36,902 nucleotides of DNA, taken from positions 42,392-79,293 of the forward strand of contig KE351659.1 of NCBI GenBank assembly GCA_000415185.1, given 5' to 3'. The stretch comes from Enterococcus faecalis 13-SD-W-01 (lineage in GTDB: Bacteria; Bacillota; Bacilli; Lactobacillales; Enterococcaceae). The position numbers were made by a program, and so were the translations under genes. The notes under the pieces are model-generated. The model did no database searches. It was given only the letters and a program-made list of their open reading frames with translations, and was not told the DNA's origin. Below are positions 1 through 36,902 of this stretch, piece by piece; the stretch's first letter is position 1, and each line of letters begins with the position of its first letter.

Positions 1-45
1 GAGGTTGTGAAAAAACCGCTCAGCTCCAAGTATAAAAAAAGAAAC

Positions 46-81
46 GCCGCAAACAATTTTAGCTGTTTGCGGCATTTTTTA
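46..81. terminator. Rho-independent terminator of an upstream gene
   Basis: GCCGCAAACA (46-55) pairs with TGTTTGCGGC (64-73) across a short loop and is followed by a T-rich run. The opposite strand also ends in a T-rich stretch, so it may work both ways. The gene it serves lies to the left of the window. Confidence 0.85.
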
Positions 82-115
82 TTTGGCTTTATTTGAAAAA
101 ATGTTCAAAACACTG

Positions 116-124
116 TGCTATAAT
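116..124 (+). promoter_or_regulatory. Extended -10 promoter of the DUF1905 gene
   Basis: TGC followed by TATAAT (119-124) is a perfect extended -10 element. No good -35 lies at the usual distance; TTGAAA is 20 bp upstream. The start codon is 24 bp downstream, so the leader is short. Confidence 0.55.
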
Positions 125-147
125 CGTTTAAAAAAAGGAGCTCGTTT

Positions 148-438
148 ATGACTGAAAAACAATACAGCTTTGATTCAGCTATTTATTCTTCTGAAGTAGG
201 AAAAGGCGGTGCGTATGTTGTTTTTCCATACGATGTCCGCGAAGAATTTTCTGCCGGCAGAGTCAAGGTTTCTGCCACTTTTGACGAAGAACCTTATGAA
301 GGAAGTATCGTCAATATGGGTCAAAAAAATCCAGATGGTTCGATCTGCTATATTTTAGGGATCAGAAAAGATATTCGCAAAAAAATCGGCAAGGATGTCG
401 GGGATACAGTGCACGTGACTGTGGAAAGAAGAATGTAA
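148..438 (+). CDS. DUF1905 domain protein
   Basis: A 96-residue soluble protein spanning the whole DUF1905 fold. Typical family sequence is seen in the GGAYVVFPYDVREEF stretch near residues 20-35 and in the C-terminal half, where ILGIRKDIRKKIGKDVGD leads into a final beta strand. DUF1905 proteins are small beta-barrel-like proteins, often found alone or fused to YdeI-type domains; their biochemical role is not established. There is no signal peptide or membrane segment, so it should be cytoplasmic. The start is supported by AAGGAG a few bases upstream. It is monocistronic: its own extended -10 promoter lies upstream and a strong terminator follows. The family call is confident and the function is unknown. 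Confidence 0.8.
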   Translation: MTEKQYSFDSAIYSSEVGKGGAYVVFPYDVREEFSAGRVKVSATFDEEPYEGSIVNMGQKNPDGSICYILGIRKDIRKKIGKDVGDTVHVTVERRM

Positions 439-460
439 TTGTGTTTTGGTTAAAAACATA

Positions 461-490
461 AAAAAAAAGAGGCCGCGGCCTCTTTTTTTA
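461..490. terminator. Bidirectional terminator between convergent genes
   Basis: A perfect palindrome centred on GAGGCCGCGGCCTC (469-482) is flanked by A-runs on the left and T-runs on the right, giving a T-tailed hairpin on either strand. It separates the DUF1905 gene from the convergent ABC transporter gene, whose stop codon lies within it. Confidence 0.9.
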
Positions 491-2827
491 TTCTGCACGC
501 AATGCAATTGCTGCATCTTTTTTCGCTGCCATTCTAGCAGGGATGTGTCCGCCAATCATTGTCAAAATCGTTGAAATAACAATCAAGATCAATGCATGGA
601 TCGGATTTAATTGTGCGACATTTTTTAAGTCAGTCATGCTGTATAAGAGACTGTTGATAGGGAATGTAGCTAGCCATGCAATCAGGATACCCAGCACACC
701 AGAAGTGATACCTAGGATACATGTCTCAGCATCGAATACACGAGTAATATCTTTTTTACGTGCACCTAATGCTTTCAATACACCAATTTCTTTTGTTCGT
801 TCGATAACAGAAGTATAAGTGATGATACTGATCATAATCATACTTGTAACTAAAGAAATTCCGGCAAATGCAATCAGAACATAAGTGATCGCATCCATCA
901 ATCCGCCAGTCAATTCCGTCATCGTACCAGCTAAGTCAGTATAAATGATCTTATCTTCTTCAGATTTTCCTTTGTTGAAATCATCTAAATAATCCAAGAC
1001 TTTTTCTTTGTCGCCAAAGTTATTTGGATAGATCATGATGCTTGAAGGAAGGCTGTCGCCGCCAAGGTAGCTGATAACTGTTTCTTTTGCTGAAGCATCT
1101 AACGTTTCGTTTGTCAAAACATTACGGTCGCTGTCTTTTTGAGCAGTGACGATTTCAGAATTTTTGTTTTCATCGACGATTTGTGTTGTCAATTGATCAC
1201 TGTACGCAACACCTGGTGCCAAAAGATTCATAGTTGAAGAAGATTTGACACGCAAGATTCCGCTGATTTTTACTTCTTTATTTGAAGCAGCGTACATTGC
1301 ATCATAGTCTGTATTTGGAATAAAGTTTCCAGTTGGTAATTTTTGATAGAATGTATCGTTATTGATTACTTTGAATGTTGTACCAACGATTTTATCGAAA
1401 TCGATTTTTTCGTTTTCTTTTACATCAAAGCCTAGATTTTTCAGAGCATTGATATTGGTATTGTTATTTCCATCCACAATGATTACAGCATCAGTCGCTG
1501 AACTTGGGTATTCACCAGAAAGTAGAGAATAGTTGTCTTTTAGGAAATCACCATGTCCATCTTCCAATTGTGTTGGGAAAGTAGAAACACCGACCCCAGT
1601 CATTGAAGCCATTGCGTTGGCCATAGAAGGTGCATCGGATGAAAGATTGTCATTTGACAAGTTCACGGTTTGGACTTTGCCGTCTACATCACGTAAAAGA
1701 TTGATTCCTGTTGAACGTGTAAAACCGATATTGTTGCTTAATTCAGGATCGATATTTTCGATGTAATCCACGTATTCTTGGTCAATATTGTTTGTATGTT
1801 GGGATCTGTCTGAATCACTTACTTTTGCAGTTACTGTTTTAGTATCTGGGAATGAGCTATTGCTTGAACCGAGAGAATCTTCGTCAGAAGTTGGTTGGCT
1901 TGTCGTAACTTTTGAGATCGTTATCGGGAATTGCGACATTGTTTCTGACTGCGTTTGGTCGATTTGTTTTTGGAATCCTGTTGATAAAGATAACACGATT
2001 GCGATTCCGATAATACCAATACTAGATGCAAAAGAGGTCAAGAATGTACGACCTTTTTTTGTACGAATATTATTGAAAGAAAGTTTTAACGCTGTCCAAA
2101 AACTCATTTTTGTCCGACGTAAATTAAATTGATCATCTTTTGGACGTTCAATGTGCGGATTTGAGTCGTTACGGATTTGTCCGTCTGAAAATTCAATGAT
2201 CCGATCAGCGTATTGATGTGCTAATTCTGGGTTATGGGTAACCATGATAACAAGTTTTTCTTTCGAAAGTTCTTGGATCAGTTCCATGATCTGAAGACTT
2301 GTTTCTGTATCTAATGCGCCAGTTGGCTCGTCGCAAAGCAAGATATCTGGATCATTTGCTAACGCTCGGGCAATCGCCACACGCTGCATTTGACCACCAG
2401 AAAGCTGGTTTGGTTTTTTGTGCATGTGTTCGTTCAACCCAACTCGGCGCAATGCTTCAGTTGCTTTGGCGCGTTTTTCGTCTTTGGATACACCACTCAA
2501 GGTCATCCCAAGCTCTACATTTTCGATGATGCCTAGATGACCGATCAAGTTGTAGCTTTGGAAAACAAAACCGATCGAATTATTTCGGTAAGCATCCCAA
2601 TCTGCATCTTTAAAGTCTTTGGTTGATTTTCCGTTGATGACCATGTCGCCAGAGTCATAATTGTCCAATCCACCAATTACATTCAGCATCGTTGTTTTAC
2701 CAGAACCGCTAGGACCTAGAATCGCCACGAATTCTTGTTTACGAAAAGCAACAGATACGCCATCTAATGCTTTTGTCGTCGTTTCGCCAACTTTATAATA
2801 TTTTTTTATATCTTTAAGTTGTAACAT
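488..2827 (-). CDS. MacB-like ABC transporter, ATPase fused to FtsX permease
   Basis: A 779-residue fusion. Residues 1-220 form an ABC ATPase with Walker A GPSGSGKT (38-45), signature LSGGQMQRVAIARA (142-155), Walker [13 protein letters not shown] (162-173) and the H-loop THN near 197. A membrane helix follows (about 262-283), then a roughly 350-residue extracytoplasmic domain rich in Ser, Asn and Asp, then three C-terminal helices with the FtsX core ERTKEIGVLKALGARKKDI. This is the four-helix MacB/LolCDE-type layout, which works by mechanotransmission on envelope substrates. I chose the inner Met: AGGAGAGAAGG sits correctly before it, whereas the upstream Met would add 18 unlikely residues. 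The gene is divergent from a two-component system that probably controls it. Substrate unknown; antimicrobial-peptide efflux or resistance is plausible. Confidence 0.85.
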   Translation of the reverse strand: MLQLKDIKKYYKVGETTTKALDGVSVAFRKQEFVAILGPSGSGKTTMLNVIGGLDNYDSGDMVINGKSTKDFKDADWDAYRNNSIGFVFQSYNLIGHLGIIENVELGMTLSGVSKDEKRAKATEALRRVGLNEHMHKKPNQLSGGQMQRVAIARALANDPDILLCDEPTGALDTETSLQIMELIQELSKEKLVIMVTHNPELAHQYADRIIEFSDGQIRNDSNPHIERPKDDQFNLRRTKMSFWTALKLSFNNIRTKKGRTFLTSFASSIGIIGIAIVLSLSTGFQKQIDQTQSETMSQFPITISKVTTSQPTSDEDSLGSSNSSFPDTKTVTAKVSDSDRSQHTNNIDQEYVDYIENIDPELSNNIGFTRSTGINLLRDVDGKVQTVNLSNDNLSSDAPSMANAMASMTGVGVSTFPTQLEDGHGDFLKDNYSLLSGEYPSSATDAVIIVDGNNNTNINALKNLGFDVKENEKIDFDKIVGTTFKVINNDTFYQKLPTGNFIPNTDYDAMYAASNKEVKISGILRVKSSSTMNLLAPGVAYSDQLTTQIVDENKNSEIVTAQKDSDRNVLTNETLDASAKETVISYLGGDSLPSSIMIYPNNFGDKEKVLDYLDDFNKGKSEEDKIIYTDLAGTMTELTGGLMDAITYVLIAFAGISLVTSMIMISIITYTSVIERTKEIGVLKALGARKKDITRVFDAETCILGITSGVLGILIAWLATFPINSLLYSMTDLKNVAQLNPIHALILIVISTILTMIGGHIPARMAAKKDAAIALRAE

Positions 2828-2896
2828 ATGTTTCCTTCTCTCCTTTAACAATCTTCTGTATACTACAATGTAGAATAACATGAACAGTATAACAAG

Positions 2897-2918
2897 TGAA
2901 TGTTAACTGAATATGAAC
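2897..2918. promoter_or_regulatory. Tandem 11-bp direct repeat, likely OmpR-type operator
   Basis: TGAATGTTAAC (2897-2907) is followed immediately by TGAATATGAAC (2908-2918), identical at 9 of 11 positions with 11-bp periodicity. That spacing is typical of OmpR/PhoB-family regulators. The repeats lie midway between the divergent ABC transporter and response-regulator starts, so one site could control both. Confidence 0.5.
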
Positions 2919-2958
2919 AAACTACCAAAAATACATACATAATTTAGGAGAACAATAA

Positions 2959-3633
2959 ATGAATGTGATTTTAGTGATAGAAGATGATGAAAATCTTCGT
3001 TTATTATATCAATCAGTGCTTATACGCGCAGGTTTTCGCGTGTTTTTAGCAGCAGAAGGGGACGAAGCCTTGCAAATCATGGATCAGCACCATGTTGATC
3101 TGGTAATTACAGACATCATGATGCCGCATATGGATGGTTATCAGTTCTTGACACTGCTTCGTGAGGCAGGGATGGAATTACCTTGTCTTTTGATCACGGC
3201 AAAGGAAACATTGGAAGACAAGAAAAAAGGGTTTCGTTTAGGAGCGGATGACTATATGGTCAAACCTATCGATGTCGATGAGATGCTTTTACGGGTGGAG
3301 GCTTTACTGCGTCGGGCAAAAATCAACCACAGCAGTCAGCTGACGATTGGCGAAACCATACTTGATCAGCAAACATATATGGTACAAATGAGTGACCATA
3401 AAGAAGAATTGCCGCAAAAAGAATTCCAAGTACTTTATAAATTACTTGCTTATCCAAACAAAATTTTTACCAGACAACAACTGATGGACGAAATCTGGGG
3501 GCTTGACTCCAACACCGATGAGCGAACAATCGATGTTCATATCAAACGTTTAAGAAATCGGTTTGAGGGAAATCATGATTTTCAAATCGCGACGATCAGA
3601 GGTCTGGGCTATAAGGCGGTCCTTGCAGAATGA
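2959..3633 (+). CDS. OmpR-family response regulator
   Basis: A 224-residue response regulator. The receiver domain (1-118) has the acidic pair E8/D9-D10, phospho-acceptor D52 in LVITDIMMPHMDGY, T80 and K102 in MVKPID. The C-terminal winged helix (about 125-222) carries the OmpR/PhoB pattern ending in RTIDVHIKRLRNRF and IRGLGYKAV. The start has a TTAGGAG site eight bases upstream. The stop codon overlaps the kinase start (ATGA), so the pair is translationally coupled. It probably binds the direct repeats upstream and controls the divergent ABC transporter and itself. I cannot assign it to a named system. Confidence 0.9.
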   Translation: MNVILVIEDDENLRLLYQSVLIRAGFRVFLAAEGDEALQIMDQHHVDLVITDIMMPHMDGYQFLTLLREAGMELPCLLITAKETLEDKKKGFRLGADDYMVKPIDVDEMLLRVEALLRRAKINHSSQLTIGETILDQQTYMVQMSDHKEELPQKEFQVLYKLLAYPNKIFTRQQLMDEIWGLDSNTDERTIDVHIKRLRNRFEGNHDFQIATIRGLGYKAVLAE

Positions 3634-4673
3634 AAAAGAAGATTTACTCACAGTTATGGATTTATTTTTCCAGCATCGTTTTCTTGACGATTCTGGTCAC
3701 GATTGCTTGTTTAACAGGGATCATCTATGTGATGACACGCAGCGATACTTGGCAGCCTAGTCACGAACCGCCGCTTGTGCCGCTTTTTATTTTTGCTGGT
3801 TTCAGTATTATTGTAGGAACAGGAACATCGGTTTTTGTAGGACATCGAATCTTGCAGCCAATCGTGGAATTACGAAAAAGTATGCGGGAAGTAGCTAATG
3901 GTGATTTTTCGATCCAGCTTGATGAAGAAAACCAAAAAGTGGCAGAGGTCCAACAGCTTTATGCAGATTTCAATACCATGGTCCAGAAACTGAACAGTAT
4001 CGAGCTGCTGCGCGATGATTTTGTCTCCAATGTGTCCCATGAATTCAAAACGCCTCTTGCAACGATTCAAGGGTATCTCCAGCTTTTACAGAAATCAGAT
4101 CTTTCTGAAACAGAACGGCAAGTCTTTTTGCAGCGCATGCTTGATGGGATGGGACAGCTCTCGCAATTGACAGAGAATACACTAAAACTCAACAAATTAG
4201 AAAATCAGGGCGGGATTTTTGAAAAGAAAGTCTTTCGGATCGATGAACAAATCCGCGAAGTACTGCTTTTTTTACAACCAAAATGGGAAAAAGAAGAACT
4301 GGAATTAGATTTGGATCTAGAAAAAATCGAATTCTGTGGAGATGAAGAACTCTTATATCAAGTTTGGTTGAATATCGTTGACAATGCAATCAAATATAAT
4401 CGTTCGAATGGGAAGATAAGCGTCAAAATGATCCAGAAAAATGGACGGATATTAGTTGAAGTTACGGATTCGGGAATAGGGATGAGCCCAGAAACGATGG
4501 AGCGGATCTTTGATAAATTTTATCAAGGCGATACCAGCCACAAAACCAAAGGCAACGGACTTGGATTAGCGCTAGTCAAAAAAATCATTGATCTTCATGG
4601 GGGGAAAATCACGTATAACAGTCTTTTAAACGTAGGAACAACTGTTGTAATCGTTTTGCCTGAAAAAGAATAA
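3630..4673 (+). CDS. Sensor histidine kinase (HAMP, HisKA, HATPase)
   Basis: A 347-residue membrane kinase. Two membrane helices (about 10-34 and 50-71) enclose an extracytoplasmic loop of only about 15 residues, so sensing is probably within the membrane or through a partner protein. A HAMP segment follows (about 72-125). The H-box SHEFKTPLATIQGYLQLL has phospho-acceptor H137. The ATPase domain has the N-box VWLNIVDNAIKYN, the G1 box DSGIGM, the F-box IFDKFYQGD and the G2 box GNGLGLALVKKI. The small sensor loop next to a MacB-like transporter recalls intramembrane-sensing kinases that rely on an ABC transporter for detection, but that link is inferred from position only. Confidence 0.9.
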   Translation: MKKKIYSQLWIYFSSIVFLTILVTIACLTGIIYVMTRSDTWQPSHEPPLVPLFIFAGFSIIVGTGTSVFVGHRILQPIVELRKSMREVANGDFSIQLDEENQKVAEVQQLYADFNTMVQKLNSIELLRDDFVSNVSHEFKTPLATIQGYLQLLQKSDLSETERQVFLQRMLDGMGQLSQLTENTLKLNKLENQGGIFEKKVFRIDEQIREVLLFLQPKWEKEELELDLDLEKIEFCGDEELLYQVWLNIVDNAIKYNRSNGKISVKMIQKNGRILVEVTDSGIGMSPETMERIFDKFYQGDTSHKTKGNGLGLALVKKIIDLHGGKITYNSLLNVGTTVVIVLPEKE

Positions 4674-4693
4674 AACAATAAAATAACTTGAAT

Positions 4694-4780
4694 AATGCCA
4701 GTGTATTGGAGAAACGCCCAAAAAAGTCAGTTTTTTCGGAATAACTTTTGAGGTCTCTCCATATCACTGGTATTTTTTAT
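4694..4780 (+). terminator. Long-stem terminator or structured RNA behind the kinase gene
   Basis: A left arm at 4694-4715 (AATGCCAGTGTATTGGAG and on) pairs imperfectly over about 21 bp with the right arm at 4753-4773. The arms enclose a 37-nt loop that holds a small A-run/T-run hairpin. A T-tract follows (4772-4778). It reads best as the terminator of the two-component operon, but the stem is much longer than usual, so a stable 3' RNA is possible. Confidence 0.6.
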
Positions 4781-4809
4781 TGACATAATATTATATTTCA
4801 TATAATATT
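4780..4809 (+). promoter_or_regulatory. PadR operon promoter with overlapping palindromic operator
   Basis: TTGACA (4780-4785) is followed by TATAAT (4801-4806, 15-bp spacer) or TAATAT (4803-4808, 17-bp spacer). A perfect inverted repeat, AATATTATAT (4787-4796), three bases, then ATATAATATT (4800-4809), fills the spacer and -10. A dimeric repressor bound here would block polymerase; the adjacent PadR protein is the obvious candidate. Confidence 0.65.
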
Positions 4810-4854
4810 GATTTAAATAAAATATGATGTCTAATAAAGAATGAAGGTGAATTT

Positions 4855-5172
4855 ATGCATATTCAAGTCCCAACGCTCTTGCTTGATGGAACGGTACTCG
4901 CTGCTTTGAGCAGAGAAGATATGTATGGCTATGCATTAACAAAAATCGTACAGGAAAGTTTGAATATCAGTGAATCAACGATGTATCCAGTATTAAGAAG
5001 ATTGAAACAAGAAGGATATCTGGAAACTTATGATGAGCCGTTTGAAGGAAGAAACAGAAGATATTATCGACTGACAGATCGAGGACATGAACAATTGAAA
5101 GAAATCATTGTCCATTGGGTCGTGTTTCGGGATTCTTTAGATAAGTTATTGGAGGATAATAAAAATGAATGA
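4855..5172 (+). CDS. PadR-family transcriptional repressor
   Basis: A 105-residue protein made almost wholly of the PadR winged helix. It has MYGYALTKIVQESLNISESTMYPVLRRLKQEGYL, where STMYPVLRRL is the recognition helix, and the wing NRRYYRLTDRG. At 105 residues it is a short PadR-s2-type member without the long C-terminal helix domain. GAAGGTGA precedes the start. It overlaps the following DUF1700 gene by 8 bp. PadR-DUF1700-DUF4097 is a recurring Firmicutes arrangement in which the repressor controls envelope-associated partners; autorepression through the palindrome on its promoter is the simplest reading. Confidence 0.9.
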   Translation: MHIQVPTLLLDGTVLAALSREDMYGYALTKIVQESLNISESTMYPVLRRLKQEGYLETYDEPFEGRNRRYYRLTDRGHEQLKEIIVHWVVFRDSLDKLLEDNKNE

Positions 5173-5782
5173 ATACTTAAATGATGTCATGGACTATACT
5201 CGCGAGATTCCAGAAGATGATCGTATAGACCTGATCCAGTATTATGAAGAATATTTTTTGGACTCTGGAAAAACAGTCGAAGATATTTATGAAGAATACG
5301 GTACACCGAAACAATTCGCACTGATGCTGAAAATCAATTATTTCTCTGAAGAAGATGATTCCCCGGAAGCTGAAAGACGTCCCAAAAAAAGCAGTCCCAA
5401 AAGACAAATGCGCTTGATATGGCTGATCATCTTAGGGTTATTCGCTTCACCGATCTTGCTTCCGCTCGCACTTGCCTTTGTTTTAGTGATCGGCGGTCTG
5501 CTTTTTGCTTTGATGGCACTTATCTTTAGTATCTATGTGTTTTTCATTTCGATTTTAGGCGCAGGGCTGTTCTTAGTTATTTCTGGAGTCGGTGTGTTTA
5601 CCCAATCGATTCTCAGCGGCTTATTCTTTATCGGTTTAGGAATGTTAGCGACAGGTGTTGGACTATTTTTCGTACCGCTGCTATTAAAAGGAACAAAAGC
5701 CTTGTTCCAATTAGTCATAAATTTTGCGAAATGGGTGGGCCGACGATTCGTAACTAAAAGAAGAATCTACCCTACATTATAG
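5165..5782 (+). CDS. DUF1700 (HAAS-type) membrane protein
   Basis: A 205-residue protein. The cytoplasmic N-terminus (1-62) is acidic and matches DUF1700/HAAS: YTREIPEDDRIDLIQYYEEYF, then EEYGTPKQFALML. A basic linker follows (68-83), then three or more hydrophobic segments (about 83-110, 112-138, 148-175) and a basic tail. DUF1700 proteins commonly sit between a PadR regulator and a DUF4097 protein, as here, and are thought to work in envelope stress signalling; no biochemical activity is established. It overlaps padR by 8 bp and the next gene starts 18 bp downstream, so the three form one transcript. Confidence 0.8.
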   Translation: MNEYLNDVMDYTREIPEDDRIDLIQYYEEYFLDSGKTVEDIYEEYGTPKQFALMLKINYFSEEDDSPEAERRPKKSSPKRQMRLIWLIILGLFASPILLPLALAFVLVIGGLLFALMALIFSIYVFFISILGAGLFLVISGVGVFTQSILSGLFFIGLGMLATGVGLFFVPLLLKGTKALFQLVINFAKWVGRRFVTKRRIYPTL

Positions 5783-5800
5783 AAAGGACAGTGCCTAGAA

Positions 5801-6622
5801 ATGAAAATAAAGAATCTATTAGTGATTGGCGCAGGCTTGATGTTAGTTGGCGGTCTGTTGGCAGGAATCACTTATACCCTAGGAGCTCAAAGAAGCATGA
5901 CATGGGATCACGGGCCTAAATTGATTGAGATGGGTACAAAAACGACGCAGGTCGATTCATCTGAAGTCAAGAAACTTGTTATCCATACTGAAAACCAAGG
6001 AATCGAAATCAGAAGAGGGTTGAATTTTGAAGTAAATGCAAAATATATCAAAGGCTATGAACCAAAAATAACCACTGAAAATGGCATACTGACAGTCAAT
6101 GGAGCTGGTTCAACTGGACGAGTACAAGTCAGTCTCGGCGATACCAGTGAAAGAATCGTGATTACGATCCCTCGAGATAAAGAATTAACAGAGGTTGCAG
6201 TGGCAACTACGGACGGTTCTATTGAAATGGAAGGAATCAACAGCAAGAAATTCCAAATCGAATCGTATGATACATGGTTAGATCTATCTGAACTTAGAGG
6301 GGAAACCTTGTCCCTGAACCAGCAAGACAGCCATCTAGAGGCGGAGCACCTTGATTTTTCAGAGATGCACGTCACTGGCAGCGACAACTCAATGAATATT
6401 GAGGATTTAACTTTACGAAAAGCAAGTTCAATCAACGTCAATGATGGTCATGTTTCTCTGGAAAATATTTCTATCCCAGGCTTTTTGATCCAAATGGAAG
6501 ATGGTCATCTGCTCTATAACGATGAAGAAATACAACAAAATCCTTATGAACAAGGAGATCAAAAGAAAGCATTGGCTATCGATATGAGAGATGGACAGCT
6601 TTCGATCGATACGGAGGATTAA
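5801..6622 (+). CDS. DUF4097 beta-helix surface protein
   Basis: A 273-residue protein with a hydrophobic N-terminal segment (about 5-28), either an uncleaved anchor or a signal peptide without a clear lipobox. The rest is a repetitive beta-strand pattern typical of DUF4097: short strands with D/N-G turns (TTDGSIEMEGI, NDGHVSLENI, EDGHLLYNDE, RDGQLSIDTED). The family is related to LiaX and other envelope-stress proteins of enterococci, but this gene is not in a liaFSR context, so I do not call it LiaX. It is last in the padR operon and is followed by a terminator. It is probably surface-exposed. Function is inferred only from operon context. Confidence 0.75.
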   Translation: MKIKNLLVIGAGLMLVGGLLAGITYTLGAQRSMTWDHGPKLIEMGTKTTQVDSSEVKKLVIHTENQGIEIRRGLNFEVNAKYIKGYEPKITTENGILTVNGAGSTGRVQVSLGDTSERIVITIPRDKELTEVAVATTDGSIEMEGINSKKFQIESYDTWLDLSELRGETLSLNQQDSHLEAEHLDFSEMHVTGSDNSMNIEDLTLRKASSINVNDGHVSLENISIPGFLIQMEDGHLLYNDEEIQQNPYEQGDQKKALAIDMRDGQLSIDTED

Positions 6623-6626
6623 AAGC

Positions 6627-6662
6627 AAGAGGAGGTTTTTTACAAACCTTCTCTTCTTTTTG
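6627..6662 (+). terminator. Terminator of the padR operon
   Basis: AAGAGGAGGTTT (6627-6638) pairs with AAACCTTCTCTT (6644-6655) with one G-U pair and is followed by a T-run. Confidence 0.85.
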
Positions 6663-6748
6663 TTGTTCTAGGAGATATTTTAGCTATTTCACAGAAAAAT
6701 ATAGTAAAATAGACGTATACATAACTGAGAAAAACCGGGGGAGAAAAA

Positions 6749-7246
6749 ATGGAGAAAGAACCATCACTAACGCTTTTACAAGAGGAATTTGAAACTTTAC
6801 ATAACATGCTTGAGGAATTGACAAAAACATTTTATGACGAAAAAGAAGAAAAATTGAAAGTATCTTATCCAAATAATTCGGAAGGACGTCAATTAAAACA
6901 AGCGCATTTTGAGATTTTCAATCATCTGGAACAAGTGAGAAAACAGTTGGAATACTTTTCTCAGCCAATCGCAGATACAGGAATCTTGAAATATGATCAT
7001 GAAAAAGAAGGTTTTGTTTTTAAATCTCTCTATCATGATTTTCCATTAGTTTCTGGTATGACTTTGGAAGTGTTAGTTGAGGATTACTTTACTGAGGAAA
7101 AACATTGGTTGAAAACACGGTTAGAATACTTGCCTCAATCTGCTGGTGAAGGCTACCGCTCTAAAAATCATTCATATGGCTGGTACGTAGCTGAAGACAA
7201 AGAACTGCAGCTAGAAGGTGCGAAAGCAAGATTGAGAAAGAAGTGA
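6749..7246 (+). CDS. Hypothetical protein, possibly DUF5348-like
   Basis: A 165-residue soluble, charged protein. The N-terminal half (1-75) is predicted helical and heptad-like (LLQEEFETLHNMLEELTKTF; HLEQVRKQLEYF). The C-terminal half is beta-rich, with FPLVSGMTLEVLVEDYF, HWLKTRLEYLP, GWYVAEDKELQLEGAKARLRKK. The 'G...L...W..tr.ey......L.G..AR.R' pattern resembles DUF5348, but I recognise it only loosely. GGGGGAG precedes the start. It ends 13 bp before the YdhG-like gene with AGGAGAGG between them, so the two are likely cotranscribed. No function can be assigned. Confidence 0.6.
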   Translation: MEKEPSLTLLQEEFETLHNMLEELTKTFYDEKEEKLKVSYPNNSEGRQLKQAHFEIFNHLEQVRKQLEYFSQPIADTGILKYDHEKEGFVFKSLYHDFPLVSGMTLEVLVEDYFTEEKHWLKTRLEYLPQSAGEGYRSKNHSYGWYVAEDKELQLEGAKARLRKK

Positions 7247-7259
7247 GGAGAGGATAAAA

Positions 7260-7643
7260 ATGACGACTTTCCAAGAATATTTAGATACGATCGAAGAACC
7301 AGCACATAAAGAAAAATTAACAGAAGTATTACAATGGGTAGAAGAAGAATTTCCTGAATTGGGGACAAGAATTGCTTGGAACCAGCCGATGTTCACCCAT
7401 CACGAGACCTTTATCATTGGTTTCAGCACAGCAAAAAAACATTTTGCAGTGGCACCTGAACATGCTGGAATCGTGAAATTTGCTGAAAAAATCGAAGCAG
7501 CGGGCTATACTTATACGAATCAATTATTCCGTATCCAGTGGAACCAGCCAGTCAACTACGCGCTTTTAAAAGAAATTATTGCCTTCAATATCACGGACAA
7601 AGCAGAATACACCACATTTTGGCGCAAAGAAAACAAAAAATAG
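7260..7643 (+). CDS. ydhG: YdhG/DUF1801 family, frataxin-like iron chaperone
   Basis: A 127-residue protein close to Bacillus subtilis YdhG in layout: N-terminal FQEYLDTIEEPAHKEKLTEVLQWV, the core IAWNQPMFTHHETFIIGFSTAKKH, FAVAPEHAG, and the tail IIAFNITDKAEYTTFWRK. YdhG (Fra) was characterised in B. subtilis as a bacterial frataxin-fold protein that binds iron and assists Fe-S cluster and haem supply, although the DUF1801 family as a whole is less well understood. The protein is cytoplasmic with no signal. It is second in a two-gene unit behind the helical hypothetical gene and is followed by a terminator. The family call is strong; iron delivery in this organism is an extrapolation. Confidence 0.8.
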   Translation: MTTFQEYLDTIEEPAHKEKLTEVLQWVEEEFPELGTRIAWNQPMFTHHETFIIGFSTAKKHFAVAPEHAGIVKFAEKIEAAGYTYTNQLFRIQWNQPVNYALLKEIIAFNITDKAEYTTFWRKENKK

Positions 7644-7661
7644 CTGATAAATTGTAGATTC

Positions 7662-7697
7662 AAAGGACTGTTGACGAATGTCGCAGTCCTTTTTTGT
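7662..7697 (+). terminator. Terminator behind the ydhG-like gene
   Basis: AAAGGACTG (7662-7670) pairs with CAGTCCTTT (7684-7692), followed by a T-run. Confidence 0.85.
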
Positions 7698-7712
7698 GTT
7701 CTAACGTTAATA

Positions 7713-7776
7713 TGACAAAATTGAAAGACGATTGAAAGCCGAAAACAAGGAAATTTTCAGAAATGTTTTCTATACT
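7713..7776 (+). promoter_or_regulatory. BceR-like operator and promoter of the yxeA-bceAB operon
   Basis: TGACA-N4-TGAAA (7713-7726) is one mismatch from the BceR-type box TNACA-N4-TGTAA. ATTGAAAG occurs twice here (7720-7727 and 7731-7738). TATACT (7771-7776) is a good -10 with no recognisable -35 at 17 bp, as expected of an activator-dependent promoter. The box is about 45 bp upstream of the -10. Confidence 0.45.
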
Positions 7777-7809
7777 AAACACAACAGTTAAACGAAAGAA
7801 GGAAAAACA

Positions 7810-8175
7810 ATGAAAAAATTACTTTGGGGTCTAGTGATCACTATTATTCTAATTTTCGGTGCCTATAAAATCACTGAGATGACGGTGATGGGCGGAGATA
7901 CGTATTACGTACAAATCACAACGGATGGGCAAAAAGAAGTAGCCAAAGACGACAAAGGACAAGAATACGTTTCTTATGGATATTCCTTACCTGGATTTAA
8001 GGAAGACGGTTCTGAAAAAACAATGGAATTTAAAGGTATGAATCCTCGTCCATTGAAAAAAGATGCTTATTTAAAAATTACTTGGAACAAATCAAAAGGC
8101 GTAACAGGCTATGAAGAAGTCAAAAAAGCTGATGTACCTAAAAAAGCAGCTGAAAAACTGGAGGAGGAAAAATAA
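7810..8175 (+). CDS. yxeA: YxeA family (DUF1093) exported protein
   Basis: A 121-residue protein with a hydrophobic N-terminal segment (about 4-21) after MKK, then a beta-rich domain: DTYYVQITTDGQKE, EYVSYGYSLPGF, GSEKTMEFKGMNPRPLKKDAYLKITWN. This is the YxeA pattern. YxeA-type genes accompany YxdLM/BceAB-type transporters in Firmicutes and are induced by host-defence or bacteriocin-like peptides; the molecular role is unknown, and membrane-anchored or secreted location is likely. The C-terminal Lys/Glu-rich helix overlaps the ribosome-binding site of the ATPase gene, whose start is 1 bp past the stop, so the genes are tightly coupled. Confidence 0.75.
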   Translation: MKKLLWGLVITIILIFGAYKITEMTVMGGDTYYVQITTDGQKEVAKDDKGQEYVSYGYSLPGFKEDGSEKTMEFKGMNPRPLKKDAYLKITWNKSKGVTGYEEVKKADVPKKAAEKLEEEK

Positions 8176-8176
8176 A

Positions 8177-8929
8177 ATGGAAAAGATCGTTGATATAAAA
8201 GACATCACAAAAGTTTATGGAAAAAGCGGCGAACAACAAACTAAAGCGTTAAAAGGAATTTCTTTCGATGTGGAAAAAGGAGAGTTCATCGGGATCATGG
8301 GAGCTTCCGGATCAGGGAAATCCACACTTTTGAACCTTTTATCTACATTAGATAAACCAACTTCTGGAGAAATCCGAATCAACCAATCAGATGTGACGAA
8401 ATTAAAAGGAAATAAATTAGCCGATTTCCGAGCAAAAGAAATCGGATTTATCTTCCAAGATTTCAATTTGCTGGAAAACTTAACTGCACGAGAAAATATC
8501 GCTGTTCCGCTTTCGCTGCAAAATGTGAAACCAAAAGAAATCAAACGAAGAGTCCAAGAAGTGGCAGAAAGATTATCGATCACCCATATCTTAGACAGCT
8601 ATCCATCTAAAATATCTGGGGGACAAAAACAAAGGGTTGCCGCAGCACGTGCCTTGGTTACTCAACCAACGATTTTACTTGGTGACGAACCAACTGGAGC
8701 CTTGGATTCAAAAAGTGCCAGAGATTTGCTTGACACAATGGATGAGTTGAACCGTAAAGATGACGTATCGATTTTACTTGTGACACATGATCCATTTTCA
8801 GCAAGTTATTGTCAAAGAATCTTATTCATTAAAGATGGTGTTATCCATGAAGAAGTAAAACGCGAAGATCAAACAAGAGATGAATTTTATCGTCAAATCT
8901 TGATGATTTTAGGCAATTTGGAACAGTAA
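8177..8929 (+). CDS. BceA/YxdL-type ABC transporter ATPase
   Basis: A 250-residue ABC ATPase with Walker A GASGSGKS (42-49), the Q-loop IFQDFNLL, signature ISGGQKQRVAAARALV, Walker [15 protein letters not shown] and an H-loop THD. The [24 protein letters not shown] stretch and the RQILMILGNLE end are typical of BceA-type ATPases that pair with a single ten-helix permease. I chose the Met of MEKIVDIKD because GGAGGAAA lies 8 bases before it; an upstream in-frame Met would overlap yxeA. The pair confers resistance to, and senses, cell-wall-targeting peptide antibiotics in related bacteria, usually with a BceS-type kinase that is not in this window. Confidence 0.88.
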   Translation: MEKIVDIKDITKVYGKSGEQQTKALKGISFDVEKGEFIGIMGASGSGKSTLLNLLSTLDKPTSGEIRINQSDVTKLKGNKLADFRAKEIGFIFQDFNLLENLTARENIAVPLSLQNVKPKEIKRRVQEVAERLSITHILDSYPSKISGGQKQRVAAARALVTQPTILLGDEPTGALDSKSARDLLDTMDELNRKDDVSILLVTHDPFSASYCQRILFIKDGVIHEEVKREDQTRDEFYRQILMILGNLEQ

Positions 8930-8943
8930 GGGAGGAAAAAAGC

Positions 8944-10752
8944 ATGTTATGGAAATTATCACTTACTGGTATCAAAGGCAGAATGCGTGATTATATCGTA
9001 CTGTTTTCTGGACTAGTTATGGCTTCAGCAATCTTTTACATGTTCGAATCAATGGCAAGCAATGAAGCTTTTCTTAAAAGTAATTCAACCGTTGCATCCA
9101 CTGTATTGATTTTTCGTTTAGGCTCTGTATTATTAGGAATCATCACCTTTGTATATGTACTGTATGCCAATTCATTTCTAATGATGATGCGTCAGAAAGA
9201 CTATGCGATGTTTATGACATTAGGAGCAAAAGGAAGTAAAATTGCTCAAATGATCTTTACCGAAACATTTGTTGTGGGATCAATTGCGACTCTTGTCGGA
9301 TCAGCAGTTGGTATTGGATTAACCACGATCGTTAACAGTTTGCTAGTCGAACAGTTAAATTTGAAAATCACTCATTTTTCACCGCTCAGTGTTCATGGGT
9401 TGATTTATACAATCGTATTTTTTGTTCTTTTGTTCTTGCTTGCTGCTATTGTCAATGCTGTATCGATCGTAAAAAAACCAATTTTGACTCTTTTACGTGC
9501 CAATCAAACACCAGCAGAAGTGAAACAAAACAAACTTTCTTTTGCACTTGAAGTCATCTTCGGTGTTGTATTTTTAGGTATTGGTTATTATGTAATGACA
9601 GAATTAGGTAAATTCCAGTTGATGGGTATCGTTATTGCTTTGATCACTATCGTATTGGGAACATATCTTGTTTTCCATTCAGTTATTATCTTCTGTCTTT
9701 CATTGTTGAAAAAATCTGAAAGCATCTCAATGCGCAAATTGAACAATTTCACGATTTCTCAATTGACTTTCCGCATGCGTGAATATACACAGATGTTGTC
9801 AATGGTCGCAATGCTTTTCGCTCTTGCGTTAGGCGCATTGACTGTTGGTCTAGGGTTCAGAAATGAGATTGCAGAATTTACAAGATCAGTGTCTCCATAT
9901 GATGTTTATTTAAATAATGCACAAAAAGTAGATCAATCTAAAGTAGATAAAGCAGATCCAACATTCAGTGCAGTCTATGACCAAAAAGAAAATGATTCAA
10001 CGATTTATTTCAACATTCAGCAATTTGAAGAAAAACCGTTATATATGTTCAAATCAAAGAACATTGAAAAACGAAGCTATACATTTGAAAAGATACCTGC
10101 AGATAAATTAGCAGCAGATGTAAGTATGCAAGATGAATTGCGACAATATCTATTACCAGAACAAGAGACAAAAGAAATCAAAGTTGTTTCAAAAGCAGAA
10201 TTTGACCAACTTGCTTTACCAGATTCACAACTTCAATTGATCAAAGTAAAAGATTTCGCAGCTTCTTTAGAACCAATCGAGAAATTAGTAAATCTAAATG
10301 TAGAAAATAACCCATCCTACAAAGGAAGAGAATATGCAGTGACACAAAAATACGATGCATATGAAATGTTTAATGGGATATTCTCAGGACTTGAGTTCAT
10401 GGGCTTCTTCCTAGGTCTTGCTTTCTTGACAATGCTGGCAAGCTGCCTGATGTTCAAAATCTTGTCAGGTGCAAACAGCGACACAGTCCGTTACGAAATG
10501 CTTGAAAAAATCGGGACGCGCCAACATTTGTTGAAACAATCGATCCGAAGAGAAATCGGTGTGTTATTCTTAGCACCAGGAATCTTGGGTGTGGTTCATG
10601 TACTATTTGGTTTGAATATGTTCAAACTATTGATGAGCAACCCATACTATGATCTTTGGATACCATTTACGATTTTCTTTGTTCTATATCTGTTTTACTA
10701 TATTTTGACAACGTGGATCTACACGGGAATCGTATTGAAAAAGAGGTCGTGA
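8944..10752 (+). CDS. BceB/YxdM-type ABC transporter permease
   Basis: A 602-residue permease with the BceB layout: one N-terminal helix (about 17-38), further helices in pairs before and after, and a large extracytoplasmic domain (about residues 315-475) between the seventh and eighth helices. FtsX-like cores are visible at MRQKDYAMFMTLGAKGSKIAQM and near VRYEMLEKIGTRQHLLKQSI. It is a little shorter than B. subtilis BceB. GGGAGG precedes the start, 14 bp behind the ATPase gene. By analogy with BceAB and YxdLM it frees or removes lipid-II-cycle antibiotics and informs a partner kinase; in enterococci such transporters can be encoded away from their kinase. The stop codon abuts a structured repeat-like element. 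Confidence 0.88.
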   Translation: MLWKLSLTGIKGRMRDYIVLFSGLVMASAIFYMFESMASNEAFLKSNSTVASTVLIFRLGSVLLGIITFVYVLYANSFLMMMRQKDYAMFMTLGAKGSKIAQMIFTETFVVGSIATLVGSAVGIGLTTIVNSLLVEQLNLKITHFSPLSVHGLIYTIVFFVLLFLLAAIVNAVSIVKKPILTLLRANQTPAEVKQNKLSFALEVIFGVVFLGIGYYVMTELGKFQLMGIVIALITIVLGTYLVFHSVIIFCLSLLKKSESISMRKLNNFTISQLTFRMREYTQMLSMVAMLFALALGALTVGLGFRNEIAEFTRSVSPYDVYLNNAQKVDQSKVDKADPTFSAVYDQKENDSTIYFNIQQFEEKPLYMFKSKNIEKRSYTFEKIPADKLAADVSMQDELRQYLLPEQETKEIKVVSKAEFDQLALPDSQLQLIKVKDFAASLEPIEKLVNLNVENNPSYKGREYAVTQKYDAYEMFNGIFSGLEFMGFFLGLAFLTMLASCLMFKILSGANSDTVRYEMLEKIGTRQHLLKQSIRREIGVLFLAPGILGVVHVLFGLNMFKLLMSNPYYDLWIPFTIFFVLYLFYYILTTWIYTGIVLKKRS

Positions 10753-10753
10753 G

Positions 10754-10902
10754 CAAAGCGTTATGACTCGAGCACCAAGTAGGTACTATTCGACATTGAA
10801 TCCCTTCGTTCTTCGTGCTTCACAGCATTAAGACTCTTTTATCAGCAGAAATAGCTTTTCACATTTCAGCTGATAAAAGCTTAATGCCGAGAGTCAGCTT
10901 TG
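10754..10902. repeat. 149-bp multi-hairpin palindromic element
   Basis: The outer arms CAAAGC (10754-10759) and TGACTCG (10764-10770) pair with CGAGAGTCA (10888-10896) and GCTTTG (10897-10902). Inside are two hairpins: AGCACCAAG (10771-10779) with CTTCGTGCTT (10811-10820), and GCATTAAG plus CTTTTATCAGC (10825-10846) with GCTGATAAAAG plus CTTAATGC (10869-10887). The nested, mosaic design looks like an enterococcal miniature repeat (EFAR-like elements are known) or a structured RNA. It starts two bases after the permease stop. Confidence 0.6.
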
Positions 10903-10920
10903 AGAACACCGTTTAGAGAG

Positions 10921-10954
10921 AACCGCGACGGATACCGGCCGTCGCGGTTTTTTT
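10921..10954. terminator. Terminator shared by the bceB-type and AraC genes
   Basis: AACCGCGACGG (10921-10931) and CCGTCGCGGTT (10939-10949) form a perfect 11-bp stem with a 7-nt loop, followed by T7 on the plus strand. It sits between the convergent permease and AraC genes. Confidence 0.9.
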
Positions 10955-11858
10955 ATGTTGCTCGTGAAACGATTTCTTGATGTTCCAGCTGCTTCAAAAT
11001 GTGCTGCAGCGAAAGATTTTCGTATTCTTCTTTTTTGGCTCGTTTTCGATAATCGGTAGGGGTCTCACCAGTTTTTTTCTTGAACATGCGGCTGAAAACG
11101 ATCAAACTATGAAAGCCGGCTTGATAAGCGATTGCTTCTACCGTTTCATTTGTCATCGAAAGCAGGAACGCAGCTCGGTTGATGCGGATACCTAACAGAT
11201 ATTCTTTGACAGACATCCCTAGATTTTCATGGAACACACGAGAAAGGTGACTCCGATTGACCGATAAATGATCAGCGATTTCTTGAACAGTGATATCTTC
11301 AGTATAATGTTCACGAATAAATTCGATCGTTTCCAACGACAACTGTGACAGCTTTTTTTTATTTGGACTGGGAATCACACCGTTATCTGCTAAAAGTAAT
11401 CGAAGAAATCGATACAGCAGCTCTGTCAATTTTAGTTCATTCGCCAATGTATCAGCAGCGTAATCAAAACACTCTAAAATCACATCGGTATATTTTTGGA
11501 TATCTTCTGAAATAATTGTATAATTTTCTTCTTTAAAAGGTGTGTGGGCAATGAGTTTTTTTGCTGTGTCTCCGCTAAATGAAATCCAGGCATAGACCCA
11601 GGGCATTTCGACATCTGAGCGGTAAAACGTGGATTCACCAGGACGTATCAAGAAAATATCCCCTTTTTTCAACGTATATTGCTGATCACGAACATGATAC
11701 GTTCCTTTGCCGTCTAAAACGATGTGGACGATGTAATTATGGCGGATCGCCGGACCAAATGAGTGGAAAGGCAATGTTTTAGAGATGCCGCAAAAATCGA
11801 AGACCAGGTCATTAGATAGAAAATGTTGTTCTTTTTTTAAAAATAAAGCTTGTTCCAT
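10953..11858 (-). CDS. AraC-family regulator of the sugar operon
   Basis: A 301-residue AraC/XylS regulator. The N-terminal half has a cupin-like effector domain: HNYIVHIVLDGKGTYHVRDQQYTLKKGDIFLIRPGESTFYRSD. The C-terminal hundred residues hold two helix-turn-helix units: ITVQEIADHLSVNRSHLSRVFHENLGMSVKEYL, and VEAIAYQAGFHSLIVFSRMFKKKTGETPTDYRKR. It matches the MsmR/RafR type that activates oligosaccharide operons. I chose MEQALFLKK as the start: AAAGGGGG lies 7 bases before it, while the Met two codons upstream is too close and the longest frame adds 18 residues. It is divergent from the permease-galM-galK operon and is its likely activator; a galactoside is the likely effector, which is inference. 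Confidence 0.85.
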   Translation of the reverse strand: MEQALFLKKEQHFLSNDLVFDFCGISKTLPFHSFGPAIRHNYIVHIVLDGKGTYHVRDQQYTLKKGDIFLIRPGESTFYRSDVEMPWVYAWISFSGDTAKKLIAHTPFKEENYTIISEDIQKYTDVILECFDYAADTLANELKLTELLYRFLRLLLADNGVIPSPNKKKLSQLSLETIEFIREHYTEDITVQEIADHLSVNRSHLSRVFHENLGMSVKEYLLGIRINRAAFLLSMTNETVEAIAYQAGFHSLIVFSRMFKKKTGETPTDYRKRAKKEEYENLSLQHILKQLEHQEIVSRAT

Positions 11859-11880
11859 CTGCATTCCCCCTTTAATTAAC

Positions 11881-11909
11881 AATCTAGTAGTTTCTTTTGA
11901 TAAATGCAA
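11881..11909 (-). promoter_or_regulatory. Promoter of the AraC gene
   Basis: On the minus strand TTGCAT (11904-11909), a 17-bp spacer and TAGATT (11881-11886) form a reasonable sigma-A promoter, about 25 bp upstream of the chosen start codon. Confidence 0.5.
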
Positions 11910-11946
11910 CAAAAAGTTAAATAGTCGTCACATTCGGCTGATGGAA

Positions 11947-11960
11947 AGTAAGCGATTACT
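11947..11960. promoter_or_regulatory. Candidate cre site (CcpA) in the divergent promoter region
   Basis: AGTAAGCGATTACT matches the cre consensus TGWAANCGNTNWCA at 12 of 14 positions, missing only the two outermost bases, and is itself nearly palindromic (AAGTAA-GCGA-TTACTT). It would place AraC and sugar-operon transcription under carbon catabolite control. Confidence 0.5.
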
Positions 11961-12001
11961 TGTTAAGATAAATGTATGAAAAATTTCTTTATATGACAAA
12001 T

Positions 12002-12013
12002 TAAAGCGCTTTA
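12002..12013. promoter_or_regulatory. Second cre-like palindrome before the sugar permease
   Basis: TAAAGCGCTTTA is a perfect 12-bp palindrome whose core AAAGCGCTTT is that of strong cre sites, but the flanking TG/CA pairs are absent. It lies 36 bp before the permease start. Either a weak cre or the operator of another regulator. Confidence 0.4.
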
Positions 12014-12048
12014 TTTGTTAAAATAAATGAAAAGGGGCTAGCAATAAA

Positions 12049-13488
12049 ATGAATGAGAAAATGAAACAACGAGTGTCGTATGCTTTAGGCGCGTTTGGAC
12101 ATGATACGTTTTATGTCACGTTAAGCACTTATTTTATGATTTTCGTTACCAGTTCTTTATTTGCAGGTGCAGATAAAGCAACAACAGCTAAAATGATCGG
12201 TGTTGTGACAAGTTTAGTCGTAGGGATTCGTTTAGTTGAAATCTTTTTTGATCCAATCATCGGAGGAATCATCGATAATACGCGATCGAAATATGGCAAG
12301 TTCAAACCGTGGTTAGTGATTGGCGGGATAATCAGTTCTGTTTTGCTGATTTTTCTTTTCAGTAATTTTTTCGGTCTATCGACAGCTAATCCAACCGTCT
12401 TTATTTTTGTTTTTACAATCGTTTTTATATTGCTTGATAGTTTTTATTCATTCAAAGATATCGCTTTTTGGTCAATGATCCCAGCTTTGAGTACAGAGAC
12501 AAAAGAACGTGAAACATTAGCTACTTTCGCTCGTTTCGGTTCTTCACTTGGTGCAAATGGTACGACATTGATCGTTGTTCCAATCGTTACGCTTTTTACG
12601 TATTTAGTGACTGGTTCACATACACAAGGAGCATCTGGCTGGTTCTGGTTTGGGGTCATCGCGGCGGTTATTTCTGGCGGTACAGCAATCTTGACTGCTT
12701 TTGGGACAAAAGAAAATGATAGCGTTATCCGTCAGCAAACCGAAAAAAGCGGAATCAAAGAAGTGTTTAAAGCAATTGGGCAAAACGACCAGCTGATGTG
12801 GCTTTCTTTGGCTTATGTCGCTTATGCAATCGCAAATGTAGCAACGACTGCTGTTTTATTTTATTTCTTCAAATATGTGCTGGATCAACAAGCCATTTAT
12901 TGGGTCGTCGGATTAGTAGCAGCAATCTTAGGTTTGATCGCTGTTCCCCTGTTTCCAGTTTTAACAAGACTGATTTCCCGACGTTATGTTTATCTTGGCG
13001 GACTAGCTTTGATGATCTTATCTTATGTATTGTTTACTATTTCAGGAACAAATTTGGTGTTAGTTATTATTGGTTTGGTTCTCTTTTATTTCCCGCAACA
13101 GCTTATTTTCCTTTCTGCACTGATGACGATTACCGATTCAGTAGAATATGGCCAATGGAAAAATGGGATCCGCAACGAAGCTGTGACCCTTTCGATTCGT
13201 CCGCTTTTAGATAAAATCGCCGGCGCCTTATCAAATGGGATCGTTGGTTTTATCGCTGTCGCTTCAGGAATGACAGGTAAAGCAACCGCTTCGGATATCA
13301 CGATGCAAGGAATCGCGACATTTAAAGCATATGCATTTTATGCTCCTGCAGCATTGATGATTTTCTCAGCTGCAATCTTTGCTTGGAAAATCACACTGAC
13401 TGAAAAGAAACATGCGAAAATCGTGCAAGAATTAGAAACCAAATTAGGTGTTGAGGAAGAAGAGTCCGTACTTATCAGCGAAATTTAG
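12049..13488 (+). CDS. GPH-family sugar:cation symporter
   Basis: A 479-residue permease of the glycoside-pentoside-hexuronide family with about 12 membrane helices. Family landmarks: RVSYALGAFGHDTFYVTLSTYFMIF at the start, FFDPIIGGIIDNTRSKYGKFKPWLVIGG in the first cytoplasmic loop, and SVEYGQWKNGIRNEAVTLSIRPLLDKIAGALSNG late in the protein. These match melibiose/lactose/raffinose-type carriers. The short C-terminal tail has no fused PTS IIA domain, unlike LacS of streptococci. AAAAGGGG precedes the start. galM follows 11 bp after the stop, so galactose or a galactoside is the likely substrate; no galactosidase lies in the window. Confidence 0.85.
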   Translation: MNEKMKQRVSYALGAFGHDTFYVTLSTYFMIFVTSSLFAGADKATTAKMIGVVTSLVVGIRLVEIFFDPIIGGIIDNTRSKYGKFKPWLVIGGIISSVLLIFLFSNFFGLSTANPTVFIFVFTIVFILLDSFYSFKDIAFWSMIPALSTETKERETLATFARFGSSLGANGTTLIVVPIVTLFTYLVTGSHTQGASGWFWFGVIAAVISGGTAILTAFGTKENDSVIRQQTEKSGIKEVFKAIGQNDQLMWLSLAYVAYAIANVATTAVLFYFFKYVLDQQAIYWVVGLVAAILGLIAVPLFPVLTRLISRRYVYLGGLALMILSYVLFTISGTNLVLVIIGLVLFYFPQQLIFLSALMTITDSVEYGQWKNGIRNEAVTLSIRPLLDKIAGALSNGIVGFIAVASGMTGKATASDITMQGIATFKAYAFYAPAALMIFSAAIFAWKITLTEKKHAKIVQELETKLGVEEEESVLISEI

Positions 13489-13499
13489 GAGGAAAATGG

Positions 13500-14534
13500 A
13501 TGAAAATCGAGAAACAAGACTTTGGCGGCGGTTGTCACTTGCTGACGATTGAAAATGACAACAAAACAACACTTGCAGTATCTGATTTTGGTGCCAGGAT
13601 CGTTCGCTTGACGGTTTTAATTGATGGGGAGCCGCGCGAATTGATTTTAGGGTTTGACCAAGCGGAAGAATATCAAGAAAAAGATCCTTATATCGGTGCA
13701 TCGATCGGCCGTGTAGCTGGAAGAATCAAAGAAGGACGTTTTGTGATTAATGGTAAAAGCTGTCAAGCAGATACGGATCCGAAAACTGGTCATACATTAC
13801 ACGGAAATAATGGTTTTGATACAAAAAAATGGGCCTACACAACAGTCATCGGCAAAAATGAAGCTTCAGTCATTTTTTCATTGACTAGTCTAGACCAAGA
13901 AAACGGGTTTCCAGGAAATCTAGATGCAGAAGTTCGCTATACATTGACAAATGATGATGTTTGGCGTGTGACTACTCGCGGTATTAGTGATCAAGATACA
14001 TTGTTCAATCCGACTAATCATGTGTATTTCAATTTGTCAGGAAATGTGGACGAACCAATTGATGAACACACATTGCAAGTAAATAGTGACCTGTTTGCTA
14101 AGTTAAAAGAAGACATGATCCCAACAGGTGAGATTTGTGCAGTTGAACAAACACCATTTGATTTTCAGGAACCGAAAAAATTGAAGACGGTCTTCAAAAG
14201 TGAGTTTCAACAATCACAAATGGTAGATGGAATCGATCATCCATTTTTCTTGAAAAACAATGGTCATTTTCTTCCTGTAGCAACCTTGACTAGTCCAGAT
14301 GAAAAAGCAGCCATCGAAGTCTCAACAAATGCTTCGTGTGCGGTGATCTTCACAGCGAATTTTGGCGAAAATGGTCCAAAAATGAAAAGGAAAAAACTGG
14401 TAAATCATGGCGGCATCACTTTTGAGACGCAAGAAGCACCTGGTTCAGAACAATTCGGCAGCTTTGGCAATATCTTTTTGCCAGCTGGGCATGTGCGAGA
14501 ATGGGTAACAGAGTTTAAAATTTTAAGCAAATGA
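13500..14534 (+). CDS. galM: Aldose 1-epimerase (galactose mutarotase)
   Basis: A 344-residue cytoplasmic enzyme of the GalM beta-sandwich family that interconverts beta- and alpha-galactose before phosphorylation. Seen: the substrate-binding R71 region YIGASIGRVAGRI, H101 in TLHGNNGFD, the catalytic H174 in FNPTNHVYFNLSG, and the candidate catalytic Glu near 315 in FETQEAPGSEQF. Length is normal. TTAGGAGG overlaps the end of the permease gene. It lies between the permease and galK, as in Leloir operons. Confidence 0.93.
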   Translation: MKIEKQDFGGGCHLLTIENDNKTTLAVSDFGARIVRLTVLIDGEPRELILGFDQAEEYQEKDPYIGASIGRVAGRIKEGRFVINGKSCQADTDPKTGHTLHGNNGFDTKKWAYTTVIGKNEASVIFSLTSLDQENGFPGNLDAEVRYTLTNDDVWRVTTRGISDQDTLFNPTNHVYFNLSGNVDEPIDEHTLQVNSDLFAKLKEDMIPTGEICAVEQTPFDFQEPKKLKTVFKSEFQQSQMVDGIDHPFFLKNNGHFLPVATLTSPDEKAAIEVSTNASCAVIFTANFGENGPKMKRKKLVNHGGITFETQEAPGSEQFGSFGNIFLPAGHVREWVTEFKILSK

Positions 14535-14544
14535 GGGAAGTACA

Positions 14545-15732
14545 ATGAAAAGAAGTCGTGAATTAAATACAAAATTTGCAGAAATATTTGGTCCGAAAGA
14601 AACGACTCAATATTTTTCTCCCGGACGAATCAATTTGATTGGAGAACATACCGATTATAACGGCGGACATGTTTTTCCGGCAGCAATCACTTACGGTACA
14701 TTTGGTGTAGCTGCACCGCGAGAGGATAATAAAGTCTTTGTTTATTCGACCAATTTTGAAGAAGCGGGTGTCATCACTTTTTCACTCGATGATCTTTCTT
14801 ATGATAAACATGCAGGCTGGGCAAATTATGTCAAAGGCATGATTTTGAAGGTCGCAGAAGCTGGTTATTCTATTCCTAGAGGGTTTGATCTTTTAGTTGA
14901 AGGAACGATCCCGAATGGTGCAGGACTTTCCAGCAGTGCTTCTTTGGAATTGCTGGTTGGGGTTGTTTTAGAATCTCTATTTGAATTGCCCATCGATCGT
15001 TTAGAGTTAGTAAAATTAGGAAAAAAAGTCGAAAATGAATTTATTGGTGTCAATTCAGGGATCATGGATCAATTTGCCATCGGTTTTGGCGAAAAAGATC
15101 AAGCCATCTTATTAGATACCAATACATTAAAATATGAAATGGTCCCTACAGAATTAGGCAGTTATGCTGTAGTCATCATGAATACGAACAAGCGCCGTGA
15201 GCTTGCAGATTCAAAATACAATGAGCGAAGAAGCGAGTGTGAAGAAGCACTGAAAAGATTACAGGAAAAATTGTCCATCAATTCTTTAGGCGAATTGTCA
15301 GAAGAACAATTCGCTGAAAACGAATCACTTATCGGGGACGAAACACTGATCAAACGCGCAAAACATGCAGTGACAGAAAACCAGCGTACATTAAAAGCAA
15401 AAAAAGCATTAGCAGGCGGGGACTTAGACTACTTCGGTCAGCTGCTGAATGCCTCCCATGCGTCCTTGCAGCATGATTATGAAGTGACAGGAATCGAATT
15501 AGATACGTTAGTAGAATCAGCACAAAAACAACCAGGTGTTCTAGGCGCCCGAATGACTGGGGCAGGATTTGGCGGCTGTGCAATTGCTTTAGTCGAAGAA
15601 AAACAAATCCCGACATTCAAGAATAATGTTTATGATGAATATGTCAAAACAATCGGCTATGCGCCTGACTTCTATGTTGCACATATCGGAAGCGGCACGC
15701 AAAAAATAGAAGAGCCGGAAGCTGTACGATAA
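14545..15732 (+). CDS. galK: Galactokinase
   Basis: A 395-residue GHMP kinase that makes galactose-1-phosphate. All three signatures are present: the galactokinase motif GRINLIGEHTDYNGG (27-41), the ATP-binding IPNGAGLSSSASLELL (122-137) and C-terminal MTGAGFGGCAIALV. The catalytic base is D175 in NSGIMDQFA. GAGGGAAG precedes the start, 10 bp behind galM. It is last in the operon and is followed by a strong terminator; galE and galT, needed for the next Leloir steps, are not in this window and must lie elsewhere if the pathway is complete. Confidence 0.95.
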   Translation: MKRSRELNTKFAEIFGPKETTQYFSPGRINLIGEHTDYNGGHVFPAAITYGTFGVAAPREDNKVFVYSTNFEEAGVITFSLDDLSYDKHAGWANYVKGMILKVAEAGYSIPRGFDLLVEGTIPNGAGLSSSASLELLVGVVLESLFELPIDRLELVKLGKKVENEFIGVNSGIMDQFAIGFGEKDQAILLDTNTLKYEMVPTELGSYAVVIMNTNKRRELADSKYNERRSECEEALKRLQEKLSINSLGELSEEQFAENESLIGDETLIKRAKHAVTENQRTLKAKKALAGGDLDYFGQLLNASHASLQHDYEVTGIELDTLVESAQKQPGVLGARMTGAGFGGCAIALVEEKQIPTFKNNVYDEYVKTIGYAPDFYVAHIGSGTQKIEEPEAVR

Positions 15733-15760
15733 AACGAAAACAACGATCGGCTCCACAAAT

Positions 15761-15797
15761 AAAAAGGACTAAGGCATAACGCCTTAGTCCTTTTTAT
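15761..15797. terminator. Bidirectional terminator between galK and the hydrolase gene
   Basis: AAAAAGGACTAAGGC (15761-15775) pairs perfectly with GCCTTAGTCCTTTTT (15781-15795) across a 5-nt loop. A-run and T-run flanks make it work in both directions. Confidence 0.95.
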
Positions 15798-15814
15798 TAA
15801 AACGCTGGTTTATC

Positions 15815-17968
15815 TTACAAGTTTGATTTCCACCAGCTGTTTGCCAAAATCGTACCTAAAATCGGCAATTGTTCAGTGGTAGTAGTTAAAACCTGGCTGC
15901 GCGGCGGGATTTGATTGGCTGAAAAGTGATAGAAAATATCCCAAACAGTCGCAATCTTGAATCCTGCGAAACCAGATAAGAAAGAAGAAGCAGATGTACG
16001 TCGAATAGCAAAAGGACTTGTTCGATCGTTCAATCTTTGTTGACTTGACCAGCGAACAGGAGCAGTAAAGGTTCTTGTATCCTGTCTTGTGTTTTGTCTT
16101 GTTCCCTGATTTGTCTCTTCTTTTGGCTCATCGTATTGTGTAAGATCATACGCTTCGATGATCGCATTTAATTTTTGAGCATATTGTCTGTCTGTGGCAT
16201 AACGACCTTGTAAGTGAGCTGTCGCTTCACGATAGGTTGCTGCTTCAGATTTCCAAGCAGGTTTGTAGAAATCTTTATTGCCGGAAATACCATTTTTAAG
16301 CAAATCAGCATAATCATCTAAGCTCTCTTTGTAACTTGGATATTTTCGGAATTGAGCACGGATTTGGTAGCTGTTTCCTTGTAAATCCTGTTCAAGTGTA
16401 TTGAAAGAGACACTGCTGCCTTCAAAACTTCCCTTGATACCGAATAGATTATGATTTGGTTCTCTTGACAACAAACTATTCCCTGATCCGCTCTCCAAAA
16501 TTGCTTGTGCTAACATCACAGAAGCATAGAGACCTTCACGCTGACCAATTTCTTGAGCAAAACCGGATATTTTTTCCAAAAATTGATCCGTTGTCTGATT
16601 TCTTGAAAATTGGAATTGGTTCAAGCCGTCTAAGACTGAAGAACCACCGGGAGTCAAAGAACCAGATGCTGTTGGCAAACCACTGATATTCACGCGCACA
16701 GCAAAATCAGGCGTGAAATCTGAAATCGATGTGACACGAACTGAATCATTTGGTTGCGGAGCATGGATAAATCTGCCGCCGCCAATATAAATCGCTACGT
16801 GGTGAGTAACGCCGGTAGATGGTCCCCAGAAAAGTAAATCTCCTGGTTGTGCTTGGCTGACAGGGATTTGGGTCCCAGCATATTGCTGTTCGCCTGTCCA
16901 AGCGCCGATGTTATGTCCCGTTGCTTTTAGATAGACGAATTGGGTCAAACCAGAACAGTCAAAACTTGATGGTCCTCTTGCTCCCCAAACATATGGCGCG
17001 CCAATATGTTTGAACGCTTCCTCTACGATGGCTCTTTGGACAGCTGTCGTATTCGTAGGAAGGGCAGCATCAATAGGCGTCTTCGTAACAAACTGTGAGG
17101 AATCTGTCCCAGCTACAGCTAATGGATCAGAAGCTGGTCTTGGGTTGTTTGACGAGTTGGCTGTGTTTGATCCAGAAGCAGGGCGATTTGGCCGATTCGT
17201 TGTTGACGAATTGCTTGAATTATTCTGCTGATTGTTACCCGACGGACGGTTATTGTTTCCGCCAGATGTCGAAGAACCCGAACCATTGTTGTTCGTATTG
17301 TTATTGTTGCCGTTATTGTTGTTTCCTTGGTTTCCATTTTCAGGAGTAGTAGTTGAATCGGTTGTTTCATCTGTTGACGGCGTCGTTGACGAATCTGTGG
17401 ATGAATCAGTTGTCTCATCCGTTGAAGAATCCGTCGTCGTATCTTCAGTTGAAGAATCTGTACTTGAGTCGATCGTTTGGAAGACGGCTGTAAAAGTCGC
17501 GTCTTGCTTGCCGATAGTGAATGTCCCGCTCAGTTGATCTGCTTCTGGACTGAATAAGTCAGCACCAGTAATCTCAACAGAAACGATTTGTTCGCCTTCT
17601 GATGGTTGGATCGTATAAGTGATCTTCGTTCCTTCAGCTAATCCGCTTAGTGAACCAGAAGATACATCAAGAAGTTGTCCGTCTGCTGTTTTGAACTGGA
17701 CCTTGCTCGCAAGTTCTGAATCGATGAACAATGTGTGTACTGCTTCGGGCGTTTGCGATGAATCTGTCGTTGCCGCAGTATCGCCTGTACTTTCTGAGGA
17801 AGACGAAGACGTTGTATCTGTCGTCGCTTCAGCAGAAGAACTAGCAATTGCTCCTACATCAGAACTTTGAGACGTTTGATCATCAGCAAAAACAGGATGC
17901 GCGGCTAAGATAGTCGGCGCAATCAACCAAGAAGCGGCTAAAAGTCGCAGTGTTTTGTTTGTTTTCAT
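15815..17968 (-). CDS. Secreted two-domain peptidoglycan hydrolase (NlpC/P60 + GH73)
   Basis: A 717-residue protein. A signal peptide (1-28, cleavage after VFA) is followed by a Ser/Thr-rich region, a small beta domain (about 76-166), an SSTDETTD-type repeat stretch (168-208) and an Asn-rich linker (210-280). The NlpC/P60 domain (308-425) has C338 in SSFDCSGL, H390 in THHVAIYIG and H402 in FIHAPQ. The GH73 glucosaminidase domain (460-620) has E492 in AQAILESGSG. The last 95 residues match nothing I recognise and end in ILGTILANSWWKSNL. There is no LPXTG motif or LysM repeat, so attachment to the wall is unclear. The enzyme should cut both stem peptides and glycan strands, serving cell separation or wall turnover. 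AAAGGAC precedes the start. Confidence 0.88.
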   Translation of the reverse strand: MKTNKTLRLLAASWLIAPTILAAHPVFADDQTSQSSDVGAIASSSAEATTDTTSSSSSESTGDTAATTDSSQTPEAVHTLFIDSELASKVQFKTADGQLLDVSSGSLSGLAEGTKITYTIQPSEGEQIVSVEITGADLFSPEADQLSGTFTIGKQDATFTAVFQTIDSSTDSSTEDTTTDSSTDETTDSSTDSSTTPSTDETTDSTTTPENGNQGNNNNGNNNNTNNNGSGSSTSGGNNNRPSGNNQQNNSSNSSTTNRPNRPASGSNTANSSNNPRPASDPLAVAGTDSSQFVTKTPIDAALPTNTTAVQRAIVEEAFKHIGAPYVWGARGPSSFDCSGLTQFVYLKATGHNIGAWTGEQQYAGTQIPVSQAQPGDLLFWGPSTGVTHHVAIYIGGGRFIHAPQPNDSVRVTSISDFTPDFAVRVNISGLPTASGSLTPGGSSVLDGLNQFQFSRNQTTDQFLEKISGFAQEIGQREGLYASVMLAQAILESGSGNSLLSREPNHNLFGIKGSFEGSSVSFNTLEQDLQGNSYQIRAQFRKYPSYKESLDDYADLLKNGISGNKDFYKPAWKSEAATYREATAHLQGRYATDRQYAQKLNAIIEAYDLTQYDEPKEETNQGTRQNTRQDTRTFTAPVRWSSQQRLNDRTSPFAIRRTSASSFLSGFAGFKIATVWDIFYHFSANQIPPRSQVLTTTTEQLPILGTILANSWWKSNL

Positions 17969-18069
17969 GATTATCTAGTCCTTTTTCGTATTTTGTTCAG
18001 AAAATAGTTCTTATTAGTTAAATGGGGGAAAGGATACGGATTTTATATAAAATACGCATGCCTGCCTAA

Positions 18070-18098
18070 ATTGTACCAGAGGATCCATTATTTCACAA
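18070..18098 (-). promoter_or_regulatory. Promoter of the peptidoglycan hydrolase gene
   Basis: Minus-strand TTGTGA (18093-18098), a 17-bp spacer and TACAAT (18070-18075) make a plausible sigma-A promoter with a leader of about 95 nt. An ATTTTATATAAAAT palindrome (18036-18049) lies inside the leader. Confidence 0.45.
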
Positions 18099-18164
18099 AA
18101 AATATCCGTACCTTTTTTGTACAATTATTTCTCTCATTTGGAAAAAAAAGAAAAAATAGTAAAT

Positions 18165-18752
18165 TTATTCTGAATCGAAAATCGTCAATAGTTCTGCTGT
18201 TGTTCGGATATCAGCGATTTTTGGGAAAAGTTTTTGGAAAAATACGCGATGCAGATCTTCATCACGATCCCCGCAAGCATCTTCGACAAGAATCAAATTG
18301 TATCCGCGTTGGTAGGCATCTAAAGCAGTAGCGTAAACCCCGTTCGCTGTAGCTACACCAGTTAAAATCAGTGTATCGATCCCTCGTCGACGAAGCTGCA
18401 GATCAAGAGAAGTGCCATAAAAAGCACTTGGGTTATATTTAGTGATCTCAACGACATTTTCAACTTCAGGATCAGAAGCAATGGGTAAAGCAAACGTTGT
18501 GAAGTCTGCTGGGACTTGCATTGGAGAATGCATGGTTTGTTCTTTGTTTGAACCTATCAAATGGAAGGTTTGTACATCTACATTAACTAGCGCAAGCAAA
18601 GCGGGTGTGTTTTTTAAAGCTGCAGCGATTTGATTGTTTTTTTCAAGAACACTTTCTACAGGATAAGGAACGAGGGTACCGTTTAAAATTCCTTTTTGCA
18701 TGTCGATAGGGACAAATGCTGTTTTGTGCAAATCTAAAGTATTTTTGGACAT
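18165..18752 (-). CDS. Isochorismatase-fold hydrolase lacking the catalytic Cys
   Basis: A 195-residue cytoplasmic protein spanning the isochorismatase-like alpha/beta fold. D17 in FVPIDMQKG and K105 in EITKYNPSAF are in the expected catalytic places. In the third motif, TGVATANGVYATALDA, G138 stands where nicotinamidase-type members have the nucleophilic Cys. EntB- and PhzD-type isochorismatases also lack that Cys, so the protein is not inactive by this alone, but a Cys-dependent amidase activity is unlikely. No siderophore or folate genes are near. Substrate unknown. GAAAGAAGG precedes the start, and TTGACA-17-TAAATT (18806-18834, minus strand) is its likely promoter. Confidence 0.8.
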   Translation of the reverse strand: MSKNTLDLHKTAFVPIDMQKGILNGTLVPYPVESVLEKNNQIAAALKNTPALLALVNVDVQTFHLIGSNKEQTMHSPMQVPADFTTFALPIASDPEVENVVEITKYNPSAFYGTSLDLQLRRRGIDTLILTGVATANGVYATALDAYQRGYNLILVEDACGDRDEDLHRVFFQKLFPKIADIRTTAELLTIFDSE

Positions 18753-18805
18753 AAAAAAAGCCTTCTTTCAGTTATTTTTATACACGATTTTTTAGAGACA
18801 GTGTA

Positions 18806-18834
18806 AATTTATGCCTTCTTTTCTTTTTTGTCAA
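18806..18834 (-). promoter_or_regulatory. Promoter of the isochorismatase-fold gene
   Basis: Minus-strand TTGACA (18829-18834), a 17-bp spacer and TAAATT (18806-18811) match sigma-A consensus at 11 of 12 positions. Confidence 0.6.
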
Positions 18835-18983
18835 TTCTTTCTACACCTAGCTGATTGCCTTTTTTATTGGTAGAATAGGTATGAAAGCGGAATTTATCTG
18901 ATTAATAATAAAAATTTGGATAAAAAGAGTGAGCAGATCATCCTGCTGATTCTGGATATAGAGGAATAAAGGAGGGAACCGCA

Positions 18984-19076
18984 ATGTCGAAATCAGGCAG
19001 CAAATCAAGCGGAAGTTTGGTAAAGGACTTTGCTGAACATTGCCAGTTCTCTGATTTTGACAGCGTAAATCAATGA
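18984..19076 (+). CDS. 30-residue leader ORF coupled to the ABC exporter
   Basis: A 30-codon frame starts at an ATG with a strong AAAGGAGGG site 7 bases upstream. It encodes MSKSGSKSSGS, then LVKDFAEHCQFSD, and ends FDSVNQ. Its TGA overlaps the ATG of the following ATPase gene in an ATGA junction. The ATPase start has no ribosome-binding site of its own, so its translation should depend on ribosomes finishing this frame. The peptide is hydrophilic with an acidic C-terminal half, one Cys and no membrane segment. It resembles nothing I recognise. It may be a regulatory leader, a functional small protein, or the remnant of a lost upstream gene. The first two readings fit better because the ribosome-binding site is intact. 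Confidence 0.6.
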   Translation: MSKSGSKSSGSLVKDFAEHCQFSDFDSVNQ

Positions 19077-19774
19077 ATTATGTAGAAGTCAATCATGTAT
19101 CAAAACGATATAAAATGGGTGAAACAATCATCACGGCAAACGATGACTTATCTTTTTCGATTGAAGAAGGAGAATTAGTGATCATCTTAGGTCCCAGCGG
19201 CGCAGGCAAATCAACTGTCTTAAATATATTAGGGGGAATGGATACACCTGATGAAGGCGAAATCGTTATAGATGGGGTAGATATCGCCGCTTTTTCAGAC
19301 AAAAAGCTTACAGCTTATCGACGAACGGATGTCGGGTTTGTTTTTCAATTTTATAACTTAGTTCCTAATCTGACAGCAAAAGAAAACGTAGAATTAGCCA
19401 CAGAAGTCGCACCAGATGCTTTAGATCCTGTAGAAGTCTTGACGCAAGTAGGGCTTTCGCATCGTTTAAATAATTTCCCCGCACAACTTTCTGGCGGCGA
19501 ACAGCAGCGAGTATCCATCGCTCGTGCCCTTGCTAAAAATCCCAAATTACTATTGTGCGACGAACCTACAGGAGCACTGGATTTTGAAACAGGAAAACAA
19601 GTACTCAAATTACTTCAGAGCGCAAGCAGAGATCATGGAAATACCGTTTTGATCATCCCCCACAATTCGGCGCTGGCACCTATCGCAGACCGAGTGATCC
19701 ATATCAACGATGCAAAAGTACGCCAGATCGAGCGGAATGAACATCCTCAATCAATCGATGATATCGTATGGTAG
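19073..19774 (+). CDS. ABC transporter ATPase (MacB/LolD-like)
   Basis: A 233-residue ATPase with Walker A GPSGAGKS (about residues 40-47), the Q-loop [13 protein letters not shown], signature [16 protein letters not shown], Walker [17 protein letters not shown] and an H-loop in IIPHNSALA, where Pro replaces the usual Thr before His. The MacB-type family exports peptides or lipophilic compounds with an FtsX-like permease, here encoded 12 bp downstream. Start evidence: the ATG overlaps the stop of the 30-codon frame upstream. No regulator is adjacent, and the substrate cannot be told from sequence. Confidence 0.88.
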
Positions 19775-19786
19775 GAGGACGGAAAA

Positions 19787-22408
19787 ATGAAAAACAAAAC
19801 CTATCTCAAAGCTAGTTTTAGAGAAATAAAGCAATCAAAAGGCCGATTTATCGCGATAATAATGATTGTTTTATTAGGTACACTATTATATGTTGGTGTA
19901 AAAACAGCTGGTCCTGTTATGCAAAAGACAATGGATCATTATGTCACGCAGCAACATCTATCTGATCTGCAAATCATTTCAACAGCTGGTCTATCACAAA
20001 AAGATATCGATCTCGCAGAAGAAGTGCCAGGTGCCGAGGCAGAACCCGGCTATCAATTCTATTATGCAGATGCAAATAAAAATGAAGTCGTCCAAGTGTT
20101 TTCTTATGATGCACAAGGAAAACAAAACCAGCTGACACTGACAGAAGGGCATTTTCCGAAAGATAAAAATCAAATCATTTTAGATGAAAAAGCAAAATCA
20201 GCTGGATATAAAATCGGGGATGAGTATCAAGTCAAAGAAGAAGATATGCTTGATGTGACAAAGTATACGATTTCAGGCTTTGTCCGATCACCGCTGTTCA
20301 TCAATAAACTGGAACGAGGATACACGAATATCGGGAATGGTTCAGTTGATTATTTTGCTTATATCCCTAAAGAAAACTTTACTTCTGAAAATTACTCGAT
20401 CCTGTATTTAAGCTTTGGAGAAATGGACTCAGAAACAGTATACAGTGACAGTTACCAAGAAAAAATGGACGACAAACAAGATCTTGTCGAAAAGAAATTC
20501 GAAAATCGTCCTGAAGAACGTTTAGCAGAACTGAAAAATACAGCAGAAGATGCACTTTCTGGCGAGAAACAGAAAGTTGCAGACGGCAAAGAACAATTAG
20601 AACAAGCGAGAGCGCAAAGTGCCGCTTTTGCACAACTTGACCCAACGATAACTGCCTCTTTAGATCAGCAAGAAGCAGAGCTGAATGCAGCACAAGAAGA
20701 GATTGCTGCCCGGGAACAAAAAATCGCTGAACTGCCAGAGCCTTCTTACTTGTATCGTCAACGCTCGGAAAATGTCGGTTTCCAAGAATTTGGTGATTTA
20801 GCGGATCGAATCGCAGCCATTGCGAATGTTTTCCCATTATTCTTTTTCTTCATTGCTGCATTGATCACTTTTACGACAATGACACGAATGGTAGAAGAAA
20901 ACCGCAGCGAAATCGGGATGCTGAAAGCATTAGGCTACACTAAATTGGAGATTGCTACAAAGTACATTATCTACGCATTGCTGGCTTCTATTTTAGGTGT
21001 TGGATTTGGTGTAGTTTTAGGAACGAACTTGCTGCCAAGAATCATTTTTGAACTTTCCAGTGCCCAATATGATGTGGGTGAAGCACGGATTTTTTATGAT
21101 TGGGTGCCGATTGCTCAAGCTTCCGCAGCTTTTCTTGCAGCAACATTTGGTTCGGCATTGATTGTTTTGCTGAAAGAATTACGGGAACGTCCAGCAACAC
21201 TTTTACAACCTAAAGCACCAAAACCAGGGAAAAGAATTCTTTTGGAATATATAAAACCATTATGGTCAAGATTGAGTTTCAATCAGAAAATCAGCTATCG
21301 CAACTTGTTCCGCTATAAATCCAGAATGTTCATGGCAATCGTCGGTATTGCAGGCTGTGCTGGTCTGATGGTCGCTGGTGTCGGACTGAAAGATTCTTTA
21401 AGTGCCGTTGGAGACAAACAATTTGGACCAATTACTGATTATCAAGCAATCGTTACTGCGAATGAAGATGCGGATAATCAGAAAATCGAAGACACGCTTT
21501 CTGATCAAAAAGACGTAACGAGCTGGCTAACGACAGAAAGCCAAACGATGGAACTTAGGAAATCGGGAATTCCGTCACAAAATGTCACGATGTTTGTACC
21601 AGAAGACAGTCAAGATTTCGCAAACTATGTCCACTTAGAAGATTTGAAGGGAACGGCTGTCGATCTGCCAGAAGATGGAGCAGTAATCACTGAAAAAATC
21701 GCTGATACCTTTGAAGTGAAAAATGGAGACAAGATTACTTTATATGATACAGATCAAAACAAGATAGAAGTGACGATCAAACACATCGTTCGAAACTATC
21801 TAGGAAACTTTGTCTACCTATCGAAAAATGCATATCAGCAAGTATCAGATAAAGAGTATTCTCCAAATGCCTTTTTAGTCAAAACAGAAAAAATGTCTAA
21901 AAAAGAAGAAGAAAACTTGTCTAAAGCATTTCTTGATACAAAAGAAGTGTCGAATACTTCCTTTATTTCTAAACAAATCGAAGTTCAGGAAGATTCGATG
22001 GCCAATCTAGATGTCGTCGTGTTGATTTTTGTGGTATTGTCTGGTTTATTGGCATTCATCGTGCTTTATAATCTGACGAATATCAATATTTCTGAACGTG
22101 TGCGGGAACTGTCCACAATCAAAGTGTTAGGTTTCTTTGACAAAGAAGTAACGATGTATATCGTTCGTGAAAACATCATTTTCACGATTTTAGGAATCAT
22201 TGGCGGAGCAGGTGTCGGCTATGTCCTGACTGAGTTCATCTTGCAGCAGGCATCAATGGAAAATGTTATCTTCCCATTAGTCATCAGCTGGCAAGCTTAT
22301 GTTCTGTCTGCAAGTTTGACCATCCTTTTCACAGTCATCGTTATGATCGTTACCCATTTCAAATTGAAGCACATCAACATGATCGATGCGCTGAAATCGA
22401 ACGAATAG
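19787..22408 (+). CDS. FtsX-type ABC transporter permease with coiled-coil insert
   Basis: An 873-residue permease. An N-terminal helix (about 17-37, FIAIIMIVLLGTLLYVGVKTA) is followed by an extracytoplasmic domain that ends in an acidic/Gln-rich coiled coil (about 238-320: EKQKVADGKEQLEQARAQ, LDQQEAELNAAQEEIAAREQK). Three helices with the FtsX core EENRSEIGMLKALGYTKLEI come next (about 345-460), then a second half repeating helix, extracytoplasmic domain and three helices, with VRELSTIKVLGFFDKEV. This duplicated layout, with the coiled coil only in the first half, is common in Lactobacillales exporters. The insert here looks shorter than in the roughly 1,100-residue relatives. AGGAGG precedes the start. 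Confidence 0.85.
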   Translation: MKNKTYLKASFREIKQSKGRFIAIIMIVLLGTLLYVGVKTAGPVMQKTMDHYVTQQHLSDLQIISTAGLSQKDIDLAEEVPGAEAEPGYQFYYADANKNEVVQVFSYDAQGKQNQLTLTEGHFPKDKNQIILDEKAKSAGYKIGDEYQVKEEDMLDVTKYTISGFVRSPLFINKLERGYTNIGNGSVDYFAYIPKENFTSENYSILYLSFGEMDSETVYSDSYQEKMDDKQDLVEKKFENRPEERLAELKNTAEDALSGEKQKVADGKEQLEQARAQSAAFAQLDPTITASLDQQEAELNAAQEEIAAREQKIAELPEPSYLYRQRSENVGFQEFGDLADRIAAIANVFPLFFFFIAALITFTTMTRMVEENRSEIGMLKALGYTKLEIATKYIIYALLASILGVGFGVVLGTNLLPRIIFELSSAQYDVGEARIFYDWVPIAQASAAFLAATFGSALIVLLKELRERPATLLQPKAPKPGKRILLEYIKPLWSRLSFNQKISYRNLFRYKSRMFMAIVGIAGCAGLMVAGVGLKDSLSAVGDKQFGPITDYQAIVTANEDADNQKIEDTLSDQKDVTSWLTTESQTMELRKSGIPSQNVTMFVPEDSQDFANYVHLEDLKGTAVDLPEDGAVITEKIADTFEVKNGDKITLYDTDQNKIEVTIKHIVRNYLGNFVYLSKNAYQQVSDKEYSPNAFLVKTEKMSKKEEENLSKAFLDTKEVSNTSFISKQIEVQEDSMANLDVVVLIFVVLSGLLAFIVLYNLTNINISERVRELSTIKVLGFFDKEVTMYIVRENIIFTILGIIGGAGVGYVLTEFILQQASMENVIFPLVISWQAYVLSASLTILFTVIVMIVTHFKLKHINMIDALKSNE

Positions 22409-22416
22409 AGTTTAAG

Positions 22417-22453
22417 AAGAAGCTGTTTGACTACTGTCGCAGCTTCTTTTTTA
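22417..22453 (+). terminator. Terminator of the ABC exporter operon
   Basis: AAGAAGCTG (22417-22425) pairs with CAGCTTCTT (22440-22448) and is followed by a T-run. Confidence 0.85.
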
Positions 22454-22486
22454 TTTTGGGGTGTACAAGAACTTTTAGGAAAATGG

Positions 22487-22554
22487 TGTAAGCGGTATAC
22501 AAAGAAGCTTTTTTTCGCTATAATAAAAGAAAATACAACTTGTATATATAAGTT
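22487..22554 (+). promoter_or_regulatory. treC promoter with TreR-like operator and cre half-site
   Basis: TATACA (22496-22501), a 17-bp spacer and TATAAT (22519-22524) form the promoter. Downstream, AACTTGTATATATAAGTT (22537-22554) is an 18-bp palindrome with one mismatched pair and contains TTGTATATA, the core of the Bacillus TreR operator. TGTAAGCGG at 22487-22495 is a strong cre left half overlapping the -35; its right half is displaced by one base. Confidence 0.55.
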
Positions 22555-22577
22555 ACAAATGGCAAAGGAGCGGGAAA

Positions 22578-24206
22578 ATGACTTTTAAAGAAAAAGTAAT
22601 CTATCAAATTTATCCTAAGTCTTATAAAGATACAAATGGCGACGGAATCGGGGATTTACAAGGAATCAAAGAAAAATTGCCTTATTTAGAAAAATTAGGT
22701 GTTGATATGGTCTGGTTGAATCCAATCTATCCCAGCCCGCAAAAAGATAATGGTTATGATATCTCAAATTACACAGCAGTCGATCCGATGTTTGGAACAA
22801 TGGAAGACTTTGAAGAACTAGTGGCTGAAGGAAAAGAACATGGTATTGAATTTATGTTAGATATGGTACTGAATCATGTATCGACAGAACATCCTTGGTT
22901 CCAAAAAGCGCTTGCAGGAGATACTTATTATCAAGATTTCTTTATCCTGCGTGATGAACCCACAGATTGGATCTCAAAATTCGGCGGCAGTGCTTGGGCA
23001 CCATTTGGACACACTGGAAAATATTACTTGTGTCTATATGATGATACACAAGCAGATCTTAATTGGCGAAATCCAGTAGTTAGAGAAGAGTTATATAAAG
23101 TCGTTCGCTTTTGGATGACAAAAGGAGTCAAGGGATTCCGCTTCGATGTGATCAATGTTATTGGAAAAGATGAAGTTCTTAAAGACAATCCAGTAAATGA
23201 AGGAAAAGCAGAATATACAGACAAACCAATCACGCATGAATACTTAAAAATGCTCAATCAAGAAACATTTGGCAATGATCCTGAAATCATCACAGTTGGC
23301 GAAATGAGTTCAACGACCATCGAAAACTGTGTCTTGTATACAAATCCTAAGCGAAAAGAATTGACGATGACGTTCAATTTCCATCACTTAAAAGTGGATT
23401 ATGAAAATGGCAAGAAATGGGCCACTATCCCATTTGATTTTAAAGAGCTGAAACGTCTCTTCCATTCATGGGGAGAAAAAATGAGTGAAGAAGATGGCTG
23501 GAATGCTTTATTTTGGAATAACCATGATCAGCCTCGTGCCTTGAATCGTTTCGTCGATGTCGAAAATTATCGCGAAGAAGGCGCAAAAATGCTTGCTTCA
23601 GTCATTCATTTGAATCGCGGAACACCATACATTTATATGGGAGAAGAAATCGGGATGATCGATCCAGCCTATACTTCGATCGATGATTATGTCGACGTGG
23701 AATGTTTAAATGCTTATCAGATGCTGATAGCTGAAGGAGCCGGTGAAGAAGAAGCTTTCAGACAAATCACCAAGAAATCCAGAGATAATTCCCGCACACC
23801 TATGCAATGGTCAGCGGAGGAAAATGCTGGGTTTACATCCGGTACTCCTTGGCTGAAAGCGGGCGCTTCCTTCAAAGAAATCAATGTTGAAAATGAAACA
23901 GCAGATGGTATTTTTGCTTATTACCAAGAGCTGATCCAGCTTCGTAAAGAAAAGCGGTTGATTGCTGAAGGCGAGTATAAACCGTATGCGCCAGAACACC
24001 TACAAATCTATAGTTATATTCGTACACTTGAAGATGAGGAACTATTGGTTGCAGCTAATTTTTATGATAAAGAAACAGAACTTGAAGTACCAGAAAGATT
24101 TTTAGACTCAGAAATCTTGATAAGTAATTATTCTGATCCAGAAATTCAAGAACAGACAATATTACAGCCTTACCAAGTAATCGCTTTGTACCGAAAAGCA
24201 AAATAG
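22578..24206 (+). CDS. treC: Trehalose-6-phosphate hydrolase (GH13)
   Basis: A 542-residue GH13 enzyme with (beta/alpha)8 barrel and C-terminal beta domain. The catalytic triad is D190 (GFRFDVINV), E242 (VGEMSS) and D317 (NNHDQPR). The run GEMSSTTIENC plus the TFNFHHLKVDYENGKKWA segment is characteristic of TreC/TreA rather than of oligo-1,6-glucosidase or dextran glucosidase, which share the rest of the fold. It splits imported trehalose-6-phosphate into glucose and glucose-6-phosphate in the cytoplasm. AAAGGAG precedes the start. No trehalose PTS gene or treR adjoins it, so it appears to be a stand-alone copy; a TreR-like operator in the promoter supports the call. A related alpha-glucosidase is the main alternative. 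Confidence 0.83.
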   Translation: MTFKEKVIYQIYPKSYKDTNGDGIGDLQGIKEKLPYLEKLGVDMVWLNPIYPSPQKDNGYDISNYTAVDPMFGTMEDFEELVAEGKEHGIEFMLDMVLNHVSTEHPWFQKALAGDTYYQDFFILRDEPTDWISKFGGSAWAPFGHTGKYYLCLYDDTQADLNWRNPVVREELYKVVRFWMTKGVKGFRFDVINVIGKDEVLKDNPVNEGKAEYTDKPITHEYLKMLNQETFGNDPEIITVGEMSSTTIENCVLYTNPKRKELTMTFNFHHLKVDYENGKKWATIPFDFKELKRLFHSWGEKMSEEDGWNALFWNNHDQPRALNRFVDVENYREEGAKMLASVIHLNRGTPYIYMGEEIGMIDPAYTSIDDYVDVECLNAYQMLIAEGAGEEEAFRQITKKSRDNSRTPMQWSAEENAGFTSGTPWLKAGASFKEINVENETADGIFAYYQELIQLRKEKRLIAEGEYKPYAPEHLQIYSYIRTLEDEELLVAANFYDKETELEVPERFLDSEILISNYSDPEIQEQTILQPYQVIALYRKAK

Positions 24207-24235
24207 AAAGTAAATAGAACAGATTTTTAGAATCA

Positions 24236-24274
24236 TCAAAAAAGACTGATCCGCACAGGGGTCAGTCTTTTTTA
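24236..24274. terminator. Bidirectional terminator between treC and the AI-2E gene
   Basis: AAAAAAGACTGA (24238-24249) pairs with TCAGTCTTTTTT (24262-24273); the stem can extend over CC/GG. A- and T-runs on the two sides let it stop both convergent transcripts. Confidence 0.85.
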
Positions 24275-24302
24275 TGCAGCTAAAACAAGTTTTTAGAGAA
24301 GA

Positions 24303-25475
24303 TTATTCGAAATAATCTTCCTCTGAGAAAGCAGATTTGTCATAAGTTCCTTTGTCTCCGTAATAACGGTTATATCGTTGTTTGAACTTACGGAAGAGAT
24401 AAACGACCAGCAATTTGACCAAGGTATAGAATGGAATACCAAAAATCACACCAACTAGTCCTAACAAGTCTCCCATTACCAATAAAATAATCAAAATCGT
24501 GATTGGATGGATGTTCAATCTGTTTCCCATTACTTTAGGAATGATCAAGTCGCCATGCAGCAGCTGGACAGCAAACCAGACAATAACGAATTTTACAGCC
24601 ATAAAAGTTGAATCTTGGAATGCAATAAACAGTCCAGGGAAAAAGGCGACAAATGGACCGATATAAGGAACGATGCACAAAATCCCCGCAGCAATCGCTA
24701 AGATACTTGCAAACTTAAGTCCAATAAGCAAGAAAATCCCCCAGTAGATCGCGCCTAAAAGCAGCGATGCAATAATCTGTCCTTTTATGAAACCTCCAAG
24801 CTGGCGATTAGCAATTCTAACCAATGAACGAAAGTCTTCCCGAAAAGCTGGCGGAACGATATCCAAAGTCGTCTGATAAAATTTACGCGGATCTTTCAAT
24901 AAAAAGAAAGCAATGATCGGACCTGTAAATAACGTAATGAAAGTGGTCGTGATCGCTGAAAAAATATTGCTGATTTTTTCAGCACCGCTTTGCCAATAAT
25001 CACCAATGAAAGCAGACAGGTTTTTTGTTGCCTGGTCAATAGAATGAGAAATTTGGTTCAAAGAGTCTGCAAAAGGTGTATCCACAGCAAACTGCTGCAG
25101 CTGTGCTTGGACGTCATTGACAACCTTTGGAAACTGTTGGATCAAGTCTTCTGCTTGCTTCTGGAGTATGGGATAGACCAAGACACCGGCAAAGCCAAGG
25201 ACGGTAAGAATCACACAATAAACAATAACAAGCGCGATACTCCGCGACATTTTTTTACTCATCCTTGTAATAATGGGATCTAGTAAGTAATAAATAATCA
25301 AAGTAAATAAAAGAGGCGGCATCGTTGTTGCAAAAATTACCCAAAAAGGTTTAAAAATAAATGATATCCGATGAAATAAAAAAATAGCAAATGCACTTAA
25401 AATGAGCAGTCCTAAAATATAATAAGACGTTTTACCTCCCAGAAACCGAATAAGCTTCGATTGTTTCTTTTCCAC
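24303..25475 (-). CDS. AI-2E family membrane protein (GTG start)
   Basis: A 390-residue AI-2E/UPF0118 (PerM-like) transporter with about eight hydrophobic segments and the conserved late region ILCIVPYIGPFVAFFPG followed by IIPKVMGNRLNIHPI and LLGLVGVIFGIPF. The N-terminal half has a long amphipathic extracytoplasmic-type stretch (about 100-155). Members include E. coli TqsA (AI-2 export) and sodium/proton antiporter-like proteins; the name alone does not prove AI-2 transport. I use the GTG that begins VEKKQSKLIRF: AAAGGAGG sits 6 bases before it, while the upstream ATG would add 15 residues and has no such site. It reads towards the terminator shared with treC. Confidence 0.82.
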   Translation of the reverse strand: MEKKQSKLIRFLGGKTSYYILGLLILSAFAIFLFHRISFIFKPFWVIFATTMPPLLFTLIIYYLLDPIITRMSKKMSRSIALVIVYCVILTVLGFAGVLVYPILQKQAEDLIQQFPKVVNDVQAQLQQFAVDTPFADSLNQISHSIDQATKNLSAFIGDYWQSGAEKISNIFSAITTTFITLFTGPIIAFFLLKDPRKFYQTTLDIVPPAFREDFRSLVRIANRQLGGFIKGQIIASLLLGAIYWGIFLLIGLKFASILAIAAGILCIVPYIGPFVAFFPGLFIAFQDSTFMAVKFVIVWFAVQLLHGDLIIPKVMGNRLNIHPITILIILLVMGDLLGLVGVIFGIPFYTLVKLLVVYLFRKFKQRYNRYYGDKGTYDKSAFSEEDYFE

Positions 25476-25581
25476 AATAATCCTCCTTTTCTTTCTAGCT
25501 TCAATTATAAACAGAAGCATTTGAAAAAAGAAAGCCGGACGTCGCGAGGAAACTAAATTCTTTCAAATGTACAAAAATAAA

Positions 25582-25621
25582 AGAACTTCAGCAAACAATC
25601 TGATTTGTTTGCTGGAGTTCT
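25582..25621 (-). terminator. Terminator of the agrBDCA-type operon
   Basis: AGAACTTCAGCAAACAA (25582-25598) pairs with TTGTTTGCTGGAGTTCT (25605-25621) over 17 bp with one G-U pair. On the minus strand the hairpin is followed by a T-rich run, so it ends the quorum-sensing transcript. Confidence 0.85.
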
Positions 25622-25642
25622 GCTTTTCGATTTTTCGATGTT

Positions 25643-26368
25643 TCAGATCAATTTTTTTAATCCTCGAATGGAAACCGGAATGACTTCACCGTTATTCAAG
25701 GTCACTTCACGAGCCCGTTTATTGATTGAACGGATATTTTGGCTGTTGATGACATAAGATTTGTGACAGCGAACGAAATCTGCGTGCTGTTTTTCAACAT
25801 CTTTGATCTTTTCATAAAACTGCATTTGCGCATGCGTAAGGTGGACCTCTAATTTATGAGGAGTACCGGAAGCTGTTGAAAAGTATTGGATATCTTTGAC
25901 TGGCAGAAATTTGATCTCATCATTGAACTCTACTTTGAAGATGTCTTTTTGAGGTTCGGATGTTCGGAAATCCAAAAAGATCTTGCTGAGTAATTGTTCT
26001 ACATTTTCTTTTAGGTCAAAAATATCTTCCTTTAAGATATAGTCTGTAGGCTCAATGTTGCTTTTTAAAATCGTCAATGAAAGATCGTTATGTGAAGTTA
26101 CATAAATAATCTTGCCTAATGGATCAAGTTCGCGAATCTTTTTACCAAGAATGATTCCGTTGAAGTCGCTGCCTTCTAATTCGATATCCAAAAAGTAGAT
26201 ACCAAAAGAAGAAGTACGTACTTTTGCCGCTTCCAATAATTCTAAAGGATCCGAGGTCGCGCAATGAACATAACTATCCAATTTTTCGATCATGATCCGG
26301 TTTTTGATCACTGCGTTTAGAATCTCTAATTGTCTCTGATCGTCTTCACAAATATATATGGGAATCAT
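25643..26368 (-). CDS. AgrA/FsrA-type LytTR response regulator
   Basis: A 241-residue regulator. The receiver domain has the acidic patch E8-D9-D10 in YICEDDQRQ and phospho-acceptor D61 in IYFLDIELEG. The C-terminal LytTR DNA-binding domain (about 138-241) shows IQYFSTASGTPHKLEVHLTH, FVRCHKSYVINSQNIRSI and NNGEVIPVSIRGLKKL, typical of AgrA, FsrA and LamA. I chose MIPIYICED as start because AAGGAG lies before it; the longest frame adds 20 residues lying inside the kinase gene. It is last in the operon, 13 bp after the kinase stop. It should bind direct or inverted sites near the agrB promoter once phosphorylated. Its LytTR domain distinguishes it from the OmpR-type regulator at 2959. Confidence 0.9.
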   Translation of the reverse strand: MIPIYICEDDQRQLEILNAVIKNRIMIEKLDSYVHCATSDPLELLEAAKVRTSSFGIYFLDIELEGSDFNGIILGKKIRELDPLGKIIYVTSHNDLSLTILKSNIEPTDYILKEDIFDLKENVEQLLSKIFLDFRTSEPQKDIFKVEFNDEIKFLPVKDIQYFSTASGTPHKLEVHLTHAQMQFYEKIKDVEKQHADFVRCHKSYVINSQNIRSINKRAREVTLNNGEVIPVSIRGLKKLI

Positions 26369-26381
26369 TATTCTTCTCCTT

Positions 26382-27662
26382 CTATGTAAGCTGGATATGG
26401 ATCGTCTGGATAAAACGCTGATTCTCAATCGTCGTTTCTAAAAATAAATGATTGCTGCTGTTGATAAGTTCATCCAAAATGAAGAGTCCGAGACCATCAT
26501 TCTGGTTTTTATTTTTCGTTGAGAATCCTTTTTGTTTCAAGACGTTTAGTGGTAGTTCGTTTAAAGTCGAATTTGCTACCCGGAATAAAATAAAGTTGTT
26601 CTTTTTCAAAATAGATAGTTCGATGGTTTTCTTTTTCGTGATCTCTGCACCTTCGATGGCATTGTCTAAAATGATGCCGATCATACGAACAAGATTTACG
26701 GTGTGTTTTTTGTTCAAGGAAACTGTTTCTGGGAAATCGATGTGGACATGCAATCCCTTTTCCTGTGCGATCATCAGCTTCAGCGAAAGTAAACTGCGTA
26801 ATTCAGGGCTTTCCATTTTGTCTAAAACACTGAGGTTAGCAGGAAAAAGATTCAACATCTTTCTTGTCGGTAATATTTGCTCATCATAATACTTCTTCAA
26901 ACCGTCTAAATCTCTTTCTTCTATATAACTAGTTAATGAAAACAGCAAGTTCTGATAATCATGTTTGAATTCGCGAAGTTCTTGATAGTTTTTCTCAAGA
27001 TCTTTGATATATTCGCTTTGTAGTCGAACTTGCTGTTCTAATAATTCATCTGCTAATTTTTTGTTGGTGATTTTTCGGTAATAAAATAAAATGAAAAGAC
27101 CGATCACAAGGTAAAAAATGAAAAATCCTGTGTTCACTTTCAGCGTTTGGGGAGTTTCGCCGGAAAAACGTGTATAAAAAATTATGACGTAATAAGTGAA
27201 TACAATACCGTTACCAACAATTCCTAGAATATAACGATCAATTTCACGGAAAAAGTTCTTCATGCAGAATCGGAATCCTAATGACAAACTAAAAGAAAGT
27301 GTCGTTGCAATAAACAAATGTAAATATTGTAGAGAATCGCCTGGTTTTATAACGGCAGTGTTTTTAATAAAAAAGTCAACAAAGCTTGCAAGATGATCTC
27401 CTAGCAAAGAAGCTAGAATACCGTAAGGAAAAGCATACAGAAGTTGATTTTTCTCTTTTGAAAAAATCAAGAAAGTAATTGCAAGCACTCCAATAACAAA
27501 AAAGGTTGTAAAAATGTCAATCAGTGAATACATGTATCCTGAGACGATACTGAATAGCAACGTAGTAATTAAAAAAATCCGCTTATGTTTTATTTCATTG
27601 TCAATAAACAGAATATTAGATGTATAGACGAGATATTGTAAGGCTATAGGCCATAAAAACAT
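26382..27662 (-). CDS. AgrC/FsrC-type receptor histidine kinase
   Basis: A 426-residue kinase. Residues 1-195 form about six membrane helices, the pheromone-sensing part of AgrC-like receptors. A coiled coil follows (about 200-230: LLEQQVRLQSEYIKDLEKNYQELREFKHD) with phospho-acceptor H234 in FKHDYQNLLFSL. The ATPase is of the GHKL type: N-box IIGIILDNAIEGAE near 340-350 and G-box QNDGLGLFILDEL. Length and layout match FsrC, LamC and AgrC. It starts 49 bp after the pheromone gene; GGGAG lies 10 bases before the ATG. It should recognise the cyclic peptide made from the upstream precursor. Confidence 0.9.
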   Translation of the reverse strand: MFLWPIALQYLVYTSNILFIDNEIKHKRIFLITTLLFSIVSGYMYSLIDIFTTFFVIGVLAITFLIFSKEKNQLLYAFPYGILASLLGDHLASFVDFFIKNTAVIKPGDSLQYLHLFIATTLSFSLSLGFRFCMKNFFREIDRYILGIVGNGIVFTYYVIIFYTRFSGETPQTLKVNTGFFIFYLVIGLFILFYYRKITNKKLADELLEQQVRLQSEYIKDLEKNYQELREFKHDYQNLLFSLTSYIEERDLDGLKKYYDEQILPTRKMLNLFPANLSVLDKMESPELRSLLSLKLMIAQEKGLHVHIDFPETVSLNKKHTVNLVRMIGIILDNAIEGAEITKKKTIELSILKKNNFILFRVANSTLNELPLNVLKQKGFSTKNKNQNDGLGLFILDELINSSNHLFLETTIENQRFIQTIHIQLT

Positions 27663-27690
27663 AAAGTACAGCTCCCATTGATTTTTCCCA

Positions 27691-27699
27691 ATTATAGCA
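27691..27699 (-). promoter_or_regulatory. Internal extended -10 promoter before the agrC-type gene
   Basis: On the minus strand TGC plus TATAAT is a perfect extended -10 element in the 48-bp gap between the pheromone and kinase genes. No clear -35 accompanies it. It would give kinase and regulator a pheromone-independent basal supply. Confidence 0.4.
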
Positions 27700-27710
27700 T
27701 ATCTAAGAGC

Positions 27711-27821
27711 TTATTTTTTTAATTTCTCAGGGATTTTGAACTCTGACATGATACCAAAGCAGCAGCCTGAAACAAAGAAATCTGAAAGGCTTGAAAGTTG
27801 GTTAATGATTACTTTTTTCAT
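27711..27821 (-). CDS. AgrD/LamD-type cyclic peptide pheromone precursor
   Basis: A 36-codon gene found by reading the minus strand between agrB and agrC. TTAGGAGG lies 7 bases before its ATG. The product begins MKKVIINQLSSLSDFFVSG, an amphipathic helix as in AgrD leaders, continues CCFGIM (20-25) and ends in the charged tail SEFKIPEKLKK, whose Pro-Glu-x-Leu pattern matches AgrD-family tails. The arrangement is very like LamD of Lactobacillus plantarum (known core CCVGIW, pheromone ring CVGIW). Cleavage after M25 and ring closure on C21 would give a Cys-Phe-Gly-Ile-Met thiolactone. It overlaps the last 20 bp of agrB, so the two are translationally linked, as enzyme and substrate. The exact processed ends are inferred. 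Confidence 0.9.
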   Translation of the reverse strand: MKKVIINQLSSLSDFFVSGCCFGIMSEFKIPEKLKK

Positions 27822-28404
27822 GTGAAATCCTCCTAAAATTCATTAATGTATTTACACTTGGAAGTAACATACATATTTCTAAGACAATCCCTAGTATTAA
27901 ATAAGTAGCGAAGTCATAAGAAGAAAAGAATAGACTAACTACTGCAAACAAGACAAACATACCAATCGCTTTTTTCAGTAAGGGTGGACGTTTTTCGGGT
28001 TCAATGGGATTTAATGCTGTACCTTTTGATCCATAGCGCAGCAGCAAGCCAAAGCAGACTGCCAAAATCAGACACATCAAGAAAAAGGGGATTTGGATAT
28101 CCAGTAATTTGAAGCCTAAAGGAAGGCCCCAGAGATATGCGATGGTCCAGATAAGACAAGCAAATTCTGAATCAGAATGCAGTCCATAAGCATAACGTCG
28201 TATACAAATGTATGAAAGAAAAGTAATTCCTGTTTCATACAATGAGTGAGTGACGAGAGCAAAAAGAAAAACGACTGCCAGTTTCAAAACATTGTTTATC
28301 AGTACATCGATCGCAAATTTTACTTGGATATACTTCAGATCTTCCGTTGATGTTTCTGTATCAAAAAGGATGGACATGATCTTGTTTACAAACTTTTCTT
28401 TCAT
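27802..28404 (-). CDS. AgrB-type pheromone maturation endopeptidase
   Basis: A 200-residue membrane cysteine endopeptidase of the AgrB family, which removes the C-terminal tail of the AgrD precursor and closes the thiolactone ring. The catalytic pair H76 and C83 sits in RRYAYGLHSDSEFACLI with the seven-residue spacing of S. aureus H77/C84. Four to six hydrophobic segments follow, with the cytoplasmic stretch ALNPIEPEKRPPLLKK conserved in the family. GGAGG precedes the start. It is the first gene of the operon and its last codons overlap the pheromone gene. Unlike E. faecalis FsrB, the pheromone precursor is a separate frame rather than a C-terminal fusion. Confidence 0.92.
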   Translation of the reverse strand: MKEKFVNKIMSILFDTETSTEDLKYIQVKFAIDVLINNVLKLAVVFLFALVTHSLYETGITFLSYICIRRYAYGLHSDSEFACLIWTIAYLWGLPLGFKLLDIQIPFFLMCLILAVCFGLLLRYGSKGTALNPIEPEKRPPLLKKAIGMFVLFAVVSLFFSSYDFATYLILGIVLEICMLLPSVNTLMNFRRISHEKSNH

Positions 28405-28460
28405 TTATGATTACCTCCACTATCTAGTTTATGCTAAAAATAAAAAAAGATTCTTTTTAC

Positions 28461-28488
28461 ATCATAAAAAGACGTTTTGAGCTCAAAA
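28461..28488 (-). promoter_or_regulatory. Candidate agrB promoter with TTTTG-N4-CAAAA operator
   Basis: Minus-strand TATGAT (28461-28466) is a good -10. The palindrome TTTTGAGCTCAAAA (28475-28488) overlaps where the -35 should be, and no consensus -35 exists, fitting an activated promoter. About 55 bp separate the -10 from the agrB start codon. Confidence 0.45.
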
Positions 28489-28535
28489 ACGAAGAAATTT
28501 AACATAATTGACACATAACAGGTGAGCAAGTTGAA

Positions 28536-28555
28536 CAGTTTTGATGCCAAAACTG
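28536..28555. promoter_or_regulatory. Second TTTTG-N4-CAAAA palindrome upstream of agrB
   Basis: CAGTTTTGATGCCAAAACTG is a 20-bp palindrome with 8-bp arms. Its core repeats the TTTTG-N4-CAAAA pattern of the palindrome at 28475-28488, exactly 64 bp away (about six helical turns). It is a likely binding site for the LytTR regulator; a short hairpin is the alternative, as CTTTTT follows on the plus strand. Confidence 0.45.
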
Positions 28556-28638
28556 CTTTTTAAGACATTTTTTGTCCAAAGCTCGTTTTTTATGGTAAAA
28601 AGTTAGTGACTTAGAAAACAGGATCGGAGGAGCGCACG

Positions 28639-28845
28639 ATGGAAAATGGATACGTATTTGAAATCGGAGAAACGTTAGCTTTTGAATCAGATTTGTTTGA
28701 AAAACCGGTAGAAGGAAAAATCGAAAAAATCTATGAAAATAGTGTGATGATCCGCGTGACAAATTGTTGTTCATCGGATGAGGAAACAGCACATCAGTTG
28801 CATTGGCAGCTTATTGTAAAAAAATCGCGAGCAGTACATGCATAA
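28639..28845 (+). CDS. DUF2187 family small protein
   Basis: A 68-residue acidic soluble protein. GETLAFESDLFEKPVEGKIEKIYENSVMIRV matches the small beta-barrel DUF2187 (YkvS-like) pattern 'G..v.F......eG.v..iyeNSVivev'. The C-terminal third, with NCCSSDEETAHQLHWQLIV, is less typical. CGGAGGAG precedes the start. The gene is divergent from agrB, with the 234-bp palindrome-bearing region between, and is monocistronic with a terminator behind it. The function of the family is unknown; position suggests, but does not show, that it could be under the same regulator. Confidence 0.7.
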   Translation: MENGYVFEIGETLAFESDLFEKPVEGKIEKIYENSVMIRVTNCCSSDEETAHQLHWQLIVKKSRAVHA

Positions 28846-28859
28846 AAAAAGAGAGATAA

Positions 28860-28899
28860 AAAAGATGCGGCCAGTAAACGATCCTGGACGCATCTTTTT
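28860..28899. terminator. Terminator between the DUF2187 and yoaK-like genes
   Basis: AAAAGATGCG (28860-28869) pairs with CGCATCTTTT (28889-28898), with CCAG/CTGG inside. It lies between convergent genes and has A- and T-runs on both sides. Confidence 0.85.
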
Positions 28900-28903
28900 G
28901 CAA

Positions 28904-29590
28904 TTATGATCTTTTTATTCCTGACTCATGATAAAAGTACCAAATTTTGAATGTTTCGAAACAAGCAAGCAGGAAAAGCAGGATAGAGACCATGAAGATC
29001 GCCTTCGCTGCAAACAAATGATAGCAAAAAACAGAAGCTGCAGCCCCAAAAATAAACGCAAGGACTACTAACAAATAATGGATGAATTCATCGAAAGCAC
29101 TTTGTTTTTTTGTGGTCATATAATCGTAAAAATTTGTTGCTACACCTTTTAGATTCCCAGTCGTAAATACATTCGTATACACACGTCCGTTGATTTTATC
29201 AAAAGATACCCATTGAACAGCAGCTGTAAAAGCAATCAAGATCGTTACTAATGCAGGATGGACATTCAACGGTGCCAAACCAATCAGGAAAAAGACAATT
29301 GCTTCAAAATAAAGGACGAACAAACGCCAAGAATGCTGTTCTTTCTTTTTGAAATAATCGATCAAAAATTTTGTCAGCAAGATCCCTAAGACAAAAAAGC
29401 AGGTAGACAAGACTTTTGTACCTACGCTGAGCCATTTTCCATCAAACGCTTGGATGATCGTCAGAATGATGTTGCCTGTCTGTGCAGAAGCAAATGCATC
29501 ATAATGGATATACGTATAACTATCGATTGCACCACCGATAAATGTTAATAAAAGTCCGATATTCCGTTTTTCATGGAAGGAAGACTTCAT
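28904..29590 (-). CDS. YoaK family (DUF1275) membrane protein
   Basis: A 228-residue protein with about six membrane helices. The DUF1275 hallmarks are GLLLTFIGGAIDSYTYIHYDAFASAQTGNIILT at the N-terminus and VYTNVFTTGNLKGVATNFYDY in the second half, an internal repeat in which 'TGN' recurs. The family includes B. subtilis YoaK; transport function is assumed but not demonstrated. AAGGTGATG precedes the start. It is a single gene between the terminator shared with the DUF2187 gene and the divergent helicase gene. Confidence 0.85.
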   Translation of the reverse strand: MKSSFHEKRNIGLLLTFIGGAIDSYTYIHYDAFASAQTGNIILTIIQAFDGKWLSVGTKVLSTCFFVLGILLTKFLIDYFKKKEQHSWRLFVLYFEAIVFFLIGLAPLNVHPALVTILIAFTAAVQWVSFDKINGRVYTNVFTTGNLKGVATNFYDYMTTKKQSAFDEFIHYLLVVLAFIFGAAASVFCYHLFAAKAIFMVSILLFLLACFETFKIWYFYHESGIKRS

Positions 29591-29709
29591 ATTTCATCAC
29601 CTTCATCTCTAATTTACATAGTAATATTAGCACATTTTTTGAAAATAAACTGTATATTTTCTGAACGAACAAATAAATAAAAACATTCATTTCATTTTTA
29701 GGTCAAGTT

Positions 29710-31956
29710 TTGTTACTATTAAGAAAACCAAAACACAGAGAAAACATACAGAAGGATGGGAGTACAATCAATCAGCTGGAAGAAACCAAAATTCGTCAGC
29801 TAGAAAAAGAAGTCAAAAGCTGGAAACAAAAATATCAAAAACTGCAGCAGATCTTCCGTCTGCAAGAAGAGATCATTGCTAGTTACGAAGCAGCTTACGG
29901 GGAAGCCCCCGGACTTATTGACGAAACAAAAGAAGAAAAAGGGACATCTGATCAACTGTTTTTCGACCATATGGAAAAACGTTCCTATAATCGCTTTAAT
30001 CAGGAACAGAGAGAAGCCATCATTTATGATATGGAGAAAAATCTGCGGATCATTGCGGGTGCTGGAAGCGGGAAGACGCAAACGATTTGTGCCAAAGCTG
30101 TTTATTTGATGAAAGAAAAACAAGTAGCAGAGCAAAGAATCTTGATGATCACCTTTACGAGAAATGCAGCAAATGAATTGAAAAAAAGAGTAGATAACTT
30201 TAGCCAAAGAAAAACAGACGTACATATAGGTACTTTTCACAGCATTTTTTTCCGTCTATATAAAGAAATCAGCCATCATTTTCCAGAATCAGTCAGAAGC
30301 ATCGGAGATTTTGGAAAAGAAAGCAGTCAGCGGCTGTCTGGGTATTTGCAGCAGCTGATCCGAAAATATAATCTTTTTGTCTTTGATCAATTCGGCGAAA
30401 AAACCATTGCCTCACGCCTTGATTATTGGCAAAATATGGATTTATCTCACGAAGAAATCGTAGAGTTAGTAAGAGAAAAATTTGATTCGATCGAAAAAAA
30501 TGCGGCACAACCTATCTCCCAAAGGCTGCATTTGCTGCTGGATGAGTTAGAGCAAATCAAAGAATCGGAGCGTCTGACAGATTTCAATGATGTGTTGAAA
30601 AACTTAAAAAATGCTTTGGAGATAAAAGAGATCCAGCAGTTTATCGGTGAAAAATATGATTATTTATTTATTGATGAGTTTCAAGATACCAATCCTTTGC
30701 AATGGGAGATCGTTAAACGCTTGGTGAAGGATACAAAGATCAAACTGATAGTTGTAGGTGATGATGACCAAAGTATTTACAGTTTCAGAGGTTCAGAACC
30801 TGCATATATCAAAAATTTTGACCAAGAGTTTCCGACTGAGACACTGTTCTTATTGACGAATTATCGTTCAAGAGCAAGTATCGTCCAAAGTGCGAATCGA
30901 CTAATCAAACACAATAAGAATGAGCGCATCGAAAAATCAATGGTGCCGGCTCAAGCAGAAAAAGGCATTACAGAAGCATTGTATTTTCCTGATACACAAG
31001 CAGAGAGCCGCTGGATCATCCAGCAAGTTCGTTCGTTTTTGCGGAAAAAAGGAAAATATAAAGAAACCATCATTTTGTATCGATCCTTTTCGCAAACCCA
31101 ACAGCTTATCCAGCAACTATTAACTACAGATATCCCATTTGTTGTGGAAGCAGATACTACGTATGAAGGAGTCTTTGGGCTCAAAGTCTTCCGCATTTTC
31201 TATGAGCGTTGGTCTGCTTGGCTGAAAGCTGATACAGAAAAGAAAAAAAGAGATGCCTATCGTCAATTGTTACGTACGTTTTTTGCCAATTGTTATTTGA
31301 AGAAAAAGGATATTGATCAATTTTTCTATGGAAAACAAACTGAAAATCCAGCTACTTATATCAGCAAGAAAAATCCTGCGCTTAAAGACAAAGAAAACTT
31401 GCTAAATGGCATGCTCAAGGAACTAGAAAAATCAGATCATCCGGGGTACAAAATAAAACCGTTATTCCAATATTTTATACAATTGCCTAGAGTGACAAAA
31501 GAGTTGGATAAAAGCGAATCAGGCTGGTTGATGGAAGAAATCGAAAAACATCCGACTTTCCATAAACTGCAAAAAATGGAAAAACAGATCCAAAGCGAAG
31601 CGAAACAATTAAAAACACGCTTGATTGCGTATCATCAAGGAAAACTAGATGCGCTTTGCATCCAAAGTATCCATAAAAGTAAAGGCCTAAGTTACCGAAA
31701 TGTTTTCTTGATTGGCTGCAACGAAGGGAATATTCCTCACAACGGCGTGATGGAAAGAGCAGCAGTGCCGGCAGAAACCATCAAAAGCGAACCAGTCACA
31801 ACGATCGAAGAAGAACGCCGCCTGTTCTATGTAGCAATGACAAGGGCCAGAAATCGTTTATATTTATGCGTCCCTCAAACAAAAGGTTCACGCTCGTTAA
31901 AACCTTCGAGATTTATTAGAGAAGCAGGTATATATCCTAGAAAAATCACAGAATAA
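29710..31956 (+). CDS. UvrD/PcrA-like superfamily 1 DNA helicase (TTG start)
   Basis: A 748-residue helicase. An N-terminal coiled coil (about 22-62) precedes the motor. Motif I is AGAGSGKT (116-123), motif Ia FTRNAANELKKR, motif II YLFIDEFQDTNPLQ, motif III VVGDDDQSIYSFRG, motif IV LLTNYRSR, motif V IHKSKGLSYRNVF and motif VI RLFYVAMTRARNRLYL. It is shorter than PcrA in the 2B region and is probably of the B. subtilis YjcD type. A repair or fork-rescue role on single-stranded DNA is likely. The first in-frame ATG is M88, inside the helicase domain, so translation must begin earlier; the TTG at 29710 keeps the coiled coil but has only a weak AGG before it, so the exact start is uncertain. Confidence 0.85.
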   Translation: MLLLRKPKHRENIQKDGSTINQLEETKIRQLEKEVKSWKQKYQKLQQIFRLQEEIIASYEAAYGEAPGLIDETKEEKGTSDQLFFDHMEKRSYNRFNQEQREAIIYDMEKNLRIIAGAGSGKTQTICAKAVYLMKEKQVAEQRILMITFTRNAANELKKRVDNFSQRKTDVHIGTFHSIFFRLYKEISHHFPESVRSIGDFGKESSQRLSGYLQQLIRKYNLFVFDQFGEKTIASRLDYWQNMDLSHEEIVELVREKFDSIEKNAAQPISQRLHLLLDELEQIKESERLTDFNDVLKNLKNALEIKEIQQFIGEKYDYLFIDEFQDTNPLQWEIVKRLVKDTKIKLIVVGDDDQSIYSFRGSEPAYIKNFDQEFPTETLFLLTNYRSRASIVQSANRLIKHNKNERIEKSMVPAQAEKGITEALYFPDTQAESRWIIQQVRSFLRKKGKYKETIILYRSFSQTQQLIQQLLTTDIPFVVEADTTYEGVFGLKVFRIFYERWSAWLKADTEKKKRDAYRQLLRTFFANCYLKKKDIDQFFYGKQTENPATYISKKNPALKDKENLLNGMLKELEKSDHPGYKIKPLFQYFIQLPRVTKELDKSESGWLMEEIEKHPTFHKLQKMEKQIQSEAKQLKTRLIAYHQGKLDALCIQSIHKSKGLSYRNVFLIGCNEGNIPHNGVMERAAVPAETIKSEPVTTIEEERRLFYVAMTRARNRLYLCVPQTKGSRSLKPSRFIREAGIYPRKITE

Positions 31957-32000
31957 ATGAGAAACATAATGATTTTATTCTCTGTTTGTGATAGTTTTTT
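31943..32000 (+). terminator. Weak terminator behind the helicase gene
   Basis: ATCACAGAATAAA around the stop codon pairs imperfectly with TTTATTCTCTGT and GTGAT downstream (31974-31991) and is followed by a T-run. The stem is AT-rich and bulged. Confidence 0.4.
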
Positions 32001-32134
32001 AACTTTTTTATGTTTTTTGCTCACAAAACTTAAAATTTTTTATGTTATTTAAAAATAAAATGTATAAAAATAAAAAATCTATAAATATGATGAAATATAA
32101 CTTTAAAGAAGAATTTTTAAGATGTTCTATTAAG

Positions 32135-32174
32135 AAATAACTTAGTAATTAAATTTACTAAGTTATTTTTTTAT
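32135..32174 (+). terminator. AT-rich terminator hairpin before the spx pair
   Basis: AAATAACTTAGTAA (32135-32148) pairs perfectly with TTACTAAGTTATTT (32155-32168) and is followed by a T-run. The gap 31957-32249 otherwise holds only very AT-rich sequence and the -10 element TATAAT (32227-32232) of the spx genes, without a clear -35. Confidence 0.75.
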
Positions 32175-32249
32175 TTTTTGATACCTTTCTGTTGGTTTTT
32201 TATCAAATTTTCATGTAATATTGTATTATAATTAAAAAGGAGTGAGAAA

Positions 32250-32651
32250 ATGATAAAATTATATACTTCACCTAGTTGTACTTCTTGTCGAAAAGCACGT
32301 GCTTGGCTGCAAACCAATCAACTTGACTTTGAGGAAAAGAATATTTTTGCTGAACCTCTTAGCGAAAATGAGATTCGTGCAATCTTGGCTGCAACTGAGG
32401 GAGGAGTCGAGGATATTATTTCCACTCGGTCGAAGATTTACGAAAAACTTGACTTAGACTTTAATGAATTATCATTGACACAAATGATTGTTTTGTTTAC
32501 AGAATATCCGTCCCTTCTAAGACGTCCGATTTTGATTGATGATCGTCGTGTGCTGATTGGATTCAATGAAGACGAAATACGGTCGTTTGTTCCTCGTGAT
32601 GTTCGCTGTGTGGCAAGAAACTTGATTTATATGCAAAACGCGGTCTTTTAA
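32250..32651 (+). CDS. spx: Spx-type redox-responsive RNA polymerase regulator
   Basis: A 133-residue ArsC-fold protein. The redox switch C10-T-S-C13 lies in LYTSPSCTSCRKARAWL, and STRSKIYEKL and LLRRPILIDDRRVLIGFNEDEIRSFVPR match Spx. It is an Spx regulator rather than arsenate reductase because of the CxxC switch and the length. Spx binds the RNA polymerase alpha subunit and turns on thiol-stress genes. AAAGGAG precedes the start. It lies 30 bp before a second, more divergent Spx-like gene, so the two are one operon. Enterococci carry several Spx paralogues; whether this is the main one cannot be told from the window. Confidence 0.9.
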   Translation: MIKLYTSPSCTSCRKARAWLQTNQLDFEEKNIFAEPLSENEIRAILAATEGGVEDIISTRSKIYEKLDLDFNELSLTQMIVLFTEYPSLLRRPILIDDRRVLIGFNEDEIRSFVPRDVRCVARNLIYMQNAVF

Positions 32652-32681
32652 AAAGAGTCAAGGAGGAGAGAAGGGAGAAAA

Positions 32682-33050
32682 GTGAAAGTAAAAATCTATG
32701 GAGCTGCTAACTGCATCACTTGTTTGAAAGCAAAAGTGTGGCTGGAAACGAATCATTTGCCGTATGATTTTATTGATCTTGACAGAACTAGTTTAAGCCA
32801 AGAAGAAGCAGAAGAGTTGTGCAGTTTTAAAGAAGCCGTGCCGGAGCAGATGTTTGCAACATGGTCCGAAGCTTTCCCGCAAGAACTTGAAGAAAATCTC
32901 TCTTGTTTAGACAAAAAACAGATCGTAAAATTATGCAGTGAACATTCTAAAGCTTTAAGACGACCGATTATTATCATCGATGAGGTATTGTTTGTTGGGT
33001 ATGATGAACGATTGCTTTCAAAAATCGTTATGAATGAGCAGAATAAATAA
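32682..33050 (+). CDS. Divergent Spx/ArsC-family paralogue (GTG start)
   Basis: A 122-residue protein. C11-I-T-C14 in IYGAANCITCLKAKVWLETNHLPYDF, and ALRRPIIIIDEVLFVGYDERLL near the end, identify the Spx/ArsC fold. The middle (50-85) has diverged strongly from Spx and has two additional Cys residues. The GTG start is supported by GGAGGAGAGAAGGG just upstream. Compared with its neighbour it lacks the C-terminal extension after 'DE..L'. It may modulate or compete with the first Spx at RNA polymerase, respond to another stress, or have drifted into another role. It is second in a two-gene operon that ends at the following hairpin. Confidence 0.8.
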   Translation: MKVKIYGAANCITCLKAKVWLETNHLPYDFIDLDRTSLSQEEAEELCSFKEAVPEQMFATWSEAFPQELEENLSCLDKKQIVKLCSEHSKALRRPIIIIDEVLFVGYDERLLSKIVMNEQNK

Positions 33051-33053
33051 ATA

Positions 33054-33113
33054 AAAAACAAGAAATGAATTGTGCAGCATAGATTTATGCCGGAATTCAC
33101 TTCTTGTTTTTTT
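33054..33113. terminator. Bidirectional terminator between spx and MFS genes
   Basis: AAAAAACAAGAA (33054-33065 region) pairs with TTCTTGTTTTTT (33101-33112). Inside, GAATT/AATTC and GCATA/TATGC can pair, giving a long interrupted stem. It lies between convergent genes. Confidence 0.8.
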
Positions 33114-33118
33114 AGTGA

Positions 33119-34324
33119 TCATTCAGTGATTGTTTCTGGTTCAGTAAGTGTGTCTTTGTTTTTAGGACTTTTTTTATAGAATAAGGCATACAGCACAGCG
33201 CATAATACAGGGATCACTGCACAGAATTGATATAAGCCTGAGAAGGATAACAGATTGCGTAATTCACCCATAATGTAAGGTCCTACACCTAAGCCTAAGT
33301 CTAAACCAATAAAATAAGTGGATAAAGCAATACTTATACGTGGTCCTGTTACTTTTTTCAAACAGATTGCTTGTCCATTCGATATAAAGGTACCATAACC
33401 AAGTCCGATTAATGCACCAGAAAGTAACAGCATCCAGCTAGATGTCACGAAACTTAATACGATCAAGCCGATAGTCAAAAAGAAATAGCTGGGATACATC
33501 ACGTAATTTTCACCCTTGTTGTCAAAGATACGACCAGAAAGCGGACGAGTAAGAGTGATTACCGTAGCATAAACAACGAAGAAAAATGAACTTGCTGTTA
33601 CTAAATGGATCACTTGTGCATAAGAAGAAAGGAAGGCAAGAACACTTGAATAAGCCAAACCAATCAAAAAGGCAATCAATGCGATGAACAGTACTTTGTA
33701 TTCGATAAAACTGTCTAAGGTCCATTTTTTCAAGTTTTCGCGATGTTCTGATGTTAGTACGATATTTTTTATCGGCATGAAGAAACATGCGATTGTTGTC
33801 AGCAAAATCAGAACTGTCGAAAATACGATAATGAAGTAGAAGTTTGTTGTATTTAGCAAAATCATTCCAATGAAAGGTCCGATAGCTGCTGCTAAACTAG
33901 TGCTCAATCCGTAATAATTGATTCCTTCACCATTTTTTGATTTAGGGATATAAGCGGTCACGATGGCATTGGTTGCCGTGGATACAGCGCCGTAACCAAA
34001 TCCGTTTAAGAAACGAATCAGATAAAGAATCGTGATCGTCGGCATGTACAGATATGCTGCAGTAGTTATCAAATAGAAAAGAGCGCCGTAACGCAAAACT
34101 GCTTTTCGACCGTATAATTCGATTTTCTTACCGATATACAAACGAGCAAGCAGCGTACCTATGATATAGATACCTGATGCAAGGCCAGCTTGACCAGTCG
34201 TAGCGCCGAGATGATCTTGTGCAATAACAGCAATGATAACCATCAAAAGATAATAAACAAGATAGACGATAAAATTGATAACAGTGATACTTATAAATCC
34301 TTTATTAAATAATTTCTCTTCCAT
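33119..34324 (-). CDS. Major facilitator superfamily transporter
   Basis: A 401-residue MFS protein with about 12 helices. The cytoplasmic loop after helix 2 has LLARLYIGKKIELYGRKAVLRYG, a variant of the MFS A-motif, and helix 4-5 has LIRFLNGFGYGAVSTATNAIVTAYIPKSKNGEGINYYGL. This fits the drug:H+ antiporter-like MFS_1 group, but the substrate is unknown. GGAG lies 13 bases before the ATG, slightly far. It follows the 109-residue gene by 45 bp with no terminator between, so they are probably cotranscribed. Confidence 0.85.
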   Translation of the reverse strand: MEEKLFNKGFISITVINFIVYLVYYLLMVIIAVIAQDHLGATTGQAGLASGIYIIGTLLARLYIGKKIELYGRKAVLRYGALFYLITTAAYLYMPTITILYLIRFLNGFGYGAVSTATNAIVTAYIPKSKNGEGINYYGLSTSLAAAIGPFIGMILLNTTNFYFIIVFSTVLILLTTIACFFMPIKNIVLTSEHRENLKKWTLDSFIEYKVLFIALIAFLIGLAYSSVLAFLSSYAQVIHLVTASSFFFVVYATVITLTRPLSGRIFDNKGENYVMYPSYFFLTIGLIVLSFVTSSWMLLLSGALIGLGYGTFISNGQAICLKKVTGPRISIALSTYFIGLDLGLGVGPYIMGELRNLLSFSGLYQFCAVIPVLCAVLYALFYKKSPKNKDTLTEPETITE

Positions 34325-34369
34325 TACGGATTGTTCACTCCAATAGTTTAATTGATATTCGATTGTATG

Positions 34370-34699
34370 TTAAAAAGCAGGATGCAAATGTAAAGAAAAT
34401 TCATCTGCTGTGTTTTCAGATGTGCCGGCACATAATTCTTTCAATTGATTGATTTTTTTCTCAACGTCGCTGTAATTAGAAGGATAGCGATCGACTAATT
34501 GATAGATAAACAAATCGCGAATCTCCATGAATTCTTCAACGATTTTTTCTTCTTGAAGATTCAATGTTTCTTGACTCGTACGCAGCAGTAAATATTCTTG
34601 ATATGCATCATTTAGGAAAATAAGTGCAGCATCACGGTCGAAGCGAGCGCGGTAAGCAGTATCAAGTCTCTCTAATAACAAATCAGTCCATTTTTTCAT
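34370..34699 (-). CDS. Small helical hypothetical protein upstream of the MFS gene
   Basis: A 109-residue, predicted all-helical soluble protein (LLLERLDTAYRARFDRDAAL, EEKIVEEFMEIRDLFIYQLVDRY, DVEKKINQLKELC). There is one Cys near the C-terminus and no signal peptide or recognised domain. AGAGG precedes the start. It is first in a two-gene unit with the MFS transporter and is divergent from the PrfA/Ers-like regulator, whose candidate operator palindrome lies between them, so it may belong to that regulon. I do not recognise the family. Confidence 0.65.
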   Translation of the reverse strand: MKKWTDLLLERLDTAYRARFDRDAALIFLNDAYQEYLLLRTSQETLNLQEEKIVEEFMEIRDLFIYQLVDRYPSNYSDVEKKINQLKELCAGTSENTADEFSLHLHPAF

Positions 34700-34814
34700 A
34701 GTAACAACCTCTTTCTTTTTGTTTTACAAGAGCAACTATAGCAGTCTCTTTTTAGAAAAAAATTCGGTTTTGTTATGCTTTTTCGTAAATGACAAATAAA
34801 AAACAGAAAAAACA

Positions 34815-34828
34815 ACAACATATGTTAA
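34815..34828. promoter_or_regulatory. PrfA-box-like palindrome
   Basis: ACAACATATGTTAA matches the Listeria PrfA box TTAACANNTGTTAA at 12 of 14 positions; the core AACATATGTT is a perfect palindrome. It lies 116 bp before the first Crp-type start and 115 bp before the divergent small gene, so it could serve both. Confidence 0.55.
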
Positions 34829-34934
34829 TGTTTTTTGTAAATTTTCAGAAATCAGGAGTAGTGTATCTTAATATTGCAATTGATTTGATGTACAATAAGA
34901 ATAAAGTTGGTAGTGAAAAGGAGTGCGCCAAAAA

Positions 34935-35594
34935 GTGGATAGCAGGATCTTGAGGAAGTATATTGACGAGCATTCATTTCCGGTCGTGGTAAAGAAAAAG
35001 AAAAAGTATTTGATTTACGAGGGATTGCAAGATAAGTACGTTTATGTTCTGAAAAAAGGGGTTATCAAAACAAGCGTCATTTCGAAAGATGGACGGGAAT
35101 TCAATATTGAATATATCAATGGTCTGGAAATCGTCTCTTTATTGAAAGATGAATACTCGCAGTTTATTGACGCACCATTCAATATCCGTGTCGAATCGGA
35201 TGAAGCAGAGCTGTATAAAATCAACCGTGTAGAGTTCTGGCGGCACATCAATAGTAATCTTGAATTGCAAAATTATGTCAAAGATTATTATCGGATCCGT
35301 TTGCTTCGTTCGATGAAAAAAATGCAGCAGATGCTGATGAATGGGAAATTCGGGGCGGTTTGTACCCAATTATATGAACTTTATGATATGTTCGGTGTTG
35401 TGGTAGAAGGAAAAGGCATCTTGATTGATTTTGTAGTAACAAATGAGGAAATCGCTCGTTTCTGCGGGATAGCTTCCGCTAGTTCTGTTAATAGAATGAT
35501 GCAGCAATTGAAAGAACTAGGAGCAATCGAGGTCAAAAACAGACATATTTGGATCAAGAATCTTGATATTATCAAAGAAAATATCATTTTTTAA
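34935..35594 (+). CDS. PrfA/Ers-like Crp-Fnr family regulator
   Basis: About 219 residues. The N-terminal cyclic-nucleotide-binding-like beta roll (KYLIYEGLQDKYVYVLKKGVIKTSVISKDGREFNIEYINGLEIVSLL) is joined by a long dimer helix to a C-terminal winged HTH (VTNEEIARFCGIASASSVNRMMQQLKELGAIEVKNRHIWIKNL). The NGKFGAVCTQLYEL and SSVNRMMQQLK stretches resemble Listeria PrfA, so it is probably the counterpart of E. faecalis Ers, which controls survival and metabolism. No Fe-S cysteine cluster is present. A GTG at 34935 is used: AAAAGGAG ends 12 bases before it. The in-frame GTG at 34923 touches that site and is less likely. A PrfA-box-like palindrome upstream suggests autoregulation. Confidence 0.78.
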   Translation: MDSRILRKYIDEHSFPVVVKKKKKYLIYEGLQDKYVYVLKKGVIKTSVISKDGREFNIEYINGLEIVSLLKDEYSQFIDAPFNIRVESDEAELYKINRVEFWRHINSNLELQNYVKDYYRIRLLRSMKKMQQMLMNGKFGAVCTQLYELYDMFGVVVEGKGILIDFVVTNEEIARFCGIASASSVNRMMQQLKELGAIEVKNRHIWIKNLDIIKENIIF

Positions 35595-35761
35595 GTAAAT
35601 GAATAGAACACATAGGAAAGTTGAAGGGAATCAGTCAGCAAGATGATTTTTCTTCGACTTTTTTATTTTTTTCTTCAATAATCATTTTATATATTTTGCG
35701 AGATGCCTTGATATCATGTATGCTCTAAAAAGTAAGTTAAGCAGGATTGGAGGAAAACGAA

Positions 35762-36691
35762 ATGCAGAAAGAAAGTTTTCTATCAGCAGATCAAAAAACA
35801 AAAATCGGTCTTACTGTTTGGCGGCCGGAAAAGGAACCAACCGCTGTCGTTCAACTTGTTCATGGAATGGTCGAGTTTAGTGAAAGGTATGCAGGATTTG
35901 CTGATTTCTTGACTAGCAAAGGTATCGTTGTTGCAGCACACGATCATTTAGGACATGGAGAGTCTATCAGAACCCCGGAAGATTATGGCCATTTTTCAAA
36001 TGAAAAAGGAATCAATCTTCTATTAGAAGATATTTCATTCGTCAATCAAAGATTTCAGGAAGAATACAGCCATTTGCCTTACTTTATCTTGGGGCACAGT
36101 ATGGGATCGTTCCTTTTGAAAAGTTATTTAGGAAAATATCCGACTTCTTTGGATGGGGCAATCTTGATGGGGAGCGGCTGGCATGCTGCTTTAGAAATGC
36201 GTGCAGCAGAAATGCTTTCTTCGGTTATTGGTTTATTGTATGGGAAAAAACATCGTTCGCAATTTATCGATAACTTAGCCTTTGGGGGATACAACAAAAA
36301 GTTTGAACCTGCTGACACAACAAAAGACTGGCTGACCAGAGATAAAACAGAAGTAGCAAAATACCTGCAAGATAAACGAACGCAATTTATCTTTACAACA
36401 GCTGCCTATAATGATCTTTTCAAAGCAATCCGTATGGGAAGTGAGAAAAAACAATTACGCAATATTCAAGAAGGACTGCCGCTGCTAGTGATTTCTGGAA
36501 TGGCTGATCCAGTAGGGAATCAAGCAAAAGGGGTCCGGAAATTAGCGAAGCGTTTGAGCAGTGAAACGGGGAACCCGGTAGAAGTAAGATTATACGAAGA
36601 TGCAAGGCATGAACTGCTGAACGAAATAAATAAACAAGAGGTTTTTCAAGACATATACCAATGGCTGAAAAAGAATATTAAAAAAAATTGA
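35762..36691 (+). CDS. Alpha/beta hydrolase, monoacylglycerol-lipase-like
   Basis: A 309-residue cytoplasmic hydrolase of the serine-aminopeptidase/Hydrolase_4 type. The oxyanion region is QLVHGMVEFSERY, followed by AAHDHLGHGES. The nucleophile is S113 in ILGHSMGSF, the acid is the Asp of ISGMADPVG and the base is the His of DARHELLNE. A lid-like helical insert lies at about 135-225. The family includes monoacylglycerol lipases and lysophospholipases; the natural ester is unknown. I chose the ATG behind TTGGAGG rather than the TTG that lies inside that ribosome-binding site. It stands alone, downstream of the Crp-Fnr regulator, and no strong terminator separates it from the promoters at the window's end. 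Confidence 0.85.
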   Translation: MQKESFLSADQKTKIGLTVWRPEKEPTAVVQLVHGMVEFSERYAGFADFLTSKGIVVAAHDHLGHGESIRTPEDYGHFSNEKGINLLLEDISFVNQRFQEEYSHLPYFILGHSMGSFLLKSYLGKYPTSLDGAILMGSGWHAALEMRAAEMLSSVIGLLYGKKHRSQFIDNLAFGGYNKKFEPADTTKDWLTRDKTEVAKYLQDKRTQFIFTTAAYNDLFKAIRMGSEKKQLRNIQEGLPLLVISGMADPVGNQAKGVRKLAKRLSSETGNPVEVRLYEDARHELLNEINKQEVFQDIYQWLKKNIKKN

Positions 36692-36699
36692 AGTTTTCG

Positions 36700-36728
36700 T
36701 TGACAGAATAAAAACGGCATGGTATATT
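36700..36728 (+). promoter_or_regulatory. Strong promoter P1 at the right edge
   Basis: TTGACA (36700-36705), a 17-bp spacer and TATATT (36723-36728) lie nine bases after the hydrolase stop codon and point out of the window. Confidence 0.7.
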
Positions 36729-36748
36729 TTTTCTTGTCGTTTCGACCA

Positions 36749-36796
36749 CCAATTTTAAAATCAACCTCGTTATTATAACACGGTGATTTTAATTGG
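36749..36796. other. Imperfect hairpin between the two right-edge promoters
   Basis: CCAATTTTAAAATCAACC (36749-36766) pairs imperfectly with GGTGATTTTAATTGG (36782-36796). It lies in the leader of the P1 transcript, ahead of P2, and is not followed by a clean T-tract. Confidence 0.35.
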
Positions 36797-36842
36797 TTTT
36801 GAAAGACAAGTTGAAAAGATTGAAAAAACTTCAAAAAACTTG

Positions 36843-36871
36843 TTGACAAATAACAACGAAACGGTTATGAT
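36843..36871 (+). promoter_or_regulatory. Strong promoter P2 at the right edge
   Basis: TTGACA (36843-36848), a 17-bp spacer and TATGAT (36866-36871) follow an AT-rich, UP-element-like stretch. Tandem promoters of this kind are typical of rRNA operons in Firmicutes; no coding start follows within the window. Confidence 0.7.
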
Positions 36872-36902
36872 TAATGAGTTGCTAAAAGCACTTCGCGAAA
36901 CA

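Follow-up and report, generated by a model that had tools for sequence, protein, structure and literature searches.

An agrD gene in an agrBDCA operon of the Enterococcus faecium group, with a predicted five-residue CFGIM signal

Does the very short reading frame at 27711..27821 of the window (the whole stretch of 36,902 nucleotides that was analysed) encode the precursor of a peptide pheromone and, if so, which ring would be released from it? The host is a species of the Enterococcus faecium group, and these positions are a real gene, the agrD of an intact agrBDCA operon. We put at roughly 85% the probability that this gene belongs to a working quorum-sensing operon of the E. faecium group releasing c(Cys-Phe-Gly-Ile-Met), a reading that comes from comparison of sequences.

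On the minus strand, agrD is an intact open reading frame of 36 codons running from ATG to TAA, and its product, MKKVIINQLSSLSDFFVSGCCFGIMSEFKIPEKLKK, is predicted to consist of a leader (residues 1 to 20), a ring (Cys21 to Met25, CFGIM) and a tail (residues 26 to 36). An AGGAGG ribosome-binding site (27829..27834, minus strand) lies inside agrB, 7 bases 5' of the ATG, and the last 20 bases of agrB (stop at 27802-27804) are shared with agrD. The frame stands where the original prediction had located it. The GGAGG of this site is retained in the nine other orthologues printed. Of 15 genomes of the genus, one for each species, 11 (the window's among them) have an orthologous agrD, and the 11 copies amount to eight DNA alleles and four proteins. 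Among the carriers are Enterococcus mundtii (two records), E. lactis, E. durans, E. villorum, E. sp. ZJ1622 and E. sp. 10A9_DIV0425, together with a genome that we take to be E. hirae ATCC 9790 (G004) and another (G003) taken as E. faecium, as suggested by the tree, where E. lactis is its neighbour.

Stop codons or frameshifts across relatives had been named in advance as an observation that would count against the gene; the frame is open in all 11 orthologues, with synonymous changes within and around the core. Over codons 8 to 36, outside the agrB overlap, the window compared with each of the ten relatives gave pS of 0.47-0.79 and pN of 0.05-0.10, a sign that purifying selection acts on agrD throughout the genus. 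Moreover, the window AgrD matches the AgrD family model NCBIfam TIGR04223 with 24.4 bits (E=2.4e-5), above the curated cut-off of 19. A chance open reading frame, for which one could invoke the very short length and the zero matches in a Pfam profile search of the window AgrD, has practically no likelihood left beside the large excess of pS over pN, the conserved open frame and the model match, and was rejected. The same match tells against the expectation that ordinary gene calling would overlook the gene: once proposed, the window frame is recognised by NCBIfam, so that the word hidden does not apply to this copy under that model. Scores of 12.6 and 13.7 bits were obtained for two CFGMS proteins and 17.8 for the CFGML protein, all under the cut-off, and the copies probably missed by TIGR04223 are therefore those of the relatives.

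The assignment to an AgrD precursor within an agrBDCA operon was upheld by this model match and by the three neighbouring genes. Upstream, agrB (27802..28404, minus strand) encodes a membrane peptidase with an AgrB domain (PF04647, 82.9 bits against a cut-off of 23), the only AgrB match in the window genome. Its His76 and Cys83, which we take to be the counterparts of the S. aureus catalytic pair, do not vary among the 10 aligned proteins, the broken copy of G011 lying outside the alignment. A sequence search of the PDB with AgrB returned no AgrB structure, the best match being an antiporter subunit at E=0.9. Downstream, agrC (26382..27662, minus strand) encodes a membrane sensor histidine kinase whose kinase half matches solved S. 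aureus AgrC structures, and agrA (25643..26368, minus strand, ATG at 26366-26368) encodes a response regulator with receiver and LytTR domains, the DNA-binding domain of which matches the solved S. aureus AgrA structure. A terminator-like hairpin (25582..25621, both strands) lies 3' of agrA, one of four such sites in the region against 2.3 expected from shuffles. Against the NCBIfam equivalog cut-offs, AgrB scored 72.7 (cut-off 282), AgrC 169.7 (500) and AgrA 171.3 (400), all far below, which makes the three proteins distant members of their families.

The order agrB-agrD-agrC-agrA, with DUF2187 beside agrB, is found in each of the ten other holders of agrD, the locus of G002 being split across two contigs. 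In E. mundtii Pe161 (G011), agrB is frameshifted and lies in two pieces in different frames (L093 5754-6352). An operon that is present but silent or decaying, its signal no longer made, would fit with such decay among relatives, where agrB is frameshifted in this one genome and agrB, agrD and agrC are absent from three others; with all four window genes open and agrD under selection, we consider it very improbable that the window operon is in that state.

Which residues would form the ring was addressed by comparing 31 AgrD-like proteins, namely 28 of 39 search rows plus the three core types of the window group. Five duplicates or near duplicates (L035, L036, L126, L134, L044) and six rows not AgrD-like in appearance (L069, L071, L072, L119, L120, L121) were left out. 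A Cys stands ten residues ahead of the tail Pro in 29 of these 31 proteins (Cys21 and Pro31 in the window), a spacing that is partly built in and not fully independent, since the majority of the proteins were retrieved with the AgrD model. The count would be 31 of 31 if Cys or Ser were accepted; L133 has Ser, and L131 passes via a Ser that is probably not the ring residue, hence the figure of 29. This spacing suggests that the ring starts at Cys21, not at Cys20, and that the precursor would be cut after Met25.

The second line of evidence comes from the orthologues themselves. Over codons 12 to 36, variation among the 11 is confined to residues 24 and 25, giving three core types: CFGIM in the window, CFGMS in nine genomes and CFGML in one (G014). 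As a random-draw guide, both of two positions drawn from 25 would fall inside a given five-residue stretch with p = 10/300, a figure to be taken as a guide only, the rows being related. The spacing and the position of the variable residues thus both back the predicted CFGIM ring, which is probably a five-residue ring from Cys21 to Met25. Since the branch leading to the window is long in the AgrB-AgrC-AgrA tree, we label CFGIM neither derived nor ancestral; this tree is loosened by an AgrB row of 95 residues for G011, which is a piece of the protein, and an AgrA row of 190 residues for G004.

Two further features of the precursor had been proposed. The CCFGIM core was described as LamD-like; membership of the AgrD family stands, but the double Cys is no mark of LamD, as 9 of the 31 AgrD-like proteins have it, three of the window group and six from other genera of the family. 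The leader was called amphipathic, and it appears so only weakly: over residues 1-18 the helical moment comes to 0.347 in the window, a value reached by 12% of shuffles, and to 0.415 in a CFGMS form (5%).

The double Cys also bears on what would leave the cell. All 11 orthologues have Cys20, and the signal might keep it, either as C-[CFGIM] with a one-residue tail or as a six-residue all-amide c(CCFGIM) formed by attack of the Cys20 amine on the thioester. The frequency of CC among the AgrD-like proteins would agree with this, and a one-residue tail has been proposed and debated for Listeria in the part of PMC11297923 available. In the available parts of PMC12405376 and PMC12312760, on the other hand, the related L. 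plantarum signal CVGIW is reported as tailless, and the CC could serve leader cleavage alone; retention of Cys20 appears to us rather unlikely, and the tailless ring starting with Cys21 remains the preferred product.

Even so, the chemical form of a CFGIM ring may change after its release. According to the sections of PMC11297923 and PMC12405376 at hand, tailless five-residue thiolactones rearrange to all-amide rings, a step that the original prediction left out of account, and this outcome is described there for the tailless AIPs of Listeria, C. perfringens and L. plantarum; the available part of PMC11297923 gives the Listeria thiolactone a half-life of 1.3 min at pH 7 and 37 C. Given this fast rearrangement, both a thiolactone and an all-amide form are possible for the CFGIM signal outside the cell. 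That the all-amide c(CFGIM), produced by an S-to-N acyl shift, would be the working or dominant extracellular form instead of the thiolactone is conceivable, if on balance doubtful, the short-lived thiolactone being the most potent form in Listeria according to the same part of PMC11297923.

Set beside known systems, the window operon resembles LamBDCA of Lactiplantibacillus plantarum in operon type, in a five-residue Cys ring and in the Gly at position 3 of the ring, as far as that system is described in the portions of the sources available. Its signal CVGIW has three of five ring residues in common with CFGIM (C, G and I), a comparison that concerns the ring and not the LamD leader or tail, and is made from the same partial sources. 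When 395 genomes of the order were searched with a CCVGIW pattern, three matches appeared, none of them AgrD-like on reading. The Agr system of Listeria monocytogenes (CFMFV, likewise from partial sources) also has agrBDCA and a five-residue Cys ring beginning with CF; its remaining ring residues, again from partial sources and compared by signal, not by precursor, differ from those of the window. S. aureus signals carry tails of two to four residues, unlike the predicted window ring, according to the available part of PMC12312760.

Fsr of E. faecalis is, like the window operon, an enterococcal Agr-type system. The available part of a review (PMC12312760) lists its signal GBAP as QN[SPNIFGQWM], a Ser lactone with a nine-residue ring, whereas the window AgrD has Cys at the ring position and, by spacing, a five-residue ring; the claim that the window peptide is distinct from GBAP was thereby borne out. 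By this spacing, the window AgrD would have neither the Ser at the ring position nor the nine-residue lactone that characterise FsrD/GBAP.

We propose a model in which AgrB would cleave AgrD after Met25 and close a thioester ring between Cys21 and Met25, removal of the leader then releasing the five-residue signal c(Cys-Phe-Gly-Ile-Met). Detection of the peptide by AgrC would lead to phosphorylation of AgrA, which may in turn raise agr expression (a presumed autoinduction), probably via two palindromes that precede agrB. Ring positions 4 and 5 vary between species (IM, MS, ML) and could confer species specificity. AgrC residues 31-60 and 121-150 have a mean identity of 34% to the window and are also the least alike among the other proteins (60% and 66%). 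Since these sensor stretches diverge even among CFGMS species, the window is not singled out by receptor divergence. Co-variation of receptor and core was considered and set aside, as the divergence extends to species that have CFGMS in common.

The two palindromes are candidate AgrA operators on the minus strand, site II (28474..28489) lying 69 bases and site I (28538..28553) 133 bases 5' of the agrB ATG; on the plus strand, site I is also a terminator-like hairpin. Allowing up to three mismatches, 10 of 11 loci have a near 16-base palindrome 68-71 bases upstream of the agrB ATG, and all 11 have another, more diverged, at 133-270 bases, whereas shuffled regions average 0.06 matches, with the reservation that the pattern was derived from the same loci as those counted. 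We infer that AgrA binds the palindromes upstream of agrB. The locus lacking the near palindrome is that of Enterococcus sp. 10A9_DIV0425 (G014), where a foreign stretch lies upstream of agrB (L095 6372-6483, L075 4875-4986). This stretch is presumably a Nextera adapter; the missing palindrome may thus be an assembly artefact. A TATGAT at 28461..28466 (minus strand), picked out by eye and outside the promoter-scan matches, is a possible -10 of the agrB promoter; the scan of the region gave four sites, none at agrB, against 11.2 in shuffles.

Genome-wide, exact palindrome matches occur in 4 of 15 genomes; the sole match in each of G003, G004 and G005 is at agrB, and the only one in the window genome is inside an ABC permease frame. 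With one mismatch, the 15 genomes together contain 33 places, of which 11 are upstream of agrB and 22 elsewhere, against 13 for a reversed control pattern. The window genome has four such places (control 0), two at agrB, the one in the permease frame and one between frames (L111). Of seven places read in other genomes, two are between frames and five inside open frames 80 codons or longer (one of only 81). The matches away from agrB are little above control, and we do not claim a palindrome-defined regulon.

Four of the 15 genomes of the genus have no orthologous agrD. In three of them (G001, G010, G012), agrA lies alone between DUF2187 and an AI-2E family transporter (L155 6936-7664, L156 7090-7818, L157 1360-2088), agrB, agrD and agrC being absent there, and no remnants of these three genes were found in the gap of ~460 bases. 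The lone agrA is open in all three, with 242 codons and 66% identity to the window agrA, and diverged palindrome-like stretches (three to four mismatches) persist upstream of it. Asp61, the likely phosphorylation site, is retained, and residue 9 is Lys in all three orphans versus acidic in the aligned AgrA proteins of agr-bearing genomes. The receiver of the one orphan scanned (L155) scored 26.0 against a Pfam cut-off of 30.2; the window AgrA receiver scored 37.4 bits. We read the orphan as an AgrA that may have outlived its signal. In the fourth genome without agrD (G008), the best transporter match is 29% and there is no close orthologue.

A bolder hypothesis, which we advance as speculative and think unlikely to hold in full, could be that the E. 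faecium group shares a hitherto undescribed pheromone in at least three species versions (CFGIM, CFGMS and CFGML), with an invariant double Cys allowing two alternative ring products, and that one lineage would have lost signal maker, signal and receptor while retaining AgrA, so that what was a quorum-sensing regulator would now act alone.

The signalling system itself belongs to a known type, but we did not find the CFGIM signal or its sister versions in related species described. No description of the peptide appeared in the titles and abstracts found in our literature search, which is a weak negative, as subscription papers mostly lay beyond it. In the part available of a table in a 2025 review (PMC12312760), the E. 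faecalis signal is the sole enterococcal entry, and the review nowhere uses the word faecium. In E. faecium under heat stress, expression of AgrB, AgrC and AgrA is reported as changed, AgrD being named as background only in the accessible passages (PMC10046512); a precursor below the annotation cut-off could be one explanation for this role of AgrD, among other possible reasons. The passages available list agrD in one E. lactis strain and not in two others (PMC13191895), and cyclic lactone autoinducer clusters in E. hirae (PMC13063575); these passages give no peptide sequence for either.

The E. faecium group comprises gut residents and hospital pathogens. The calculated [M+H]+ is 552.231 for c(CFGIM), 526.179 for c(CFGMS) and 655.240 for the CCFGIM form; c(CFGIM) and c(CFGML) do not differ in mass, and a thiolactone is an isomer of its all-amide ring. 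With exact candidate peptides named, production and species specificity become directly testable, and the orphan-agrA genomes offer a natural contrast to those with agrBDCA. The three core types, the under-scored orthologues and the orphan-agrA group are the parts most worth following.

A plasmid or phage origin of the locus was also considered and rejected. The window AgrD had no match in 72,556 plasmid records (E up to 1), and AgrB matched one distant Staphylococcus record at 27.8% identity. Two records named "Listeria phage" (L083 and L084; OR847058.1 and OR848662.1) gave a 74.7% match across 35% of the query. Both are unverified, unannotated wastewater contigs holding the agr locus in the order DUF2187-agrB-agrD-agrC-agrA, the chromosomal order of enterococci, and are probably mislabelled Enterococcus DNA.

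A second agr-type locus (L032-L039, L042), with cores such as CTFVI, CLFAI and CIGLV, is present in several members of the genus; no second AgrB match was found in the window genome. These second loci (e.g., L034, CTFVI) have the same Cys-to-Pro spacing in AgrD as the window but differ from it in longer precursors, YEPK tails, other cores and AgrB proteins 22-24% identical where aligned. Weak AgrD matches occur outside the genus in five genomes, and of the four translated (all but L073) only L070 is AgrD-like. In each of two genomes of another genus of the family, two AgrD-model matches lie in tandem, ~256 bases apart (G078 C3:302928-303273 and G083 C1:762071-762416).
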